A stretch of 64,000 bases of DNA from Halorientalis litorea (GTDB lineage: Archaea; Halobacteriota; Halobacteria; Halobacteriales; Haloarculaceae). Position numbers and translations under genes: made by a program. The stretch spans positions 806,001-870,000 of the forward strand of contig NZ_CP095482.1 in assembly GCF_023028225.1 (NCBI RefSeq). The letters run 5' to 3'. Positions 1 through 64,000 of this stretch are shown piece by piece; positions within the stretch are counted from its first letter, which is position 1; each line of letters starts with the position of its first letter. The notes beneath the pieces are model-generated. The model made no database searches. It saw only the letters and a program-made list of their open reading frames with translations, and was not told the origin of the DNA.

Positions 1-1
1 G

Positions 2-856
2 CGGTACCACATCGACATGAACGGCATCCGCGTAGCCTCCGGGCGGAAAGACGGTATCGAACTCGACGCCGACGGCACCCTGCAACTGCGCTCGACCATC
101 GTCCACGAGAACGTCCCTGCCCTGTGGGCCAGTTACGTCCAGAACGACGAGTCCATCACGGTAAAGACCGGCGGCGAACTGGGGTTCGGGCCGCGCGGAC
201 TGCTCTCGGTGCCGATTCCGCCCGTGGAGCGGCAGGTACTCGACGACGAGACGCCGGTAGTCGACGCGCTCACCAGCGCGGCCGACCGCATCGCCGACGA
301 CTACGCGCTCGATGCGGGGACGCTGGGCAACAACCTCACGGGCGGGTTGCTCGACCTCGACAGTGCCAGCCCGGCCATCGGCTACGAAATCGAGCGCGGG
401 TGGGCCACGTGGAGCGAAGTCACGGACGAGGAGACGACCGTCGTGCTCCACTTCGACATCCGCAACGGCGGCCACGTGCCCGTCCCGAGCGTGCCGGAAG
501 CACTGGACGTCATGCTGGAGATGAACGGCGTCGCGTTGTTCACCGCCCCCGACAGGGGTGCCTCGCTCGCCGACGCCACGTCGGAACCGCCGCTCGCGCC
601 CGGCGAACGCCGCCGAGTCGAGTACCCCATCACGGTGGACAACGAGAAAGTCGACGCGTGGTTCCGCCGGCACGTCAGGAACGGTGAGCGCACCCACCTC
701 ACGGCGAGCGTGCAACTCGTGTTCCAGTCGCCCGTCGTCGGCGCGTCGGTGACGCTCCCGCCGGACCGAGTGCCGACGGTCACCTGCGAGGTGCAGACGG
801 GACTGCTCGTCGACCAGGAGAGCGTGACGACGTGTGACGGTCCCGTCGGCGGGTGA
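2..856 (+). CDS. LEA14-like (water-stress/WHy domain) protein, 5' end outside window
   Basis: The reading frame is open to the window edge, so the first in-frame ATG (position 17) is probably not the start and the gene is partial. The visible 284 residues look like two late-embryogenesis-abundant type 2 (WHy) beta-sandwich domains: one near residues 1-80 and a second from about residue 125, with strands of the type 'TTVVLHFDIRNGGHVPVPS'. Haloarchaea commonly carry such LEA14-like proteins, thought to protect against desiccation or osmotic stress. No membrane segment is visible in this part. It converges on the cytidylate kinase gene. The family assignment comes from sequence pattern only. Confidence 0.72.
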   Translation, partial: RYHIDMNGIRVASGRKDGIELDADGTLQLRSTIVHENVPALWASYVQNDESITVKTGGELGFGPRGLLSVPIPPVERQVLDDETPVVDALTSAADRIADDYALDAGTLGNNLTGGLLDLDSASPAIGYEIERGWATWSEVTDEETTVVLHFDIRNGGHVPVPSVPEALDVMLEMNGVALFTAPDRGASLADATSEPPLAPGERRRVEYPITVDNEKVDAWFRRHVRNGERTHLTASVQLVFQSPVVGASVTLPPDRVPTVTCEVQTGLLVDQESVTTCDGPVGG

Positions 857-884
857 GCCAGTCACCACTCGCGCGAGACGGGAG

Positions 885-1463
885 TCAGAACTCGTAGCGG
901 ACGCCCTCGACGGCGTACTTTCCTTCGTCGCCGTCGGCGTGGTAACTGGTGACGGCTTCCCGGACGAGGCCGAGCGTCGCGTCGGCGTCCCACCGGGCCG
1001 TGTTCACCGTCAGGTCGTAGATAGAGTGGTCGGCGATGTCGATGCCGTAGTACTCCTCGTAGCGGCGGGCCTCGCTGGCGGCCCGGGTCTGTGTCTCCTC
1101 GCGGACGGCGTCGACGGGCTTGTCTTCGCGGTCTGCGATGCGGGTGGCCCGGACGTCGAGGGGTGCGTCGAGCCACACACGGAGGTCCGCGTAGTCGCCG
1201 GCCATCCACCCGGCGAGGCGTGACTCCAACACGAGGTCGTCGCGCTCGTCGGCGATGTTCCGCAGACGGCGGTCCAAGTCGCGGTCTATCTGGTCGTCAT
1301 CTTCGGCGAGTTCGTTGAACTCGACCAGCGAGTAGCCGCGCTCGTCGGCCAGCGAGCGGAAGATGTCGCCGCCGCTGACGTGCTCGTAGTCGAGCGTCTC
1401 AGCGAGAGCGGCCGCGAGCGTGCTCTTCCCACTGCCCGCGGGGCCAGAGACGGTAACCAACAT
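885..1463 (-). CDS. cmk: Cytidylate kinase (archaeal AAA-type)
   Basis: Phosphorylates CMP/dCMP with ATP in pyrimidine nucleotide salvage, in the cytosol. The protein begins [15 protein letters not shown], with the Walker A loop GPAGSGKS at residues 7-14. The length of about 192 residues fits the short archaeal Cmk family. I chose the ATG at 1463; a GTG two codons upstream (1469) is possible but would put extra residues before the first beta strand. In many archaea cmk lies in the adk-DUF106-cmk-truB string downstream of secY. Here it is third in the same-strand series adk (3165), DUF106 (2432), cmk. It converges with the LEA14-like gene. Confidence 0.93.
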
Positions 1464-1541
1464 ACACACCGTCCGACGTTGGTGCTCAAAGAGGTTTTGT
1501 CTCGCGGTCGGGAACGGCAGAAAACGGGCGTTCGGTGTGCG

Positions 1542-2432
1542 TCAGGTCGGCGTCGTCTGGATGTTCAGTGCCTTCCGGATTATCTGGGTGAAGCCCATCG
1601 AGCAGAGGAAGTACCAGAGAATCCACGCCTGGAGCGGTCCGAGGACCCCGGCCTGCCACGTTCGCTCGCCGATGAGCGGAAGCGTAATCGACTGTGGGGC
1701 GACCTGCTGGCCTTCGGCGAGCAGCATCCAGTACATCCAGAGGAAGACCGGAATCGTGAGCAGCATAATCCAGACCATCGGGCGGAACTGCTCTTTGAAC
1801 ATCCCCATCTGGTCACCCATGGCGTCCATCTGCTCCTCTTGGATGCGGTCGAGTGCCTCGTCGTCGCCGCGTTCTTTGGCCTCCTTGCGCTTCTCCTGGA
1901 TGGCCTTCATTTGCTCTTGGTACTCGGCCATCTTGTCCATGTCCATCAGGTTGGCCTGCAGGAGCGTCGAGTAGAGGCCGGTGAGCATCGCCAGCACCAT
2001 CACGACGACGTAGAACGGCAGGACCGCCTCCAGCGGGCCGAAAAGCAGGTCGAGTGCCGACCCGATAGCGTTCCGGACCGAACTCACCGAGTAGCCCGCG
2101 AACATCCCGAGCGCGCCCAGTGCCGCGAGTTTGTCGTAGCGCGACCACGAGGACTCCCCGTCGTCCACGCTGGTCGCCGTCTCCATCTCGTCGTCGGAGA
2201 GTGCCTCACGGACGCCCTCCGGGTCGTCGACGACGAACCCGCTGCCGTCGGCGTCGGCGAGCAGTCCCGACTCGATGAGACGGCCCCACTGCCCGCTCGT
2301 CATGTCGTCGCTCACGTCGTTCCACTGGACGGTGCCCTTCGACTCGGCGACCGAGAGCGCGGTCTCCAAGGCGTCGACGAGTGCTCCGTCATCGCGCGCG
2401 AGCGATTCTACTTTCTCCGCTGTCCGTGCCAT
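1542..2432 (-). CDS. DUF106 membrane protein (EMC3/TMCO1-like, Oxa1 superfamily)
   Basis: A protein of about 296 residues with a soluble acidic N-terminal domain (about 1-95), then membrane segments near residues 100-120, 140-165, 225-245 and 260-280. A charged coiled coil lies between the second and third, including 'MKAIQEKRKEAKERGDDEA'. This arrangement is that of archaeal DUF106 proteins, which are related to EMC3, TMCO1 and Get1 and to bacterial YidC, and are thought to insert membrane proteins. The start MARTAEKVES (2432) is preferred over an upstream in-frame ATG because a TATA-like element lies about 27 nt before it. Its place between adk and cmk is the conserved archaeal order. Confidence 0.9.
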   Translation of the reverse strand: MARTAEKVESLARDDGALVDALETALSVAESKGTVQWNDVSDDMTSGQWGRLIESGLLADADGSGFVVDDPEGVREALSDDEMETATSVDDGESSWSRYDKLAALGALGMFAGYSVSSVRNAIGSALDLLFGPLEAVLPFYVVVMVLAMLTGLYSTLLQANLMDMDKMAEYQEQMKAIQEKRKEAKERGDDEALDRIQEEQMDAMGDQMGMFKEQFRPMVWIMLLTIPVFLWMYWMLLAEGQQVAPQSITLPLIGERTWQAGVLGPLQAWILWYFLCSMGFTQIIRKALNIQTTPT

Positions 2433-2517
2433 TGTCCCACCGTACGGAAGCACCGCTAATCAACCTTTTACTCTCCGCGCGCCAGCGGCGGCACGGAATT
2501 GTCCGGCGAGAATCGCC

Positions 2518-3165
2518 TCAGACCTGCTCGTCGATGGCGGCTTCGATGTCCGCCCAGACGCCGTCGGGGGACTGCTCGCCGTCGATTTCCACGAACCCGG
2601 CGTGGTCGCGGTAGTGGTCGATGACCGGCGCGGTGTTCTCGTCGAACACGTCGAGACGGTTGGTCACCGACTCCTCGTTGTCGTCGTCGCGCTGTATCAA
2701 CTCGCCGCCACACTCGTCACAGACGCCCGCCTCCTCGGGCTGGTCGAACTCGACGTGGAAGTTCGCGCCACAGTCGTCACAGACCCGACGACCGGTGAGA
2801 CGGTCGACGAGTTCCTCGCGGCCCACCGACAGGGAGAGGATTACGTCGAGGTCGGTCATGTCTTCGAGTTCGTCGGCTTGGTCCATGTTGCGCGGGTAGC
2901 CGTCCAGCACGAACCCGTCGGCACTCGTGAGTGCCTCCTCGACGATGGCGTTGACGACGGCGTCGGGCACGAGGTCGCCCGCCTCCATGTACGCCCGGGG
3001 CGTGTCGTACTCGGTATCCATGTCCGAGATGTCCATGTCCTTGTTCGCCCGGAGCGCGTCGCCGGTCGTGACGTGTTCGACGCCGAACGATTCGGCGATG
3101 CGACTGCTCTGTGTGCCCTTGCCTGCACCCGGCGGGCCGAGGATGAGAATGTGCGGACTCGACAT
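2518..3165 (-). CDS. adk: Adenylate kinase with zinc-type LID
   Basis: Interconverts ATP, AMP and ADP. The Walker A loop GPPGAGKGT lies at residues 10-18, and the NMP-binding region ('TTGDALRA') and the 'DGYPRN' motif at residues 88-93 are present. The LID domain carries four cysteines (C129, C132, C149, C152) spaced as in zinc-binding adenylate kinases. The length of 215 residues is typical. A TATA-like element on the minus strand near 3189-3195 sits about 27 nt before the start, so the gene probably has its own leaderless promoter. That is notable because in related genomes adk often follows secY directly. Confidence 0.97.
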
Positions 3166-3249
3166 ACCGACGCGTTCTCTACCCCGGGACTTTTACCTGT
3201 TGTTCTCGCACAGGGTCGGGCTTTTGTCGGTGGCGGTCCGATTGGCGGT

Positions 3250-3618
3250 ATGAACGACTCCGACGGGGGCGCGGCGAAGCGTCGGGCGCGCATCGCCGAG
3301 GCAATCGCACAGCACCGCCGTTCGGGCAGCGAGTCTCCCGTCCTGTTCGTCGCAGCGACGGGTCCCGACCAGCCGTTCGTCGAGTACCGCGGCCGCGAAC
3401 TCACCGTCACGACCGCCCACCGTGACCGACTCGACGCGCTCCTCGGGGAGTTCCCCGTGTTCAAAATCGCACAGCCAGCGACCAACAAGGCCCCCGAGGG
3501 AGAAGTACACGTCTCGGCACTGGCCGACCCGAAACACACCGCCGACTTCCTCGACCGACTGTTTCTCGACGTGTTCAACGTCGCCGCGGACTACACGCTC
3601 CGCGTCGAAGAGCCGTAG
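3250..3618 (+). CDS. Haloarchaeal conserved protein of unknown function
   Basis: A soluble acidic protein of 122 residues. I do not recognise a characterised family. A charged N-terminal helix (about residues 8-25) is followed by a compact domain with several hydrophobic strands (VLFVAAT, PFVEYRG, LTVTTAH). There are no cysteines, membrane segments or catalytic motifs. The ATG at 3250 is preferred; the longer upstream frame runs antisense through adk and is an artefact. It is divergent from adk across an 84-bp gap and precedes trkA by 68 bp on the same strand. Confidence 0.75.
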   Translation: MNDSDGGAAKRRARIAEAIAQHRRSGSESPVLFVAATGPDQPFVEYRGRELTVTTAHRDRLDALLGEFPVFKIAQPATNKAPEGEVHVSALADPKHTADFLDRLFLDVFNVAADYTLRVEEP

Positions 3619-3686
3619 CGACCGACGACCCGGCGGCCATCGGCGGAGCGACACACTTTCAACCGTCGCTTATGAAGCCCCGGTAG

Positions 3687-4370
3687 ATGTACCTCGTCAT
3701 CGTCGGGGCCGGTGACATCGGCACGCCGCTCATCGAGATTGCGACCAAGGGCGGCAACGAGGTCGTCGTCATCGAACGCGACCAGCGGCGGGCCGAGCGG
3801 GCGGCCTCACAGTACGACTGTCTCGTCATCCAAGACGACGCGACAGTCAAAGAGACGCTCGAAGACGCCGGTGCCGAGCGGGCGGACGCACTAATCAGCA
3901 CGACCGACGAAGACGCGACGAACGTGATGGTCTGTCTCCTCGCACAAGAACTCGACGTGCCCGACATCGTCTCCGTCGTCCACAACCCCGAGCACATGAA
4001 TCTTTTCCGACAAATCGGCGTCAACACGATGGAGAATCCTCAGCGACTCATCGCCGAACACCTCTACCGGGCGGTCAAACGCCCCTCCATCGTCGACTTC
4101 ATGCGAATCGGCGAACAGGCGGAGGTGTTCGAGATTTCCGTCACGCCCGGCGCGCCGATTGCCGGCGTGACCCTCCAAGAGGCCGCCGAAGAGGGGCTGG
4201 TCGGCGGCGACACGCTCATCATCGCCATCGAACGCAACGGGGACGGCGAGCCGATTACGCCCCGAGGGAGTACGCGCATCGAGAGCGACGACCTCCTGAC
4301 GGTGTACGCCGCCGCCGGCGCGACACCGGAGGTGACGGACGTCTTCGGCCACGAGGAAGACCACGCCTGA
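3687..4370 (+). CDS. trkA: TrkA-type K+ channel regulatory subunit (single RCK)
   Basis: Cytosolic nucleotide-binding subunit that gates a TrkH potassium transporter. Residues 1-115 form a Rossmann TrkA-N domain with the dinucleotide motif VGAGDIG at the N-terminus and an acidic residue after strand 2 (VVVIERD). Residues from about 135 to 220 form a TrkA-C ligand-binding domain. It is a single-RCK protein of 227 residues, half the length of the two-domain TrkA at 9276-10607. The stop at 4370 is followed one base later by the trkH start, so the pair is an operon. A TATA-like CTTTCAA near 3656 is placed for a leaderless transcript. Confidence 0.94.
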   Translation: MYLVIVGAGDIGTPLIEIATKGGNEVVVIERDQRRAERAASQYDCLVIQDDATVKETLEDAGAERADALISTTDEDATNVMVCLLAQELDVPDIVSVVHNPEHMNLFRQIGVNTMENPQRLIAEHLYRAVKRPSIVDFMRIGEQAEVFEISVTPGAPIAGVTLQEAAEEGLVGGDTLIIAIERNGDGEPITPRGSTRIESDDLLTVYAAAGATPEVTDVFGHEEDHA

Positions 4371-4371
4371 C

Positions 4372-6060
4372 ATGAGCCGACGGCCCGTACAGGCGGTCCC
4401 CGACGACTTCGCCACCATCGCCCGCGACATCGGGTCGCTGTTGCTCATCGAAGCGACGCTGATGACGATTACCGTCGGTATCGCCGCCGCCTTCGGCGAG
4501 TTCCGGGCGGCACTCGCCTTCCTCGTCGCCGGTGGCCTAACCGCGGCGGTCGGTGGCGCGGCCAATCGCGGCTTCGCGGCCGCACCGGCCCCCAAGATGA
4601 AACACGGGATGGTCATCGCCGCCGGTGGCTGGTTCATGACCGCCGTGTTCGGGGCACTCCCGTTCCTGCTCACGGCGTGGCTGACGCCGCCCGCCGCGAT
4701 GGACGCGTTCGTCCCGGTCGCCGCGGACACGAGTGGCTGGACACCCATCCGCGTCGGTGGGACGACGACGGTGTCGAGTCTCGCCTACTTCCGGAACCCC
4801 CTCCACGCCATGTTCGAGAGCATGAGCGGGTGGACCGGGAGCGGCCTGACGATGGCCATCCACGAACCGTCGCTCCCGCGGGCGATTCAGTGGTGGCGCT
4901 CGTTCATCCAGTGGGTGGGTGGCGTCGGCGTCATCGTCCTCACCGTCTCCATCCTCGCCCGCCCCGGCAGCGGGAGTTACGCGCTCTACCAGAGCGAGGC
5001 GCGCGAGGAGAAGATACACCCGAGCGTCGTCTCGACGGTTCGGACGGTCTGGAAACTCGTCGTCGGCTACACGCTACTGTCGACCGTGTTGCTGTTCGGT
5101 GCCATCCGCCTGAGCGAGAGTGCCTACGCACAGTCGCTCCCGCTGTGGGAGGTCGGGTGGCAGGCACTCAATCACGCCATGACCGGGCTGACGACCGGCG
5201 GGTTCAGCGTGACCGACAACTCCATCGCGACCTACCAGTCGCCGTTGGTCGAAGCGACCCTGCTCCCCATCATGATACTGGGGGCCATCGCCTTCCCCGT
5301 CCACTACGTCGTCCTGCGGGACCGGGACCTCCGTGAACTCGTCGCCGACCTCCAGACGCGGTGGCTGTTCGTCTTGCTCGCGTTCGGCGTCGTCGCTCTC
5401 TCGCTCCAGAACGCCGCGACGGTCCGGGTCGCCGCCGACGCCTTCGCCCCGCAGTCGTTCGTCTCGGTCCCGTATCTGGACGGGCCACAACTCGACGCCA
5501 TCAGGGACTCGACGTTCCAGTGGGTGAGCGCGCTGACCTGTACCGGGTTCCAGTCGGCCCCCATCGGCCGGTGGGTAGCCGGCGCGAAGGTGTTCGTCGT
5601 CGGTGCGATGACGCTGGGCGGTGCCGCCGGGTCGACGGTCGGCGGCATCAAACTCATTCGGGGCTACACCATCGTTCGAGGGATGGTGTGGCAGTTCTCG
5701 CGCGTGTTCCTCCCGAAAAACGCCGTCGTCACCGCCAGAATCGGCGACCGACAACTGGACCGTGACGGGATGGAGCGGGAGTTCAGCGAGGCCGCCATCG
5801 TCACGCTCCTGTGGGTGTTGCTGTTGATTGCGAGCAGCATCGTCCTAGTGAACGTCGCCGGTGCCGACTTCGGCTACGCCGACGCGCTGTTCGAGGTCGC
5901 GAGTGCCCAAGGGAACGTCGGCCTCTCGACCGGCATCACCGGCCCGTCGATGCACCCGCTGGCGGAAGGAATGTTCGTCCTCAACATGTGGGTCGGTCGC
6001 CTCGAAATCATCCCGGTACTCGTGTTCGCGCGGTCGCTGCTGTACGGGTTGAACCCCTGA
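4372..6060 (+). CDS. trkH: TrkH-family potassium transporter, paralogue 1
   Basis: Integral membrane K+ translocating subunit of 562 residues with four M1-P-M2 repeats. The four filter regions can be read as 'SGWTGSGLTM', 'GLTTGGFSV', 'TCTGFQSAP' and 'AQGNVGLST', each containing the conserved filter glycine. The first filter (TGSG) differs from the TTTG of the other two TrkH proteins in the window, so ion preference or affinity may differ. The C-terminus has the family ending 'MWVGRLEIIPVLV'. It starts one base after trkA and is almost certainly co-transcribed and partnered with it. It converges with the next trkH, 36 bp away. Confidence 0.95.
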   Translation: MSRRPVQAVPDDFATIARDIGSLLLIEATLMTITVGIAAAFGEFRAALAFLVAGGLTAAVGGAANRGFAAAPAPKMKHGMVIAAGGWFMTAVFGALPFLLTAWLTPPAAMDAFVPVAADTSGWTPIRVGGTTTVSSLAYFRNPLHAMFESMSGWTGSGLTMAIHEPSLPRAIQWWRSFIQWVGGVGVIVLTVSILARPGSGSYALYQSEAREEKIHPSVVSTVRTVWKLVVGYTLLSTVLLFGAIRLSESAYAQSLPLWEVGWQALNHAMTGLTTGGFSVTDNSIATYQSPLVEATLLPIMILGAIAFPVHYVVLRDRDLRELVADLQTRWLFVLLAFGVVALSLQNAATVRVAADAFAPQSFVSVPYLDGPQLDAIRDSTFQWVSALTCTGFQSAPIGRWVAGAKVFVVGAMTLGGAAGSTVGGIKLIRGYTIVRGMVWQFSRVFLPKNAVVTARIGDRQLDRDGMEREFSEAAIVTLLWVLLLIASSIVLVNVAGADFGYADALFEVASAQGNVGLSTGITGPSMHPLAEGMFVLNMWVGRLEIIPVLVFARSLLYGLNP

Positions 6061-6096
6061 GCGAACCCCCCGAAGTCCGCGGCTGGCCGCCGTGGC

Positions 6097-7665
6097 TCAG
6101 TCCGAGTCCAACCGGCCCACGAACAACGCCAGCACGGGGATTATCTCTAGTCGTCCCACCCACATGAGGAATATCATCAGGAGTTTCGACGCGTTCGAGA
6201 ACTCTAGAAAACTCCCGAACGGGCCGAGTGACCCGAACCCCGGCCCGATGTTCCCGATGGTGGCCAGCGACGCGCTGACGGCCTCGAAAGCGGTGAGTTG
6301 GTACCCGATTCGTGCCGAATCGAGGCTGATGAACACGGCCGAGAACCCGAACAGGAGGATGTACAAAAGCGAGAACACCATGATTCCCCGAATTGCGTCC
6401 TCGTCGACGACGTACCCGCCCAGTCTGACCGGTCGGACGACGTCGGGGTTCGCCGAGGTGTACAGTTCCCGGCGGACGGTCTTGAACGCGACTATCCAGC
6501 GGACGATTTTGACCCCGCCGCCCGTCGAGCCGGCACTCCCGCCGATGAACATGGCGAACAGCAACACCATCTTGGCGTGGTCGTCCCACTGTGCGAAGTC
6601 GGCGGTGGCGTACCCCGTCGAGTTCAACAGGGAAACGACCTGAAATGTCGCCTGTCGAAGCGCGTTCTCGGTGACGCCTTTCGTCGTTCCGCCCAGTTCG
6701 AGCGGTGGCGACCCGCCCCGGAATAGGACTACCGCGAGGAGGGCGGTCACCACCGCGATGGCCCCGGCGTACGTGCGGAACTCCGGGTCGCCCGTCATCG
6801 TCCGCACCTCGCCCTTGAGAACGTGCCAGAACAGCGCGAAGTTGACGCCCGCAACAGCCATGAACGGAATGACTAGCCACTGGACGGCGGCAGAGAACGC
6901 GGCGATGCTGTCGGCCTGTGGCGAGAACCCGCCGGTCGGGAGCGTCGTGAACCCGTGCGCGATGGCGTTGTAGAGGTCCATGTTCGGTGCCATCCCCGCC
7001 CGGTGGAGCGCGTAGAGCAGGACGATGTAGACGAGGGTGAACCCGAAGTAGATGAGCCAGAGTGCCCGTGCAGTCTCGGCGATTCGCGGCGTCAGTTTGG
7101 TGAGTTCCGGGCCGGGAGCCTCCGACTCCATCAGTTGCGCGCCGTTGACCGCCAGTTCCGGCAGAATCGCTATCATCAACACGATGATACCCATGCCGCC
7201 GAGCCACTGGGTGAGTTGTCGCCACATCAGCAGGGCGTGGGAGTGGCGCTCGAAGCTAATCTCTCCGAGGAGCGTCGACCCCGTGGTCGTGAACCCGCTC
7301 ATCGACTCGAACAGGGCGTTGATTATCGAGGTGGCGAAGGCCGACGGCGAGGCGAGGCTCAGTCCAACCGTCGAGGGAGTGCCGTACCCGGCGAGCAGGT
7401 AGGGGACGGTTCCGACGACCGCGGCCGCAAACCACCCCAGCGAGACGAGCAACAGGGCCTCCCTTGGCCCGAGGTCCGGGTCCGGGTCGAGTCGTTCGAG
7501 TGCGACCCCGACCACGACGGTCACGATGAGGGAGACGGCGAAGACCCAGATGTCCTCCATGTAGACGACGGCGACGACGAGGGGAACGAGCATCGTCAGC
7601 GCGAGGTACTTGACGACCGTCCCCACGAGGCTGACGCTCGCGGTGTAGTCCACGCGCCACGTCAT
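6097..7665 (-). CDS. trkH: TrkH-family potassium transporter, paralogue 2
   Basis: A membrane protein of 522 residues with four TrkH pore repeats; the filter regions are 'GFTTTGST', 'TLPTGGFSP', 'NSTGYATAD' and 'ATIGNIGPG'. The C-terminus ends in 'MWVGRLEIIPVLALF', as in the other TrkH proteins here. A TATA-like CATATCC at 7688-7694 lies about 26 nt before the ATG, suggesting its own leaderless promoter rather than read-through from paralogue 3 (111 bp upstream). No TrkA gene is directly attached; it may share the TrkA at 9276-10607. Confidence 0.95.
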   Translation of the reverse strand: MTWRVDYTASVSLVGTVVKYLALTMLVPLVVAVVYMEDIWVFAVSLIVTVVVGVALERLDPDPDLGPREALLLVSLGWFAAAVVGTVPYLLAGYGTPSTVGLSLASPSAFATSIINALFESMSGFTTTGSTLLGEISFERHSHALLMWRQLTQWLGGMGIIVLMIAILPELAVNGAQLMESEAPGPELTKLTPRIAETARALWLIYFGFTLVYIVLLYALHRAGMAPNMDLYNAIAHGFTTLPTGGFSPQADSIAAFSAAVQWLVIPFMAVAGVNFALFWHVLKGEVRTMTGDPEFRTYAGAIAVVTALLAVVLFRGGSPPLELGGTTKGVTENALRQATFQVVSLLNSTGYATADFAQWDDHAKMVLLFAMFIGGSAGSTGGGVKIVRWIVAFKTVRRELYTSANPDVVRPVRLGGYVVDEDAIRGIMVFSLLYILLFGFSAVFISLDSARIGYQLTAFEAVSASLATIGNIGPGFGSLGPFGSFLEFSNASKLLMIFLMWVGRLEIIPVLALFVGRLDSD

Positions 7666-7776
7666 GGGTCTGCCACTCCCGGCGACTGCATATCCACCCG
7701 CTTTCGTGCCGCCGTCAAGAAAACATCGACTCGTGGCCGGCGCGTGGTCGGGGTGCCGAACGGGTCCAGAGCGGTC

Positions 7777-9279
7777 TCAGGACCGCCAGTACGCGGGCGT
7801 CAGCAACACCAACACCGGCATAATCTCGATGCGGCCGACCCACATCAGGACGGTCATCGCCAGTTTCGTCGTGTCGGGGAAGTGAGCGTAACTCCCGTAC
7901 GGCCCGGCGGCCCCGAACGCCGGGCCGATGTTGAGGAAGGTGGCGGCGGCGGCACCCATCGCGTCGAACTCGCCGATGCGTTCGGTGGCCCGGGTCGCGT
8001 CGACGACGACGAACACCGTCAGGAGCGCGAAGATGACGATGCTCAACAACACGTACGCGTAGATGTCCTTGATTGTCCCCTCGTCGACGACCTGTCCGCT
8101 GAGACGAATCGGTTGGATAACCTCCGGGTGTATCTCCGTGAACAGGTCCCGCCGGAACGTCTTCAGAACGACCAGCCACCGCAGCGTCTTGATGGAGCAG
8201 GTCGTACTCCCGGCCATCCCCCCGACGAACATCCCCAAGAACAACACGTGCTTCGCCCCCGCCGACCACAGGTCGAAGTCGACCGTCGCGTATCCAGTCG
8301 TCGTGACGATGGAGACGACCTGAAACAGCGCGTGACGCACCGTCGGTTCGACCCGGTCGAACTGCCCGTCGACGACGAGGAAGCCCATCGTCAGTGTTGT
8401 CAGTCCAACGAGGATGCCGAGGTAGAACCGGAATTCCTCGCTGTGTCGGAGTCTGTTCGGGTCGCCCTTCAGGAGGAAGTACAGCAGGACGAAGTTCGTC
8501 GCCCCGACGAACATGAACAGTATCGTCACCCACTGGATGGCGGGCGAGAACGCGCCGATGCTCGCAGGTTCGGGCGAAAACCCCGCCGTCGAGACGGCGG
8601 TGAACGCGTGAGCGACCGCCTGATAGAGCGTCACGTTGGGCGCGAGGCCGACCGCACGGAGCGCGAGCCACGAGAGGACCATCAACGCCGTCAGCCCGAC
8701 GTAGAGTCGCCCGAGCAACCGTGCTGTCCCCTCGATTCGGGGCGTGAGCTTGGTGACGTTCTCGGTCTGGGTCTCGGTCTCCATCAACTGCGCGCCACCG
8801 ACCGAAATCTGTGAGAGGACGGCGACGGCCAACACGAGGATTCCCAATCCACCCATCCACTGGAGGAGCGACCGCCAGAGGTGAATCGACCGGCCGTGAG
8901 CGTCGAACGACCCGACGACGGTCGCGCCCGTCGTCGTGATGCCGCTCATCGACTCGAACAGCGCGTTGACCGGACGTGCGAGCGTTCCCTCTCCGGCGAC
9001 GAGGAACGGAATCGCGCCGACGAGGGCGATGGCCAGCCACGTGAGTGCCACCATCAGGTACGCCTCCCGCAACCCGAGGTCGCGGCGCTCGAACCGTTCG
9101 AGGACCACACCAGCCACGAGCGTCACTCCGAGCGGAACGACGAACGGAACCACCGACTCACCGTACGCGAACGCGACGAGGGCCACGGCCGAGAGCGGGA
9201 GTGCGAGTGCCTTCAGTACCGTTCCGATGAGACTCGCGGCCGTCCGCCACTCGACTCGGGACCGTCGGCGTTCCGTCAC
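7777..9279 (-). CDS. trkH: TrkH-family potassium transporter, paralogue 3
   Basis: A membrane protein of 500 residues of the TrkH family, with filter regions 'GITTTGATV', 'AVSTAGFSPE', 'TTTGYATVD' and 'FLNIGPAFG'. The second filter has A-G where paralogue 2 has G-G, a small departure. The start is a GTG at 9279 whose bases overlap the TGA stop of the upstream two-domain trkA by four bases, so translation of the two is probably coupled and they form a transporter pair. The C-terminus again reads 'MWVGRIEIMPVLVLL'. Confidence 0.95.
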   Translation of the reverse strand: MTERRRSRVEWRTAASLIGTVLKALALPLSAVALVAFAYGESVVPFVVPLGVTLVAGVVLERFERRDLGLREAYLMVALTWLAIALVGAIPFLVAGEGTLARPVNALFESMSGITTTGATVVGSFDAHGRSIHLWRSLLQWMGGLGILVLAVAVLSQISVGGAQLMETETQTENVTKLTPRIEGTARLLGRLYVGLTALMVLSWLALRAVGLAPNVTLYQAVAHAFTAVSTAGFSPEPASIGAFSPAIQWVTILFMFVGATNFVLLYFLLKGDPNRLRHSEEFRFYLGILVGLTTLTMGFLVVDGQFDRVEPTVRHALFQVVSIVTTTGYATVDFDLWSAGAKHVLFLGMFVGGMAGSTTCSIKTLRWLVVLKTFRRDLFTEIHPEVIQPIRLSGQVVDEGTIKDIYAYVLLSIVIFALLTVFVVVDATRATERIGEFDAMGAAAATFLNIGPAFGAAGPYGSYAHFPDTTKLAMTVLMWVGRIEIMPVLVLLTPAYWRS

Positions 9280-10607
9280 AGTTTCTCGGTCACTTCCGAG
9301 AGCGAGTCGCTGTCTGCGAAGACGACGACGTGGTCGCCCCGTTCGACGACGGTGTCCCCGCGCGGCGTGATGAGGTCGTCACCACGCGTGATGGCCCCGA
9401 TGACCACACCCGTGGGAAGGTCGGCCATCGACTCCCGAATCGGACGGCCCGCGAGGATACTGTCGGCGTCGACTTCGATTTCCAGCACCTCCGCGCGGTC
9501 GTTGTCGAGGATGGCGACGTTCTCGGCGCGCCGAGCACGGGTGAACCGAGTTATCTCCTCCGCGGTCGCCTGCCGCGGGCTGACCGCCACGTCGACGCCG
9601 ACGGCCTCGAACAGTTCCGTGAACTCCGCCGTGTGGGCGATAGCGACCGTCCGGCCCACGCCCATGCGCTTGGCGATGAGCGTCGAGAGGAGGTTCTTCT
9701 GGTCGTTCTCCAGCGCCGAGATGAGCACGTCCGCCCGCCCGACGTTCTCGCGTTCGAGGAGTTCTTGGTCGGTCACGTCACCGTTGACGACCGTCGTATC
9801 CGGCAGTTGCTCGGCCAGCCAGCGCGCTCGGTCCTCGTCGTGTTCGAACAGTCGCGGGTGGAACCCGCGCTGTTCGAGCAGGCGGGCGACCTGGTAACCG
9901 ATTTCGCCGCCGCCGGCCACGACGATGTCACTTGGCCCGTCTTCGCGTGGGAGGATTTCGGAACTGAACCCGCGCATGCTCTCGGGGCTTCCGATGGCGA
10001 CGACTTCGTCGCCGGCCTCGATGACCGTCTCGCCGCCGGGAACCAGCACCTCGTCGTCGCGGATAATGGCGGCGAACGTGAGTGAGTCGAACCGGTCCGC
10101 CTCCGCGACGGTCTGGTTCGCGACCGGACTGTCCGGTGGAATCTCGAACTCAGTCATCTGGACGAGACCGTCCGCGAACATGTCCACGTCCTGTGCGGTC
10201 GGGAATCCGATGATGCCGACGATAGCCTTCGCCGTCAGCAAGTCGGTGCACACCATGAAGTCCACACCGAAGGCCGCACGTCCCCGCTCCCACGCCCGCA
10301 GGTACTGCGGCTTCTTGACCCGGGCGATGGTGAACGGGTTCCCGACGATTTCGGCGACGCCGCAGATGACGATGTTCGTCTCGTCGTTGTCGGTACTCGC
10401 GATGAGCATGTCGGCGTCTGCGACCCCGGCCTCTTCGAGGGTTTCGAGGTTGCTCCCGTCGCCCTGAACCGGGAGCACGTCGTGGGAGTACGTGAGTTCG
10501 TCGACGCGCTCGCTGTCGATGTCGATGACGACCACGTCGTGCGTGTCGGCGAGGCTGGCCGCGATAGACGACCCGACCTCGCCCGCACCGACGATGATTA
10601 CTCGCAC
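9276..10607 (-). CDS. trkA: TrkA with two RCK domains
   Basis: Cytosolic regulator of 443 residues with duplicated TrkA-N/TrkA-C modules. The first Rossmann motif is VGAGEVGSS at the extreme N-terminus and the second is VAGGGEIGYQVA near residue 230. Each is followed by a TrkA-C domain, the first ending near residue 225 and the second at the C-terminus. I take the GTG at 10607 (MRVIIVGAG) as the start because it places the first strand at the N-terminus. The frame is open much further upstream, but that part lies antisense to the Usp gene. It overlaps trkH paralogue 3 by four bases and is divergent from the Usp operon. Confidence 0.94.
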   Translation of the reverse strand: MRVIIVGAGEVGSSIAASLADTHDVVVIDIDSERVDELTYSHDVLPVQGDGSNLETLEEAGVADADMLIASTDNDETNIVICGVAEIVGNPFTIARVKKPQYLRAWERGRAAFGVDFMVCTDLLTAKAIVGIIGFPTAQDVDMFADGLVQMTEFEIPPDSPVANQTVAEADRFDSLTFAAIIRDDEVLVPGGETVIEAGDEVVAIGSPESMRGFSSEILPREDGPSDIVVAGGGEIGYQVARLLEQRGFHPRLFEHDEDRARWLAEQLPDTTVVNGDVTDQELLERENVGRADVLISALENDQKNLLSTLIAKRMGVGRTVAIAHTAEFTELFEAVGVDVAVSPRQATAEEITRFTRARRAENVAILDNDRAEVLEIEVDADSILAGRPIRESMADLPTGVVIGAITRGDDLITPRGDTVVERGDHVVVFADSDSLSEVTEKL

Positions 10608-10698
10608 GCACACCCCTCCGGGCAGTTCATGTCCCGACGTATCGACGGTAGCGGTAAGTGGATTTCCCTTCCGCCGGTCGCGGGCAACCGAGTTGCGA

Positions 10699-10707
10699 GA
10701 AATTAAG
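10699..10707 (+). promoter_or_regulatory. TATA-like element of the Usp/APC transporter operon
   Basis: AAATTAAG-type AT-rich element in a GC-rich intergenic region. Its centre is about 29 nt before the ATG at 10732, the spacing expected for a leaderless transcript beginning at that ATG. This is the main reason for believing that the short leader ORF is translated. Confidence 0.5.
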
Positions 10708-10731
10708 TTCGATCCGGTTGGAACTGGGGGT

Positions 10732-10791
10732 ATGAACGGCACCGCCGTCCGACGGAACGAATGCCCGACACGTGGAGGGAGCGCGTCGTGA
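10732..10791 (+). CDS. 19-residue leader ORF overlapping the Usp start
   Basis: An ATG at the position expected for a leaderless mRNA opens a 19-codon frame (MNGTAVRRNECPTRGGSAS). Its TGA stop (10789-10791) overlaps the GTG start of the universal-stress gene (10788). A purine-rich GGAGGG (10775-10780) inside the leader serves as a Shine-Dalgarno sequence for that GTG. The layout is that of a translationally coupled leader peptide. The peptide has no recognisable function. The alternative is that the Usp gene starts at the in-frame ATG at 10761 and the short frame is accidental. Confidence 0.45.
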   Translation: MNGTAVRRNECPTRGGSAS

Positions 10792-11213
10792 CGGACATCT
10801 TCGAGCGCGTGCTCCTCCCCGTCGCCGAAGAGGAGGACGCACGGACGACTGCTCGCGCGTTCCGTCGGCACGCCGGCGACAGCGTGGTCGCCGTCCACGT
10901 CGTCGAGAAGGCCGGCGGGGCACCCGACAAGGCCTCCGTCGAGCAACGCGAACTCGCTGCCGAGGACGCCTTCGACGCCGTCCACGAGGAACTCGACGGT
11001 GCCACGGCCGTCGAGACTCGCATCGCCTACGGGACGGACGTGGCCGAGACGGTGTTCGAGGTGGCCGGGGAGGAGGACACGACGAGCATCGCGTTCACCC
11101 CGCGCGGCGGGAGTCGCTGGGTCCGCCTGTTGACCGGCGACGTGGCACTCGACCTGATAACGGGAACCGACCGCCCGGTCGTCGTACTCCCCGACAGCGA
11201 GGACGATGGCTGA
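10788..11213 (+). CDS. Universal stress protein (UspA-like)
   Basis: About 141 residues with the UspA alpha/beta fold. It opens with MTDIFERVLLPVAEEED, whose strand RVLLPV is the usual first strand, and ends with 'DLITGTDRPVVVLPD', the usual last strand. The G-2x-G-9x-G(S/T) ATP motif is not clearly intact (here 'GGSRWVRLLTGDVALDL'), so ATP binding is uncertain. I prefer the GTG at 10788 because GGAGGG lies seven bases upstream; the in-frame ATG at 10761 would add nine residues. It overlaps the following transporter by eight bases, so the two probably work together in transporter regulation. Confidence 0.85.
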   Translation: MTDIFERVLLPVAEEEDARTTARAFRRHAGDSVVAVHVVEKAGGAPDKASVEQRELAAEDAFDAVHEELDGATAVETRIAYGTDVAETVFEVAGEEDTTSIAFTPRGGSRWVRLLTGDVALDLITGTDRPVVVLPDSEDDG

Positions 11214-13455
11214 CGAGGAACTGGCCAAGGACCTCGGCCCGCTCGCGGCACTGACCATCGGCGTCGGCACGATGATCGGTGCGGGTATCTTCGTCCTGCC
11301 CGGCGACGCCATTCAGCAGTCCGGGTCCCTCGCCGTCGTGGCCTTCGTCATCGGTGGCGGTATCGCCCTCCTGACCGCGCTGTCGGCGAGCGAACTCGGG
11401 ACCGCGATGCCCAAGTCCGGCGGCGCGTACTACTACGTCAACCACGCGCTCGGGCCGCTCTTTGGCTCAGTCGCCGGGTGGGCCAACTGGCTCGGACTGG
11501 CCTTCGCCTCGGCGTTCTACATGGTCGGGTTCGGCGAGTACATCCAAGACATCGTCGGGCTCGGGGATACCGTGGCACTCGGGCCGGTTGCAGTCGATGC
11601 AGTCACGCTGCTCGCGGTCATCGGCGGTCTCTTCTTCGTGACCGTCAACTACGTCGGAGCGAAGGAGACCGGGCGACTCCAGAACGTCATCGTGGTCATC
11701 CTCGTGGCAATCCTGACGGTGTTCACCATCGCCGGCGCGCTCCGGGCCGACCCCGCGAACCTCCCGGCAGGGAAGGGGTACGGGCCGATGATGGTCACGA
11801 CGGGCATCATCTTCGTCTCGTACCTCGGGTTCGTCCAGATAACGAGCGTCGCCGAGGAAATCAAAGACCCCGGCAAGAACCTCCCGCGGGCGGTCATCGG
11901 GAGCGTCCTGCTAGTGACGGCAATCTACGCGCTTGTGCTGGTCGCGATGAGCGCGGCCGTCAAACAGGGGTTCATCGCCGCCGAACAGGCCGCCGGAAAC
12001 ATCGTCGTCGTCTCGGCGGCCCGGGAGTTGCTCGGCCCGCTCGGTGCGGTCGCGATGCTGTTCGGCGGACTGCTGGCGACGGCCTCTTCGGCGAACGCCT
12101 CCATCCTCGCGTCCTCGCGCATCAACTTCGCGATGGGCCGTGACAAAGTCGTCACGCCGTCGCTCAACGAGATCCACCCGCGGTTCGCGACGCCGTATCG
12201 CTCCATCGCCGTCACGGGACTGCTCATCATCGCGTTCATCGTGGGCGCGAACGTCGTCGGCGGGAACGCCATCGTCTCGCTGTCCAGCACCGCGAGTTTC
12301 CTGCATCTAATAATCTACGGCCTGCTCAACCTCGCACTCATCGTAATGCGGACGGCGGACCCGAGCGACTACCAACCGGACTACACCGTCCCACTGTACC
12401 CCTACACGCCGATACTCGGTGCCGCCAGCGCGTTCGCGCTCATCTACTTCATCAGTCCCGACATCCTCGTCCTCGGGTTCGGGTTGGTCGTCGCCGCAAT
12501 CGTCTGGTACTTCACGTATGCCCGGTCCCGGACGGAGAAACAGGGTATCCTCGGGCAGTACATCCTCTCGCGGTCCGGGAAGATGCCCGACTCGGCCGTC
12601 GCGGCGGCCAGCGGCGTCCAACCCGACGGCGGTGACTACCGCGTGATGGTCCCCCTCGCCAACCCCGCACACGAGACAGAACTCATCACGCTCGCCAGTG
12701 CCATCGCAAAGCAACGCGGCGGGAGCGTGCTGGCCACCCACATCGTGACCGTCCCTGACCAGACCGCACTCCGGTCCGGAGCCGACCACATCGAGAAACT
12801 TGACGCCGAATCGGCGGACCTACTCGCGGCCGCCCGCGAGGACGCCGAAACCTTCGACGTACCCGTCGAGACACAGACCATCATCTCACACCGGTCCTAC
12901 GAGGAGATCTTCGACGCCGCCCGGAGCCACGACGCCGACCTCGTGGTGATGGGCTGGGGACCGGACTCCCACGGCTCGCCCGGCCGCGCAGAGTCCGCCA
13001 TCGACGAACTCGCCCACGACCTCCCCTGTGACTTCCTCGTGTTCAAGGACCGTGGCTTCGACCCCGAGCGAGTGCTCGTCCCGACCGCTGGCGGCCCGGA
13101 CTCGGAGTTGAGTGCTGCCGTCGCGGGCTACCTCCAAGCCGAGTTCGGGTCGGAGATAACACTCCTCCACGTCGCCGACGACCGGAGCGAGGGTGAGCAG
13201 TTCCTCGAAGACTGGGCCGCCGACAACGACCTCGACGACGCGACGCTCCGCGTCGAGACGGGCGACGTCGAACGAGCAATCGAGACGGCCGCCGCCGACG
13301 CCACGATGCTCGTCATCGGTGCGACGGAGGAGGGACTGCTCGAACGCCTCGTCCGCGGGTCGCTCGTCCTCGACGTCGTCGACGAGGTCGAGTGTTCGGT
13401 CCTGCTCGCCGAGACGGCACGCGAGCGGTCGCTGCTGGAGCGACTGTTCGGGTGA
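11206..13455 (+). CDS. APC-family amino acid permease with two C-terminal Usp domains
   Basis: 749 residues in three parts. Residues 1-440 form an APC-superfamily transporter of about twelve membrane helices, with the family's unwound TM1 motif 'GTMIGAGIF' near residue 21. Residues about 477-610 form a first UspA-like domain (YRVMVPLANP) and about 620-740 a second (RVLVPTAGGPDSE). Fusions of this type are known in haloarchaea and some bacteria; the Usp part is thought to sense nucleotide or stress and control transport. The substrate cannot be read from sequence. The start overlaps the upstream Usp gene by eight bases. Confidence 0.92.
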   Translation: MADEELAKDLGPLAALTIGVGTMIGAGIFVLPGDAIQQSGSLAVVAFVIGGGIALLTALSASELGTAMPKSGGAYYYVNHALGPLFGSVAGWANWLGLAFASAFYMVGFGEYIQDIVGLGDTVALGPVAVDAVTLLAVIGGLFFVTVNYVGAKETGRLQNVIVVILVAILTVFTIAGALRADPANLPAGKGYGPMMVTTGIIFVSYLGFVQITSVAEEIKDPGKNLPRAVIGSVLLVTAIYALVLVAMSAAVKQGFIAAEQAAGNIVVVSAARELLGPLGAVAMLFGGLLATASSANASILASSRINFAMGRDKVVTPSLNEIHPRFATPYRSIAVTGLLIIAFIVGANVVGGNAIVSLSSTASFLHLIIYGLLNLALIVMRTADPSDYQPDYTVPLYPYTPILGAASAFALIYFISPDILVLGFGLVVAAIVWYFTYARSRTEKQGILGQYILSRSGKMPDSAVAAASGVQPDGGDYRVMVPLANPAHETELITLASAIAKQRGGSVLATHIVTVPDQTALRSGADHIEKLDAESADLLAAAREDAETFDVPVETQTIISHRSYEEIFDAARSHDADLVVMGWGPDSHGSPGRAESAIDELAHDLPCDFLVFKDRGFDPERVLVPTAGGPDSELSAAVAGYLQAEFGSEITLLHVADDRSEGEQFLEDWAADNDLDDATLRVETGDVERAIETAAADATMLVIGATEEGLLERLVRGSLVLDVVDEVECSVLLAETARERSLLERLFG

Positions 13456-13502
13456 CACCGCCCGCAACGCCGGCCTAGCTGTCCTCTCCGAACCGGAGTC
13501 GG

Positions 13503-13511
13503 GATTTATAT
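13503..13511 (+). promoter_or_regulatory. TATA box of the actin-homologue gene
   Basis: ATTTATATT lies with its centre about 27 nt before the GTG at 13535, which fits an archaeal TATA box and a leaderless transcript. The position rules out the nearby ATG at 13519, which would lie upstream of the predicted transcript start. Confidence 0.6.
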
Positions 13512-13534
13512 TCCAGCCATGGTAAACAGGTCAC

Positions 13535-14623
13535 GTGAGCGAGGATACGAGCGACAAAGGACCCGGCGAGGACGAAGCAAGGACAGACACAGAGGACGGA
13601 ACGGACGAACCAGCCCCACTCGGCGTCAAACTCGGCAGTACACGGACAGCCGTCGTCGGAGCGGACGGACCGGTGACAACGACGCTTACCTGCCTAGCCA
13701 CGTACGAAGACGTCATTACAGGCGAGGAACAGGTCGTCTACGGCGAACAGGCCGCAGAGGAGTACCCCGACCGTGTCGAGTATATGCTCCGGTCCGGGCT
13801 TCCGGAAGACGACGAGCGAGCGACACTGGCAGAGCGGTTCTTCAGCGAAGTCGTCTCGGCCAACGACTTGCCAGCCGATAGCGTCGTCGTCTATGCGATT
13901 CCCTCCATCGACAACGAGCCGGGACTCGCGAACCTCGAAGCGGTCGTCGAAGGAAGCGACATCGGCGAGCGACTCGTCAGGAGTTACCCCGAGTCACTCT
14001 GTGGCGCGGTCCCAGCACTCGGCGACGGGCTCGAAGCCATCGAGCGCATTTTCATCGGCGTCAACCTCGGGTCGACGAACTTGGAGGCGTGTGCGTATCG
14101 ACGCGGGGACCCCCTCACGACGTTCGCCACCGGTGCCGTGACCGGCAACGAAGTCGACCGCCGCATCGCCAACTACGTCGAGGAAGAGACACAGGGGCGG
14201 GTCAATATCGATTTGACGACCGCCCGGACCTACAAGGAGGAACACGCGGACTTCCTGAACTACGAGCCGTTCACCGACATCATTCAACAACCCGGCGGCG
14301 GCAGCCACGAGTTCACCATCGAACAGTCCGTCCCGGACGCCGTCGACGAGTACGTCGACGAAGCCGTCGACGAACTGGCGAACAGTTTCCTCCCGCAGAT
14401 GGCAAACGACCACCTGAAAACCTACCAGCAGGCACTCGACGGTGAAATCGTGCTGACCGGCGGGATGGCCTGCATCCCCGGTATCGTCGACGAGTTCGAG
14501 GACCGTCTGGCCGCCGAATTAGACCGCGACGTGACCTGTGTCGCGCCGGACGAGCCAGTGACAGCCGCCGCATCCGGTGCGCAACGTATCGCCGAGAAAC
14601 TAACCGAGCGCGGAGCGTACTGA
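13535..14623 (+). CDS. Actin/MreB-superfamily ATPase resembling haloarchaeal salactin/volactin
   Basis: 362 residues with the actin/Hsp70 nucleotide fold. Phosphate-1 loop LGSTRTAV is at residues 33-40, phosphate-2 loop GVNLGSTNLEA at 175-185, and the adenosine motif VLTGGMACIPG at 306-316. An acidic disordered N-terminus (1-28) precedes the fold. There is no membrane helix or Hsp70 substrate domain. From memory the closest described relatives are salactin of Halobacterium and volactin of Haloferax, cytoskeletal filaments that polymerise and affect cell shape or positioning; this link is an inference. The GTG start is supported by a TATA box 27 nt upstream. It converges with the FlaE-like gene 10 bp away. 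Confidence 0.82.
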   Translation: MSEDTSDKGPGEDEARTDTEDGTDEPAPLGVKLGSTRTAVVGADGPVTTTLTCLATYEDVITGEEQVVYGEQAAEEYPDRVEYMLRSGLPEDDERATLAERFFSEVVSANDLPADSVVVYAIPSIDNEPGLANLEAVVEGSDIGERLVRSYPESLCGAVPALGDGLEAIERIFIGVNLGSTNLEACAYRRGDPLTTFATGAVTGNEVDRRIANYVEEETQGRVNIDLTTARTYKEEHADFLNYEPFTDIIQQPGGGSHEFTIEQSVPDAVDEYVDEAVDELANSFLPQMANDHLKTYQQALDGEIVLTGGMACIPGIVDEFEDRLAAELDRDVTCVAPDEPVTAAASGAQRIAEKLTERGAY

Positions 14624-14633
14624 ACGACCCGCT

Positions 14634-15050
14634 TCAGTGCGTCGACAGTCGGGTGACGTACCCGAGACTCACTTTGTGGTCGGTTGCCGTGAGCGACCCG
14701 CTCGCGGCGTCGGCCTGCGACTCCAGACCGGAAAGATAGCGCCTGAGTTCGTGTTCGACCGTTTCCGTGTACCAGTTCAGGTCGCGGTAGTACCCGAGTA
14801 CCCACAGCGTTTCGGACGCCCCGGCCCGGCCCACGAGATAGTCGAGCCAGTCCAGTATCGTCGCCACGGCGTCGGCCGACACCGGCAGGCGTTCGAGATA
14901 CGGCTGCTCCGCCGGCCCCTGAAGGATGTCCGCCTCACTCACCGGTGGGACTCGCCGCCGGTCGGGTTCCTCCGCTGGCCGACCGCCAAGCTGGACGCCC
15001 GCCATCTCGCGGAGTTCCGCGACATCGTAGCGCGAGGGCGACAGGTCCAT
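14634..15050 (-). CDS. Orphan FlaD/E (ArlD/E)-domain protein
   Basis: 138 residues. The N-terminus 'RYDVAELREMAG' and the C-terminal region from about residue 55 ('PVSADAVATILDWLDYLV', then 'YYRDLNWYTETVEHELRRYL') match the pattern of the archaellum accessory FlaD/FlaE domain, which in euryarchaea links chemotaxis signalling to the archaellum motor. No archaellum gene (flagellins, arlF-J) is near, so this is a stand-alone copy. It lies downstream of the SecY terminator and converges with the actin homologue, ending 10 bp from it. A role in polar organisation is possible but unproven. Confidence 0.72.
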   Translation of the reverse strand: MDLSPSRYDVAELREMAGVQLGGRPAEEPDRRRVPPVSEADILQGPAEQPYLERLPVSADAVATILDWLDYLVGRAGASETLWVLGYYRDLNWYTETVEHELRRYLSGLESQADAASGSLTATDHKVSLGYVTRLSTH

Positions 15051-15070
15051 GCGGAACCTGTTACAGCCCG

Positions 15071-15103
15071 AAAAACAAAACGTTTCGCGGCGTGTCCGCC
15101 GCG
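15071..15103 (-). terminator. Hairpin and T-tract terminator after secY
   Basis: Read on the minus strand, a perfect 7-bp stem CGCGGCG/CGCCGCG with a 4-nt loop (97-103 against 86-92 of 15,0xx) begins ten bases after the secY stop. It is followed by an A/C spacer and a T-rich run (TTTTGTTTTT). This is the end point expected for the long ribosomal-protein/secY transcript. Confidence 0.75.
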
Positions 15104-15113
15104 CGTCGGACAG

Positions 15114-16580
15114 TCAGTCGTCGCCGAACATCTGGCGCATCATCGGGTGCATCTCCATGAGTTGCTCCTCGGCAATCTCCTCGTACAGTTTGTACGTGAT
15201 GGAGACTGTCAGGAGCAGGCCCGTCCCGGAGACGGCCCCGATGGTGCCGAGCATGTTCGCCATGACGGCGAGCAGGCCGACGAGGGCACCGCCGATGACG
15301 GTGACCTGCGGGATGTACCGCTCCAGCACCTTCTCGATGACGCCGGGGTTCTGCCGGAAGCCGGGAATCTGCATCCCGGAACCGTGAATCTGCTGGGCCG
15401 TCGCCTCCGGTCCCATGTCCGTCGTCTCGACCCAGAAGATGGCGAAGATGGCTCCGCCGATGACCATGAACGTCAGGTCGACGCCGATGCGGGCGATAAT
15501 CTGGAGCGGACTGTTGTTCGTCTGGCCGAGCCACCACATCCACTGCCCGGGTGACCGGATGGGAGCGAGGTAGTAGAACAGCCCACCGGTCGCCTGCTGA
15601 CCCGAGTAGACGCCGAGCCAGTTCGGCATCCCCGAGGCACCGAGTTGTGCGTACAGGATGCGACCGAGGAACTGCAGGTTCGCCTGCAGTGCGCGGACGA
15701 GAATCATCGGCAGGACGCTCGCGTAGATGAGCTTCACCGGGAAGCGACCGCGCGCGCCCTTGACGCGTGCGTTCGAGAGCGGAATCTCGACGCGCACGCT
15801 CTCCGCGTAGACGACCAGCGCGAAGATGAACACCGTCGTGAACAGGGCGATAATCTGCCCCTGTCCGAACAGCAACGTCTGTAGCCCGTTCGGACTCAGG
15901 ACCGGCCCGATGTCCACGCTCCCGATGGCGATACCGATCCACGTCGGAATCAGTCCCATCTGTTCCCCGCCAATCTGCGGGATGGTGAAGAACCCGCCGA
16001 CGAGCGACTGGCTCACACCGGCGATAATGAACAGCCCGACACCGGAACCGACCCCCCACTTCGAGACCACCTCGTCCATGTACAGGATGAGGATTCCGCC
16101 GAGCAGCACCTGTGCGAACAGAATCCACTGGACGGCCGTGGTACTGAGGCCGGGGATATTGGCCGGTGGCAGGAAGTCGCCCGCGAACACCATCGGCAAC
16201 CCGGTCAGCACGCACATCACGACGACCAGTAGCTTCTGGAGGCCCTGATACAGTACCTGGTCACGGGGGTTGTTCTGCGTGTCCAACCCGAGGAGGTCGG
16301 CACCGCCGAGCAACTGGAGGACGATGGACGCCGTGACGATGGGACCGATACCCAACTGCAGGATGGTCCCCTGTCCACCGGCGAGAATCGAGCGGAACTG
16401 CCCGAAGATGTCCGAACTCTCGCCGCCCAGTCCGTACAGGAACACGTTCGTCAGGAAGAAATACAGCACCAGAATGCCCGCTGTCCACGCCAGCTTTCGC
16501 TTGAACGGGACGTGTCGCTGTGGGCGACGGACGGCAGGCATCCGGGTGAGTACCGGTTCGGCGGTCTCCTTCCAACCCAT
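15114..16580 (-). CDS. secY: Protein translocase subunit SecY
   Basis: Central channel of the Sec translocon: 488 residues with ten membrane helices. It starts MGWKETAEPVLTRMPAVRRP, followed by the first helix near residues 30-50; the plug region and the cytosolic loops with basic residues (around 'NARVKGARGRFPVKLIY') are recognisable. It is the last gene of the ribosomal operon, one base after rpl15, and is followed directly by a terminator. In many archaea adk follows secY; here adk is almost 12 kb away. Confidence 0.97.
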   Translation of the reverse strand: MGWKETAEPVLTRMPAVRRPQRHVPFKRKLAWTAGILVLYFFLTNVFLYGLGGESSDIFGQFRSILAGGQGTILQLGIGPIVTASIVLQLLGGADLLGLDTQNNPRDQVLYQGLQKLLVVVMCVLTGLPMVFAGDFLPPANIPGLSTTAVQWILFAQVLLGGILILYMDEVVSKWGVGSGVGLFIIAGVSQSLVGGFFTIPQIGGEQMGLIPTWIGIAIGSVDIGPVLSPNGLQTLLFGQGQIIALFTTVFIFALVVYAESVRVEIPLSNARVKGARGRFPVKLIYASVLPMILVRALQANLQFLGRILYAQLGASGMPNWLGVYSGQQATGGLFYYLAPIRSPGQWMWWLGQTNNSPLQIIARIGVDLTFMVIGGAIFAIFWVETTDMGPEATAQQIHGSGMQIPGFRQNPGVIEKVLERYIPQVTVIGGALVGLLAVMANMLGTIGAVSGTGLLLTVSITYKLYEEIAEEQLMEMHPMMRQMFGDD

Positions 16581-16581
16581 T

Positions 16582-17088
16582 CTAAGCCGCCTCTTCTTGC
16601 TCCTCGTCCGTAGTTGTGTCGGCTTCCATCTCGGCCCGACGCTGTTCGCCGCGTTCGGTCAGTTCGGCACTGCCACCCGCGTCCTCGATGAGTTCACGGG
16701 CACTGTCCGAGAAGTCGTCGGCGACGATGTCGAGCGTCTGCCGGACCTGCCCGCCGCCGAGTACCTTCACGGCGTCGACGTCGTGGCCGTCGTCGACGAC
16801 GTCGCGGGCGTCGATGCGGTAGCCGTCGTCCGTCTCCTCGGCGAGGCCATCGGCGGCCAGCAGGGCCGCGTCCTCGTCGAGTTCGCGAACGTCGATTTCC
16901 TCGACGTCCTCTTTGAGCTTCTGGGGTCGCTTGAACCCGGACTTGCCGAGCGGTTCGTAGTTGTGGAACTCGTGTTTGTCGCGTCCCGCACGCCCGCGGC
17001 CGCCGCGGTGGCCGGCACCGCGCCGGTTCTTGTGCGTGCCGCCGCCGTGCGTGCGTGACCCGCGCTGTCGTTTCTTTTTGCTCGTCAT
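16582..17088 (-). CDS. rpl15: Large-subunit ribosomal protein uL15
   Basis: Binds 23S rRNA late in 50S assembly. 168 residues with the typical glycine/arginine-rich N-terminus 'GSRTHGGGTHKNRRGAGHRG' and a globular C-terminal half. It ends in an acidic tail of Glu and Asp residues, usual for haloarchaea. The start MTSKKKRQRG (17088) is chosen; the frame stays open upstream only as a shadow of rpl30. It lies two bases after rpl30 and one base before secY, an order conserved through archaea. Confidence 0.97.
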   Translation of the reverse strand: MTSKKKRQRGSRTHGGGTHKNRRGAGHRGGRGRAGRDKHEFHNYEPLGKSGFKRPQKLKEDVEEIDVRELDEDAALLAADGLAEETDDGYRIDARDVVDDGHDVDAVKVLGGGQVRQTLDIVADDFSDSARELIEDAGGSAELTERGEQRRAEMEADTTTDEEQEEAA

Positions 17089-17090
17089 TG

Positions 17091-17555
17091 TTATCGCATT
17101 GCGGTGAGGAGGTCGTCTATCTCCTCGGTTGTGTGTTTGCCGAGTTGGCCGCCCTGCTGGGCGGGGTGTTTGACGCCGTCGTGGCCGCCGCGTGGCGGGT
17201 GCAGTCGGAGAACGGGGGCCAGACCCTCGTCCCGGAGCGTCGTCTCTTCGGCCAGCAGTGCCTCCGCGAGTGCGGTCGCGTCGTCGTAGTCGGTGTTGTC
17301 CGCGACCCACTCGTCGTCGATATCAGTGTCGCCTTCAAGCGGTTCGCCACGCGTCCGCAGGAGCGTCTCGACCGTCTCCTGACTCGGCTCCCCGTAGGCG
17401 ACGTAGTCGTTGACTTTCGTGACCATCCCACGGTACGGGTCCGTCTCCGGGACCAGCGTACAGTGGTTCACGTCGTGGACGTTCAGCATCTGCAGCGTGT
17501 CGTGAACGTCGTCGGCCATGTTCACGTCACCGCGGAGTTGGACGAGTGCCTGCAT
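17091..17555 (-). CDS. rpl30: Large-subunit ribosomal protein uL30
   Basis: 154 residues, the long archaeal/eukaryotic form of L30 (bacterial L30 has about 60). The start [12 protein letters not shown] at 17555 shares its first base with the stop codon of rps5 (TGATG), so the two are translationally coupled. The motif 'MLNVHDVNHCTLVPETDPYRGM' of the ferredoxin-like core is visible, followed by the archaeal C-terminal region with 'LHPPRGGHDGVK'. Confidence 0.96.
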   Translation of the reverse strand: MQALVQLRGDVNMADDVHDTLQMLNVHDVNHCTLVPETDPYRGMVTKVNDYVAYGEPSQETVETLLRTRGEPLEGDTDIDDEWVADNTDYDDATALAEALLAEETTLRDEGLAPVLRLHPPRGGHDGVKHPAQQGGQLGKHTTEEIDDLLTAMR

Positions 17556-18193
17556 CACTCGATCACCTCGCGTTTCTCCCGCGTGCGCTCGGGAATCCGC
17601 GCCTCGGCCGTGTTCTGCAAGGCGTTGAACGTCGCCTTGGCGAAGTTGACCGTGGTGCGGGTGTTCCCGCTACTGCGCGTCCAGATGTCCTCGATACCGG
17701 CGAGTTCGAGGACGTGACGGACGGTCTCCCCGCCCGCGAGCCCGAGCCCACGCGGGGCCGGGCGGAGTTCGACTTCGACGCTGCCCGCCTTGCCGGTCGT
17801 CCGCAGTGCGACGGTGTGGGCGCGCCCACAGCCACACTCCCACGACCCACAGCCACGGGAGATGTCGATGAGATTCAGCTTGCCGATGTTGATTGCCTTC
17901 TGGATGGCTCCGCCGACCTGGTCGTCGCGGCCTTCCGCGTAGCCGACGAGGCCGTCGCGGTTGCCGACGACGACGACACACCGGAACTTCACCCGGCGGC
18001 CGGAGTCGGTCATCCGCTGGACCATGTTGATGTCCAGTACCTCGTCTTCGAGGTCCGGGACCAGTTGGTCCACGATTTCCGGTTCCTTCAGCGGCAGGCC
18101 GGAGGTGAGGGCGTCCTGCATCGTGTCGATTTCACCCTCTGCAACCTTCCGACCCAGCCGCGTTCGCGGTTCCCAGCCGTCGTTCGCGCTCAT
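17555..18193 (-). CDS. rps5: Small-subunit ribosomal protein uS5
   Basis: 212 residues. It lies at the mRNA entry/decoding side of the 30S subunit. The double-stranded-RNA-binding-like N domain contains '[20 protein letters not shown]' and the C domain contains '[19 protein letters not shown]'. It also has the archaeal insertion '[13 protein letters not shown]'. It overlaps rpl18 by four bases upstream and shares one base with rpl30 downstream. Confidence 0.97.
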
Positions 18194-18747
18194 AGTTCAG
18201 CCTCCATCAGTGTCTCGCGCACCGAATCGAAGTGCGCGGGTAGGTCCGCGGCGTCGAAGTCGCCCGCGTACAGCGGCTCGTCGCGCTGCTCGGCGTACTC
18301 GGCGATGTGCTCGCCGCGCGTCCGCGACCAGTCCGCGAGTACGCTGTCGTTGTGCGGGACTTCGAGTCCGGCGTCGATTACTCCTTCCTGTACTGCGAAC
18401 ACCTTGTTGCCCGGGGTGGCGGTGTTGAGGCCGATGTCGAGGACGGCCTCCTCGAGTCCGGCCGCGAGCGCGCGTTTGCCTGCCAGCAACCCCGTGAGGT
18501 AGGCGGCGGGGAGGTTGCCCGTCGGGGCCTCCCAGCCGAACTCCTCGAGGTCGCTGGAGTGTGCGCTCGTGACCGTCTCGTCGCCTTGCGGTCCGGTAAC
18601 TATCAGCTGCGCCGTCATGTGCTGGTTGCTCTTGCGAGCGACCAGCCGGGGTTTCCCGGATTTCAGCAGGCGCAACCTCTGGTGGTAGTTCGTTCGTGCC
18701 TCGCGGCGACGCCGCATCGGCACATTGTATCGTGGTCCTGTTGCCAT
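18190..18747 (-). CDS. rpl18: Large-subunit ribosomal protein uL18
   Basis: 5S rRNA-binding protein of the central protuberance, working with uL5. 185 residues. The basic N-terminus '[19 protein letters not shown]' contacts 5S rRNA. The domain '[18 protein letters not shown]' follows, and the acidic C-terminus is typical of haloarchaeal L18. The start [10 protein letters not shown] (18747) is two bases after the rpl19e stop. It overlaps rps5 by four bases. Confidence 0.96.
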
Positions 18748-18749
18748 AC

Positions 18750-19196
18750 TCAGTCACCTCCGTACTGGTTCTCGATGTACCGTTCCATGTCCGCGACGCT
18801 GTCGAACTCGCCACCGCCGGCGCGGTCGTACAGTTCGCGGTACTCCGACCGTGTCAACTCCTCGCCGCGGAGTTCACGCAGTCGGTCGCGCTGGGCACTG
18901 ATTCGGTCCGCCCAGTCTTCCTTGGGGTCTTGACGGCCGCCCGCCTTGCCCCGCCGCGACCCGGCACCCTTCTGGTGGCCGTACGAGCGTTTCTCCGCAC
19001 GCTCGCGGGCACGCCCGCGGGAGTTTCCGGTAGCGTCCTCGGCCCGGATGACGCCCTGGTCGATGAGTTCGCGGACGTCCTCGCGGGTAATCGCGTCCGC
19101 AATCTCGCCCTGTTCCTCGGGGTCGAACCAGACTTTGTTCTCCCCGACATCGAGTTCGTCCGCCGCGAGTCGCTTCTGCGCACTCAGGTCAGTCAT
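18750..19196 (-). CDS. rpl19e: Large-subunit ribosomal protein eL19
   Basis: 148-residue archaeal/eukaryotic protein not found in bacteria. It reads [20 protein letters not shown], followed by the long basic helix-linker region '[20 protein letters not shown]' that runs along 23S rRNA. The longer open frame upstream is an antisense-free shadow of rpl32e and is rejected; the ATG at 19196 overlaps the rpl32e stop by four bases. Confidence 0.96.
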
Positions 19197-20152
19197 TCCT
19201 CGACCTCCACTTCCTCGTAGGTGGGGTTGAGGACGCGAATGCCCGCGTCCTCCGCTTCGTCTTCGATGCGTTCGCGCTTGCGACCACCGACGCCGGAAGC
19301 GATACGGACCGCTTCCGTGTCGCCGTCGACGCCCTCGAGGTCGTCGACGTTGTGGACGCGAACCTCCTCGAAACCGCTCGGGTGCTTGCCCCGGACGGCC
19401 TTGGGGGTTCGGAACCCGGCCTCGACGGTGTCGCCTTTGCCCTTGAAGCCACGGCGTTGCTTCGAGAGGGTCCCGGTCGGGCGACGCCACGAGGTGGAGA
19501 CGCGCTTTTTCTTGTGGTGGTCCTGCCGGTTGAACTTCGGCTTGTTGACCCGCTTTCGCTGGTTCAACAGCCGAGCCTCGTTCTCGCTGAGGTCCGGCGT
19601 CTTCTCGACCAGACCACGAGGCTGGAGTTCCGTCTCCACGTCCTCGGCCTCGGCACCTTCGTCCTCAACTTCGGCCTCGGTCTCCTCGCTGACTTCGAGT
19701 CCGCCGACGTCCGCCTTGATGCGGGCGGCGAGGGCGTTCCCGACGCCGTCGACCTCCGCGATGTCGTCCTGACTCGCGCGGCGCACGTCCTCGATGGTCT
19801 CGTAGCCAGCACCTTCGAGTGCGGCCGCCTTCGAGGCTCCGACGCCGCTGATGTCCGTCAGGTCCTCGTACTCCTCGGCCTCGTCGTCGGCCGTCTCGTC
19901 GGTCCCGGTCTCGGCCTCGTCGGCCTCCTCGGCACCGTCGTCTTCGACCTCGGCCTCGGTCTCCTCGTCGACTTCGAGTCCGCCGACGTCCGCCTTGATG
20001 CGGGCGGCGAGGGCGTTCCCGATGCCGTCGACCTCCGAGAGGTCGTCCTGGTCCGCTTCGCGCAGGTCGTCGACGCTCTCGTACCCGGCGTCACGGAGGT
20101 TCGCCGCGGTCGATTCGCCGACACCCGCGACGTCTTCGAGTGATTCCGTCAT
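19193..20152 (-). CDS. rpl32e: Large-subunit ribosomal protein eL32 with two N-terminal HhH repeats
   Basis: 319 residues. The eL32 domain proper begins near residue 175 ('[20 protein letters not shown]') and includes '[20 protein letters not shown]' and '[16 protein letters not shown]'. It is preceded by two helix-hairpin-helix modules (about residues 5-55 and 98-150) joined by acidic linkers. Haloarchaeal eL32 usually carries a single such extension, giving about 240 residues; this one has two nearly identical copies. The duplication is visible in the DNA (19671-19758 and 19950-20037). It shares one base with rpl6 and overlaps rpl19e by four. Confidence 0.95.
19671..20037. repeat. Direct repeat inside rpl32e (two 88-bp copies, 279 bp apart)
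   Basis: Copy 1 is 19671-19758 and copy 2 is 19950-20037. Aligned by eye they differ at three positions only. The offset of 279 bp is exactly 93 codons, so the duplication keeps frame and encodes the repeated stretch '[16 protein letters not shown]' plus its acidic linker. It marks a recent tandem duplication of the HhH module. Confidence 0.9.
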
Positions 20153-20688
20153 CAGGCACCACCTCGGTTCGGTTTCGCGGTGATGTACACGCCGTCTTGG
20201 AAGACCCGGATGTCCTTGTCCTTGACGCGCGTGAGTTGCTCGATGTCGGCGGCAGTCTGCCCCACGGCCTCGATGTCCGAGCCGCGCAGGACAATCTCCT
20301 CGCCGTCGACCTGTACCTCGGTATCCCCGTGGATGTCGGTCCGGCGGGGTGCCTTCTCGCCGAGGAAGTTCTCGATGACGACCGCACCGTCCTCAACGCG
20401 CACCGTCATCGGGAAGTGGGAGTAGAAGACTTCCATCTCGTACTCCCAGCCGTCGGTCACGCCGTGGAACATGTTCCTGACGTGGCTCTCGAAGGTGCCG
20501 ACCGTCGAGTTGGTCTTTGCGTCCGCTACCTCACTCTCGATGACGACCTGCCCGTCCTGGACAGTGACGTCGACGTCCGGATACCAGAGCCGACGCGTCA
20601 CGCTGCCGTTTGGCCCCTCGACCGTCAGGTCGAGATGGTCCATCTCGGCGGACACGTCGTCCGGTATCTCGAGTGCTACTCGTGTCAT
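20152..20688 (-). CDS. rpl6: Large-subunit ribosomal protein uL6
   Basis: 178 residues, with the two related alpha/beta domains of uL6. The N-terminal strand pattern '[20 protein letters not shown]' and the C-terminal '[32 protein letters not shown]' are diagnostic. It sits near the sarcin-ricin loop of the 50S subunit. Upstream is rps8 (two-base gap); the last base of its stop is shared with the rpl32e start. Confidence 0.97.
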
Positions 20689-20690
20689 TT

Positions 20691-21083
20691 TTAGTATACG
20701 TATGCGATGACTTGGCCACCGACGCCCTCCTCGCGGGCCTCGTAGTGGCTCATGACGCCGTGGCTCGTCGTCACGACGAGGGTCCCGTAGTCACGAGCGG
20801 GGAGGAATCGCTTCTCCCACTTCTCGAACTCGTCCGCACCCGCCGCGTAGCGGGGCTTGACGGGGCCACATTCGTTGATGGCGCCTTTCAGTTCGACCTC
20901 GAACTCACCGGCTTTGCCGTCGTCGACGAAACTGAAGCCGTCGATGTACCCGCGGTCGTAGAAGACTTCGAGTACGCTGCCGATTTCGTTCGAGGCGGGC
21001 GATATCGTCTGTTCGAGATGGCCGACGCTCTCGGCGTTGTTCAACCCCGAGAGCGCGTTGGCGAGTGGGTCAGTTCCAGTCAT
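20691..21083 (-). CDS. rps8: Small-subunit ribosomal protein uS8
   Basis: 130 residues. It binds 16S rRNA helix 21 early in 30S assembly, and in bacteria S8 also represses its own operon. It starts [19 protein letters not shown] and ends with the archaeal motif '[29 protein letters not shown]'. The start at 21083 overlaps the rps14 stop by four bases; upstream in-frame codons lie inside rps14 and are rejected. Confidence 0.97.
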
Positions 21084-21289
21084 GAGTACTTCTTGAACCC
21101 CATACCGCGTGCGATTTCGCGGAAGCACTGTCGACACAGCCAGATATCGTACTTGCCGACGAGACCCTGCTCGCGGCCACAGCGCTGACACGCGCGGAGT
21201 TGCTCGGTCCGCTTTGCGGTCTGTTCACCGGTCGGGTCGCGTTCGGCCTCCGTCTCGGCCTCGGGGTCTTCCGTTTCGCTTTCGCTCAT
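21080..21289 (-). CDS. rps14: Small-subunit ribosomal protein uS14, zinc type
   Basis: 69 residues. The C-terminal half is the zinc-binding S14 core '[20 protein letters not shown]' with C-x2-C pairs, ending in GFKKYS. The first 25 residues form an acidic, Glu/Thr-rich extension that is not part of the core; archaeal S14 elsewhere is about 50 residues, so this is a haloarchaeal adornment. An internal start would give the usual length, but the ATG at 21289 overlaps the rpl5 stop by four bases, the pattern used throughout this operon. Confidence 0.95.
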
Positions 21290-21819
21290 TCGTTCACCTC
21301 CACGTCGAAGGTCGACTCGACGAACGGGACTGCGTCGTCGGGGTCGAGTCGGTGGTTCGTCGGAATCGAGCGCGACGCCTTGTCGCGCTTGCGGACGCGG
21401 TAGCCCGGGCGGACGAGGTTGACCGTCACGTCCAGCCCGTAGATTCCGATGGTCGGGTCGTACTCCTGACTCGGGAACTCGGTGTGTTCCTCGACGCCGA
21501 AGCTGAAGTTGCCCGTGTCGTCGAACTGCGAGGCCGAGAGGTCGGCCAGCGGCAGTGCCGTCTCGAGGAACTCCTCGGCGGCGTCGTCACGGAGCGTGAC
21601 CTTCGTCCCGATGGGGTCGCCCTGCCGGATGTTGAACTCGCCGACCGTCTCCTTGGCGGTGGTGCGAACCGGCTGCTGGCCCGTAATCTCCGTGAGGATG
21701 TCTTCGGCGTTGGCGAGTTCGCGGCCACCCTGGCCGATACCCATGTGGACGACGACCTTCTCGATGCGCGGTTCGCGCATCTCGTGGAAGTCGGCCCCGG
21801 AGTCGGAGTCCGAACTCAT
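21286..21819 (-). CDS. rpl5: Large-subunit ribosomal protein uL5
   Basis: 177 residues. Contacts 5S rRNA and the P-site tRNA. Recognised by '[20 protein letters not shown]', '[20 protein letters not shown]' and '[20 protein letters not shown]'. It has a short acidic N-terminus and four-base overlaps with rps4e upstream and rps14 downstream. Confidence 0.97.
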
Positions 21820-22610
21820 TCGTCATCACCACCGTCAGACTCCGTCTGACGAGACTCGGACTCCGTGTCGGAGTCCTCGCCCGTGAAGTTCTCGTCGATG
21901 ACCACGACGTACTCCGCGACAGTCTCGAAGCCACCGGCGGCTTCGCCGCCTTCCGAGTCTGAAGCCTCGCTATCCCCGTCGTCCTGTTCGACGATGACGT
22001 TGTTGGCCGAACTGCCCGGCGTGACCTGAATCTCATCGATGGTGCCGATTTCGCCGGCGTGAGCACCGTCGACGGCCGTCACGAGCGCGCCTTCCTCGTA
22101 GGGGAAGTGGGCGACGATTTCCTCGCCGTCGTTGGAGACGACGATGGAGTCGCTGCCGTTGTACTCGGTGTCCTCCTCGACGAGGAGCGTCTCGCCGTCG
22201 TGGAGCGTCAACTGCACGTCACCGCCGCCGACGTGTTGCTTGTTGACGATTTTGCCGAGCTTCGAACCGGCGGATTCCTCGTCGATGGGGGTCAGCGCCA
22301 GCCGACCACCCTCGCCGGGGAACACGCGGTAGTACTCTTCGCGCTCGGTGAAAGCCATGATGTCGAACATGCCCACCGGGCGTTCCTCGTCGGACACCGC
22401 CGTCCCGTTGATGAGGACGTTGTCCTGGTTGAGGGCGTAGCGAGCCTCCTTGCGGTTGTCCACGTAGCCCAGCACGTCCCGCAGGACGATGAGCAGGGGA
22501 ACCCCTGCTTCGCCGTGCGGTCCGGCATCGGCCTTGACCGTGAACGTCTCTGTCTTGCGCTCGACGGGCCACGAGTTGGGCACCGACAGTCGCTTCTGGT
22601 GTTTCGTCAT
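21816..22610 (-). CDS. rps4e: Small-subunit ribosomal protein eS4
   Basis: 264 residues, an archaeal/eukaryotic protein. It has an S4-like RNA-binding region near residues 40-100 and a C-terminal KOW motif ('[20 protein letters not shown]'). It is somewhat longer than usual because of a Ser/Asp/Glu-rich insert ('[18 protein letters not shown]') within the C-terminal region and an acidic tail. It overlaps rpl24 and rpl5 by four bases each. Confidence 0.96.
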
Positions 22611-22969
22611 GCGCTATCGTCCTCCGATTCGAGTCGCTGTTCGCGCTTCTCGTCGCTCAGGTCGAGGCTCGTCACGCGGAGGTTGCTGGCGTCCAGCGGC
22701 CGGGGGACTTCCTCCCCGTCGGCCGTCTCCTGCGTGACGTCCTCGACGTGCACGACGCTGTCTTTGAGGTCGACTGCGACCACGTCGTTCTCCTCCCCGG
22801 CGTAGTCGCCGCGGAGGACTTCGACCGTGTCGCCCTCGTTGACGCGCACGTTGCGCTGGCCGTACTCCTCTCGGAGGTCCTCGGCCAGCGTCGCGCGCAC
22901 CTGTGAGTGACGCTCGTGCAGCGGCGCGCGTTCGGTCTGCGTTCGCTGTTTGGATGGTTGTCCTGTCAT
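22607..22969 (-). CDS. rpl24: Large-subunit ribosomal protein uL24
   Basis: 120 residues. Assembly initiator of the 50S subunit near the exit tunnel. The KOW motif is visible ('[20 protein letters not shown]'), preceded by the basic N-terminus '[20 protein letters not shown]'. It overlaps rpl14 upstream and rps4e downstream by four bases. Confidence 0.97.
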
Positions 22970-23364
22970 ACTATCATCGTCGCCGTGCTGGCGACAGCTC
23001 CGAACCGTTCCGCGACTTCCCGTGCGATGGGTCCTTTGAGTTCGGTACCGCGGGGTTCCTCGTTCTCGTCGATGATGACCGCCGCGTTGTCCTCGAACTT
23101 CAGGCGGGTGCCGTCGGGTCGTCGGATGGGCTTGCGCTGGCGGACGACGACCGCCTCCAGCACCTGCCGCCGCATCTCCGGCGTCCCCTTAGTGACGGAA
23201 ACCGTTATCTTGTCACCGAGTCCGCCCTTCGGGTGGCGGTTGTGCGTCCCGGAGTAGCCCGAGATGCTGATGACCCTGAGTTCGCGTGCGCCCGTGTTGT
23301 CGGCACACGTGACGAGCGAGCCTTTCTCCAAGCCCTGCGTAACGTCCGCACCGAGGGCCTCCAT
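22966..23364 (-). CDS. rpl14: Large-subunit ribosomal protein uL14
   Basis: 132 residues. Subunit-interface protein recognised by '[20 protein letters not shown]' and '[20 protein letters not shown]'. The ATG at 23364 shares one base with the rps17 stop (TGATG), so I prefer it to the GTG one codon upstream (23367). It overlaps rpl24 by four bases. Confidence 0.97.
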
Positions 23365-23729
23365 CACTCGTCACCTCCGAGGTCCGCGGCCGCCACTTCG
23401 GTGGGGTCCGCCTCTGCCACGCGTTCCACGACGACGTGGCTTTTGGTCTTCGAGAGCGGTCGTGTCTCTGCGATACGGACCGTGTCGCCGACCTGCAAGT
23501 CCATGCACGGCGCGGCGTGAGCCGACACGCGCGACCGCCGTTTCATGAACCGGTCGTACTTGGGTACCTTCACGTCGTACTCGCGTTCGACGACTACGGT
23601 CTTGTCCATGTCTGTGGAGGCGACTTCACCTTCGAGCGTCTGCCCACGCACGCCGAGCGTGCCGTGGAACGGGCAGTTCTCGTCGGAGCAAGTCTCCTCC
23701 GGTTCTTCTACGTTGAGTCCTAGCGCCAT
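23364..23729 (-). CDS. rps17: Small-subunit ribosomal protein uS17
   Basis: 121 residues. An OB-fold primary 16S rRNA binder. It has '[20 protein letters not shown]' and the later '[20 protein letters not shown]'. The archaeal N-terminal extension contains '[10 protein letters not shown]'. The start at 23729 lies inside the end of rnp1, with a ten-base overlap. Confidence 0.96.
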
Positions 23730-24010
23730 TTCGAATCACCTGTTCGTTCCGTTCGTCTGGCCGGGCGTTCGACGAGTACGTCGCCCTCGACGGTGACCGT
23801 CTCACCGGTCGGGAGCGAGAACTCGAACGTCGCGTCGGCTTTCGGAACCTTCCTGACCCGCCCGCTGTCGCTCTCGATGGAGAGCGTCCGCGTCGTCTCG
23901 GCCACGACGTCGCCGTCGATACCGACGAGGTCGGGGTTGGACGCGGCGGCCACCCGCACGGGGAGGCCGATGAGTTCGTGTCGTGTCAGCGTCGCGGGTG
24001 TCAGTGCCAT
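23720..24010 (-). CDS. rnp1: Ribonuclease P protein component 1 (Rpp29/Pop4 family)
   Basis: 96-residue protein subunit of archaeal RNase P, which trims the 5' leaders of tRNA. It has the Sm-like barrel pattern '[38 protein letters not shown]', of which the stretch [12 protein letters not shown] is diagnostic. The start [10 protein letters not shown] (24010) is chosen, since upstream codons lie in the rpl29 region. Its placement between L29 and S17 is the conserved archaeal order and couples tRNA processing to ribosome synthesis. Confidence 0.94.
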
Positions 24011-24014
24011 TGTG

Positions 24015-24221
24015 TTACTCCAAATCGCCTTCTTCCCGCTGAATCGTCTTGATTCGCGCAATCGCCTTGCGAATCTCCTTGATGCGCCCCGGGTCTTCCG
24101 GCGCGCCCCCCGCGGCCTGCACGGCCTGGGAGTTCAGCAGTTCCGTCTCGAGGTCGTCCAGTTCCGCCTTCCGTTCGGCAGGCGTCATGTCACGGATTTC
24201 GCCTGGGTGGAGGATGGTCAT
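24015..24221 (-). CDS. rpl29: Large-subunit ribosomal protein uL29
   Basis: 68 residues: a two-helix protein at the polypeptide exit, near the SRP docking site with uL23. It reads [20 protein letters not shown], then a second helix ending '[19 protein letters not shown]'. It overlaps rps3 by four bases and precedes rnp1 by four. Confidence 0.96.
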
Positions 24222-25144
24222 TCGTCGTCACCCTCCTCGGCGTCTTCCATCTCGTCCATCAGTTCCTCCGCTTCCTCGGCGGCCTCCTCGTCGACTTCCT
24301 CCTCGATTGCTTCGTCGAGGTCGTCGATGTCGACGTCGTCGGGTTCCTCCTCCGGCACCTCGACGTCGTCCTCGACGACCTCTTCGACGACTTCTTCGTC
24401 GACGGCGGCGTCGCCTTCGGGTTCGGCGGCTTCCGCGGCCGCGTCGTCGGCCTCGGCGGCCGCGTCCTCGCCCTCGCCCTCGGGTTCACCTTCGAGGAGG
24501 TCCTCGACGCTCTCGTCGTCCACGTCGGCGACGTAGTCCTCGACGTCCGCGTCCTCGTAGATGCGGAAGTCGTCGGGGAGCTGGGCGTTCGGCGGGATGA
24601 TTTTGACCTGCACCCCGATGGTGCCGAGCTTCATCACCGCGACGCCCTGCCCGGAGTCGACGATTTCCTCGGCGGGTTCGCCGTTGTGCTTGATGTACCC
24701 GCGGTTGAACTTCTCGACGCGCGAGCGGGCACCGGTGACCTTCCCGGAGAGGATGATTTCGGCCCCGAGCGCGCCGGATTCCATGATGCGGTCGATGGTG
24801 GTGTGACCGGCCTTCCGGAAGTACCAGCCGCGTTCGAGGGCGTTCGCCAGTCGGTCCGCGACGATACGGGCGTTCAGGTCCGGTTCCTCGACTTCCTGCA
24901 CGTCGATTTGCGGGTCTTCGAGGTTGAACCGGTCTTCCAGTTCCGTCGTGACCTTCCGGATGTTCTTCCCGCCCTTGCCGATGACCATCCCGGGCTTCTC
25001 GGCCTTGAGGACGATTTGGGTCCCCATCGGCGTCTTGGCGACTTCCATGCCGCCGTAGCCCGCGCGGCCGAGTTCGTCCGCGAAGAACTCGTCTATCTGG
25101 GTCCGCTGGAGGCCGTCCTCGATGAACTGGTGTTCGTCAGCCAT
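24218..25144 (-). CDS. rps3: Small-subunit ribosomal protein uS3 with long acidic tail
   Basis: 308 residues. The KH domain is seen at '[20 protein letters not shown]' near residue 55, and the S3 C-domain follows with '[20 protein letters not shown]' and '[20 protein letters not shown]'. From about residue 200 to the end the sequence is almost entirely Asp, Glu, Ala and Val, a tail of about 100 residues. Such tails occur in haloarchaeal S3 but are absent from other archaea. It shares one base with rpl22 and overlaps rpl29 by four. Confidence 0.96.
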
Positions 25145-25617
25145 CAGGCATCACCCTCCGCGTCCGGGTCCTGCAAGACGAGTTCGACGTCCACTTCCGG
25201 CGTGTTCCACTCGGTCGCACGCCCCATCGCGCGGGGTTTGCGACCCTGTGACTCGCCGACTTTGTGGGCGGCGACGTGGAGAATCTCCATGTTCTCGCCG
25301 TCGTAGCCCTGGTGGTCGGCGTTGCCGATTGCGTTCTCGAGCAGGTCGATGAACGCCTCGCTGGCTTTCTCCGGGAAGCGGCCCGCGTCCCAGCCGTCGA
25401 TGTCGTTGCGGTGACCGACGCCGGAGTTGTGCTGGCGGAAGGGGACGGAGCGGTCGCCGTCCACGACCGCTTCGAGGTACGACACCGCGTCGCTCGCGGT
25501 CATGCCCTTTATTTCCCGGGCGATGGCTTTGCTGTGCTTGTGGCTCATCTGCCGGTCCCGAAGCATCGCTTTCGCGGTGGTGTCCGGGTCCGTGTCGATG
25601 GAGTAGCTGATTCCCAT
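25144..25617 (-). CDS. rpl22: Large-subunit ribosomal protein uL22
   Basis: 157 residues. Lines the exit tunnel through its long beta hairpin. Diagnostic stretches are 'AMLRDRQMSHKHSKAIAREI', 'GMTASDAVSYLEAVVDGDRS' and the hairpin 'GESQGRKPRAMGRATEWNTP'. It lies three bases after rps19 and shares one base with rps3. Confidence 0.97.
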   Translation of the reverse strand: MGISYSIDTDPDTTAKAMLRDRQMSHKHSKAIAREIKGMTASDAVSYLEAVVDGDRSVPFRQHNSGVGHRNDIDGWDAGRFPEKASEAFIDLLENAIGNADHQGYDGENMEILHVAAHKVGESQGRKPRAMGRATEWNTPEVDVELVLQDPDAEGDA

Positions 25618-25620
25618 GGT

Positions 25621-26043
25621 TTACTTGAGTGGCACGAACTTGGAGGAGCGTGTCGCCCCGATACCGGCCTGTCCGTGCTCGACGTCCGACCGGGTGAGCT
25701 GGAACTCGCCGAGATAGTGACCGAGCATCTCGGGTTCCACTTGGACACGCTCGAAGCTCTGCCCGTTGTGGACGGCGAAGGTGATGCCGACGAACTCCGG
25801 CAGCACCGGCATGTCGCGCAGGTGCGTTCGGATTGGGTCGTTGGCCGTCTCCTCCTCGCCAGCCTCGCGGGCTTCTTCGAGCAGTTTCTGCTTCTCGACG
25901 GACAGGCCGCGCGTGATACTTCGCCGCTGGCGTGCGGGGAGCAGTTCCGCGACTTCCTCGAGGTCCATCTCCTGCAACTCGTCTAGCGTGTGGCCGCGAT
26001 AGGAGAACTCTCCCTCGTGACCGATTTGATACTCAGAACTCAT
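25621..26043 (-). CDS. rps19: Small-subunit ribosomal protein uS19
   Basis: 140 residues, a 30S head protein. The conserved core '[20 protein letters not shown]' and '[19 protein letters not shown]' is present. The archaeal N-terminus (about 60 residues, including '[20 protein letters not shown]') is longer than in bacteria. It overlaps rpl2 by four bases. Confidence 0.97.
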
Positions 26044-26774
26044 TGGCTGTCACCGCCCTTGCCGCCACGACCGGTCTTGCGCGAGGAGATGTCCCCGACC
26101 TTCCGGCCCGGCGGTGCGTTCCGCGAGACGGACTTGGGCCGACCGGGGTGCTGGCGTCCGCCACCACCGAACGGGTGGTCGACGGCGTTCATCGCCACAC
26201 CGCGCACGTTCGGCCACTTCGTCCCGCGTGCCTTCATCTTGTGATGCTTGTTGCCGGCCTTGACCATCGGCTTCTCCGTCCGGCCGCCACCGGCGACGAC
26301 GCCGATGGTCGCCCGACAGTCCGGGTCGAGGCGTTTGACTTCACCGCTGGGCAACTGCACGACCGCGACCGAGCGGTCGTGGCTCATCAACTGTGCCGAG
26401 ACACCCGACGCGCGGGCGAACCGCCCACCGTCGCCGGGGTTGGCCTCGACGTTACAGACCGGGACGCCTTCCGGGATTTCCGCGAGCGGAAGCGTGTTCC
26501 CGGCCTCGATGGACGCCGAGATGCCGACCTGAATCTGCTCGCCGATGCCCACGCCCTCGGGCGCGAGGACGAGTCGCTGGTCGCCGTCCTCGAACTCGAC
26601 GGCCGCGACCGGCGCGCTCCGGGCGGGGTCGTGTTCGATGTCGACGACCGTGCCCGAGACCACGTCGGCGTCTTCGACTGTCCGGTGCGAGAGGTCCGCC
26701 TTGTAGCGGTGCGACGGGGCCCGGAACGTCGGGCCACCGCGTCCGCGTCGTTGTCCCTGAATTCGTCGTCCCAT
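26040..26774 (-). CDS. rpl2: Large-subunit ribosomal protein uL2
   Basis: 244 residues, close to the peptidyl-transferase centre and needed for subunit joining. The signature '[19 protein letters not shown]' holds the conserved histidine in the loop reaching toward the active site, and the basic ends ([12 protein letters not shown] and [12 protein letters not shown]) bind rRNA. The start [10 protein letters not shown] is one base after rpl23. It overlaps rps19 by four bases. Confidence 0.97.
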
Positions 26775-26775
26775 C

Positions 26776-27030
26776 TCAGAACACCCCGATTCGGGAGGCG
26801 ACTTCCTCGGCGTCGTCCTCCTCCGAGAGTTGCACCGTCGCTTTCTTCGTGCCCTTCATCGTGACCATCGTGTTCACGTCGACGATGCCCACGTCGAACT
26901 GCGCCTCTATCGCGTCGGCGATGTCCGCCTTGTTCGCGTCGGCGTCGACGATGAACTCCAGTTTGTTCTGGAAGTCCATCTTGTCCATCGCCTTCTCGGT
27001 GACGTGTGGGTGGTGGAGGACCGAACTCAT
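26776..27030 (-). CDS. rpl23: Large-subunit ribosomal protein uL23
   Basis: 84 residues at the tunnel exit, docking site for SRP. It begins MSSVLHHPHVTEKAMDKMDF and has the core 'KLEFIVDADANKADIADAIE'. The archaeal form is shorter than bacterial L23 because the tunnel loop is missing, as expected. The start at 27030 overlaps the rpl4 stop by four bases; the much longer upstream frame is a shadow. Confidence 0.97.
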   Translation of the reverse strand: MSSVLHHPHVTEKAMDKMDFQNKLEFIVDADANKADIADAIEAQFDVGIVDVNTMVTMKGTKKATVQLSEEDDAEEVASRIGVF

Positions 27031-27770
27031 CGGTCGCCCACCTCCTCGACGGCACTCTCCGTCCAGACGGTCAGCCGTCCGGGGTGGCCGCCGGGTGCGA
27101 GGTCTTCGGCGTTGACCTCGCCAGCCGTCGCCACGTCCGCGCCCGCGAGGTTGCGGGCGGCCCGAGACGGTTCCTCGCTCGTCACGAACAGAATCGAGGA
27201 CGGGCGGCGGTACTTGCGTCCGCGCGCCTTCCCCTGTCCGGCCTTTATCTTCGTGTCGTCTGCGCGCTCGATGTCGGCCGCGAGGCCGAGCGTCTCCAGC
27301 ACGTCGACGACCGCTTGGGTCTTCTCCAAGTCTTCGAACTCGTCGTCGACGACGACGGGAAGTTCGACGCCGTCCTCGAACTCGTGCCCGCGCTCGCGCA
27401 CGGTGTCGGCGTCCGCCGTGGCCGCGATGGCCGAGCGGACGGCGAGTTGGCGCGTCTTGTCGTTGAGACTCTTCGTGCGGTCCTTCTCGGTCTTGGGCGG
27501 GTGGGCGCGTCGCCCACCGACGGTCTGTGGGACGCGGCGTGCCTTGCCACCCTCGCGGGGGACGTGGGCACTCCCACGACCGGAGCCGAACGACTCGGCC
27601 GGCGTTCGGAGGCCAGCGTAGTCGTCGCTCCCGTAGTCCTGTTTCCGGTTCGCCTGTGCGGCGTCGACCGCTTGCCGGACGAGGTCCGGTCGAAGCGGCG
27701 TCTCGAAGACGTCCGGAATCTCCCGGTACTCTTCGCTGTCGCCGTCCAGAGTGCGTACTGTCGCTTTCAT
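27027..27770 (-). CDS. rpl4: Large-subunit ribosomal protein uL4
   Basis: 247 residues (L4e/L1e form). A long extended loop reaches into the exit tunnel; it contains 'SFGSGRGSAHVPREGGKARR'. The C-terminal part includes 'KARGRKYRRPSSILFVTSEE'. In bacteria L4 represses its own operon; whether this holds here is unknown. It overlaps rpl3 and rpl23 by four bases each. Confidence 0.97.
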   Translation of the reverse strand: MKATVRTLDGDSEEYREIPDVFETPLRPDLVRQAVDAAQANRKQDYGSDDYAGLRTPAESFGSGRGSAHVPREGGKARRVPQTVGGRRAHPPKTEKDRTKSLNDKTRQLAVRSAIAATADADTVRERGHEFEDGVELPVVVDDEFEDLEKTQAVVDVLETLGLAADIERADDTKIKAGQGKARGRKYRRPSSILFVTSEEPSRAARNLAGADVATAGEVNAEDLAPGGHPGRLTVWTESAVEEVGDR

Positions 27771-28783
27771 CCTTGGTTACTCTCCGTCGAGACGTAGCGC
27801 ACCTCGGGGTCGAGGCGCGGTTGGTCGGTCGGTCGCACGGCGGGACGGAAGCGCAGGACGCGCTGGTCCGGCCCGGGGAGCGAGCCCTTGACCAGCGCGT
27901 ACGGACCGTCGACCTCGCCGTAGTTGACGAAGCCGCCGTCGACGGTCGCGTCGTCGCCCTCACCGAGGTCGACGAGACGCTTGTTCAGTTCCGTCCGCTG
28001 GTGGTAGCCGGTCTGGCCCTGCTGGGGCACTGTCGACCGAACGCGGCTGGGGTTCCACGGGCCGAGGTTGCCGATGCGGCGTTTCCAGCCCTGTCGCTTG
28101 TGTTTACCCTTGCGCTTTTGGACGCCCCAGCGTTTGACGGGACCCTGCGTCCCCTTGCCTTTCGTGATGCCGGACACGTCCATGTACTCGCCCGCGCGGA
28201 ACACGTCCGTCATGGCGTGTTCGCCGCCGTCCGCCACGAGGTCGAGGCCGAACTCGACGCGGTCTTCGAGCGAGCCACCGCCGACTCGCGTCTCCATCAC
28301 GTCGGGTCGCTTCTTCGGGACGCCCGGGATGTCGTCGGGGACGGTGTGCGTGATGACACGCACGTCGGCGACGTCGCCGCGGTCGACTGCCTCGCGCAGG
28401 TCGTCGCCGGTTGTTTCGGCACCTTGGTCGCCCGGCAGGTCCAGAGCGCGGTCGAGTTCCGCGTGGAACTCGTCGGTCCAGACTTCCGTGAGCGGCCGTT
28501 TGCCGTACGGTGTGTCTTCGTATGCTCGCAGCGCGACGGCGCGCATCGGCGGCGTCTCGACGACGGTCACCGGAACGGTCTCTTCCATCCCCTCGCGCGG
28601 GGACTCGGGTTCGTCGTTGATGAGAACGACGTGTGTCATACCGGCCTTGTACCCGGCGAACCCTTGGAGACCCGGCTGTCCGTCGTCGTCCGGCCAGGTG
28701 TTGAACCGCGGCACCTCGCCAGCCGCACGACTACGCGGGCCGAAGCCCAGCGAGCCTTTTCGTGGTCTGCTTGGTTGTGGCAT
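27767..28783 (-). CDS. rpl3: Large-subunit ribosomal protein uL3
   Basis: 338 residues in the long archaeal/eukaryotic form. It starts MPQPSRPRKGSLGFGPRSRA, with 'GFAGYKAGMTHVVLINDEPE', and has the diagnostic 'DVSGITKGKGTQGPVKRWGV' whose loop approaches the peptidyl-transferase centre. It lies six bases after the SPOUT methyltransferase gene, with which it is co-transcribed in most archaea. Confidence 0.97.
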   Translation of the reverse strand: MPQPSRPRKGSLGFGPRSRAAGEVPRFNTWPDDDGQPGLQGFAGYKAGMTHVVLINDEPESPREGMEETVPVTVVETPPMRAVALRAYEDTPYGKRPLTEVWTDEFHAELDRALDLPGDQGAETTGDDLREAVDRGDVADVRVITHTVPDDIPGVPKKRPDVMETRVGGGSLEDRVEFGLDLVADGGEHAMTDVFRAGEYMDVSGITKGKGTQGPVKRWGVQKRKGKHKRQGWKRRIGNLGPWNPSRVRSTVPQQGQTGYHQRTELNKRLVDLGEGDDATVDGGFVNYGEVDGPYALVKGSLPGPDQRVLRFRPAVRPTDQPRLDPEVRYVSTESNQG

Positions 28784-28789
28784 TCTGAT

Positions 28790-29677
28790 TCACTCCGTGA
28801 GTGAGAGGCACGCGAGGACGGCGAACATCGCTTCTTCGGTTCGCACGACCCCGCTGCCTTGATTCGGAACCGCATTGAGCCAGAGGTCGAACCGGGACCC
28901 ATCCGGTTCGTCGTCGGCAGATGCCGTCAGTTCTCGCTCGGTCTCTCCGCCGCCCTCGGACGCCGCCGACACCGCGTCGGCGTCGACGCCGAGTATCTCC
29001 GGCAGGCCGCGTTCGGGCGCGCCGAACGCAACCGTCATCCCGCACTCGCTGGCGTCGGCGACAACCTCGCCCAGTCGGGTGACTGTGAGCTGTTCGCCGT
29101 GCCGCGAGGTAGCGACGCGAACGCCTGCGTCGTCGCGCGAGAGTTCCGTCGAGAGGTCCGCAGTCACAACGTCGAACCCCGGAAGGGGCTCGTCGACGAT
29201 GCGAGCACGGACCGGCCGTCGCGAAGAGACCCTGATGGTTACGCGTTCCCCCTCGCCGAGTTCCGTACCGTCCGGAACCCGGAGGGAGACCGGGTGTTGC
29301 AGTCCGCAATTGACCCGAACGCGCCCCTCAGATCCGACCTCGGTCACGATTCCCTGTCTTAACGACCCCGATTCGTCAGAACCGGAGCCGGTCCGTGGTG
29401 TCACGCGGAGCGGCGGCAGGACGCCCGCGTACTCTAGTTCGTCCCGCCGCCCCCACACCTCCTTTCGGAGGTAGGGGGGCGTGGCGGCGTACCGCAGCAC
29501 GGTTTCGACGAACCCGCCACCGAACTGGCCCTCCGCCCCGGAATCGGGGAAGACGACCAAGCGGTCGACCCGAAACACCGCCGCCGCGCGGGCGACGTAA
29601 CCGAGTTTGCGAGTTGCCTCGCGTTTGTCCTCGGCTTCTCGGGTCAGCGATGACGGCACGAGTACGCTGACTGTCAT
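28790..29677 (-). CDS. SPOUT-family putative RNA methyltransferase (COG2106)
   Basis: 295 residues, first gene of the operon. The N- and C-terminal parts form a split SPOUT (alpha/beta knot) domain: 'VSVLVPSSLTREAEDKREAT' at the start and 'MTVAFGAPERGLPEILGVDA' toward the end, the latter being the SAM-binding knot region. An OB-like insert lies between them ('GSEGRVRVNCGLQHPVSLRV'). Archaeal members regularly precede rpl3 and are presumed to modify rRNA; the target is not visible here. The start MTVSVLVPSS (29677) is chosen because a TATA element lies about 60 nt upstream, giving a short leader. Confidence 0.9.
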   Translation of the reverse strand: MTVSVLVPSSLTREAEDKREATRKLGYVARAAAVFRVDRLVVFPDSGAEGQFGGGFVETVLRYAATPPYLRKEVWGRRDELEYAGVLPPLRVTPRTGSGSDESGSLRQGIVTEVGSEGRVRVNCGLQHPVSLRVPDGTELGEGERVTIRVSSRRPVRARIVDEPLPGFDVVTADLSTELSRDDAGVRVATSRHGEQLTVTRLGEVVADASECGMTVAFGAPERGLPEILGVDADAVSAASEGGGETERELTASADDEPDGSRFDLWLNAVPNQGSGVVRTEEAMFAVLACLSLTE

Positions 29678-29733
29678 GCCGTGACGCTTCCACGCCACGC
29701 CACTAGACTGTGCCGAAACGTTCTTTCCTCCCC

Positions 29734-29741
29734 ATTTAAAA
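29734..29741 (-). promoter_or_regulatory. TATA box of the ribosomal-protein operon
   Basis: TTTTAAAT on the minus strand, the most AT-rich octamer in the intergenic region. A start about 27 nt downstream gives a 5' leader of roughly 34 nt before the SPOUT methyltransferase ATG. The leader contains a repeated GTGGCGTGG pattern that could be a regulatory site. Confidence 0.6.
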
Positions 29742-29847
29742 AGTGGTCGGTTCACGCGCGCGTTGAGACGCGTTCCCATGGGTCAGGCGGGGGTTCGGGA
29801 CGGGCGTCGGTGCCACACAGCACGGCGATTGGCCCCCTTTCGGAAGC

Positions 29848-29856
29848 CTTATACTA
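29848..29856 (+). promoter_or_regulatory. TATA box of tRNA-Gly
   Basis: CTTATACTA centred about 28 nt before the first base of tRNA-Gly, a canonical archaeal promoter position. Confidence 0.75.
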
Positions 29857-29879
29857 CTCACCCTGAAACTGAGAAGTGC

Positions 29880-29950
29880 GCGCTGGTGGTGTAGTGGTAT
29901 CACAGGACCCTGCCACGGTCCTAACCCGAGTTCAAATCTCGGCCAGCGCA
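29880..29950 (+). tRNA. tRNA-Gly (GCC)
   Basis: 71 nt with no intron. The acceptor stem GCGCTGG/CCAGCGC pairs perfectly. The anticodon stem GGACC/GGTCC encloses the loop CTGCCAC, giving anticodon GCC. The T-stem CCGAG/CTCGG encloses TTCAAAT. The discriminator base is A and CCA is not encoded. It has its own TATA box and is divergent from the ribosomal operon. Its 3' end is copied twice just downstream. Confidence 0.97.
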
Positions 29951-30099
29951 TTTCTGTCGAGCGCAAGTCCGTGAGCGGCCGCTTTGTGGTCGCTCACATC
30001 CGCGCGAGACGAAATCGCCCCGAGATTTGAACGAGAGGAGACGCAGCGCGAGCGGAGCGAGCGACCGTCTCCGCGTAGTTCACAATCTCGGCCAGCGCA
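29951..30099 (+). repeat. tRNA-Gly-derived repeat unit A
   Basis: A 149-bp unit between the end of the tRNA and a second copy of its 3' end. It holds, in order: a 10-bp stem-loop (29971-29997), an inverted copy of the tRNA T-arm (CCGAGATTTGAAC, 30020-30032), an inner stem GGAGACG/CGTCTCC (30037-30043 with 30066-30072), and a direct copy of the T-arm and acceptor strand (30078-30099, ending TCTCGGCCAGCGCA). The inverted and direct T-arm copies can pair, forming one long structured hairpin. Confidence 0.75.
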
Positions 30100-30251
30100 C
30101 TTCTACGGCGAACATCACCGCGAGCACCTCGTGTGCTCGCGTCCGTGAGCCGTGAAGTCGCACCGAATTTGAACCCTAGCAGTCGCAGCCCGCACAGTGA
30201 GCGAAGCGAACGAGCAGGACCGTCTGCATCCGGTTCAAATCTCGGCCAGCA
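30100..30251 (+). repeat. tRNA-Gly-derived repeat unit B
   Basis: A 152-bp unit with the same plan as unit A: an 8-9-bp stem-loop (30119-30141), a degenerate inverted T-arm copy (CCGAATTTGAACC, 30163-30175), a GC-rich middle containing GTGAGCGAAGCGAACGAGC, and a direct copy GGTTCAAATCTCGGCCAGC (30232-30250). Copies 1 to 3 of the tRNA 3' end therefore finish at 29950, 30099 and about 30251. A T5 run at 30261-30265 follows and could end a transcript covering all three. Confidence 0.75.
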
Positions 30252-30274
30252 CGCTACCACTTTTTACTTCGTCG

Positions 30275-30413
30275 GGTTCGCGCTCCGCGCGAACCACTCT
30301 CTGCTCACGGGCACTTCGTGCCCGTTCGCACGGTATGCGGGACCTGCGGTCCCGCACTACTCGCAAAAACGTGGAGAAAAACAGCCGCGAGTCGCGCCTG
30401 CGGCGCGCTCGCG
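30275..30413. repeat. Cluster of four GC-rich short-loop hairpins
   Basis: Non-coding stretch between the tRNA units and the next gene. Four inverted repeats follow each other: 30275-30295 (8-bp stem), 30307-30325 (perfect 8 bp, loop TTC), 30336-30356 (perfect 9 bp, loop TGC) and 30386-30413 (12 bp with one bulge, loop TGC). No reading frame of note runs through them. The rest of the interval to 30500 shows nothing further that I can name. Confidence 0.7.
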
Positions 30414-30500
30414 TATGACAGTCTTCCGTCCGACGCCATAGCACAATCAACGCCATAAGTGTCGCTCGCACCGTCACGCACCAGAAAACAGTCCCGGCCG

Positions 30501-30878
30501 TCAGGACTGCCGTTGTCGGACGACCAGGACGACGAGGAGGACGACGAGGAGCAGTTGGACCGCCTTGTCGAGGTAGCCGACGGTCGTGAAACTGCCCTGC
30601 TTGACGACGTACCAGAGGGGTATCTGGACGGCGGTGTACGGGATGGCCGCGGCCGTCAGCAGTCGTCGTCTGGTTCCCCGAACGTACAGGAGGAGGCCAC
30701 CGACGAATCCGACCCCGGCGAGGAGTACCGGTGGGGCACCCTCGACCACCCCTGCGTACAGGTGCGTCAGTGCGGTGATGCCGACGAGCGCGAACACGGC
30801 CAGTTCGAGCGTGGAGAACCCACCGCCCCGCACTCGCGTCGCGTCACCCGACTCGGCCGAAGTGCTGTCTGTGGCCAT
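30501..30878 (-). CDS. Small haloarchaeal membrane protein
   Basis: 125 residues. After an acidic N-terminus (1-22) there are four hydrophobic segments near residues 25-42, 48-66, 74-90 and 100-120, ending in RQRQS. It resembles a family of four-helix membrane proteins common in haloarchaea, for which no function is known to me. The start is an ATG at 30878; an AT-rich stretch just upstream (about 30885-30910) can serve as promoter. Confidence 0.78.
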   Translation of the reverse strand: MATDSTSAESGDATRVRGGGFSTLELAVFALVGITALTHLYAGVVEGAPPVLLAGVGFVGGLLLYVRGTRRRLLTAAAIPYTAVQIPLWYVVKQGSFTTVGYLDKAVQLLLVVLLVVLVVRQRQS

Positions 30879-30963
30879 GTTTACAATATTGTGAAGTTAG
30901 TACAAAAGCATTCCGGGGCGTCACCGAGCCGAAGGGGAGATGCGTGACGGCCGGCACCGCGCG

Positions 30964-31476
30964 TTATCCGCCACAGTCAACGGCGGTGTCAGTGTTCCCG
31001 TCTACATAGAGGGTGACCGAGGCGTCGAGGTAGGTCGCTCGGTACGAGCAGCTGAGGGTGCCGTAGTTGCTGATGCGGTCGGCCCCGACGGGCCACGCGG
31101 CGTACACCACCGAGACGTTCGCCGAGATGTCCTCGTAGACCGTACTGCGCCCGCTGTCGGGGTCGAGACGGAACGCACGGTTCTGGACGGTCGCACCGAC
31201 CACGGAGAGGTTGGTCGCGTTCCGCAGGGCCGCGGGCCGAATCTCGCTCGTCCCGGTCACGAGGAGGCGGCGGGTCGACCCGTTCCGGTAGGTCACGTCC
31301 ACGGCCTCGAAGCCGTCGGGGACGACGGCGGTCCTGACCTCGTGAGTGGTGTCGGCGCGGTTCGTGACCGACACGGACACGTCCGTCGTCGGTCGGTCGT
31401 CGACGATGGGGACCGAACAGCCGGCGAGAACGACGGCGACGGCGAGAGCGAGGAGGGCGTGACGGAGCGTCGGCAT
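30964..31476 (-). CDS. Secreted lipoprotein of unknown function
   Basis: 170 residues starting MPTLRHALLALAVAVVLAGC. The lipobox VLAGC ends at Cys20, so the mature protein is expected to be lipid-anchored on the outer face of the membrane. The rest is a soluble beta-rich domain ('TTDVSVSVTNRADTTHEVRT') with a later Cys pair (in GTLSCSY and TAVDCGG) that may form a disulfide. Family not recognised. It is divergent from the oxidoreductase at 31559. Confidence 0.82.
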   Translation of the reverse strand: MPTLRHALLALAVAVVLAGCSVPIVDDRPTTDVSVSVTNRADTTHEVRTAVVPDGFEAVDVTYRNGSTRRLLVTGTSEIRPAALRNATNLSVVGATVQNRAFRLDPDSGRSTVYEDISANVSVVYAAWPVGADRISNYGTLSCSYRATYLDASVTLYVDGNTDTAVDCGG

Positions 31477-31558
31477 AGCACCGTTCCGGCACGGAGGGGC
31501 AAAAACCCACGGGCGGCGACAGCAAAACACACATCCGGGACGGTGCAGAAGGGAGGGT

Positions 31559-32869
31559 ATGATAGGCGTCGTCGGGGGTGGTCTCGCGGGACTGGCTGCG
31601 GCCTACCGGCTCCAGCGTGCGGGCCACGAGGTGCAGGTGTTCGAGGCGGGCGAGTCTGTCGGCGGCCTCGCGGCCACCTACGAGACGGCGGGCGACCCCA
31701 TCGAGACGTTCTACCACCACCTCTCGAAGTCCGAGGAGACAATCGTCGAACTGGCCGCGGAGTTGGGGCTGGGCGACCGGATAGAGTGGCGCGTCGGCAA
31801 GAACGCCTACTACGTCGACGGCGTGGTCCACCCGCTCGACACGCCGTGGGAAATCGCGGCCTACCCGCACCTCTCGCTCCGGGACAAGTTCCGGTTGGCG
31901 ATGCTCACCCTCGAAGTCGACGCGCGCGGGTGGCTCCCCGCCTTCGACACTTACGACGACTTGCAGGACTTCGAGGACGTGCCGGTCGAGGAGTTCCTCG
32001 TCGAGCACACGACGCGGGGCGTCTACGAGAACTTCTGGCAACCGCTGCTCGACGCGAAGTTCGGGTCCCGGACGGACGACGTGAGCGCGGCGTGGCTACT
32101 CGGCCGCGTGAAGTTCCGCGGCGAACGGGACCTGCTGCGCGGGGAGATTCTGGGCTATCTCGACGGCGGGTTCGCCCCCTTCGTCGACGCGCTGGTCGAC
32201 GCCGTCGGCCGGGAGCAGGTCACCACCGGCGCGCGAGTGACCGACCTCGGCATCGCGGACGGTGCAGTCCAGTCGCTGACAGTCGAGGACGCGACGGGCG
32301 TCCGGACACATGACGTGGACGCGGCCGTCGTGGCCGCGATGCCGAACGTGTTGGAGTCGCTGACGGGCTACCCCTGCGACATCGACTTTCAGGGGACGGT
32401 GTGTTCGGTTTGGAGCATGGACGAGTCACTGACCGACACCTACTGGCTGAACATCGCCGACGACGCCCCGTTCGGCGTGTTCATCGAGCACACGAACTTC
32501 GTCCCACCCGAGCGATACGGCGGCGAACACCTCTACTACACGGCCAGTTACGTGCAGGACCCGAGCGAGGACCTGTGGGGGATGGACGACGACACCGTCG
32601 AAACGCACTGGCAGGAGGGTATCGCGGACCTGTTCCCGCAGTTCGACCCCGCGAGCGTGAACTGGGTCGAGACGGCCCGGAACCCGCGGACTGCACCGGT
32701 CTACGAGCGGGGATATCTCGACATGGTGGTTCCCTACGACCTCGGCGACGCGGTGGCGGACGGCGTCTACTACGCCGGGATGGCAAGTAGAGCGCAGTAC
32801 CCCGAGCGAAGCCTGAACGGAGCCATCGAAGCCGGGTTCGCGGCGGCGGACGCCCTCGACAGCGAGTGA
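31559..32869 (+). CDS. FAD-dependent amine-oxidase-type oxidoreductase (protoporphyrinogen oxidase-like)
   Basis: 436 residues. The FAD-binding motif GVVGGGLAGLAAAYRL lies at the very N-terminus, followed by 'FEAGESVGGLAATYE', the second dinucleotide signature of this superfamily. The C-terminal 'DGVYYAGMASRAQYPERSLNGAIEAG' is the FAD-closing region. It belongs to the COG1232-like group that includes protoporphyrinogen oxidase and UDP-galactopyranose mutase relatives; the substrate is not determined by the sequence. It converges with the gene at 32871, one base away. No haem or cell-wall genes are adjacent. Confidence 0.88.
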   Translation: MIGVVGGGLAGLAAAYRLQRAGHEVQVFEAGESVGGLAATYETAGDPIETFYHHLSKSEETIVELAAELGLGDRIEWRVGKNAYYVDGVVHPLDTPWEIAAYPHLSLRDKFRLAMLTLEVDARGWLPAFDTYDDLQDFEDVPVEEFLVEHTTRGVYENFWQPLLDAKFGSRTDDVSAAWLLGRVKFRGERDLLRGEILGYLDGGFAPFVDALVDAVGREQVTTGARVTDLGIADGAVQSLTVEDATGVRTHDVDAAVVAAMPNVLESLTGYPCDIDFQGTVCSVWSMDESLTDTYWLNIADDAPFGVFIEHTNFVPPERYGGEHLYYTASYVQDPSEDLWGMDDDTVETHWQEGIADLFPQFDPASVNWVETARNPRTAPVYERGYLDMVVPYDLGDAVADGVYYAGMASRAQYPERSLNGAIEAGFAAADALDSE

Positions 32870-32870
32870 A

Positions 32871-33476
32871 TCAGTCGGCGTCGGCTTCGTCCACGTCGTC
32901 GGCTGCGACGCCGGGGGCGTCCCCGACGTCGACGTTCTCGGGTTCGTCCTGTCCGCCGACGACCACCTCGCCGTCGTCGGTTTCGACGTACACGTCGTCG
33001 GCGAAGCCGCCCTCCGCGTGGGGGTGTTCTGGGTCGTCCAGCTTCTCGGGCGTCGACGGGGCGTCGGCGACGCCGCTGGCGGGCCGGAACGCCCCGAGTG
33101 GGTCGGCGATGGTGATGCCGTGGGTCTCGAAGAAGTCGCGGTAGCGTTCGTAGTGGTCGACCAGTTCGTCGCTGGGGAACTCCATCATCTCGGTCCAGCC
33201 GTGGTTGTAGAAGTCGAAGTTGGCCTGCACGTGGGTAATCTCCCGAGCCTCGGCCTCGGGATAGCCCGCCTCCAGTGCCGCGACGTAGGTGTCCATCGTG
33301 GCGTCGAAGAAGTCGTCGAGGTGAGCGCGGCGTTCCGCTTGGCGGGCCTCGTCGGCCTTGTCGAGGAAGACCTTCGTGTGCAGGTCGACCAGCCAGTCGT
33401 TGGTTTTCTGTCCGACGACCGGCATGGTCAGAGCCTTTTTAGCGGCCCAGTGGCGGACGTTCTGGCGTATCTTCAT
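32871..33476 (-). CDS. Haloarchaeal conserved protein of unknown function (DUF6149-like)
   Basis: 201 residues starting MKIRQNVRHWAAKKALTMPV. Residues 1-130 form a helical domain ('VGQKTNDWLVDLHTKVFLDK', 'YPEAEAREITHVQANFDFYN'). Residues 140-201 are an acidic, low-complexity tail. There is no signal peptide or membrane helix. I recall similar proteins in many haloarchaea with no assigned function. The longer frame upstream is rejected because it runs through the promoter of the divergent oxidoreductase. Confidence 0.8.
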   Translation of the reverse strand: MKIRQNVRHWAAKKALTMPVVGQKTNDWLVDLHTKVFLDKADEARQAERRAHLDDFFDATMDTYVAALEAGYPEAEAREITHVQANFDFYNHGWTEMMEFPSDELVDHYERYRDFFETHGITIADPLGAFRPASGVADAPSTPEKLDDPEHPHAEGGFADDVYVETDDGEVVVGGQDEPENVDVGDAPGVAADDVDEADAD

Positions 33477-33623
33477 CTCGACATCGCTAGGGCCGCAAGT
33501 CCCTAAAACGTCCCGATACCCCGAGAGGCGACTGAACGGGCGCGTCGGCGCGCTGACTGGACACCTTGGCGATGGTTGTGGAGATGGCAATGCACATTAC
33601 CCCGCGTCCGCAAGTACCCGTAC

Positions 33624-34862
33624 ATGAGCGCGTCGCACGTGATTATCGGAGACGGCATCGCCGGGAGTTCGGCTGCCGAGACCATCAGGGAGCAGGACCC
33701 GGACGCCGACGTCACCGTCGTCACCGAAGAGGGAGAGGCACTCTACAACCGCATCCTCATCAAAGAGTTCGCCAAGGGGAAGCTACCGGAGGCACCCATC
33801 TCTATCCACGAACCCGACTGGTACGCCGAGCGCGACATCGACCTGCAACTCGACACCGTCGTCACCGGCATCGACACCGACGAGAAGGTCGTTCACACCC
33901 ACGAGAGCGGGACCATCGAGTACGACAAGCTCCTGCTCGCCACGGGCGGGACGCCCACACAGCTCCCCGTCGACGGCTCCGACGCAGACGGCGTCCACCA
34001 CTTCTGGACCTTTCAGGACGCGCGCGCCATCCGCGAACACGCCGACGCGGCCGACACGGGCATCGTCGTCGGTGCCGGGCTGCTCGGCATCGACCTCGCG
34101 GCCATCTGTGCCGCACAGGACATCGACGCCCACTACCTGATGCGCGGTAACCGGTGGTGGCGCTATGCCCTCTCGCTGGAGGGTGCCGAAATCATTCACG
34201 ACGCACTCGACGAGAACGGCGTCACCCCCGTGTTCGACTCCGGCGTCGACCACTTCGAGACGGACGACGACGGGCAGGTCACCGGCGCGGTGGACCCCAA
34301 CGGCGACCACTACGAGGGTGATTTCGTCGGCGTCGCCATCGGCCTGAACTTCAACACCGAGTTCCTCCACGACACCGCAGTCGAACTCGATGACGGCATC
34401 GTCGTCGACGAACACATGGCGACCAACGTCGAGGACGTGTACGCCGCCGGTGACATCACGCGCTTCTACGACACTATCCTCGGCGACTACACGCAGAACG
34501 GCGCGTGGGGGTCGGCCAAGGAACAGGGTGCCGTCGCCGGCATGAACATGACGGGCGACGACGAGGAGTTCCGCTGGGTCCCCTCCTACTCCATCACACA
34601 CTTCGAGTTCCCCTTCCTCTCGTTCGGCCACCCGACCATCGGCGACGAACACGCAGAGCGCAAGTACTCCGACACCGAGTGGCGGCGGTTGGCGTTCAAG
34701 GACGGGCAGTTGGTCGGCGGCGTCCTCATCGGCGACCTCTCGCCGCAGTCAGCGTACAAGCAACTCATCCGCGAGGAACGCGACGTGGCGGACCAAGCCG
34801 AGGTCCTGCTCGAACAGAGCGTCGACTTGGAGAAACTCGACGCGCCGGCGACTGCCGAGTAA
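33624..34862 (+). CDS. FAD/NAD(P)-dependent pyridine nucleotide-disulfide-type oxidoreductase
   Basis: 412 residues. The FAD motif IGDGIAGSSAAE is at the N-terminus, the NAD(P) motif VVGAGLLGIDLA is near residue 155, and the second FAD motif VYAAGDITRF is near residue 272. There is no CxxxxC redox pair, so it is not a classical disulfide reductase. It resembles the oxidoreductase domain of NirB, rubredoxin reductases and ferredoxin reductases. The partner is unknown, since no ferredoxin or rubredoxin gene is nearby. The ATG at 33624 is used, as earlier codons fall in the leader. Confidence 0.9.
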   Translation: MSASHVIIGDGIAGSSAAETIREQDPDADVTVVTEEGEALYNRILIKEFAKGKLPEAPISIHEPDWYAERDIDLQLDTVVTGIDTDEKVVHTHESGTIEYDKLLLATGGTPTQLPVDGSDADGVHHFWTFQDARAIREHADAADTGIVVGAGLLGIDLAAICAAQDIDAHYLMRGNRWWRYALSLEGAEIIHDALDENGVTPVFDSGVDHFETDDDGQVTGAVDPNGDHYEGDFVGVAIGLNFNTEFLHDTAVELDDGIVVDEHMATNVEDVYAAGDITRFYDTILGDYTQNGAWGSAKEQGAVAGMNMTGDDEEFRWVPSYSITHFEFPFLSFGHPTIGDEHAERKYSDTEWRRLAFKDGQLVGGVLIGDLSPQSAYKQLIREERDVADQAEVLLEQSVDLEKLDAPATAE

Positions 34863-34903
34863 CCGAACGCACCTTTTTGTCCGTCGCGGTCCAAACTCCG
34901 CGC

Positions 34904-35098
34904 ATGCTCCGCGCACTCGTCACACGCCTCCGTGAGTGGGCCGAGCGTGACGACGACGAGGGGTTCGTCCGCTCGCGGTTGGACGCGTCGGTACTGTACG
35001 CCCACGGACAGGGCGACGCCGAGGCCGAGCGCGAGTTGGCGGCCGTCTCCGAGGAGGCCGCCGACCTCGCCGAGGCACGGGAGCAGGCCCGGGACTGA
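34904..35098 (+). CDS. Small acidic haloarchaeal protein
   Basis: 64 residues, predicted mostly helical: a basic amphipathic N-terminus (MLRALVTRLREWAER) and a long acidic alanine/glutamate-rich second half ('AERELAAVSEEAADLAEARE') likely to form a coiled coil. It lies 41 bp after the oxidoreductase and 41 bp before the next gene on the same strand. Function unknown. Confidence 0.65.
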   Translation: MLRALVTRLREWAERDDDEGFVRSRLDASVLYAHGQGDAEAERELAAVSEEAADLAEAREQARD

Positions 35099-35139
35099 GG
35101 ACCGACGGTCTTTTCTCCCGGCACTGCCGACCGAGGGGT

Positions 35140-35556
35140 ATGAACGGCGGCGGGAGCAGCGACATGACCCTTGCCTTCGAGTTGGCCGCGCTCAAGCGGC
35201 TCGCACACCCTGACTCGGTCGTCTCCGACGCGCGTCAGTGGAGCGAGTACGTCGGCGTCGTCTCGGAGAAGCCGACTTACGTGGTGACCAACTTCACGCG
35301 CAAACACCGCATCAGACAGGACTTCTTCTCCGGGCCACGGGGCCGCGAGGAGAGCCTCGGGAACGTCAAAGGGCAGTTCGAGACGGACCGGCACGTCTTC
35401 GTCGGGACCGACGACGAGGAAGACGCGGCACTGGCCGAGGCAGTCGGCTGGGAGTACCTCCCCATCGAGGACGCCGCCGAAGCGGCCGGGTGGGAACTGG
35501 GCGAACCCGAGTCCCCGGACGACGACGAGGAAGAGACACGCGACGACTGGCCCTGA
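35140..35556 (+). CDS. Haloarchaeal conserved protein of unknown function
   Basis: 138 residues. A compact alpha/beta domain is suggested by 'FELAALKRLAHPDSVVSDAR' and 'DRHVFVGTDDEEDAALAEAV', followed by an acidic tail ending DDDEEETRDDWP. The basic central part ('FTRKHRIRQDFFSGPRGREE') could contact nucleic acid. The ATG at 35140 fits a short leader. The second in-frame ATG (35164, MTLAFELAAL) is an equally good start that would remove eight residues. Family name not known to me. Confidence 0.75.
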   Translation: MNGGGSSDMTLAFELAALKRLAHPDSVVSDARQWSEYVGVVSEKPTYVVTNFTRKHRIRQDFFSGPRGREESLGNVKGQFETDRHVFVGTDDEEDAALAEAVGWEYLPIEDAAEAAGWELGEPESPDDDEEETRDDWP

Positions 35557-35637
35557 GCCGACCGGCGTCGGCCCCCGCTACGTGTGTCGCCCGGCTAAAG
35601 CGGGCATTTTACGTATCAGGCAGTTGACGGCGTTCGT

Positions 35638-36465
35638 ATGTCCCTCCAGATAGACGAAGCCCTCCGGGAAGGGTTCAACCGGACGATTGCACGAAGCGGA
35701 CTGATTCTCGTCGGCGTATTCCTCGTGTTCAGTATCGCGAACGCAGTCGTCGCACAATCGTTCTCACAGCAGATGCTGGAGTTCGCCCAGCAGTTTTCTG
35801 ACCAGCCGATACAGTCCGGACAGAACGCGGGGCAGGTGCCCTTCGCGCCGGGCGGCGGGCAGCAGACGCCGCTGGCGGTGCCTCTCCCGCTCCCGGTTCT
35901 AGGGCTGCTCTCACTCGTCGGTGCCATCGTCGCGGAGGCGATTCGTATCGTCGCGATTCGCGTGTTCGCCAGCGACAACACCGAGTCGGTGCCCGGCGAG
36001 ACGGTGCGGCGACGTATCGTCTTGGCGACGCTGAACGGCGTCGTCGGCGGATTCGTCGTCTACCTCCTCACCGCCATCGGTCTCGTGTTGCTCGTCGTGC
36101 CCGGTGTGTACATCGCGCTCTCGTTTTTCTTCGTCCGGCAGGAAATCGCCGTGGCGGACAAGAACTTCATCGACGCGCTGCGTGACAGTTGGTCACTGAC
36201 GGCGGGGAACCGGTGGGAACTGCTCGGCCTCGCAGTTATCGTGTTCGTCATCAACCTCGTCGCCAGCAGTCCGACGATAGTGCTCGCGTTCCTCGACCAG
36301 ACCGTCGCGACCCTCTTGGGCCTCGTCATCGGGTCGTTCACCGCAGTCTTCGGCATCGCGGTGGCGACGCGGGCCTACGCGCAACTGACGGACGAGCGAG
36401 CCGCGACGGGCGGCGACCCCGACGAAGGAGCGGCCAGCGACTGGGACGACCCGGCGAGCGTCTAA
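35638..36465 (+). CDS. Haloarchaeal multi-spanning membrane protein
   Basis: 275 residues with about six hydrophobic segments, from residues 19-40, 78-105, 128-160 (in two parts), 195-215 and 225-250. The stretch 'KNFIDALRDSWSLTAGNRWE' between helices is the pattern seen in membrane domains related to those of glycerophosphodiester phosphodiesterases and in a common haloarchaeal DUF. A Gln/Gly/Pro-rich loop lies around residues 55-80. The C-terminus is acidic. No enzyme motif is present. Confidence 0.8.
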   Translation: MSLQIDEALREGFNRTIARSGLILVGVFLVFSIANAVVAQSFSQQMLEFAQQFSDQPIQSGQNAGQVPFAPGGGQQTPLAVPLPLPVLGLLSLVGAIVAEAIRIVAIRVFASDNTESVPGETVRRRIVLATLNGVVGGFVVYLLTAIGLVLLVVPGVYIALSFFFVRQEIAVADKNFIDALRDSWSLTAGNRWELLGLAVIVFVINLVASSPTIVLAFLDQTVATLLGLVIGSFTAVFGIAVATRAYAQLTDERAATGGDPDEGAASDWDDPASV

Positions 36466-36574
36466 CCCCGGACGTGCCGAGAGCGGTGTGGCGAACCTCG
36501 GATATTTTTGACCTGCGCGGGCGAGCGGTGCGAGTTCGCGGCGTTTAACCGGCCCAAGTGACAAACACGAGGCG

Positions 36575-37108
36575 ATGGCAGAACCGCGCGTGCCGGGCGG
36601 GGGCGGAACGGGTATCGACTTGCCTTGCGGCGAGACCGTCTCGGTCCACGACCTCGACATGGGACTCCGGGAGTTCGACTGCCGGTGTGGGGAGGCCCAC
36701 GCCGTCGTGATGGACATCCATCCGCTCGGACGGTTCGTCCCGGAGTCGATGGCCGACGTGCTCCGTGCGACCATCGAACCGGCCGACGACTTCGAGGAGT
36801 TCACGACCGCACACTTGCTGGGGATGGTGTTGGAGGAATTCCCCGACGCAGTCGTCGCTGAAGACGTGTCCGAGGACGGCGACGTGGGGTACACGCTCGT
36901 CTGGGTCGCGGAGTTCGACGCCCGACGACTCCACGAAGTCGTCGTCGAGTTGCTGGTCGAGTTGATGGAACACGCGATGAGTCACGCCGAGGACGACGAG
37001 GCGATGGCCGAGTTCGAGTCACAGATGCTCGACTTCGACGTGGCCGAGTTCGTGGAGACGTATCGGGCTCAGAGAGACTTCGAGTCCGAGCACGACTCGG
37101 CGGTCTGA
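36575..37108 (+). CDS. Haloarchaeal conserved protein with N-terminal Cys motif (DUF5815-like)
   Basis: 177 residues, soluble and acidic. The N-terminal part holds three cysteines (one in LPCGET and two in DCRCGEAH), which could bind a metal together with the histidines in 'EAHAVVMDIHPLG'. The rest is mainly helical ('LHEVVVELLVELMEHAMSHA'). I recall a haloarchaea-specific family of this shape with no known role. A hairpin with a T-tract follows the gene. Confidence 0.78.
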   Translation: MAEPRVPGGGGTGIDLPCGETVSVHDLDMGLREFDCRCGEAHAVVMDIHPLGRFVPESMADVLRATIEPADDFEEFTTAHLLGMVLEEFPDAVVAEDVSEDGDVGYTLVWVAEFDARRLHEVVVELLVELMEHAMSHAEDDEAMAEFESQMLDFDVAEFVETYRAQRDFESEHDSAV

Positions 37109-37138
37109 GTCGTGCGCGGCGAGCAGTCCCAGCGGGAG

Positions 37139-37172
37139 TCCCACGCGGCACCGAGCGTGTGGGATTTCTTTC
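37139..37172 (+). terminator. Probable terminator after the DUF5815-like gene
   Basis: TCCCAC (37139-37144) pairs with GTGGGA (37159-37164), extended inward by further G-C pairing, and is followed by TTTCTTTC. It begins about 30 bp after the stop at 37108. Fits a hairpin plus T-tract terminator. Confidence 0.55.
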
Positions 37173-37311
37173 AGTCATCCGCTGACAGAACCGAATTCGT
37201 ATGACAGTCGATGCCAATCGGTGGCAGTCCGCTGTCAGGTGGTTCGCGTGGAATGTTCGTCGTACGGATGTCTGACGGCGTTTAATGTGATTGTAGGGCA
37301 TGTGTATGCGT

Positions 37312-37539
37312 ATGCGCTTACGGCAGGGAGAATTCGAGCGGATACGGTCCGTCCTGAGCGACGCCGACGCCGAGGAGCCCCTGACAGCGCGCGAAATCCT
37401 CGACGTACTCGACGAACACGGCGAGGAGTTCGACAGTGCCCACCGCGTCGCCACGGTGCTTGGCCGGCATGCCGAACGTGGCGACGTCGAAGTCATCCGG
37501 GACCAGCCCTATCGCTACCGGTTCCGGGACGGCTCCTAA
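37312..37539 (+). CDS. Small winged-helix-like haloarchaeal protein
   Basis: 75 residues with the alternating helix-helix-turn-helix-wing pattern: 'PLTAREILDVLDEHGEEFDS', then 'AHRVATVLGRHAERGDVEVI', then a short hairpin 'RDQPYRYRF'. It is likely a DNA-binding winged helix of the kind found in short haloarchaeal regulators. Three in-frame ATGs (37300, 37306, 37312) are possible. I take the last because the TATA-like TTTAAT at 37281-37286 lies about 28 nt upstream. The remainder up to carB holds only promoter sequence. Confidence 0.7.
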   Translation: MRLRQGEFERIRSVLSDADAEEPLTAREILDVLDEHGEEFDSAHRVATVLGRHAERGDVEVIRDQPYRYRFRDGS

Positions 37540-37714
37540 CCAGCGGGGACCGCGGCGCGGCGGCGCGCTCCCGAGAGCCGCGACAGTGTTTTGTTGCCCC
37601 GTTCAGTCGATAGCGGACAGTCCCTAGACTGTGCTGGCACCCCGAGGAGACTGCGACCGGACGCGGCCACACCCCGCGCTGTGATGTGTACGCCGGCACG
37701 TCAGCACTACAATA

Positions 37715-37730
37715 CGAATTTCGAAATTCG
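37715..37730. promoter_or_regulatory. Perfect 16-bp palindrome upstream of carB
   Basis: CGAATTTCGAAATTCG is self-complementary over all 16 bases. Preceded by TA, it contains TACGAATTTCG (37713-37723), the same 11-mer found between carA and the Lrp gene at 43170-43180. It lies about 40 bp upstream of the carB TATA box. Probable operator of the adjacent Lrp/AsnC regulator; inference from motif sharing only. Confidence 0.6.
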
Positions 37731-37759
37731 ACTACGATGCTCGCAACCTTTCGCCGGGC

Positions 37760-37765
37760 TTATTA
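37760..37765 (+). promoter_or_regulatory. TATA box of carB
   Basis: TTATTA centred about 27 nt before the carB ATG at 37790, placing the transcript start at or next to the ATG (leaderless). Confidence 0.6.
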
Positions 37766-37789
37766 CGATGTGCGGACTCGGGACGGACA

Positions 37790-40700
37790 ATGACAGCGAG
37801 TGCAGACGACGAGAGTCCGGCGGACCCGGCGGCGTCCGAGGACAGGACGATACTGCTCATCGGGAGCGGCCCGATCAAGATCGGGCAGGCCGCGGAGTTC
37901 GACTACTCCGGCGCGCAGGCCTGCCGCGCGCTCCAAGAGGAAGGTGCGCGAGTCGTCCTCGTCAACTCGAACCCGGCGACCATCATGACGGACCCGGAGA
38001 TGGCCGACAAGGTGTACCTCGAACCCATCAACACCGAGGCCATCGCCGAAATCATCAGGAAGGAGAAACCCGACGGCGTCATCGCCGGACTGGGCGGCCA
38101 GACTGGACTGAACGTCACCGCGGAACTCGCCGAGGAGGGCGTCCTCGACGAACACGACGTGGACGTGATGGGGACGCCGCTGGATACCATCTACGCCACC
38201 GAGGACCGCGACCAGTTCCGCCAGCGGATGGAAGCCATCGACGAACCGGTCCCCAAGTCCGAAACCATCGACGACATCGACGAGGTGGAGGACGCCGTCG
38301 AGTCGGTCGGTGGCCTGCCGGTCATCATGCGGACCACCTACACACTCGGCGGACAGGGGTCGGGCGTCATCGGCGACATGGACGAACTGAAGGAGGCCAC
38401 GCGGAAGGGCCTCAGCCTCTCGCGGGACGACCGTGTGATGATTACCGAGTCCATCGACGGCTGGATAGAACTGGAGTACGAGGTGATGCGGGACGCCGAC
38501 GACTCCTGTATCATCATCTGCAACATGGAGAACATCGACCCGATGGGCATCCACACCGGGGAGTCCATCGTCGTGACGCCCTCGCAGGTCATCCCCGACG
38601 AGGGGCACCAAGAGATGCGCGACGCCGCGCTGAAGGTCATCCGCGAACTCGGGATTCAGGGTGGCTGTAACATCCAGTTCGCGTGGCACGACGACGGCAC
38701 GCCTGGCGGCGAGTACCGCGTCGTCGAGGTCAACCCGCGCGTCTCCCGCTCCTCCGCACTCGCGTCGAAGGCGACCGGCTACCCCATCGCCCGCGTCACG
38801 GCGAAGGTGGCGATGGGCAAGCGACTCCACGAAATCGAGAACGAGATTACCGGCCAGACAACCGCGGCCTTCGAACCGGCCATCGACTACATCGTGACGA
38901 AGGTGCCCCGGTGGCCCAAAGACAAGTTCCGCGACGTCGAGTTCGAGTTGGGGCCGGCGATGAAATCGACCGGCGAGGCGATGGCCATCGGCCGGACATT
39001 CGAGGAGTCGCTGTTGAAGGCACTCCGGAGTTCCGAGTACGACCCGGCCGTCGACTGGGACGACGTGAGCGACGACGAACTCGAAGAGAAGTGGCTCACA
39101 CGGCCGACACCCGACCGGACCTACGCCATCTTCGAGGCGTTCGAGCGCGGCTACACCGTCGGGGAAATCAACGACCTGACCGAAATCCGGGAGTGGTACC
39201 TCGAACGCTACAAGCGCGTCGCCGACGCCGCCGAGGCCGCCGCTGCGGGCGAGTTCGCCCTCGCCGCCGAGGAAGGGTTCACCGACCACGAGATTACCGC
39301 CATCGCGGGCGGCGAGTTCAACGACACCCACGCCTCGTGGCTCCCGGACCGCGACGAGTCCAATCAGGTCAGTGCTGGCGAGGTACAGACGGACGGTGCG
39401 GGCGTCACCGTGGACGATGTAGACGCCGAGACGGCCGACCGGACGTTCAAACAGGTCGACACCTGCGCCGGGGAGTTCGCCGCCTCGACGCCGTACTACT
39501 ACTCCTCACGGGAACCGCTCTCGGGACTCGGCCGCGACGAGGTACAGGTCGACCGCGACGTAGAAAGCGTCGTCGTCGTCGGCGGTGGTCCCATCCGCAT
39601 CGGGCAGGGCGTGGAGTTCGACTACTGTTCGGTCCACGCCGTGCAAGCCCTCGAAGCGATGGGCATCGACGCCCACGTCGTCAACAACAACCCCGAAACT
39701 GTCTCGACGGACTACGACACCAGCGACGGTCTGTTCTTCGAGCCGATTACCGCCGAGGAGGTTGCCGACGTGGTCGAGGCCACGAACGCCGACGGCGTGA
39801 TGGTCCAGTTCGGCGGCCAGACATCCGTCGACATCGGCGAACCGCTCGAAGCCGAACTCGACCGCCGTGACCTCGACTGCTCGGTCATGGGCACCTCCGT
39901 GGAGGCGATGGACCTCGCGGAGGACCGCGACCGCTTCAACCAGTTGATGGACGAACTCGGCATCGCACAGGCCGAGGGTGGGACCGCGACCTCGGAGCAG
40001 GAAGCCCTCGAAATCGCGCGCGACATCGGCTATCCCGTCCTCGTGCGCCCCTCCTACGTCCTCGGCGGCCGCGCGATGGACGTGGTGTACAACGACGAGG
40101 ACCTCAAGACGTACATCGAGGAAGCCGTCCGTGTCTCGCCGGACAAGCCCATCCTCATCGACGACTTCCTCGCCGACGCCGTGGAACTGGACGTCGACGC
40201 CGTCGCCGACGGCGAGGACGTCCTCATCGGCGGCATCATGGAACACGTCGAGACGGCGGGCGTCCACTCCGGGGACTCGGCCTGCATGATTCCGCCGCGG
40301 TCGCTCTCCGAGGAGACGCTGACCCGCGTCCGCGAAGTCACCGAGGACATCGCCACCGCGCTCGATACGGTCGGCCTGCTGAACGTCCAACTCGCCGTCC
40401 GCGACGGCACGGTGTACGTGCTGGAAGCCAACCCCCGGTCCTCGCGGACCGTCCCGTTCGTCTCGAAGGCGACGGGCGTCCCCATCGCCAAACTCGCCGC
40501 GAAGGTGATGGCCGGCGCGACCCTCGAAGAACTGGACGTGGACGAGCAGATTCCCGACCAAGTCTCCGTCAAAGAGGTCGTCCTCCCGTTCGACCGCCTG
40601 CCGGGCAGTGACCCCCGTCTCGGTCCGGAGATGAAATCGACGGGTGAGGTCATGGGCACCGCCGGGTCGTTCGGGAAGGCCTACCAGAAGGCTCAGATGG

Positions 40701-41023
40701 CCGTCGGCAAGGCGATTCCCCTCGAAGGCAACGCCATCGTCGACCTCCCGGTCATCGGCTTCGAGGACCACTTCGACGTGACCGACCTCGAAGACGCCGA
40801 CGTGGAGGCCGTCAAGCAACGCCTACGCGACGGCGAGGTGGACCTCGTCGTCTCGCGCAACCGCGAAGTGCTGGAGGTCTGTGTCGAGGAGACCATCACG
40901 TACTTCTCGACCATCGAGAGCGCGGAGGCCGCGCTGGAAGCCATCGAATCGGCCGACCAGCCGCTCAACGTCCAGGACATCGCGGCCCGCCCGAAGGACC
41001 GCCGCGACTGGGGGAGCTTCTAA
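37790..41023 (+). CDS. carB: Carbamoyl-phosphate synthase large subunit
   Basis: Makes carbamoyl phosphate for arginine and pyrimidine synthesis from bicarbonate, ammonia and two ATP. 1077 residues, full length. Two homologous synthetase halves each begin with a PreATP-grasp motif: 'LIGSGPIKIGQAAEFDYSGA' near residue 21 and 'VVGGGPIRIGQGVEFDYCSV' near residue 594. ATP-grasp domains follow ('VNPRVSRSSALASKATGYPI' and 'ANPRSSRTVPFVSKATGVPI'). The C-terminal MGS-like allosteric domain starts near residue 945. It is transcribed away from carA, which lies 1 kb downstream on the other strand. Confidence 0.98.
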   Translation: MTASADDESPADPAASEDRTILLIGSGPIKIGQAAEFDYSGAQACRALQEEGARVVLVNSNPATIMTDPEMADKVYLEPINTEAIAEIIRKEKPDGVIAGLGGQTGLNVTAELAEEGVLDEHDVDVMGTPLDTIYATEDRDQFRQRMEAIDEPVPKSETIDDIDEVEDAVESVGGLPVIMRTTYTLGGQGSGVIGDMDELKEATRKGLSLSRDDRVMITESIDGWIELEYEVMRDADDSCIIICNMENIDPMGIHTGESIVVTPSQVIPDEGHQEMRDAALKVIRELGIQGGCNIQFAWHDDGTPGGEYRVVEVNPRVSRSSALASKATGYPIARVTAKVAMGKRLHEIENEITGQTTAAFEPAIDYIVTKVPRWPKDKFRDVEFELGPAMKSTGEAMAIGRTFEESLLKALRSSEYDPAVDWDDVSDDELEEKWLTRPTPDRTYAIFEAFERGYTVGEINDLTEIREWYLERYKRVADAAEAAAAGEFALAAEEGFTDHEITAIAGGEFNDTHASWLPDRDESNQVSAGEVQTDGAGVTVDDVDAETADRTFKQVDTCAGEFAASTPYYYSSREPLSGLGRDEVQVDRDVESVVVVGGGPIRIGQGVEFDYCSVHAVQALEAMGIDAHVVNNNPETVSTDYDTSDGLFFEPITAEEVADVVEATNADGVMVQFGGQTSVDIGEPLEAELDRRDLDCSVMGTSVEAMDLAEDRDRFNQLMDELGIAQAEGGTATSEQEALEIARDIGYPVLVRPSYVLGGRAMDVVYNDEDLKTYIEEAVRVSPDKPILIDDFLADAVELDVDAVADGEDVLIGGIMEHVETAGVHSGDSACMIPPRSLSEETLTRVREVTEDIATALDTVGLLNVQLAVRDGTVYVLEANPRSSRTVPFVSKATGVPIAKLAAKVMAGATLEELDVDEQIPDQVSVKEVVLPFDRLPGSDPRLGPEMKSTGEVMGTAGSFGKAYQKAQMAVGKAIPLEGNAIVDLPVIGFEDHFDVTDLEDADVEAVKQRLRDGEVDLVVSRNREVLEVCVEETITYFSTIESAEAALEAIESADQPLNVQDIAARPKDRRDWGSF

Positions 41024-41291
41024 CCACCGACGCCTGTTTTCCGCCCGCCCCGTCTGCTCGCCCGTTCCAGCCCTGCCGGGAGCCGCGGAACCGGCGTCCT
41101 ACAGTTCGAGTCGAGACGACAGTCCACACGACGCTCGGAACCTGATCACGCGAGCAGGAAGTCGTCCGACCGATAAGAACGGCGTGATATTTTCATCTTC
41201 TGTGGCATCGCCCGATATTTCTTCAGTTATTTCGGTATTAACACACGTAAGTACACTCAATAACCCCTATAACAGTACGTTCGTAATAGTA
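41024..41291. other. Intergenic region with AT-rich promoter zone
   Basis: No gene seen. From about 41185 the sequence becomes markedly AT-rich, with two similar GATATTT stretches (41187-41193 and 41212-41220) and TATA-like elements (CTCAATAAC near 41257-41263, CTATAAC near 41267-41273). The latter precede the leader ORF at 41292. Confidence 0.5.
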
Positions 41292-41366
41292 ATGCCAGTG
41301 GGGGTGGATGATTACCGTGTGAATCAGACGATGACTGTCGCGGCCATTGCCACCGGGCACAGATGA
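41292..41366 (+). CDS. 24-residue leader ORF overlapping the PH-domain gene start
   Basis: An ATG just after the AT-rich promoter zone opens a 24-codon frame beginning MPVGVDDYRVNQ and ending ATGHR. Its TGA (41364-41366) overlaps the ATG of the next gene (41363) in an ATGA junction. No Shine-Dalgarno is visible before that ATG, so its translation may depend on termination of the leader. Peptide function unknown. The arrangement repeats that at 10732-10791. Confidence 0.4.
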   Translation: MPVGVDDYRVNQTMTVAAIATGHR

Positions 41367-42052
41367 CGGACGGGGAGGTTGCCGACGAAGCGTTTACGCT
41401 CGCCGAGATGGCACCCGACGATTCGGTGACAATGGCGATCCTCGCCGGGCGTGAGTCCCAGTTCTCGAAGACAGCACCGCTACACGAACCGCCGGTGTCG
41501 TATCTCGACGGGACCGAAGCACCGGCGTACGTCCTGACGAACGCCAAGCGTGGTATCGGCCTCGGCAACAAGGGCAACACCGTCGCACCCGACGGGGACC
41601 GCCGCACCGTCGTGCTGGTGACCGGCCGCCGGACGCTCTGTCTCGTCGGCCAACAGGACGGAGACGAGGTTATCGAAATCCCACACGAGTCGGTCGCGGC
41701 GACGAAATACAGTCGCGGCCTCCGGAAACACAGACTCGTCCTCCGCACGCCACGGAGCGCGTACCACTGCTGGGTTCACCGGAAGACCGAAGTCGACCTC
41801 CTCGAACGGGTAACCGAGTTCATCGGCGACCACCAGCAAGAGGAGCCGGAAACCGTCTCCGACGACAGCGCGGGACGGGTCATGTGGCGTGGCCGCCCGG
41901 TCAAGCGCGACACTGGGGCTGGCGACAGCGCGGACGAACCGGCCGAGGAGGAGCGTACCTCGGACGAGTCAGACGAGAGTGCGGGACAGCCGATGTGGCG
42001 TGGCCGCCCGGTCAACGGCGACGCGGGAGCCGGCGGTGACGGGACGAACTGA
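41363..42052 (+). CDS. PH-like domain protein with duplicated C-terminal MWRGRPV motif
   Basis: 229 residues. Residues about 30-150 look like a bacterial/archaeal pleckstrin-homology-type domain ('GDRRTVVLVTGRRTLCLVGQ', then 'HESVAATKYSRGLRKHRLVL' and 'TPRSAYHCWVHRK'), a fold often used for protein or membrane contacts. The tail is acidic and carries SAG-x2-MWRGRPV twice, at residues 169-180 and 206-217, spaced 37 residues; the underlying 23-nt DNA is identical in both copies. Function unknown. It sits between carB and carA and converges with carA. Confidence 0.72.
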   Translation: MTDGEVADEAFTLAEMAPDDSVTMAILAGRESQFSKTAPLHEPPVSYLDGTEAPAYVLTNAKRGIGLGNKGNTVAPDGDRRTVVLVTGRRTLCLVGQQDGDEVIEIPHESVAATKYSRGLRKHRLVLRTPRSAYHCWVHRKTEVDLLERVTEFIGDHQQEEPETVSDDSAGRVMWRGRPVKRDTGAGDSADEPAEEERTSDESDESAGQPMWRGRPVNGDAGAGGDGTN

Positions 42053-42073
42053 CTGAGGAACAGTTCTGCGTGT

Positions 42074-43117
42074 CTACTCTTCGGTCATCGCCAGCACGTC
42101 GTCGAAGAACGAGAGGGAGTCGTGCGGGCCGGGGTTGGCCTCGGGGTGGTACTGGCGGGTGATGATGTCCATCTCGTCGTTCTCCAGGCCCTCGGGCGTG
42201 TCGTCGTTGACGTTGATTTGCGTGACTTCGAGGGGACCGTTGTCGGCGACGGTGTAGCCGTGGTTCTGCGTGGTCATCACGACTTTGTCGGTCCGGAGGT
42301 CACGGACCGGCTGGTTGACGCCGCGGTGACCGAACTCCATCTTCTCGGTGGACCCGCCCAGCGCGCTGGCGACGACTTGCTGGCCGAGACAGATGCCAGC
42401 GAGCGGCGTCTCGCCGGCGTAGGCGTCGACGACGGACTTCGCCTGCTCGAAGTTCTCGGGGTCGCCGGGGCCGTTCGAGATGAACAGCAGGTCCGGGTCG
42501 ACGGCACGCACGTCGTCCTCCGTCGCGTCGTACGGCAGGACGTGAACGGTCGCGTCGCGTTCGACCAGCGAGTCGGCGATGGAGCCTTTCGCCCCGCAGT
42601 CGACCAGCGCGACGGTCGCACCCGACCCGTCCGCGTTGTGCGTCTGCAGTTCGTCGACGCTGACCTGCGCGCCGATGTCGGTGTGGTCGGACATGTGCTT
42701 GCACTGGTCGAGTTCGGCCAGCGCGTCCTCCTCGGTGGCGTCGGGGCCGGCGGCGATGCCACACTTCATCGCGCCCTCGTCGCGGATGCCCGTGACGAGT
42801 TCGCGCGTGTCGAGGTTGTCGACGGCGGGCGCGCCCTCCTCGCGGAGCCACTCGGCCACGTCGTCGGTGAGTTCGCGGGCGACGACGCCGTTCGGCTGGA
42901 CGCGGTCGGACTCGAACCGCTCCGCTCGGACGCCGTAGTTGCCGATGAGCGGGTACGAGAACGTCAGTATCTGTTCCTCGTAGGAGGGGTCAGTCAGGCT
43001 CTCCTCGTACCCCGTGTAGGCAGTCGTGAAGACCAGTTCACCGCGGGTCGTACCCGGAGCGCGGGCGCGCGCCTCGACGACGCGTCCACCCTCGATAGCC
43101 ACGTAGGCGTCCGACAT
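42074..43117 (-). CDS. carA: Carbamoyl-phosphate synthase small (glutaminase) subunit
   Basis: Hydrolyses glutamine and passes ammonia to CarB. 347 residues. The N-terminal CarA domain reads 'AYVAIEGGRVVEARARAPGT'. The C-terminal class-I amidotransferase domain has the nucleophile motif PLAGICLGQQVVASALGG and the His/Glu pair in 'RQYHPEANPGPHDS', and the family loop 'FGHRGVNQPVRD' is present. A TATA-like CTTATGA (minus strand, 43143-43149) lies about 29 nt before the ATG, so the transcript is probably leaderless. It is divergent from the Lrp regulator across 102 bp. Confidence 0.97.
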   Translation of the reverse strand: MSDAYVAIEGGRVVEARARAPGTTRGELVFTTAYTGYEESLTDPSYEEQILTFSYPLIGNYGVRAERFESDRVQPNGVVARELTDDVAEWLREEGAPAVDNLDTRELVTGIRDEGAMKCGIAAGPDATEEDALAELDQCKHMSDHTDIGAQVSVDELQTHNADGSGATVALVDCGAKGSIADSLVERDATVHVLPYDATEDDVRAVDPDLLFISNGPGDPENFEQAKSVVDAYAGETPLAGICLGQQVVASALGGSTEKMEFGHRGVNQPVRDLRTDKVVMTTQNHGYTVADNGPLEVTQINVNDDTPEGLENDEMDIITRQYHPEANPGPHDSLSFFDDVLAMTEE

Positions 43118-43142
43118 TACGAGATGCGTATCCTCCCTCCGT

Positions 43143-43149
43143 TCATAAG
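43143..43149 (-). promoter_or_regulatory. TATA box of carA
   Basis: CTTATGA on the minus strand, centred about 29 nt upstream of the carA ATG. The shared 11-mer at 43170-43180 sits just upstream of it, where a bound regulator could touch the basal factors. Confidence 0.55.
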
Positions 43150-43169
43150 CCTTGCTTTCGAAGCTGAGT

Positions 43170-43180
43170 TACGAATTTCG
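43170..43180. promoter_or_regulatory. Shared TACGAATTTCG element between carA and the Lrp gene
   Basis: TACGAATTTCG, followed by CAATC, is identical in 11 of 11 bases to the half-palindrome upstream of carB. Here the second half of the palindrome is degenerate. It lies 50 bp from the Lrp start and 53 bp from the carA start. Probable binding site for the Lrp regulator controlling carA, carB and itself. Confidence 0.55.
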
Positions 43181-43219
43181 CAATCCTCAAGTGAGCCGGG
43201 ACAGAAGGTTCACACCTCG

Positions 43220-43633
43220 ATGGACGACTTGGACCGGGAGATACTGAGCATCCTCCGGCGGGACGCACGGATTCCGTACACGGAAATCGCCGACCGGGTG
43301 GGCACTTCCGAGGGGACGGTCCGCAACCGCGTCGAGCGGATGGTCGAGGAGGGAGTCATCGAACGGTTCACCGTCTCCACGTCGACTGGAAACGTCAAAT
43401 CGATGATAGAATTGGGCGTGGACGTGAACGTCGACACTGCCGCCGTCTGTGACCGCATCATCGAGTGGCAGGAAGTCGACTTCGTCTGGCAGGTGTCGGG
43501 CGAGGAGGACATCGTCCTCGTCGTGGACGCCGCCGACACCGAACGCGTCAACGAACTCATCACCCGCGCCCGGGAGTTGGACGAAGTCGTCAACACGAAG
43601 ACGCGACTCATCTTGGACGAACGGCTCGGGTGA
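43220..43633 (+). CDS. Lrp/AsnC-family transcription regulator
   Basis: 137 residues. The N-terminal winged helix 'DDLDREILSILRRDARIPYT', 'IADRVGTSEGTVRNRVERMV' is followed by a C-terminal RAM ligand-binding domain ('ELGVDVNVDTAAVCDRIIEW', ending 'TKTRLILDERLG'). Such proteins bind DNA as dimers or octamers and respond to amino acids. Its position divergent from carA and the shared TACGAATTTCG sites suggest control of carbamoyl-phosphate synthesis. The ATG at 43220 is chosen because the domain starts immediately there. Confidence 0.93.
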   Translation: MDDLDREILSILRRDARIPYTEIADRVGTSEGTVRNRVERMVEEGVIERFTVSTSTGNVKSMIELGVDVNVDTAAVCDRIIEWQEVDFVWQVSGEEDIVLVVDAADTERVNELITRARELDEVVNTKTRLILDERLG

Positions 43634-43732
43634 CGACTGACAGTCGGTCGAGTGACCTGACCGCAATACGGTAGTGCGACAGCGACGGACAGCACCGCGG
43701 ACGTATTGTAGGCGAGCGTCGAACCAGGACCC

Positions 43733-44257
43733 GTGAGCAACGCCGACGCACCCGTGAACGTACTCGAATGTGCGACCTGTGGGAACGTCGCAGTCGCCCG
43801 CGAGACGGTCACCTGCTGTGGCGAAGCGATGGGGGCGTCCAGCGACGCCGGGACGGACGCGGCCGGCCCGTCGCTGGCGGAACTGCTGGGCACCGTCTTC
43901 GGGATGTCCGAGACCGAGTTCGAGGTCTGTCTCTGCGTGATGGAAGCCGGCGCGGTGACGGTCTCGGAGTTGGCCGAACAGACGGACTACGACAGGAGCA
44001 TCGTCACCCGCCATCTCAACCATCTCGCGGACCTCGGGGTGGTCGGGAAGAACCGTCGCCTCCTCGAACAAGGGGGTCACGTGTACGTCTACACGCCGCG
44101 GGGCGAGGAGACGGTCAGGGCGAGCCTCGGGCGGCAGTTCCAGACGTGGCTACGCGGGGCTGCCGCCCGGTTGGGAGACCTGGACCGCGAGAAAGTCGAG
44201 TCGCTAGCAGACACCGGTACCGGCGACCCGCAGTGGAAAATCTTTCACGAGCAGTGA
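43733..44257 (+). CDS. Winged-helix regulator with N-terminal Cys motif
   Basis: 174 residues, GTG start. The N-terminus 'VLECATCGNVAVARETVTCC' has a C-x2-C and a C-C pair, suggesting a small zinc ribbon. Residues about 50-135 form a MarR/TrmB-like winged helix ('GMSETEFEVCLCVMEAGAVT', 'DYDRSIVTRHLNHLADLGVV'). Haloarchaea have several regulators of this form with unknown targets. The gene starts 100 bp after the Lrp gene and converges with the membrane protein at 44280. Confidence 0.85.
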   Translation: MSNADAPVNVLECATCGNVAVARETVTCCGEAMGASSDAGTDAAGPSLAELLGTVFGMSETEFEVCLCVMEAGAVTVSELAEQTDYDRSIVTRHLNHLADLGVVGKNRRLLEQGGHVYVYTPRGEETVRASLGRQFQTWLRGAAARLGDLDREKVESLADTGTGDPQWKIFHEQ

Positions 44258-44279
44258 CACCGCGGCCGTCGCCGTCCGG

Positions 44280-44753
44280 TCACAGCGTGTCTTCGAGCGC
44301 GACGTAGACGCCACCCAGCACGACACCGTAGACGAGATGCCACAGCAGCGACGGCGGCGCGAAGTTGGGGAACGGCGGTGAGGCGGGGGAGCCGACCGCA
44401 CCGAGCCAGACCGGCATCACGAGGGCGGCGAGACCAATCCACGTCAGGACGCCCCACCCGGCACCGAGCCCGACGGTTTTCGTCGGCGAGTCGACACCGA
44501 GTGTCCCGACGAGTGCCGCGAAGACCACGCCCAGCATCGCGCCGTGAGAGACGTGAACGAACAGCCCGGCCGCGGGGTTCGGCGGCGGTGCAAGCCCGTA
44601 CAGCGACGGTATCGCGACCGCGACTGTGGGCGTGTTCATCCCCACGACGAGCGCGGCCATGCCCAGCGCGCCAACGATACCACCCACGACACCCGCCTGC
44701 CAAGACGCGCTCGGGTCGGCGATTCGACGGTCGGTTTCTGTCGTCGTAGACAT
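44280..44753 (-). CDS. Four-helix membrane protein of unknown function
   Basis: 157 residues with four membrane segments near residues 18-40, 62-85, 92-118 and 135-152, and very short loops. The first segment 'AGVVGGIVGALGMAALVVGM' is glycine-rich. Similar proteins are frequent in haloarchaea and have no assigned role. The start MSTTTETDRRIAD (44753) is preferred over upstream codons because a TATA-like stretch lies about 29 nt before it. It is divergent from the IPP isomerase gene. Confidence 0.8.
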   Translation of the reverse strand: MSTTTETDRRIADPSASWQAGVVGGIVGALGMAALVVGMNTPTVAVAIPSLYGLAPPPNPAAGLFVHVSHGAMLGVVFAALVGTLGVDSPTKTVGLGAGWGVLTWIGLAALVMPVWLGAVGSPASPPFPNFAPPSLLWHLVYGVVLGGVYVALEDTL

Positions 44754-44944
44754 CAACGTGTGGTACCGCCGGTGGGGAGAAAACGCCGCGCCGGTCGTGT
44801 CGTGCCGGGTCAAGTCGGCGGTAGGTTTATTTTCGGCAGTCTCCGTGGTAACTATTGCCACTCAACTGTATGCTGGTCGGTTGCGCGCCGCCCGGGGTGG
44901 CGAGAGTCGAAGAGTGTTTGAACCCGCTGGCCGATGTGCCCTCT

Positions 44945-45532
44945 ATGAATGCAGACGACGGGTCGGGCACGCGGGAGACGCTTGCCGACCTCGACCACGA
45001 GAACGCCGGCGAGGACGTGATACGGGTCGACGCGGACGACACCGCACAGGGGACCGTCAACCGCCTGAAAGCACACACCGGCGACGGGATTCGCCACCGC
45101 GCGTTCACGTCGCTCCTGTTCGACCAAGAGGGGAACGTCCTGCTGGCACAGCGCAGCCCCGACAAACGTCTCTGGGACACGTTCTGGGACGGTACCGTCG
45201 CCTCCCATCCCGTCGAGGGGCAGAGTCAAGAGGCCGCCACCCGGGAGCGGCTCGAGGAGGAGTTGGGCATCACGCCCGACCAGTACGACGACCTGCGGGT
45301 GACCGACCGCTTCGAGTACAAACGCTACTACTACGACGAGGGCGTCGAGCACGAGGTCTGTGCCGTGCTGAAGGCTACCCTGCTGGACCGCACACTGGAC
45401 CCGGACCCCGAGGAAGTTGCCGGGCTGATGTGGGTTCCCTACGAGCGACTGCACGAGAACCCACGCTGGTACCGCCAACTCCGCCTGTGTCCGTGGTTCG
45501 AGATAGCGATGCGCCGGGACTTCGAGGAGTAA
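44945..45532 (+). CDS. idi: Isopentenyl-diphosphate delta-isomerase, type I
   Basis: Interconverts isopentenyl and dimethylallyl diphosphate for archaeal lipid and carotenoid synthesis. 195 residues. The Nudix-like core contains 'GIRHRAFTSLLFDQEGNVLL' and the metal-binding box G-x5-E-x7-RE-x2-EE, read as GQSQEAATRERLEEELGI. The active-site stretch 'LWDTFWDGTVASHP' carries Gly in place of the usual Cys-containing 'NTCCSHP' motif, and 'EVCAVLKA' is the later conserved strand. The ATG at 44945 has a TATA-like GTGTTTGA 27 nt upstream. A second pathway gene, HMG-CoA reductase, lies at the end of the window. Confidence 0.9.
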   Translation: MNADDGSGTRETLADLDHENAGEDVIRVDADDTAQGTVNRLKAHTGDGIRHRAFTSLLFDQEGNVLLAQRSPDKRLWDTFWDGTVASHPVEGQSQEAATRERLEEELGITPDQYDDLRVTDRFEYKRYYYDEGVEHEVCAVLKATLLDRTLDPDPEEVAGLMWVPYERLHENPRWYRQLRLCPWFEIAMRRDFEE

Positions 45533-45581
45533 GACTGCGGCCGGGGAAGACACTAAGCGGGTCGGCGTGTGACTCCGGACG

Positions 45582-45830
45582 ATGGCTGACATGGGGCGAC
45601 GGGAGCGGGTCCTGTGGGTTCTCGTGTTCGCACTCCCGCCGGGCGTCGGTATCACGGGCTACGTCTCCGTCATGTTCGAGCGGGGCGCGCTCACGCCGCG
45701 AGCAGTTGCTGCGGGGCTTCTCACGGCAGTCGTTCTCGGGAGTCTCGTCGGTGCGGCCCTGTTCGCCGCCCCGGGCACCGACGCCGAGAGAACGGCGACG
45801 GGCGACCCGCCCGACGCGGGGCGTGAGTGA
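45582..45830 (+). CDS. Small two-helix membrane protein
   Basis: 82 residues with two hydrophobic segments (about 11-29 and 42-62) joined by a short loop, and a polar, acidic C-terminal tail. Forty-nine bases after idi on the same strand; may be co-transcribed. No family function known to me. Confidence 0.65.
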   Translation: MADMGRRERVLWVLVFALPPGVGITGYVSVMFERGALTPRAVAAGLLTAVVLGSLVGAALFAAPGTDAERTATGDPPDAGRE

Positions 45831-45857
45831 CCGTCACGGTGGGGAACGCGCCAGCAG

Positions 45858-46217
45858 TTATCGTCTGGCCCGCGACCTGACCGCCGCCCACACGGCGATG
45901 GCACCGAGGCCGAGCGCGGGCAACAGCGGCAGGACGAGGTACGTGTTCCGCAATCCGAGGCCGAGCCCCGACACGAACCCGCGGGCACTCGGGAGGAGGT
46001 AGAGGACGCCGGGTGCGACGAGGAAGGCGAAGACGATAGCTCCGACCAGCACCCAGCCTCGCCAGTCGAAGTCGCCGTCCGGTGGCGGGCCGTCCGGTCG
46101 CCGGTTCCGTGGCTGGGTCGGGCCGCCCTCGGTCACGCCGTCCGGGTCGTGGACGTACGTGTCGGTGGACGCGTCGGACGCCCCCGTCCCGGCCGCGTCG
46201 TCTTCGGGCGCGCTCAC
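45858..46217 (-). CDS. Small membrane protein following the dehydrogenase gene
   Basis: 119 residues. The first 50 are acidic and proline-rich ('PRNRRPDGPPPDGDFDWRGW'), then two membrane segments (about 53-73 and 90-112), ending RSRARR. Its start overlaps the dehydrogenase stop by four bases, so the two are co-translated. No function can be assigned. Confidence 0.72.
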   Translation of the reverse strand: MSAPEDDAAGTGASDASTDTYVHDPDGVTEGGPTQPRNRRPDGPPPDGDFDWRGWVLVGAIVFAFLVAPGVLYLLPSARGFVSGLGLGLRNTYLVLPLLPALGLGAIAVWAAVRSRARR

Positions 46218-47263
46218 AGTTCGCTGTCGGGGACGACGACCACCTTGCCGAAGCCCTCACGGTTCGAGATTATCTCGTGAGCGCGGGCCGTCTCGCTCAT
46301 CGGCAGCGTCTCACGGATGCGCGGTTCGAACTCACCCTTCCAGACGAGTTCGAGCACGTCGTCGACTTCGCCGGGCGTCCCCATCGTCGACCCGTGTATC
46401 TCGTACTGGTTCCAGAAGATGGCGTTCAGGTCCGTCTCGGGGTCCCGGCCCGTCGTCGCGCCGCAGGTGACGATACGGCCACCCTTCGCGAGGCTGTCGA
46501 GGGAGTCCTGCCAGGTGGCCTTGCCGATGTGGTCGACGACGACATCGACGCCGCGCTCGTCGGTGACGTCGGCGATGGCGTCGGCGAAGTTCTCCGCGTC
46601 GTAGTTGATTGTGTGGTCCGCACCGACTTCGGCGGCGTACTCCAGTTTCTCCTCGGTACTCGCGGTGGCGTACACCTCCGCACCCACGTAGTCGGCGATT
46701 TGGACTGCGGCGTGCCCGACGCCGCCGCTGGCTCCGAGGACGAGGATGGACTCGCCGGGTTGGAGGTCCGCTCGCGTCACGAGCATCCGCCACGCCGTCT
46801 GGAAGACCAGCGGGGACGCGGCCGCGATCTCCCAGTCGACGTGTTCGGGAACCGGGACGAGGTTCTCGGCTGGCACCACGGTCTGCTCGCTGTGGACGCC
46901 GCGGACGTGTTCGCCGATAATCTGGAAGTTCTCACAGAGTGTCGGCTCGCCGTCGCGGCAGAACTCACAGTGGCCACAGGACAGTCCCGCGGAGACGGCG
47001 ACGTGGTCACCGGGTTCGAACCGTGCTACGTCCTCGCCGACTTCCGCGACGACGCCCGCCGCGTCGCTCCCGGGGATGTGTGGCATCTCCACGTCGAGAC
47101 GACCGAGCGCGCCCAGTCCCATCCGGGTGAAGACATCGAGGTGGTTCAGGGCACCGGCCTTGACATCCACGAGTACCTCGTCGTCGTCGGGTTCGGGGTC
47201 CGGGAAATCGTCGTACTCGATTACGTCCGTGTCGCCGTGTTCCGAGAACTGAACTGCCTGCAT
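46214..47263 (-). CDS. Zinc-type alcohol dehydrogenase/quinone oxidoreductase family protein
   Basis: 349-residue medium-chain dehydrogenase/reductase. The GroES-like N-terminal domain includes 'KAGALNHLDVFTRMGLGALG'. A structural zinc site is formed by four cysteines in 'SCGHCEFCRDGEPTLC'. The Rossmann motif is 'ILVLGASGGVGHAAVQIADY'. The usual catalytic-zinc Cys near residue 40 is replaced by Asn-His, as in the quinone-reductase-like branch, so a zinc-dependent alcohol oxidation is not certain. The start MQAVQFSEHG (47263) begins the domain. Confidence 0.9.
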   Translation of the reverse strand: MQAVQFSEHGDTDVIEYDDFPDPEPDDDEVLVDVKAGALNHLDVFTRMGLGALGRLDVEMPHIPGSDAAGVVAEVGEDVARFEPGDHVAVSAGLSCGHCEFCRDGEPTLCENFQIIGEHVRGVHSEQTVVPAENLVPVPEHVDWEIAAASPLVFQTAWRMLVTRADLQPGESILVLGASGGVGHAAVQIADYVGAEVYATASTEEKLEYAAEVGADHTINYDAENFADAIADVTDERGVDVVVDHIGKATWQDSLDSLAKGGRIVTCGATTGRDPETDLNAIFWNQYEIHGSTMGTPGEVDDVLELVWKGEFEPRIRETLPMSETARAHEIISNREGFGKVVVVPDSEL

Positions 47264-47336
47264 ACCCGTCGCTGGTTCGCTGTCTCCAAAACACTGACGG
47301 TACTTCGGGTTTCGAGGCCGATACCGTCGTGTGTAA

Positions 47337-47477
47337 TCACTCGCCCACGTCGGCGTACTGTCCTTCGTGTTCGGTCTCTGCCGCGTGCTCGCTGAGGAGT
47401 GCCTTCGCCTCGTCCTGTGTACCAACTATCTCCTCGGCCGCACACTCGTGGCACACGAAGTGATACTTTTCCACCAC
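47337..47477 (-). CDS. Small CHEC-motif protein (zinc-ribbon-like)
   Basis: 46 residues if the GTG at 47477 is used, containing 'YHFVCHECAAEEIVGTQDEA', then a helix with EAKALLSEHAAETEHEG. The C-x2-C plus the later histidines could bind one metal ion. I prefer this start because a TTATTA element lies about 28 nt upstream on the minus strand; GTG 47489 and ATG 47534 are alternatives. Single-knuckle proteins of this size are common in haloarchaea and mostly uncharacterised. It lies between the dehydrogenase and moaB. Confidence 0.6.
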   Translation of the reverse strand: MVEKYHFVCHECAAEEIVGTQDEAKALLSEHAAETEHEGQYADVGE

Positions 47478-47577
47478 GAAAGGTATCACAACCGTCCAAC
47501 AGTAATAACTTTCGCCGCCGAATTTGTGAAACATACAACGTCGGGACTGTTTTCCGGCGGGGCAACCACGGACCGAT

Positions 47578-48189
47578 ATGGTCGATTTCCAGTCACGCGA
47601 CACCGGACGCGGTACCGACGCCGAGGACGACGGGACGGACGCCGAGACGGACGGCACCGAGTCCGAGCACGGGGCACATGGCCACGAAGACCACGACCAC
47701 CACGCACACGACAAGCGTGACCTCGGCGTGGCCGTCGTCACCGTCTCTTCGTCGCGGACCCGCGAGACGGACCCGTCGGGTGAACGAATCCAGTCCGCCG
47801 TCGAGGCGGCGGGGCACGAGGTCGTCTCTCGGGACGTGATACGCGACGACCACGACGGCGTGCAGAACGCAATCGACGCACTCGCCGGACGGTCGGACGT
47901 GGACTGTGTCGTCACGACAGGCGGGACCGGAGTCACGCCCGACGACGTGACCATCGAGGCCGTGACACCGCTTTTCGACAAGGAACTCCCGGGATTCGGC
48001 GAACTCTTCCGGCGGTTGTCCTACGACGACATCGGGACGAAAGTCGTCGGGACGCGCGCGACAGCGGGCATCGACGGCGACACGGCGGTGTTCTGTCTCC
48101 CCGGGAGCGAGGACGCCGCGCGGTTGGGGACCGAGGAGATAATCGTCGAGGAGGCCCCACATCTGGTGGGGTTGGCACAGCGGGAGTGA
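47578..48189 (+). CDS. moaB: MoaB/Mog-family molybdopterin protein with His-rich N-terminus
   Basis: 203 residues. From residue 47 the protein is a MoaB/Mog domain: 'DLGVAVVTVSSSRTRETDPS', 'DCVVTTGGTGVTPDDVTIEA' (the TTGGTG motif binds molybdopterin) and 'FRRLSYDDIGTKVVGTRATA'. It activates molybdopterin with ATP before metal insertion. The first 46 residues are an acidic extension with seven histidines between residues 31 and 44 (HGAHGHEDHDHHAH), not found in ordinary MoaB. No other moa gene is adjacent. Confidence 0.92.
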   Translation: MVDFQSRDTGRGTDAEDDGTDAETDGTESEHGAHGHEDHDHHAHDKRDLGVAVVTVSSSRTRETDPSGERIQSAVEAAGHEVVSRDVIRDDHDGVQNAIDALAGRSDVDCVVTTGGTGVTPDDVTIEAVTPLFDKELPGFGELFRRLSYDDIGTKVVGTRATAGIDGDTAVFCLPGSEDAARLGTEEIIVEEAPHLVGLAQRE

Positions 48190-48210
48190 CGGGCGTCCCG
48201 CGGCGGGCCA

Positions 48211-48531
48211 CTACTGGCCGGGGAGGGGACAGAGGCTGGCCGTCAGCGTCGCCACCGCGTCGGTGTCGTTGCGCGCGCCGTGGGATTGGCCGCGGTCGTT
48301 GAACACGACGCCGGGCGCGGAGACGCGTTCGGTTTCGCCGTCCTGTCGGACCGTCACCGTCCCCGCGAGGACGTGGAACACGTTCGCGGCGTCGGCGTGT
48401 TCGTGCGGGTCGATGCGCGCCCCGGGACCGAGCGCGAACACTTTCACCAGTACGTCGTCGGTGACCGCGAGTTCTTCGTCGAGTACCTCGCCGTCGGCCG
48501 GGTCGAGGGCCGGCAGTCTGTCGAGTGCCAT
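48211..48531 (-). CDS. Cupin-domain protein
   Basis: 106 residues, a single small cupin barrel. Metal-binding motif 1 is recognisable as 'DPHEHADAANVFHVLAGTVT' (H-x-H and later residues) and motif 2 as 'PGVVFNDRGQSHGARNDTDA', with a histidine. It probably binds a divalent metal; the substrate is unknown. It starts MALDRLPALDP at 48531, 107 bp from the divergent metallo-hydrolase gene, and converges with moaB. Confidence 0.88.
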   Translation of the reverse strand: MALDRLPALDPADGEVLDEELAVTDDVLVKVFALGPGARIDPHEHADAANVFHVLAGTVTVRQDGETERVSAPGVVFNDRGQSHGARNDTDAVATLTASLCPLPGQ

Positions 48532-48638
48532 ACCCCGGCATCGGTCGGGCCGAACTTAGCCGTTCGGCCGCGTGCGGTGGCCGGTCACTCGCCTGCCGCC
48601 ACGCGTGGTTTTTACTCTGTCCGCATCCGAGGACCGGT

Positions 48639-49316
48639 ATGGTCACGCGACTCGCCGAAGACGTGTGGTGGTACGACCTGACCGGGGTGAACGCGTACCT
48701 CGTCGACGACGGCGGGACGCTGACGCTCGTGGACACGGGCAACCCGTGGGACGGCCGCCGGGTCGTCCTCGGCGTCACCGACGCCGGGTACGCGGTCACC
48801 GACGTGGAGCGAGTCCTCCTCACCCACTACGACTTCGACCACGTGGGCGGCCTCGCGCAGGTTCACGGCCTCGACGCGACGGTGTACGTCGGTGCGGCCG
48901 ACGCACCGCTGGTCCGCGGGACCGAGCGGCCGCCGCTCGGAAACCACAAGGGACTGTTGCAGGCTGTTTCCTCGCCGTTCGTCGGCGTTCCCGACTGCCC
49001 CGTCGAGACAGTCGCGGACGGCGACGAAATCGGGTCGTTCACCGTCTACCACACTCCCGGCCACACGCCGGGCCACGTCGCGTACATCAGCGAGGACCTG
49101 TCGACGGCGTTCCTCGGCGACATGGTGCGCGAAGCGAGCGGGGAGCTACACGCCTCGCCGTGGGTGATGAGCTACGACACGGCGCGGGTGACCGAGAGTG
49201 TCCGCGACTTCGCGGCGCGGACACCCGAGTTCGCGGTGGCGGCGATGGGACACGGCACGCCGTTCAGTCGGCGTGGGAGCGAGCGAATCGCGAACCTCGC
49301 GGCGTCACTCGCGTGA
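48639..49316 (+). CDS. Metallo-beta-lactamase-fold hydrolase
   Basis: 225 residues. The main metal motif is LLTHYDFDHVGG: His63, Asp65, Asp67 and His68, that is H-x-D-x-DH where most members have H-x-H-x-DH. The remaining ligands are 'TPGHTPGHVAY' (His near 143), 'AFLGDMV' (Asp near 161) and 'AMGHGTP' (His near 205). It lies in the glyoxalase-II/lactonase-like branch; substrate unknown. The ATG at 48639 is used. The 3' end overlaps the convergent gene at 49305 by 12 bp. Confidence 0.9.
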   Translation: MVTRLAEDVWWYDLTGVNAYLVDDGGTLTLVDTGNPWDGRRVVLGVTDAGYAVTDVERVLLTHYDFDHVGGLAQVHGLDATVYVGAADAPLVRGTERPPLGNHKGLLQAVSSPFVGVPDCPVETVADGDEIGSFTVYHTPGHTPGHVAYISEDLSTAFLGDMVREASGELHASPWVMSYDTARVTESVRDFAARTPEFAVAAMGHGTPFSRRGSERIANLAASLA

Positions 49317-49640
49317 GAACTCGTCGGCGAGTTCCTCGGCGACGGCACTCGGAGAGAACAGCGAGGGGTCGAGCAGGAGGTCGGCCTGTCCCTTCGCAAA
49401 CTCCGGCAGGGAGTCGTCGGCGTAGACGACCACCTTGAGGTCGGTGTTGAGGTCCTTCGCGACCGGAATCGAGGTGGCGAGGACCGTCTCCGTGAGGACG
49501 AGGACGGCCGCGTCGAGGATGCCCGCCTCCTCCAGTGCCGGGCGGTTGGCGGTCCCCGCGGCCCGCGTGACGGTGAGTCCGGCCTCCGACAGTGCGGTCC
49601 CGAGGTCGTGGTCGTCGGGACCGGCGATGACTGCGTTCAT
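49305..49640 (-). CDS. Haloarchaeal conserved protein near pyrG (DUF7126-like)
   Basis: 111 residues, resembling a small alpha/beta (receiver-like) domain: 'MNAVIAGPDDHDLGTALSEA', then 'LDAAVLVLTETVLATSIPVA' and 'DLKVVVYADDSLPEFAKGQA'. The usual phospho-acceptor aspartate is not evident. Haloarchaeal copies have sometimes been labelled CTP-synthetase-like because of gene neighbourhood; nothing in the sequence supports that. The start is ATG 49640 (49649 is possible). Last in the minus-strand series from pyrG. Confidence 0.75.
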   Translation of the reverse strand: MNAVIAGPDDHDLGTALSEAGLTVTRAAGTANRPALEEAGILDAAVLVLTETVLATSIPVAKDLNTDLKVVVYADDSLPEFAKGQADLLLDPSLFSPSAVAEELADEFSRE

Positions 49641-49683
49641 GCTAGCCATCTGTCGCCCCCGGGGTTTGGCTCTCACGGTCCCG

Positions 49684-50211
49684 TCACGTCTCTCGGCCAC
49701 CGACAACTCCGTCGTCGTGACGCTCGTCCGACCGGTCCCCGGAGAGTGCCCGCTCGACCGCATCCCGGTCACGTACGCGGGGCAACCGAAGCCGGTGGCC
49801 ATCGGCGTCGTAGATATCGACCGTCGCCGTCCCCGCGAGACGGTCGACGAGCGACGCCCGTATCCGGACGTTCGTCACCTCGTTCCGCGGAACCGTCACC
49901 GACGCCGCCCCGTGCGCGCGGGTTATCCAGCCCGGCGTAATCGTGACCGACGTCTGTACCTTCCGAGCGGCGTCCCGGACGACAGCCAGTCCGCACCCGG
50001 CGAGCCACACGGCGAGTGCGGTCTGGAGTGACAGAGAGGGGGACGGGACGTTGACGAACGCTCCCAGCCCCACCCACAGCGACAGGACGACTGCGAGGAG
50101 GAGACCGTACACGAGTCCGGCGACGGCGATGGCGAGCGGGTTCAGGACGGGGAGTGCCCGGACGCCGGGTCGAAGCGGTGTCGGACGGCCGGGCAGGTCG
50201 ACTGACGGCAT
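49684..50211 (-). CDS. Membrane-anchored PH-like (bPH2) domain protein
   Basis: 175 residues. Two membrane segments (about 25-50 and 62-80) are followed by a small beta domain 'TSVTITPGWITRAHGAASVT', 'NVRIRASLVDRLAGTATVDI' of the bacterial PH-like type found in YdbS/YdbT-like proteins, where it sits on the cytosolic face. The C-terminus is charged. It is 39 bp after guaA on the same strand and may belong to that transcript. Function unknown. Confidence 0.75.
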   Translation of the reverse strand: MPSVDLPGRPTPLRPGVRALPVLNPLAIAVAGLVYGLLLAVVLSLWVGLGAFVNVPSPSLSLQTALAVWLAGCGLAVVRDAARKVQTSVTITPGWITRAHGAASVTVPRNEVTNVRIRASLVDRLAGTATVDIYDADGHRLRLPRVRDRDAVERALSGDRSDERHDDGVVGGRET

Positions 50212-50250
50212 CGGTTCTCCCCACCCACGCCGGCGAAAAAAGTGGTTGGG

Positions 50251-51167
50251 TTACTCGTACTCGATGGTCGCGGGCGGCTTGTGGGTCACGTCGTACAGCA
50301 CCCGCGAGACGTTCTCGTTCTCGCCGGTGATGCGGCTCTGGATACGCTGGAGCGTGTCCCAGTCGACGTCCTGTGCCCGGGCGGTCATCCCGTCACGGGA
50401 CTCGACGGACCGGACGGCGACGACCCAGCCGTGGACGCGGTTGTCACCTTTGACCCCGGTGGCTTTCCCGATGACGGCGGCGAGGGCCTGCCACGGGTCG
50501 TGGTCTTCGAGTTCCTCCTCGACGACGTGGTTGGCTTCGCGCGCCACGTCGAGTTTCTCCTCGGTGACCTCACCGAGGATGCGGACCGCGAGGCCGGGAC
50601 CGGGGAACGGCATCCGCTCGGCGATTATCTCTTCGAGGTCGAGTTCGCGGGCCACCTCCCGCACCTCGTCCTTGTAGAGGTCCCGCATCGGTTCGACGAT
50701 GCCCTCGAAGTCGACCACTTCGGGCAGGCCGCCGACGTTGTGGTGGGATTTGATGGTCCCCTCGCTCTCGATGCGGTCCGGGTAGATGGTCCCTTGTACG
50801 AGGTAGTCGGCGTCCACGTTGCGGGCCACCGTCTCGAACTCGCGGATGAACTGCTCGCCGATGGCGTGGCGTTTCTCCTCCGGGTCGGTGACACCGTCGA
50901 GGGCGTCGAGGAAGCGGTCCTGTGCCTCCACGATGCGGAGCGAGTCCATGTAGTCGAACGTCTCGCGTATCTGGTCGGTCTCGCCCTTGCGCATCAGGCC
51001 GGTGTCGACGTACACCGGGGTCAGTTGGTCGCCGACCGCCTCGTAGGCCAAGGCGGCGGCCGTCGAGGAGTCGACACCGCCAGAGAGCGCGATGACGGCG
51101 TTTTCGTCGCCGATGGCGTCTGCGATTTCGGCCTTCGCCTCGGGGATGAACGACTCGACGTCGACCA

Positions 51168-51168
<1 letters not shown>
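50251..51168 (-). CDS. guaA: GMP synthase, ATP-pyrophosphatase subunit
   Basis: 305 residues. Converts XMP to GMP using ammonia supplied by a separate glutaminase subunit, as in other archaea where GuaA is split. The ATP-PPase P-loop [14 protein letters not shown] lies near residue 29. The dimerisation/XMP domain includes '[20 protein letters not shown]' and ends '[17 protein letters not shown]'. Its start shares one base with the pyrG stop (TGATG), so CTP and GMP synthesis are coupled here. The glutaminase subunit gene is not in the window. Confidence 0.96.
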
Positions 51169-54003
<2,835 letters not shown>

Positions 54004-54043
54004 TCTCCGCCACAAAAGAATTACTTCAATACAAATTATAAAC

Positions 54044-55183
54044 ATGAAACACAGCACAATCGCAATCATTCTCGCAGCAATATTGTTGCTCGCCGGCTGC
54101 AACACAGTTACCCCCAATCAGACCGATAACAGAACGTCGGTAATACATAAACCCGAAGCCACGGACGCAGGAGGAACAAGTAGACCGACCAGTACGCCAA
54201 CCGTAACTACAACCTCTACTGCTCCGCCCACACCCCAGAGGGATATAGACCGAATCGCACAACCACTAGATGAGTATCAAAACTACCCATATCAAGAATC
54301 AAATTACACTGCAAGGTTCGGGGTCCTGCTGAACAATCCAGTTGACATGGACCAGCTTACGCGGTACAGTTACCCACCGAACCCAGACTTGCAGGACGGC
54401 AAAATCCACAACATCACGCAATTCAATCGGACATATATTAGTGAGGATACGACACGGCTCAACGTGAGCGTTGATGTTGAACGCACCGAATACACCAACA
54501 GTGTACTCAGCCGAGTTTTCATGCGGTACGCATTCGTACTAAACCAATCCATCCAAGAAGACAACGAGTGGGACGCTGATGAGATTCATCTTGAGGTCAC
54601 AGTAGATGATGAACCGTTTGCCGCGAACCGAATAGACGCGGCGGACGCGCTGTCGTGGCTTCGGTACCGCGACGGCCCTGATACCAATATCAGCACGAAA
54701 CTCGAACAGCATCTGCTACATAGTTCGGTGTACGACCCGAGCGTATCTGTAACCTCAGAGGGTGTAACGCGCGATTTCAGTGGAACTAGGACGGCAGCCG
54801 TGGACGCACCCCAGTACCGCCAAGCCATCAACGACGAAACCGGCGACGAAGCGAGTGTACAACGCGCCGAACGCCACGGCCGCGTCCTGTACGTGGACTA
54901 CATCTCACAGGCGGACCCGACCGACCGCGAGCGGCGGATAGCCGAGTTCACGGCCGCCGCGTTCGGGTACGGTCGCGCAGTCGAGAACGGCGCGCCGGAC
55001 ACGGCGTACGTGCTGATCACGGAGAAAATCCGGCACGAGAACGGTACGCTCGACACGATGGGGTACGTGCGCGTCAGCGCGGAGCGGGCACGGAATGTCT
55101 ACACCGGCGAGACTGCTATCCAAGAGTTCACCGACGACGTGACCGACTGGTACTACGACGAAAACGACGACCTCAGCACCTGA
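54044..55183 (+). CDS. Lipoprotein of unknown function, low-GC gene
   Basis: 379 residues. Signal peptide MKHSTIAIILAAILLLAGC with lipobox LLAGC (Cys19), then a Thr/Pro-rich linker (about 40-75) and a large soluble domain with several N-x-T/S sites ('HNITQFNRTYISEDTTRLNV'). I do not recognise a family. The first two thirds (to about 54800) are much poorer in GC (about 40-52% in lines I counted) than the neighbours, and codon choice shifts accordingly. The last third returns to normal composition, so the gene may be a recent acquisition or chimera. It starts 40 bp after the PKD gene. Confidence 0.78.
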   Translation: MKHSTIAIILAAILLLAGCNTVTPNQTDNRTSVIHKPEATDAGGTSRPTSTPTVTTTSTAPPTPQRDIDRIAQPLDEYQNYPYQESNYTARFGVLLNNPVDMDQLTRYSYPPNPDLQDGKIHNITQFNRTYISEDTTRLNVSVDVERTEYTNSVLSRVFMRYAFVLNQSIQEDNEWDADEIHLEVTVDDEPFAANRIDAADALSWLRYRDGPDTNISTKLEQHLLHSSVYDPSVSVTSEGVTRDFSGTRTAAVDAPQYRQAINDETGDEASVQRAERHGRVLYVDYISQADPTDRERRIAEFTAAAFGYGRAVENGAPDTAYVLITEKIRHENGTLDTMGYVRVSAERARNVYTGETAIQEFTDDVTDWYYDENDDLST

Positions 55184-55240
55184 AGCCGGCGATTTGGTGT
55201 CCCGGTGAGGGCATCCAACGCCGGGCGCACGGGCCGCCAC

Positions 55241-56488
55241 TCACTCCACGCCGTCCCAGCGCACGTCGTTATACTCGCGCTGGCGGTCGGTGTCGAAGGT
55301 GTTCTCCAGTTGCCGCTGGAGGGCGCGTTTCTCTTGTCGGCTGATGCGGGCCAGTTCGTCGGCTTTCTGGACGGCCAGCGGTGGGCCGGTCTGTGCGGCC
55401 ACGTCGGTCAGGATTTGCATGGTCAGGTCCTCCCGGAGGTCGGGGTCTTTCGTGAACGCGTAGGGGGCTTCCACGCGGTAGACCAGTTCCTCGCGGGGGT
55501 CGTAGACGACGAAGAAGGTGACTTCGTAGGCCTCGGGTTCGAGAGCGCGGGTGAGCGAGAGGTCGTAGTCGCTGGTCGGTGAGAGGACGCGGTCGGCACC
55601 ACAGCGCGAGCGGAACCAGTTGGTGAAGGTGAGTGCGTCGGTGCGGGTGTCGCCCTCGTCGTCCGTGCGGCGCAGGACCTGCTCGAAGAAGGCCGCGTCG
55701 TTGACCCACGGGGCACTCTGCTTGCGGCGGACGGTGCGCGTGATGGCCTTGGCGGCTGTGTTTTTCACGAACCCGACGAGCGGAACGTCGCGGGCGACGA
55801 ACGTCTCCACGAGGTCGACGTAGTTCTGCACCACGTCGCGGGGTCGCTCGTCGTCGACGAGGAGGTCCGCGAGCGTCGGGTCCTGGTCGGTCCACTTCAG
55901 CAGACCCGTGGGGTAGATGGGGCCGTCGAGAATCAAGAGGTCGTCGACCACCTCGGCCTGCAGGGCGGCGTGGTGGCTCTCGGCGAGGTAGAGCGCGAGG
56001 GCGTGAACGACGGTCTGTTCGTAGCGGTCGACGCGGGGGGCTTGCATGATGCGGCCCTTCGAGTAGCCGTCGTCGAACAGCGTCCAGTCGTCCTCGCCGA
56101 CGGCGACGGTGCCGTCGTTGGAGTGGACGGTACTTACCACCGAGCGGGCACGGTGGAGTTCGAGGTCGGACGGAACCGCGGCCATCGCGGCCTGGGCCAC
56201 GTCGATGACGAGGCCGTTCTTGAACGTGGTCGGGTTGATAGTCCCCGAGTCGAGGCCGTGCTGGGTCGGGAATCGCGACTCCATCAGCGCGGCGTCCTCG
56301 GTGTCGACGAGGCGGCGGCGTTGCTGGCCGAGTGGTTCGAGGACGGCGGTGCCGTCCCGGCGGAGGGGGGCGAGGAACTCGGACCAGACAGTGTCGGCGA
56401 ACGCCCGGTGGTCGCTCGCGTCGACACCGCTCTGAATCCGCCCGGCGAGTCGGGCGATGCCGTCGAAATGCACCGGGTCGAGGGTCAT
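55241..56488 (-). CDS. nurA: NurA-domain DNA end-resection nuclease
   Basis: 415 residues. NurA is the 5'-3' nuclease that works with the helicase HerA, Mre11 and Rad50 in archaeal double-strand-break repair. The NurA pattern is seen in 'NGLVIDVAQAAMAAVPSDLE' (Asp96), 'QTVVHALALYLAESHHAALQ' and 'VDDLLILDGPIYPTGLLKWT' (Asp188), the acidic residues expected to bind Mn2+. The start MTLDPVHFDG (56488) is chosen. HerA, Mre11 and Rad50 are not in the window. The protein converges on the lipoprotein gene. Confidence 0.86.
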   Translation of the reverse strand: MTLDPVHFDGIARLAGRIQSGVDASDHRAFADTVWSEFLAPLRRDGTAVLEPLGQQRRRLVDTEDAALMESRFPTQHGLDSGTINPTTFKNGLVIDVAQAAMAAVPSDLELHRARSVVSTVHSNDGTVAVGEDDWTLFDDGYSKGRIMQAPRVDRYEQTVVHALALYLAESHHAALQAEVVDDLLILDGPIYPTGLLKWTDQDPTLADLLVDDERPRDVVQNYVDLVETFVARDVPLVGFVKNTAAKAITRTVRRKQSAPWVNDAAFFEQVLRRTDDEGDTRTDALTFTNWFRSRCGADRVLSPTSDYDLSLTRALEPEAYEVTFFVVYDPREELVYRVEAPYAFTKDPDLREDLTMQILTDVAAQTGPPLAVQKADELARISRQEKRALQRQLENTFDTDRQREYNDVRWDGVE

Positions 56489-56566
56489 GGCAGTCCCTGC
56501 GGCCGGTGGCGGCAAAAATCCAAGGGGGAGCGTATTCCGGATGGGGCGGTCGGTGTCGCCCGTCGG

Positions 56567-56962
56567 TCAGTCGTCGCGGCCGGTCTTCTCGTGGAGGACT
56601 TCCTTGATGGCCTTCGCGTAGGTGTTGAAGTCGCGGATGGTCGCGCCGTCGGTGGTCATGAACACGCCGTCGCGGTCACTGGTGACACGGAGGAGAAAGC
56701 CGTTCTCGAAGACGCGAATCGTGTAGCGGTACTCGCCGAGTTCGGTGCCACGGTAGGCGTTCGTCGTGTTCTTGAACCCCCGCCACTCGTGGCCGATGAA
56801 GCTGTCGAGGTCGGCGTCGCGTTCGAGGTCATCGCGGAGGTACAACTGCTCGAAGTCCGAGCGCGTGAAGTACGTCAGGGAACGGAGGCTGTCGCCCGCG
56901 GCCGTCCGCGCGGTGGCGATTAGCTTGTCCGCGAACGCCTCGTCCACGATGGTCGTCTCCAT
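56567..56962 (-). CDS. Haloarchaeal conserved protein of unknown function
   Basis: 131 residues, soluble, alpha/beta: 'LIATARTAAGDSLRSLTYFT', 'EYRYTIRVFENGFLLRVTSD' and 'IRDFNTYAKAIKEVLHEKTG'. The beta-rich centre with a tail of basic and acidic residues resembles a haloarchaeal DUF seen near stress and sensor genes. No motif points to catalysis. The start METTIVDEAF (56962) is used. It is divergent from gpmI. Confidence 0.78.
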   Translation of the reverse strand: METTIVDEAFADKLIATARTAAGDSLRSLTYFTRSDFEQLYLRDDLERDADLDSFIGHEWRGFKNTTNAYRGTELGEYRYTIRVFENGFLLRVTSDRDGVFMTTDGATIRDFNTYAKAIKEVLHEKTGRDD

Positions 56963-57055
56963 GCTCTCCCTGTCGTCCCCCACGTTACATAACCTCGGTG
57001 GTTCCTCCGGCACCGTTCCGACGGCTCTTTATCACCCGACACGCTCGCCTCAGAC

Positions 57056-58573
57056 ATGCACGTGGGGCTGGTCATCCTCGACGGTTGGGGTCTGAACCCC
57101 GACGAATCGGCCCGCGATGCGGTCCGGGGCGCGGAGACGCCGACGTTCGACCGCATCCGCGAGCAGGGTGCGTTCGGGACGCTCGAAACACACGGCCGTC
57201 GTGTCGGCCTTCCCGACGGACAGATGGGCAACAGCGAAGTCGGCCACCTCAACATCGGCGCGGGCCGCGTCGTCAAACAGGAGGCGACCCGTATCACCGA
57301 CGACATCCGTGAGGGGACACTCGGCGAGAACGACGCCATCGCCTCGGCGTTCGACCACGCCGCCGACACCGGTGGCCGCGTCCACCTCCTCGGGTTGGTC
57401 AGCGACGGCGGCGTCCACGCCTACCAGTCCCACCTCCACGCACTCGTGGACGTGGCCGCGGAACGCGGCGTCGAGGCGGTCACCCACGCCTTCACCGACG
57501 GCCGGGACACCTCGCCGACGGGGGGCGAGGAGTACCTCGGAGCACTACAGGCACACGCCGAGGACCGGGGCACGGGTCACGTCGCCACCGTCTCGGGGCG
57601 ATACTACGCGATGGACCGCGACCAGAACTGGGAGCGGACCAAGCGGGCCTACGACGCCATCGTGAACCGCGAGGGGGCGTACACTGCGGCGTCGGCCGTC
57701 GACGCCGTCGTGCAGTCCTACGACCGGGGCGACACCGACGAGTTCGTCGAGCCGACACTCGTGGAAGGTGGGCCGGCACTCGAAGACGGCGATGCAGTCC
57801 TATTTTTCAACTTCCGCTCTGACCGCGCCCGGCAGTTGACCCGGATGCTGGCGGACATCGACCCCGAGTGGGAGTTCGAGACTGACCCACCGGCGACGCG
57901 GTTCGTGACGATGACCGAGTACGACGCGACGTTCGACCTCCCGGTGGCGTACGGCCCGCCGAACCCCGAGGACGTGCTGGGCGAGGTGCTGGCCGACACC
58001 GACCACACGCAGTTACGTATCGCGGAGACGGAGAAGTACGCCCACGTCACGTACTTCCTCAACGGCGGCCGCGAAGTCGAGTTCCCGGGCGAGCGGCGCG
58101 AAATCGTCGCCAGCCCCGACGTGCCGACCTACGACCAACGACCGGAGATGAGCGCGCCGGCAGTGACCGACACCGCGCGGAACGTACTCGAGGCCGACGA
58201 CCCGGACGTGTTGGTCCTCAACTACGCGAACCCGGACATGGTGGGACACACGGGCGATTTCGAGGCGGCCGTCGCGGCGGTCGAAGCGGTCGACACACAA
58301 CTCGACCGACTCCTCACCGCAATCCACGACGCCGGCGGTCACGCGCTCGTCACCGCTGACCACGGCAACGCCGACGACATGGGGACCGCCAGGGAGCCAC
58401 ACACCGCCCACACCCTCAACCCTGTCCCGTTCGTCTATCTCGACCCGGCGGGAGGGGACGGTGGCCGAGCGGTCAGAGCGGGCGGGACGCTCGCGGACGT
58501 GGCACCGACGATGCTGGAGCTACTGGACATCGACCGGCCGGCCGCGATGACCGGCGAGTCGCTGCTGGAGTGA
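57056..58573 (+). CDS. gpmI: 2,3-bisphosphoglycerate-independent phosphoglycerate mutase
   Basis: Interconverts 3- and 2-phosphoglycerate. 505 residues, the length of the bacterial-type GpmI (archaeal ApgM is about 400). The alkaline-phosphatase-like N-terminus reads 'GLVILDGWGLNPDESARDAV'. The nucleophile serine lies in 'PDGQMGNSEVGHLNIGAGRV', and the metal ligands at the C-terminus lie in 'ANPDMVGHTGDFEAAVAAVE' and 'VTADHGNADDM'. It is transcribed alone, convergent with the small membrane protein at 58578. Confidence 0.97.
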   Translation: MHVGLVILDGWGLNPDESARDAVRGAETPTFDRIREQGAFGTLETHGRRVGLPDGQMGNSEVGHLNIGAGRVVKQEATRITDDIREGTLGENDAIASAFDHAADTGGRVHLLGLVSDGGVHAYQSHLHALVDVAAERGVEAVTHAFTDGRDTSPTGGEEYLGALQAHAEDRGTGHVATVSGRYYAMDRDQNWERTKRAYDAIVNREGAYTAASAVDAVVQSYDRGDTDEFVEPTLVEGGPALEDGDAVLFFNFRSDRARQLTRMLADIDPEWEFETDPPATRFVTMTEYDATFDLPVAYGPPNPEDVLGEVLADTDHTQLRIAETEKYAHVTYFLNGGREVEFPGERREIVASPDVPTYDQRPEMSAPAVTDTARNVLEADDPDVLVLNYANPDMVGHTGDFEAAVAAVEAVDTQLDRLLTAIHDAGGHALVTADHGNADDMGTAREPHTAHTLNPVPFVYLDPAGGDGGRAVRAGGTLADVAPTMLELLDIDRPAAMTGESLLE

Positions 58574-58577
58574 GCGG

Positions 58578-58979
58578 TCACTCGGGGCCGGCCGGCATGG
58601 TCAGCCGTGCGACGACGTACGCCACGAGTGCCGTCGCGAGCGCGAACACGGCCGACGGTATCGGTTGCTCGAACACGAACATACCCGTGAGAACGAACAG
58701 ACTGCCGGCGGAGAGGGCCGCGCCGACTGCCCCGGCCTGTTGCTGTCGGGCGTCGACGGCGTGACCGTCGGCCTCGGCGGCGGCCCGCCGCATGACGTAC
58801 GGGAGGAGGAAGTACATCCCCCCGCCCGCGGTGATGCCGACGAGTGCGGTCACGGTGAGTGTCGCAAAAAGGACCTGCGCGGTGACGGCCATGCCGACGA
58901 ACGAGACGGCAGCACCGCCGAGACCGACGTGTCCGAGGGTCACCGCACCGTCTTCGAACGGAGTGGCGTCGTCTGGCAC
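58578..58979 (-). CDS. Small membrane protein of unknown function
   Basis: 133 residues from a GTG at 58979 (MPDDATPFEDGAVT). Four hydrophobic segments are visible: about 12-32, 34-58, 80-98 and 105-122, with a basic loop (MRRAAAEADGHAV) between the second and third. The upstream reading continues but overlaps the gene at 59012. Start choice is uncertain. It lies 4 bp from the gpmI stop. Confidence 0.65.
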   Translation of the reverse strand: MPDDATPFEDGAVTLGHVGLGGAAVSFVGMAVTAQVLFATLTVTALVGITAGGGMYFLLPYVMRRAAAEADGHAVDARQQQAGAVGAALSAGSLFVLTGMFVFEQPIPSAVFALATALVAYVVARLTMPAGPE

Positions 58980-59011
58980 AGCCGACCCATCAGCGGGACG
59001 GGATGTAACCG

Positions 59012-59206
59012 TTATGCCGGCCGCCCGCTCTCGGTTGCCGTGGGCGAAGTGCCGACGAGGAGCGTTCCGGCGGCGAGTGTCACGACAGCGAGCGGGAGTG
59101 CGACCGACGGGAGCACGGCGGCGAGGCCGAGGAACTCCATGCCGACGACGAGCGTGCCGACGAGGAGCAAGACCCCACCGACGAGAACTTGGTTTGATAC
59201 GTTCAT
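59012..59206 (-). CDS. Small two-helix membrane protein
   Basis: 64 residues with two membrane segments (about 6-26 and 31-52) and a short polar tail. The ATG at 59206 gives MNVSNQVLVGG. Thirty-two bases before the next membrane-protein gene on the same strand, so they may form a pair. No known function. Confidence 0.65.
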   Translation of the reverse strand: MNVSNQVLVGGVLLLVGTLVVGMEFLGLAAVLPSVALPLAVVTLAAGTLLVGTSPTATESGRPA

Positions 59207-59348
59207 CTGAATCGCCTCGCGTAGTAGTAGACCCGAGAGTGTCTTCAAACGGTGTTCGCGTTCCCAGCAATCGAGAATCGGCCGCCTCACCGACATGTGT
59301 GAGACGGTGACAAAGTGTTTATTCGAGCAGAACGTATCGGCACAGTCG

Positions 59349-60086
59349 ATGAGTTCCTACGAGTCGCTCGACATCGGAACCGATGTACGCCGGGACATCT
59401 ACCAGTACATCGACCATCACGGAGAAGTTCGGCCGTCGGCAGTCGCCGAGGAAGTCGGTGCCGACCCGGAGGAGTTCCGTCACCACGTCTCTGTTCTCAA
59501 GCGCGACGACTACATCGAGGAACTCGACGATGGACGACTGCGGGTCAAGATGAAATGCGGGGAGGCAGAAGAACACGAAACCGGCGGACTGGAGTACGTG
59601 ATTCGCCCAGCGGGACAGCAGGACGTGTCGAGCATCCTCGGCGTCGTCCGGGAGATAGCCGAAGAACAGGTCTACCTGGTCGCCGAGAGCGTCGCGGAAC
59701 AACTCGAGTACGAGCGCGTGGCACGCCGGCGGAGCGCGAGCGAGACGCACGTGTTCTTCGTCGCCACCGTCGAAGACGACGTGGTCGGCTGGTGTCAAGT
59801 CGAGATTCCGCGGATGGCAAAACTCTCACACACCGCCGAGCTGACGCTGGGCGTCCTCGTGGAGTACCGTCGCTACAGCATCGGCGCACACCTCCTCCAG
59901 CGCGGAATGGAGTGGGCCGCCAGTCAGGACTGCCGGCGGGTCTACTGCTCGCTCCCGGAGACGAACCACCTCGCCGTCTCGTTCCTGCAGGAGAACGGGT
60001 GGCGTATCGAAGCCGTCAGAAGCGGCCACTTCGACATCGACGGCGAAGCAGTCGACGAAGTGATGGTCGCCGCCGACCTCGATTAA
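59349..60086 (+). CDS. Winged-helix-GNAT fusion protein
   Basis: 245 residues. Residues 1-75 look like a winged-helix domain ('VRRDIYQYIDHHGEVRPSAV', 'VSVLKRDDYIEELDDGRLRV'). Residues 82-245 are a GNAT acetyltransferase with 'EYVIRPAGQQDVSSILGVVR' and the acetyl-CoA-binding region 'GVLVEYRRYSIGAHLLQRGM' (R/Q-x-x-x-G-x-x-L). The start at 59349 fits the TATA-like GTTTATT (59317-59323), about 29 nt upstream. The fusion suggests either DNA-guided acetylation or an acyl-CoA-sensing regulator; substrate unknown. It converges with nadC, overlapping it by four bases. Confidence 0.87.
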   Translation: MSSYESLDIGTDVRRDIYQYIDHHGEVRPSAVAEEVGADPEEFRHHVSVLKRDDYIEELDDGRLRVKMKCGEAEEHETGGLEYVIRPAGQQDVSSILGVVREIAEEQVYLVAESVAEQLEYERVARRRSASETHVFFVATVEDDVVGWCQVEIPRMAKLSHTAELTLGVLVEYRRYSIGAHLLQRGMEWAASQDCRRVYCSLPETNHLAVSFLQENGWRIEAVRSGHFDIDGEAVDEVMVAADLD

Positions 60087-60898
60087 TCGGTCCGAAAGGA
60101 GTAATCGAGCGTCGGCGCGGAGTGTGTCAGCGACCCCATCGAAATCACGTCTACGCCCGTCGTCGCGTAGTCGGGCACGTCGGCGACGGTGATGCCGCCG
60201 GACGCCTCCGCCAGCGCGTCGGCGTCGGCCGCCCGCAACTGCTCGACGGCATCTGCCGTCTCTGTCGGCGTCATGTTGTCCAACAGGACGATGTCCGCGC
60301 CGGCCGTCGCGGCCCGCGGTGCGTCGGCCGGTATCTCGACTTCGACTTCGATTTTCGTCGTGAACGACACCCGGTCGCGGAACTGCTCGACCGCCGATTC
60401 GAGGCCCATCTCCGCGACGTGGTTGTCCTTGACCATCACCATGTGCGAGAGGTCGAGGCGGTGGGTGTCGCCCCCGCCGGCGGCGACGGCGCGCTTCTCG
60501 ACGCCACGGAGACCGGGCGTCGTCTTGCGCGTCCCGGCGACACGTACCCCGTCGGCGACGGCCTCGGCCGCGTCGACCGCTCGGCGCGTCTTCGTGGCGA
60601 TGCCCGAGGCGTGCCCGGCGACGTTCACGGCCACGCGTTCGCCGCGCAGCACGTCCCGCGCCGGCCCGTCGACGGCGAGGACGGTCTCACCTGCCTCGAC
60701 GCGGTCCCCGGTTTCGACCCGCCGCTCGGCGTCGAGGTCGAAGTACGCGAAGACGGCTTTGGCCGCGTCCAGACCGGCGGCGACGCCGGCCTCTTTGGCG
60801 ACGAGGTGGCCAGTCGTCTCGCCGGGGACGTGGTTCGTCACGTCGTGGTGGCCGATGTCTTCCCGGAGCCACGCTTCGACCTGCGAGTCGGTGAGCAT
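60083..60898 (-). CDS. nadC: Nicotinate-nucleotide pyrophosphorylase (quinolinate phosphoribosyltransferase)
   Basis: 271 residues. Third enzyme of de novo NAD synthesis: quinolinate plus PRPP to nicotinate mononucleotide. The N-terminal part is 'EDIGHHDVTNHVPGETTGHL'. The barrel contains 'HASGIATKTRRAVDAAEAVA', 'GTRKTTPGLRGVEKRAVAAG' (with R/K substrate ligands), 'KDNHVAEMG' and 'IVLLDNMTPTE'. The ATG at 60898 shares its first base with the nadB stop. Last gene of nadA-nadB-nadC. Confidence 0.97.
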   Translation of the reverse strand: MLTDSQVEAWLREDIGHHDVTNHVPGETTGHLVAKEAGVAAGLDAAKAVFAYFDLDAERRVETGDRVEAGETVLAVDGPARDVLRGERVAVNVAGHASGIATKTRRAVDAAEAVADGVRVAGTRKTTPGLRGVEKRAVAAGGGDTHRLDLSHMVMVKDNHVAEMGLESAVEQFRDRVSFTTKIEVEVEIPADAPRAATAGADIVLLDNMTPTETADAVEQLRAADADALAEASGGITVADVPDYATTGVDVISMGSLTHSAPTLDYSFRTD

Positions 60899-62448
60899 CA
60901 GTCGTCGGCCCGTGCGGGTGAACCCTCGTCGGTCGCGAGGTGGTGACACCCGACCGACTGCTCGTTCTCGGCGGCCTGCCGGGCGACCAGCAGTGCCGTC
61001 ACCGCGGCCGACCGGAGTTCGTACAGCGACCGGGCGGTCCGGGTGCGCGTGTAGGCGTCGACCTCACCCTTGAGGCGGCGCAGGACCGCCATCGCGCGTC
61101 CCAAATCGTCCGTGTCGCGTTCGAGGCCGACGTACTCGTCCATCACGCGCCGGAGGCGGCGGAACTTCTCGCGGGCGAAGTTCGCCGGGAGGTCCGGGTC
61201 CCGCTCCAGCAGTTCCGGGGCCTCGATGACCGCGACGTCGTTGCCTGCGGCCGCCCGGCCGGCGCGGAGACCCCAGACCAGTCCCTCCAGCAGCGACGTG
61301 GAAGCGAGGCGGTTCGCGCCGTGGACGCCCGTCCGCGCACACTCTCCGACCGCGTAGAGACGGTCCAGCGTCGTCCGGCCGCGGTCGTCCACCGTCACGC
61401 CGCCACAGAGGTAGTGTTCCGCGGGCGCGACGGGGATTCCCTCCGCCCAATCGACGCCGTGGTCCTCGCATCGCTGTGCGAGTCCGGGGAACTCCGCGGC
61501 GAAATCGAGCGGAGATACGTCCAACCGCACGTCACCGGTCGCCTCGCGCTCCGTCGCGACGGCGCGGGCCACCACGTCCCGGGGCGCGAGTTCGGCGTCC
61601 GCGTGGTAGTCGGGCATGAACCGCTCGCCGTCGCCGTTACGGAGGAGCGCGCCCTCGCCACGGACGGCCTCGCTGACGAGGAACGAGCCGTCGTCCGCCG
61701 CTACGGCTTCGCCGTTCCGGTTCGAGGCGTTCCCCGCCTCGCTCCCGGCGTAGACCGTCGGGTGAAACTGCACGTACTCCATGTCGGTCACGTCCGCGCC
61801 AGCGAGGGCAGCCATGGCGATGCCGTCGCCGGTCGACCCCGCGGGATTGGTCGAGCGCGGATAGAGGTCGCCGATGCCGCCGGTGGCGAGTACCGTCGCA
61901 CCCGCGTAGTGCGGTTCGAAGTCGCCGTCAGCCTCCAACACCGCCCCGTGGACGCGCCCCTCGTGGCGAATCAGTTCCAGCGCGGCCGTGTCGTCCAGAA
62001 CCTCCACATCGTCGTGGGCGTCGAGGTGGTTCAGGAACGGCACGTGGATGGCTCGGCCCGTCGCGGCGTCGACGTGCAGGATTCGGTCCGCCGAGTGGGC
62101 GGCCTCGCGGCCGAAGTCGAACTCCTCGCCCGCCTCGTCGAACTCCACGTCCAGCGTCTCCAACAGCACGTCCTCGACGGCGTCGTTCGCGTTCTCGACC
62201 AGCACGTCCACGGCCTCCGGGTCGGCAGTGCCGTCGGAGGCGGTGAGGATGTCCTGCTTGAACTGTGCAGGGTCGTCGCGGGCGACGGCGATGCCGCCCT
62301 GTGCCCACCACGAAGAGGCCCCTTCGGGCCGGGTCGCCTTCGTGGCGATTGTCACGTCCGCACCGGCGCGGGCGGCGGCCAGTCCCGCGGCCAGTCCGGC
62401 GATTCCGGACCCGACGACGAGTACGTCGGTTTCGGTGTAGTCACTCAT
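60898..62448 (-). CDS. nadB: L-aspartate oxidase
   Basis: 516 residues. Oxidises L-aspartate to iminoaspartate for NadA. The FAD motif 'DVLVVGSGIAGLAAGLAAAR' is at the N-terminus. The flavin/substrate region 'TKATRPEGASSWWAQGGIAV' contains a GA-S-S motif; 'LATGGIGDLYPRSTNPAGST' and 'GECARTGVHGANRLASTSLL' are the family signatures near the flavin. It lies one base from nadA and shares a base with nadC. Confidence 0.97.
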   Translation of the reverse strand: MSDYTETDVLVVGSGIAGLAAGLAAARAGADVTIATKATRPEGASSWWAQGGIAVARDDPAQFKQDILTASDGTADPEAVDVLVENANDAVEDVLLETLDVEFDEAGEEFDFGREAAHSADRILHVDAATGRAIHVPFLNHLDAHDDVEVLDDTAALELIRHEGRVHGAVLEADGDFEPHYAGATVLATGGIGDLYPRSTNPAGSTGDGIAMAALAGADVTDMEYVQFHPTVYAGSEAGNASNRNGEAVAADDGSFLVSEAVRGEGALLRNGDGERFMPDYHADAELAPRDVVARAVATEREATGDVRLDVSPLDFAAEFPGLAQRCEDHGVDWAEGIPVAPAEHYLCGGVTVDDRGRTTLDRLYAVGECARTGVHGANRLASTSLLEGLVWGLRAGRAAAGNDVAVIEAPELLERDPDLPANFAREKFRRLRRVMDEYVGLERDTDDLGRAMAVLRRLKGEVDAYTRTRTARSLYELRSAAVTALLVARQAAENEQSVGCHHLATDEGSPARADD

Positions 62449-62449
62449 G

Positions 62450-63571
62450 TTATATTTCCAGCATCCGGTCCAAGGCGACCTGTGCGAGTTCCTTCTCCTC
62501 GGGCGCGACTTCGATGACGTTGCGCTCGCGGCCCTCGAGCAGTTCCTCGAGCACCCACGTCAGGTAGTTGGGGTCGATTTGGCGCATGGCGTTGCAGTCC
62601 ATACAGGCGTCGCCGCAGAGGGGGAGGACCTCCACCTCGGGATGCCAGCGGTCGAGGTGCTTGGCGAGGTGAATCTCCGTCCCGATGGCCCACGCCTCGC
62701 CGGGGTCGGCGTCCGCGACGGTCTGGCAGATGGTCGAGGTGGACCCGACCACGTCGGCGGCCTCGACGACTTCGCGGCGACACTCGGGGTGGACGACGAC
62801 GTTGGCGTCGGGTCGCTCCGCGCGCAGGTCCTCGATGTGGCTCTCGCGGAACCGTTCGTGGACCTGACAGTAGCCGTCCCAGAGGATGATGTCGTTCGCG
62901 GCGGCCTCCTCGGGGTCTTTGCCTTCGGGGTCCCACGGGTCCCATTCGACGATTTCGTCGGCCATATCCAGCCTGTGGGCCGTGTTCTCTCCGAGGTGCT
63001 TGTCGGGGAGGAACAGAACCTTGTCGCCCTTCTCGAAGGCGTACTCGAACGCCTTGTGAGCGTTCGAGGAGGTACAGACGAGGCCCCCCTGCTCGGCACA
63101 GAACGCCTTGAGGTCGGCGTAGCTGTTCATGTAGGTGATGGGGATGATATCGTCGTCCGTCGCGGCGGTAATCTCGGCCCACGCGGCGTCGACTTGGAGG
63201 GCTTCGGCCATCCCCGCCATCGGACAGGACGCCTCCATGCTCGGCAGGATGACCGACTGGTCGTCGTCGGTGATGATGTCGGCCGATTCGGCCATGAACG
63301 TCACGCCGCCGAATATCACGTAGTCGGCGTCGGCGGCGGCCGCCTCCTTCGAGAGTTGGTAGGAGTCGCCCACGAAGTCGGCGTGCTGGACGATTTCTCG
63401 TCGCTGGTAGTTGTGCCCGAGGATGACGACGTCGTCACCCAGTTCGTCTAGCGCGGCCTCGATGCGGTCGGTCCGCTCGTCCTCGTCGAGGTCCCGGTAG
63501 GCCGGGGGTAGCTGTTCCAGATTGTCGTACTTGAAGAGACTGAGGTCCGTCTCGAACCGCGCTGTTTCCAT
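62450..63571 (-). CDS. nadA: Quinolinate synthase A
   Basis: 373 residues. Condenses iminoaspartate with dihydroxyacetone phosphate to quinolinate, using a [4Fe-4S] cluster. The three cluster cysteines can be placed in 'GLVCTSSNAHKAF', 'VVVHPECRREVVEAAD' and 'PLCGDACMDCNAM'. Further signatures are 'VILGHNYQRREIVQHADFVG' and 'DKHLGENTAHR'. I use the ATG at 63571; the in-frame ATG at 63604 would lie upstream of the transcript start predicted from the TATA-like TTCAATA. First gene of the NAD operon, behind an inverted repeat. Confidence 0.97.
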   Translation of the reverse strand: METARFETDLSLFKYDNLEQLPPAYRDLDEDERTDRIEAALDELGDDVVILGHNYQRREIVQHADFVGDSYQLSKEAAAADADYVIFGGVTFMAESADIITDDDQSVILPSMEASCPMAGMAEALQVDAAWAEITAATDDDIIPITYMNSYADLKAFCAEQGGLVCTSSNAHKAFEYAFEKGDKVLFLPDKHLGENTAHRLDMADEIVEWDPWDPEGKDPEEAAANDIILWDGYCQVHERFRESHIEDLRAERPDANVVVHPECRREVVEAADVVGSTSTICQTVADADPGEAWAIGTEIHLAKHLDRWHPEVEVLPLCGDACMDCNAMRQIDPNYLTWVLEELLEGRERNVIEVAPEEKELAQVALDRMLEI

Positions 63572-63617
63572 TTCTGGCACTCTAACGCACCTGTGGTTGT
63601 TCATCGAACGAACTACA

Positions 63618-63644
63618 GTATTGAAAAGATTTTGCCTTCAATAC
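63618..63644. promoter_or_regulatory. Perfect inverted repeat upstream of nadA (putative operator)
   Basis: GTATTGAA (63618-63625) and TTCAATAC (63637-63644) form a perfect 8-bp inverted repeat with an 11-nt spacer. On the minus strand it overlaps the TATA-like TTCAATA of the nadA promoter, about 50 nt upstream of the ATG. This geometry suits repression by a dimeric regulator. No regulator gene lies next to it. Confidence 0.6.
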
Positions 63645-63777
63645 GCGGTACTGGTGGAACTAAGGGCATATATTGCCGGAGTTCGCCGTCGAGAGCCGAC
63701 GGAGCCAGGAGCGGCGGCGGTGGCCCGGAACGGTCGGGAAAGAAACTGTTAGGGGCCGCCACCGTGAGGGGGAAGAC

Positions 63778-64000
63778 ATGACAGACCCGTCCGACCTCGC
63801 GGCACGCGTCCGGGACGGCGACCTCCGTCTCCACGAACTGGAAGCCCACGCCGACCACGAGACGGCCGCCGCCGCCCGGCGCGAACTGCTCGAAGCCGAA
63901 ACGGACGCCGACCTCTCGACAGTGGGCGACTACGCCTTCGACGCGGAGACGGCCGACCCCAACATCGAGAACATGGTCGGCGGGGCACAGGTCCCGATGG
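63778..64000 (+). CDS. hmgA: HMG-CoA reductase, N-terminal part (3' end outside window)
   Basis: The first 74 residues are visible: MTDPSDLAARVRDGDLRLHE, then 'LEAHADHETAAAARRELLEA' and 'ADPNIENMVGGAQVPM', which is the class-I HMG-CoA reductase N-terminus as known from haloarchaea (ENxxGxxxxPxG region). It makes mevalonate, the committed step of archaeal isoprenoid lipid synthesis. It is divergent from nadA. The CATATATT near 63667-63674 and CTGTTAG near 63746-63752 are candidate promoter elements, the latter 29 nt before the ATG. Confidence 0.9.
   Translation, partial: MTDPSDLAARVRDGDLRLHELEAHADHETAAAARRELLEAETDADLSTVGDYAFDAETADPNIENMVGGAQVPM

Follow-up and report, generated by a model that had tools for sequence, protein, structure and literature searches.

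Two genes that end ten bases apart on opposite strands were analysed in a 64-kb stretch of DNA from Halorientalis litorea (the window): an actin-like gene and a gene coding for a short FlaD/E-domain protein (Table 1). The gene coordinates bore out the spacing of the two stop codons given in an earlier note on this sequence, and since the genes are convergent the pair is not one operon. It is flanked on one side by a permease gene and on the other by secY, beyond which the genes were read as a putative ribosomal spc operon. A TATA-like box lies centred about 27 bases before the GTG start of the actin gene, from which we infer that this gene may have its own leaderless transcript.

Table 1. Features of the actin/FlaD-type gene pair and its immediate surroundings (positions in the window)
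Feature	Position	Strand	Evidence or remark
Amino-acid permease with Usp domains, upstream of salactin on the same strand	11206..13455	+	Pfam
TATA-like box TTTATAT	13505..13511	+	read in sequence; putative assignment
Salactin gene, 362 aa, GTG start	13535..14623	+	PF25229 582.8 bits (residues 26-356, cut-off 27.1); NF053533 574.3 bits (cut-off 400); actin-fold model
Presumed phosphate-1 motif GVKLGSTRT, residues 30-38	codons 13622..13648	+	conserved in salactin alignment A3
Presumed phosphate-2 motif VNLGSTNLEA, residues 176-185	codons 14060..14089	+	conserved in salactin alignment A3
Presumed adenosine motif LTGGMACIP, residues 307-315	codons 14453..14479	+	conserved in salactin alignment A3
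Gap between the two convergent stop codons, 10 bases	14624..14633		gene coordinates
FlaD (ArlD)-type gene, 138 aa, FlaD/E domain	14634..15050	-	PF04659 77.2 bits (cut-off 21); FlaD side of tree, long branch; helical domain modelled confidently
FlaD/E domain, residues 48-136	codons 14643..14909	-	Pfam match, structure model
FlaD-type N-terminal motif P-x-x-Y-D-x-x-E-L-R, residues 5-14	codons 15009..15038	-	motif census, alignment A2
secY, upstream of the FlaD-type gene on the same strand, 63-base gap	15114..16580	-	PF00344 SecY 224.3 bits

Identity of the two proteins

The actin had been described from the sequence as being of the salactin or volactin type. Both the Pfam Salactin family and the NCBIfam equivalog 'actin-like salactin' were matched above their cut-offs, while the volactin model was matched below its own (19.9 bits, cut-off 35), so the protein is a salactin and volactin was ruled out. 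The MamK subfamily was also rejected as its identity (44 bits, cut-off 400), although in both sequence and fold MamK is one of the best matches to salactin. By the equivalog model the protein belongs to the same family as the salactin of Halobacterium salinarum (VNG0153C), and in the salactin tree it was placed near the Halobacterium salactins (SH-aLRT 91 and 85). Its predicted structure is an actin fold with a mean pLDDT of 87 (below 50 for residues 1-22), the best PDB matches of the model being MreB/Mbl and MamK. The three nucleotide motifs of the actin/MreB fold and the acidic N-terminus claimed before were both recovered: what we take to be the phosphate-1, phosphate-2 and adenosine motifs begin at residues 30, 176 and 307, and the first 26 residues include 11 that are D or E. 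Curated models, actin fold, nucleotide motifs and a charged, disordered N-terminus were all found for this one protein.

The FlaD/E domain proposed for the convergent gene was confirmed by its Pfam match and is predicted to be helical, with a pLDDT mostly above 90. No fold relatives of the domain emerged from a profile search of the PDB (best E value 0.2), from Foldseek (none at E ≤0.001) or from a second look (Z ≤3.1). The description of this gene as an orphan did not hold, as by tree and N-terminal motif it is of the haloarchaeal FlaD (ArlD) kind, and an orphan unrelated to the archaellum was thereby ruled out. A FlaD/E tree of 99 rows separated most short FlaD proteins from the ArlCE domains (SH-aLRT 96), the FlaD side being common to most salactin-linked proteins, the archaellum-locus FlaD of the Halobacteriaceae (f12, assigned by tree), Haloferax FlaD and the window protein, the last on a long branch of 1.05 and within a fork of SH-aLRT 83. 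The ArlCE side also holds four salactin-linked rows (L158, L170, L192 and L099). The N-terminal motif, a criterion made in this analysis, was found in 110 of 132 short FlaD/E proteins, in three of 40 long ones (a class set by length or domain position, which may wrongly include a few short-type genes with extensions) and in none of the other called proteins (2684 searched).

FlaD/E domain, N-terminal motif and tree side are thus shared between the window protein and the archaellum-locus FlaD of the Halobacteriaceae. The window copy differs from FlaD/ArlD of Haloferax volcanii and Halobacterium in its shortness (138 aa), its divergence and its distance from the archaellum locus, where the genome carries another short FlaD/E gene. 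Most salactin-linked copies likewise lie outside an archaellum locus; a place inside that locus is usual rather than defining, as haloarchaeal flaD copies outside the locus have been published (PMC1914349; this and the other papers cited here were covered in part).

The claim that no archaellum genes are near stood for the 64-kb window, in which our own profiles of nine families plus DUF7500 found no archaellum or chemotaxis genes, but the same contig carries an archaellum locus about 1.17 Mb away (L105, G000:C1:1979100-1999000), with two further FlaD/E genes. Both of their proteins group on the ArlCE side, with the longest end branches of the whole tree (1.7 and 1.4), and are possibly foreign or fast-evolving; the short one is without the N-terminal motif. 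CheY, CheC and CheD genes were not detected in this locus by our own profiles.

Conservation and loss of the linkage

The adjacency of salactin and FlaD/E genes was then followed through 195 genomes from the order. A salactin match was present in 58 genomes; that of G067 stayed below the cut-off, and with this genome left out the set counted comprised 57 genomes with 60 salactin genes. Of the 57 genomes, 39 carried a FlaD/E gene no more than 1 kb from salactin, and these covered 16 of 20 genera; the number expected from random placement in 3.2-Mb genomes, with shared descent ignored, was about 0.12 genome. In 80 named loci, kept out of 138 found, a six-frame scan gave the neighbour within 1 kb in 69 (68 upstream, one downstream, all on the same strand). 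Chance neighbourhood was ruled out on these counts. The gene-based count of at least 67 of 81 salactin genes is a lower bound, because the gene caller misses FlaD genes that are seen by profile search (L087, L093). Among the 11 named loci that were missed, one is a short contig (L169), two have flaD three genes upstream (L209, L213) and one has long FlaD/E genes beside salactin (L224). Neither of the outcomes named in the earlier note as speaking against the pairing was seen, as the FlaD/E domain was matched and the neighbour was present in most salactin-bearing relatives.

The convergent layout described for the window is real but is the exception among its relatives, in which flaD usually stands directly before salactin on one strand. 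Among the 40 salactin genes with a FlaD/E gene within 1 kb, the neighbour shares the strand and stands upstream in 38, shares it but stands downstream in one (the C4 copy of Haloferax mucosum; G192, L223), and is convergent in the window; in one of the 38, in genome G177, the neighbour is a long ArlCE-type gene with arlH in between. An overlap of four bases between the two genes was seen in 13 pairs, all from a single genus (placed by tree as Halorubrum) and from G011. Other neighbours change from locus to locus; the commonest after flaD within six genes, a ParA-family ATPase, is present in 23 of the 80 named loci.

Judged by tree side and motif, the salactin neighbour is of the FlaD (ArlD) kind and not ArlCE in most pairs. 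Exactly two FlaD/E genes are present in 35 of the 39 genomes with the pair. In the seven of these 35 whose archaellum locus was read (G004, G003, G059, G098, G173, G188 and G191), the locus holds only an ArlCE-type FlaD/E gene, and the salactin-linked gene is therefore the only candidate ArlD there.

The window pair is best explained as a rearranged copy of this conserved haloarchaeal flaD (arlD)-salactin pair. In both trees its genes were placed near those of L157, L159, L171, L219 and Halocatena rather than those of two genus mates. AU tests that addressed a possible co-transfer did not reject a grouping with the genus mates (p 0.083 for salactin, p 0.081 for FlaD), nor one of the window salactin with the Haloarculaceae rows (p 0.307). 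For this genome the pair could instead be a relic, an adjacency left over beside a FlaD-type copy that is redundant because the archaellum locus has two FlaD/E genes of its own, and the convergent layout and the branch length of 1.05 agree with this. Yet the window protein keeps the N-terminal motif that the short copy of the archaellum locus lacks, its domain is modelled with high pLDDT, and the explanation concerns one genome and not the conserved pair; we regard it as very improbable.

The linkage is dispensable, since several lineages lack it. A FlaD/E gene was found beside salactin in none of the 11 genomes of the Halobacteriaceae, and linkage is likewise absent from two of three genomes of g4, three of four of g6, g7 and G002; the three named Halobacterium loci (L165, L166 and L230) are also without it. 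In the five Halobacteriaceae genomes read for this purpose (L243-L247), flaD adjoins arlCE in the archaellum locus. A quick salactin tree placed as earliest-branching among the haloarchaea the salactin of L099, which has the pair with a four-base overlap, and this fits an old linkage with several losses.

Two published observations can be set beside this distribution. Zheng et al. 2023 described poor synteny of salactin within Halobacterium, the genus without flaD linkage, and named DNA replication and repair genes as neighbours (PMC10746226). Desmond et al. 2007 reported a displaced second flaD in Haloarcula marismortui and Natronomonas pharaonis, the same gene class as the salactin-linked flaD, with no neighbour given in the part of the paper covered (PMC1914349). 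Put together with the gene order of the Halobacteriaceae, these reports lead us to infer that the gene beside salactin is, in many other haloarchaea, the displaced flaD. In the open-licence PMC literature, covered in part and thus a limited negative, we found no statement of a flaD-salactin linkage.

Outside the haloarchaea, no FlaD/E gene was seen beside salactin in 20 genomes with salactin matches above 200 bits (positions were compared by eye, and several of the genes lie on other contigs of fragmented assemblies), which makes the pairing look like a haloarchaeal event; six of the 20 are without any FlaD/E gene. Within the sample, FlaD/E genes without salactin are common, being present in 76 of 138 salactin-free genomes as against 56 of 57 genomes with salactin (Fisher p 7e-11, uncorrected for descent). 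PF01917 was matched in 56 of the 57 salactin haloarchaea, counts that refer to archaellin-family genes since this model also matches ArlF and ArlG. The single salactin haloarchaeon with neither FlaD/E nor an archaellin-family match is G002 (86% complete). In three genomes of f17, which we guess to be the Natrialbaceae (L076-L078; G108, G152 and G171), the only FlaD/E gene is a stand-alone FlaD with the N-terminal motif, observed together with PF01917 matches and no salactin match.

Motility loci, further neighbours and a second pairing

In five Haloferax genomes (L103, L104 and L248-L250) the pair lies inside a motility locus with the order DUF7500-cheY-cheC-cheD-flaD-salactin, with archaellins and arl genes nearby; in L104 one small called frame precedes flaD. 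The gene names of L248 were confirmed with Pfam and NCBIfam for ArlJ, ArlI, ArlH, archaellin, CheY, CheC and CheD. All 15 Haloferax genomes have a salactin match and three or four FlaD/E matches, and in 14 of them salactin is preceded by a FlaD/E gene at no more than 1 kb, the remaining one (G444) having it at 1.17 kb with no gene called in between. Genome G177 carries two salactins between arl genes within the archaellum operon, and in G115 the pair lies about 14 kb from the archaellum locus. The G177 operon (L098, 5269-14400) shows a duplication in which two salactins, two arlH and three ArlCE-type genes are interleaved, the two arlH copies being identical at 253 of 254 residues.

Such placements in Haloferax and G177, together with the presence of archaellin-family genes in nearly all salactin haloarchaea, would suit a role of salactin as an archaellum accessory, whose filaments move or space motor precomplexes between the poles with FlaD as a cargo handle rather than an anchor. 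Small FlaD foci of H. volcanii do move, now and then from pole to pole (PMC6509185). Deletion of salactin in H. salinarum, though in a genus without the linkage, made no difference to motility (PMC10746226), and we consider an accessory role of this kind decidedly improbable.

Of the 80 named loci, 26 have a ParA-family gene and 24 have one with a CheW domain, both divergent from flaD-salactin; the two adjoin each other in 23 loci and overlap by four bases in 21. The adjoining genes can be seen in L163 (3221-5118), as in 22 further named loci. Where flaD stands apart from salactin, ParA stays with flaD (L108, L110, L209, L213 and L251), as does CheW in L108, L110 and L251; an exception is G002 (L199/L075), in which ParA lies two genes from a salactin without FlaD. 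Bacterial ParC/ParP position chemotaxis arrays at the poles. The layout of ParA-family and CheW genes is alike in architecture only, and no family model supporting a ParC/ParP naming was matched to these genes. Neither a ParA nor a CheW gene was found near the pair in the window.

A second actin-FlaD/E pair was found in f40, a distant family of the same phylum, in which a MamK-like actin gene is followed after about 25-41 bases by a FlaD/E protein. The actin scored 370.8 bits with the MamK model, below its cut-off of 400 (tested on G354), and in the neighbour, a protein of 1940 aa in G354, the FlaD/E domain is N-terminal and is followed by a long charged tail, read as a putative coiled coil. 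An actin at E 1e-20 or better was present in six of 17 genomes, with the FlaD/E neighbour in all six (G394, G354, G459, G457, G461 and G454; loci L236, L237 and L267-L270). Four of these six carriers have no archaellin-family match and no other FlaD/E gene, among them G354 (about 100% complete) and G394 (97%). Tentatively, and as a possibility rather than a probability, the FlaD/E domain may serve archaeal actin-like filaments as a general adaptor, with a part that goes beyond the archaellum switch, and the switch ring would then be a docking site for a polar actin cytoskeleton. Such an adaptor would cover both the salactin pairing in haloarchaea and the long-tailed FlaD/E proteins with MamK-like actins, including those of genomes without an archaellin-family match.

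Possible roles of the pair

Both partners have been studied in other haloarchaea. FlaD (ArlD) of Haloferax and Halobacterium is known as a part of the archaellum switch, and its place in the switch complex, its binding of CheF and its polar position are taken from the literature on other species. In H. volcanii, FlaD-GFP sits at the cell poles and rescues the motility defect of cells deleted for flaD (PMC6509185), and in a review ArlCDE is linked to the polar cap (PMC8978795). In H. salinarum, salactin-msfGFP filaments grow from polar foci, with monomers added at the far end; they are dynamically unstable and extend from the cell poles, and deletion of salactin gives a DNA-partition phenotype at low phosphate (PMC10746226). 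A later paper speaks of the filaments as pole-anchored (PMC10869688). Few archaeal actins besides salactin have been seen at work. No pole anchor of salactin filaments is named in the literature covered, and the paper describing salactin found no useful gene context within Halobacterium, the genus without the linkage (PMC10746226, covered in part).

The flaD pair offers a candidate partner. Conserved adjacency, placement in archaellum or chemotaxis loci and the second pairing lend comparative support to the actin-linked polar module that had been suggested from the window, now with a salactin in place of the volactin type and a FlaD-kind protein in place of an unrelated orphan, and we hold it probable that the flaD-salactin pair is a functional unit. 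Gene linkage and a shared polar place, which is known for FlaD and for salactin foci from two different species (PMC6509185, PMC10746226), make FlaD the best candidate for holding or seeding the pole-side end of the filaments. FlaD, the short FlaD/E protein of the switch complex, marks the archaellated pole and, alone or in an ArlCDE/polar-cap assembly, might hold or nucleate the pole-side filament end; we put this role as anchor or nucleator somewhat below an even chance. With the motor-bearing pole as a base, salactin filaments could then serve in the inheritance or placement of the motility pole, of the chromosome or of both. The best explanation as a whole, for which we see about as much in favour as against, is a tie, made by FlaD, between salactin filaments and the archaellated pole; here the linkage is observed and the binding putative. 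Such a tie would link three matters, namely the role of salactin, the content of the polar cap under the archaellum and the inheritance of the motility pole.

Several observations count against an anchor: the unchanged motility of the H. salinarum salactin deletion, the repeated absence of the linkage, the extra short FlaD/E gene in the archaellum locus of the window genome, the convergent window genes, the few salactin-linked rows on the ArlCE side, the many salactin-free genomes with FlaD/E and the 20 genomes outside the haloarchaea in which no FlaD/E gene was seen beside salactin. Some of them would suit co-regulation alone, by which flaD left the archaellum locus early and came to share a promoter with salactin, both being needed in motile rods, while the proteins never touch, salactin segregating DNA and FlaD switching the motor. 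The DNA-partition phenotype without a motility effect described by Zheng et al. (PMC10746226) agrees with this, as do the separate flaD and salactin of the Halobacteriaceae and a 2026 paper in which ArlD/HVO_1202 of H. volcanii respond together to deletion of csmR (PMC13286277). However, adjacency survives changes of order and strand, both in the window and in the C4 copy of Haloferax mucosum, so a shared promoter does not explain the pairing, and the MamK-like actin/FlaD/E pairs repeat the theme, four of the six in genomes without an archaellin-family match. We consider co-regulation without contact rather unlikely, and FlaD as a tether of salactin to the pole remains our preferred reading.

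With the pair in its motility locus, Haloferax is the model genus to which these results point. The csmR study names 'ArlD/HVO_1202' as a unit that is raised in the mutant (PMC13286277), and because of the Haloferax gene order HVO_1202 is most likely the salactin homologue of H. volcanii. A further short FlaD with a decayed N-terminal motif was observed about 3 kb past salactin in three Haloferax loci (L103, 6140-6595; L104, 14239-14790; L248, 17092-17538).

Follow-up and report, generated by a model that had tools for sequence, protein, structure and literature searches.

The locus described here raises the question of why a tRNA gene of the haloarchaeon Halorientalis litorea is followed by two long units that each end in a copy of the tRNA's own 3' end. 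It lies in a window of 64,000 nucleotides, the whole stretch of DNA that was analysed (contig NZ_CP095482.1, positions 806,001 to 870,000), within which window coordinates are given. The gene, for tRNA-Gly(GCC), occupies 29880-29950 on the plus strand (ARAGORN; Rfam RF00005, 64 bits) and is divergent from a Methyltrn_RNA_3 gene and the gene for ribosomal protein L3. A preliminary description had recognised the tRNA and two units of about 150 bp ending in its 3'-end copies, a layout confirmed by ARAGORN, Rfam and repeat search. The copies start at 29935, 30084 and 30238 and end at 29950, 30099 and about 30253; the first spacing of 149 had been given correctly, whereas the second is 154 rather than 152, the coordinates being right to within two bases. 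The tip of the third copy is damaged (CCAGCACG vs CCAGCGCA).

Both units lie on the plus strand. Unit 1 (29951-30099, 149 nt) is delimited by repeat search, by its fold and by a match at 30020-30090 to R1, a covariance model of the unit's second hairpin. It opens with stem-loop 1 (29951-30014, fold), which holds a nested hairpin, continues with an inverted copy of the T-arm, CCGAGATTTGAAC, at 30020-30032, whose partner lies at about 30078-30091 (repeat search, fold), and closes at 30078-30099 with a direct copy of tRNA positions ~52-73 that has one extra base in the T-loop (repeat search). Unit 2 (30100-30253, 154 nt) was delimited in the same way, its R1 match spanning 30162-30245 (72.7 bits). 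Its inverted T-arm copy, CCGAATTTGAACC, is found in the fold at 30163-30175, as is an inner stem at 30180-30229 that carries the conserved motif AGTCGCAGC ... GACCGTCT and a GAGCGAAGCGAAC tip; the direct copy of positions 52-73, with the damaged 3' tip, occupies 30232-30253. A GC-rich inner stem and a preceding stem-loop appear in the fold of both units and, like the two inverted copies, had been correctly anticipated.

The same holds for the signals at the two ends of the locus. A putative TATA-like box, TTATAC (29849-29854, plus strand, 31-26 nt 5' of the tRNA; sequence reading), is the only promoter-like site seen for the tRNA and both units, and a T5 run (30261-30265) follows the third copy, within a putative terminator, TACCACTTTTTACTTCGTCGGG, at 30255-30276 on the plus strand. 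The terminator string is also found directly 3' of unit-less tRNA-Gly at two other loci (L009 and L015). A second repeat element lies 3' of the last unit at 30255-30383, with the form CCACTTTTTAC..GGGTT(hairpin)AACCACTC..GCAAAAACGTGGAGAAAAA, and is 97% identical over 92 nt to a region downstream of tRNA-Pro in the same genome. Similar stretches occur at tRNAs with and without units (L009, L015, L031, L048, L072, L120, L124 and L183), and the element is perhaps a tRNA terminator element. On the other side of the tRNA, 29232-29331 on the minus strand matches the Rfam leader RF03135 ('L4-Archaeoglobi'; 69 bits, E 3.5e-12) inside the Methyltrn_RNA_3 coding region upstream of rpl3; the family behind this match may owe its conservation to the coding sequence and not to a leader.

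The 391-nt fold of the locus has an energy of -179.5 kcal/mol (z = -6.25), and none of 100 shuffles was as good, so the structure is not due to chance. Neither ARAGORN nor Rfam calls a tRNA inside the window units, which have no cloverleaf and no acceptor 5' strand. The bulge-helix-bulge of archaeal tRNA introns, with a 4-bp helix between two 3-nt bulges at the exon borders, was not noticed in the unit folds. A protein-coding role was rejected for both, as stops occur in all three sense frames.

The view from a single locus proved incomplete, the element being both genome-wide and order-wide. In the home genome, copies of a tRNA's own last 22 nt (at least 17/22 identity, within 400 nt downstream) follow 20 of 42 tRNAs, with one to three copies at each positive tRNA, and the upstream control gave 0 of 42. 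Model R1 matches 24 places in this genome (E <= 1) and is matched in 136 of 141 good Halobacteriales genomes, with up to 33 matches per genome. In a draw of 247 Halobacteriota genomes, 44 had an R1 match, all of the home order, and none was found in the roughly 200 outside Halobacteriales; the generic scan for own 3' ends gave 0 of 33 tRNAs in other Halobacteriota. This distribution places the unit family in one order, Halobacteriales. Three haloarchaea of about 50% GC without R1 matches (G042, G083 and G152) gave 1 of 30 tRNAs in the generic scan; their G+C is below that of the home genome, and the near-absence of units in them likely represents lineage losses. When the exact unit pattern was searched against 84,980 species genomes, the names among the matches listed were haloarchaeal or those of unnamed haloarchaeal bins; Actinarchaeum halophilum, the only name in doubt, is assigned to Halobacteriales. 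Haloferax prahovense, a relative of Haloferax volcanii, has two units at its tRNA-Ser(TGA). A search of 2.9 million viral contigs with the same pattern gave no match, and the idea that the units are viral sequences was rejected.

The association with tRNA genes is close. In four complete genomes of different genera, 99 of 107 R1 matches are found on the strand of a tRNA and no more than 700 nt beyond its 3' end, where about 0.5% would be expected by chance. Of the eight unlinked matches, one follows a tRNA-Pro missed by Rfam, one is without a recognisable tRNA and the others follow tRNA 3' fragments; in three of these fragment-linked cases, an inserted element separates the match from the intact tRNA, at a distance of 9-18 kb. 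At L161 (G106:C1:1782861-1782940), a good unit hairpin stands without a recognisable adjoining tRNA.

The units share a common plan, which consists of a T-rich start, stem-loop 1, the inverted T-arm copy, an inner stem and the direct copy, over a length of 96-156 nt in the home genome and about 90-240 bp overall. Stem-loop 1 has the form xCGAAC...GTGAGx and frequently encloses a nested hairpin; two types of inner stem recur across tRNAs, AGTCGCAGC...GACCGTCT and GCAGGGAGTG...GACCGTGG. Stem-loop 1 and the inner tip (e.g. 30050-30062) both have the form C-GA-RC..GY-GA-G, with tandem G.A pairs under a short loop that is often GCGAAGC, a sequence that forms a very stable DNA mini-hairpin. The limits of the direct copy were determined on 108 copies, pooled from at least 17 tRNA types and found using only tRNA positions 54-66. 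Identity to the tRNA is 0.33 at position 51, 0.86 at 52 and 0.98 at 53; it stays at 0.91 or above through to base 73 (0.91 there) and falls to 0.44 at +1, and CCA is absent from the commonest triplets 3' of these copies. With steps this sharp, the copy runs from the end of the T-stem 5' strand to the discriminator base, and the same 52/53 and 73 boundaries hold across the pooled tRNA types. Base 73, where the copies stop, is also the base behind which tRNase Z cuts. Complementarity of the units to the acceptor 5' strand, the D-arm or the anticodon arm was sought and none was found. Pairing of the acceptor 3' strand inside the unit is weak (p = 0.18 in a first test and p = 0.002 in a second), and mimicry of an acceptor stem within the unit was rejected on these two results.

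The pairing in the units is maintained by compensating changes. Among 120 distinct hairpins, 93.1% of the cells are paired, double changes number 200 against 66.8 in shuffles, and shifting the partner by a single base lowers pairing to at most 57%. Because this alignment was fitted to model R1, cleaner evidence comes from an independent alignment, A1 (37 against 15.4 in shuffles), and from orthologous units: in seven tRNA-Gly units from different genomes, including unit 2 of the window, 54 predicted pairs are kept, of which 16 are double-changed somewhere. Alignments also reveal conserved unpaired motif residues. The inverted T-arm matches the copy of its own unit better than the copies of other tRNA types (p = 7e-13), own and foreign copies both being allowed their best placement. 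The preliminary description had spoken of structured, tRNA-tailed hairpins and had made this depend in part on conservation in relatives; since the pairing is conserved and covaries there, this part of its case stands.

On the tRNA-sense strand of the model-fitted alignment, G.U pairs outnumber A.C mismatches by 74 to 14, and a comparison of mirrored mutation classes gives a G.U/A.C odds ratio of 12 (p = 1e-11). The cells of the inner stem alone (G.U 3, A.C 2) are too few for a bias, and in an earlier ungapped count without positions 52-54 the G.U bias was gone. Tolerance of G.U and not of A.C on the sense strand suggests that the structure probably acts as RNA, and it is probable, judging from these substitution patterns, that it is under selection as a sense-strand RNA. 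Folding energies indicate that tRNA and trailer fold largely independently; pairing between them adds a mean of -5.1 kcal/mol, compared with -1.7 with shuffled trailers.

The units are also subject to rapid turnover, whole units being gained and lost. At the syntenic tRNA-Gly locus of another member of the genus (G001), where the flanking gene is 85% identical, the site is empty: TACCACTTTTTAC, which in the window stands 3' of unit 2, here adjoins the 3' end of the tRNA. In other species of the genus, the units at this locus differ or are truncated, and truncated remnants are seen at L010 and L011. An identical unit stands first in the array of one species and second in that of another (L004/L016), and several similar shifts were observed. 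Array growth at the tRNA side only, in the manner of CRISPR arrays or integrons, was rejected because differences were found at both array ends. Some units are of older date or have been exchanged: in another family, unit 1 of tRNA-Gly(GCC) (L101) has an identity of about 81% to the window's unit 2.

Larger elements also occur at these sites. They stand between the tRNA and its units at tRNA-Thr (11.3 kb) and tRNA-Tyr (18 kb) of genome G106 and at tRNA-Val (9.6 kb) of G151, and left-over tRNA fragments at L079, L098, L158 and L159 extend upstream of position 52. The elements of about 10-18 kb between tRNA and unit at L155, L156 and L157 are useful for mapping attachment sites in haloarchaea. 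The hairpin is absent from the three element ends examined, and the units were accordingly rejected as the ends of full-size integrated elements. At L127 (G000:C1:938000-949500), about 9 kb separate a truncated 3' half of tRNA-Ile, which has a unit of its own, from an intact tRNA-Ile with a near-identical unit; phosphate-transport-like genes stand between the two tRNA-Ile copies, and no integrase was recognised by eye.

The explanation preferred here, with moderate confidence, is that the units are structured RNA modules of pre-tRNA 3' trailers, found throughout the haloarchaeal order, co-transcribed with the tRNA and released by tRNase Z. Transcription from the tRNA promoter would run through the tRNA and all of its modules and stop at a T-rich terminator behind the last of them. 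Within this transcript, the inverted T-arm would capture the duplicated strand and leave the tRNA to fold normally, and the tRNA and its trailer would fold independently, in keeping with the folding energies. tRNase Z would then cleave behind base 73 of the tRNA and, in each module, behind the corresponding end, and the products would be the tRNA and one stable small RNA of about 100-150 nt per module. More tentatively, and with considerable doubt, a released unit, with its tRNA-like 3' end and the T-arm hairpin of its own tRNA, could act on the processing, modification, stability or charging of that tRNA, which would amount to a tRNA-by-tRNA layer of regulatory sRNAs.

Several observations bear on this explanation. 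According to a passage on intergenic termination in Haloferax volcanii, T stretches are used there (PMC7237163), and a second-hand passage attributes 10 of the 11 tRNA-derived fragments of Heyer et al. 2012 in this species to pre-tRNA 3' trailers (PMC3544259); neither passage names the units. T4+ runs have a frequency of 0.26 after tRNAs with units, 0.24 after last copies and 0.22 after unit-less tRNAs, and an enrichment of T runs was rejected as proof of co-transcription, as they are about equally common with and without units. Because T-rich stretches lie 3' of both kinds of tRNA, termination may already occur ahead of the units, and the weakness of acceptor 3' strand pairing makes it less certain that the units form proper substrates for tRNase Z. 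The array tRNA-Asn - unit - tRNA-Met (L123) was likewise rejected as proof of read-through, as the Met gene retains a putative TATA word that is also present in the home genome. A further counterpoint is that about half of the tRNAs, and almost all of those scanned in the three haloarchaea of about 50% GC, are without units.

The turnover of whole units could also be read at the level of DNA, with tRNA positions 52-73 as a duplicated attachment site and the hairpins as signals for recombination or replication. The exact correspondence of empty and filled sites at the syntenic tRNA-Gly, the identical unit whose place in the array differs between two species, the sharp copy boundaries and the stem-loop 1 and inner-stem modules common to different tRNAs are all consistent with such a cassette, which is nevertheless judged unlikely. 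The strand-specific tolerance of G.U argues against it, as do the confinement of R1 matches, with one exception, to tRNAs or their remnants, the lack of the hairpin in the three inserted elements examined, the lack of an exact-pattern match in the viral contigs, the extra units at both array ends and the identical boundaries in at least 17 pooled tRNA types, which no single integrase should produce. A related proposal of the preliminary description, that the copies are decoys diverting integrases from the tRNA gene, has in its favour that they span the 3' end preferred by archaeal integrases (PMC8371274). It fared poorly and is highly improbable: the elements seen insert in the tRNA gene and sit between tRNA and units, several left-over fragments reach upstream of position 52 and thus exceed the unit copy, and none of the elements in this small sample was seen to have integrated into a unit copy.

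The remaining readings concern the RNA itself or deny it a function. A maturation switch, in which the inverted T-arm toggles between the tRNA T-arm and the copy so that an on/off trailer sets tRNA maturation, is suggested by the complementarity of the unit 1 inverted copy (30020-30032) to the tRNA-Gly T-arm at 13 of 13 positions, by full-length minimum-energy and centroid folds that disturb the cloverleaf and by the stronger pairing of tRNAs with real than with shuffled trailers. The independent folds nevertheless hold most of the energy, and the tRNA, being made first, should fold before the inverted copy appears; we know of no archaeal precedent for a switch of this type, and it seems quite unlikely. 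Still less probable are passive tandem duplications without function, kept by slippage and drift. The fast change of unit number and sequence within a genus and the truncated remnants would be expected of them, but the strong covariation and conserved unpaired residues would not, nor would a unit and inverted copy that track the host tRNA or a family that is present almost throughout one order and missing elsewhere.

The units are of interest for several reasons. A covarying RNA family beside about half of the tRNA genes has apparently been overlooked in genomes studied for decades, and its units allow the question of function in tRNA trailers to be tested directly. They also show that some process copies tRNA 3' ends in both direct and inverted orientation, and they provide a natural set of tRNA-end variants for studies of tRNase Z recognition.

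Among known systems, REP/BIME sequences resemble the units as short, imperfect intergenic palindromes of variable number. BIMEs are scattered between genes, whereas the haloarchaeal units are confined to the 3' sides of tRNAs and each is matched to its tRNA. Integrative elements at tRNA sites (attL/attR; SSV, pNOB8 and SNJ2 types) are likewise bordered by directly repeated copies of the tRNA 3' end. The units differ from them in lacking an integrase or any other gene (no integrase gene or cargo was found between the duplicated ends in the 149 and 154 bp of the window units), in their RNA-like fold and in their constant 52-73 boundaries across tRNA types, and the junctions of real elements in these genomes are at the tRNA itself. 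The trailer fragments of Haloferax volcanii (Heyer et al. 2012, PMC3544259) would share with the units an origin in haloarchaeal pre-tRNA 3' trailers, and the units may account for these published small RNAs; the passage concerned reports no repeats, tRNA-end copies or structure. In the open-access papers searched on haloarchaeal tRNA repeats, trailers and termination, the units are not described, and an Rfam 15 search at E up to 5 returned the tRNA itself and chance matches only.

The closest likeness is found in the tyrT operon of E. coli, where repeats of about 178 bp each contain a 19 bp copy of the tRNA 3' end. These repeats and their rtT RNA (Rfam RtT) were reportedly described by Bosl and Kersten in 1991. 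As with the haloarchaeal units, tandem repeats lie downstream of the tRNA, and every repeat terminates in a copy of the tRNA 3' end. The rtT RNA is a by-product of this tRNA operon (PMC2965389, PMC4986893). In contrast to the E. coli case, the haloarchaeal units accompany about half of all tRNA genes in almost all members of Halobacteriales, and they carry an inverted T-arm copy matched to the tRNA together with a conserved inner motif. The Rfam RtT model did not match the units at E up to 5, and the two appear unrelated by sequence. The preliminary description knew of no element of this form, which the tyrT layout qualifies. For the combination of a tRNA-matched inverted T-arm, an inner motif and order-wide presence at about half of the tRNAs, the statement stands, to our knowledge. 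What is new thus apparently lies in the tRNA-matched structure and in the scale, while the bare layout has its precedent in E. coli tyrT.
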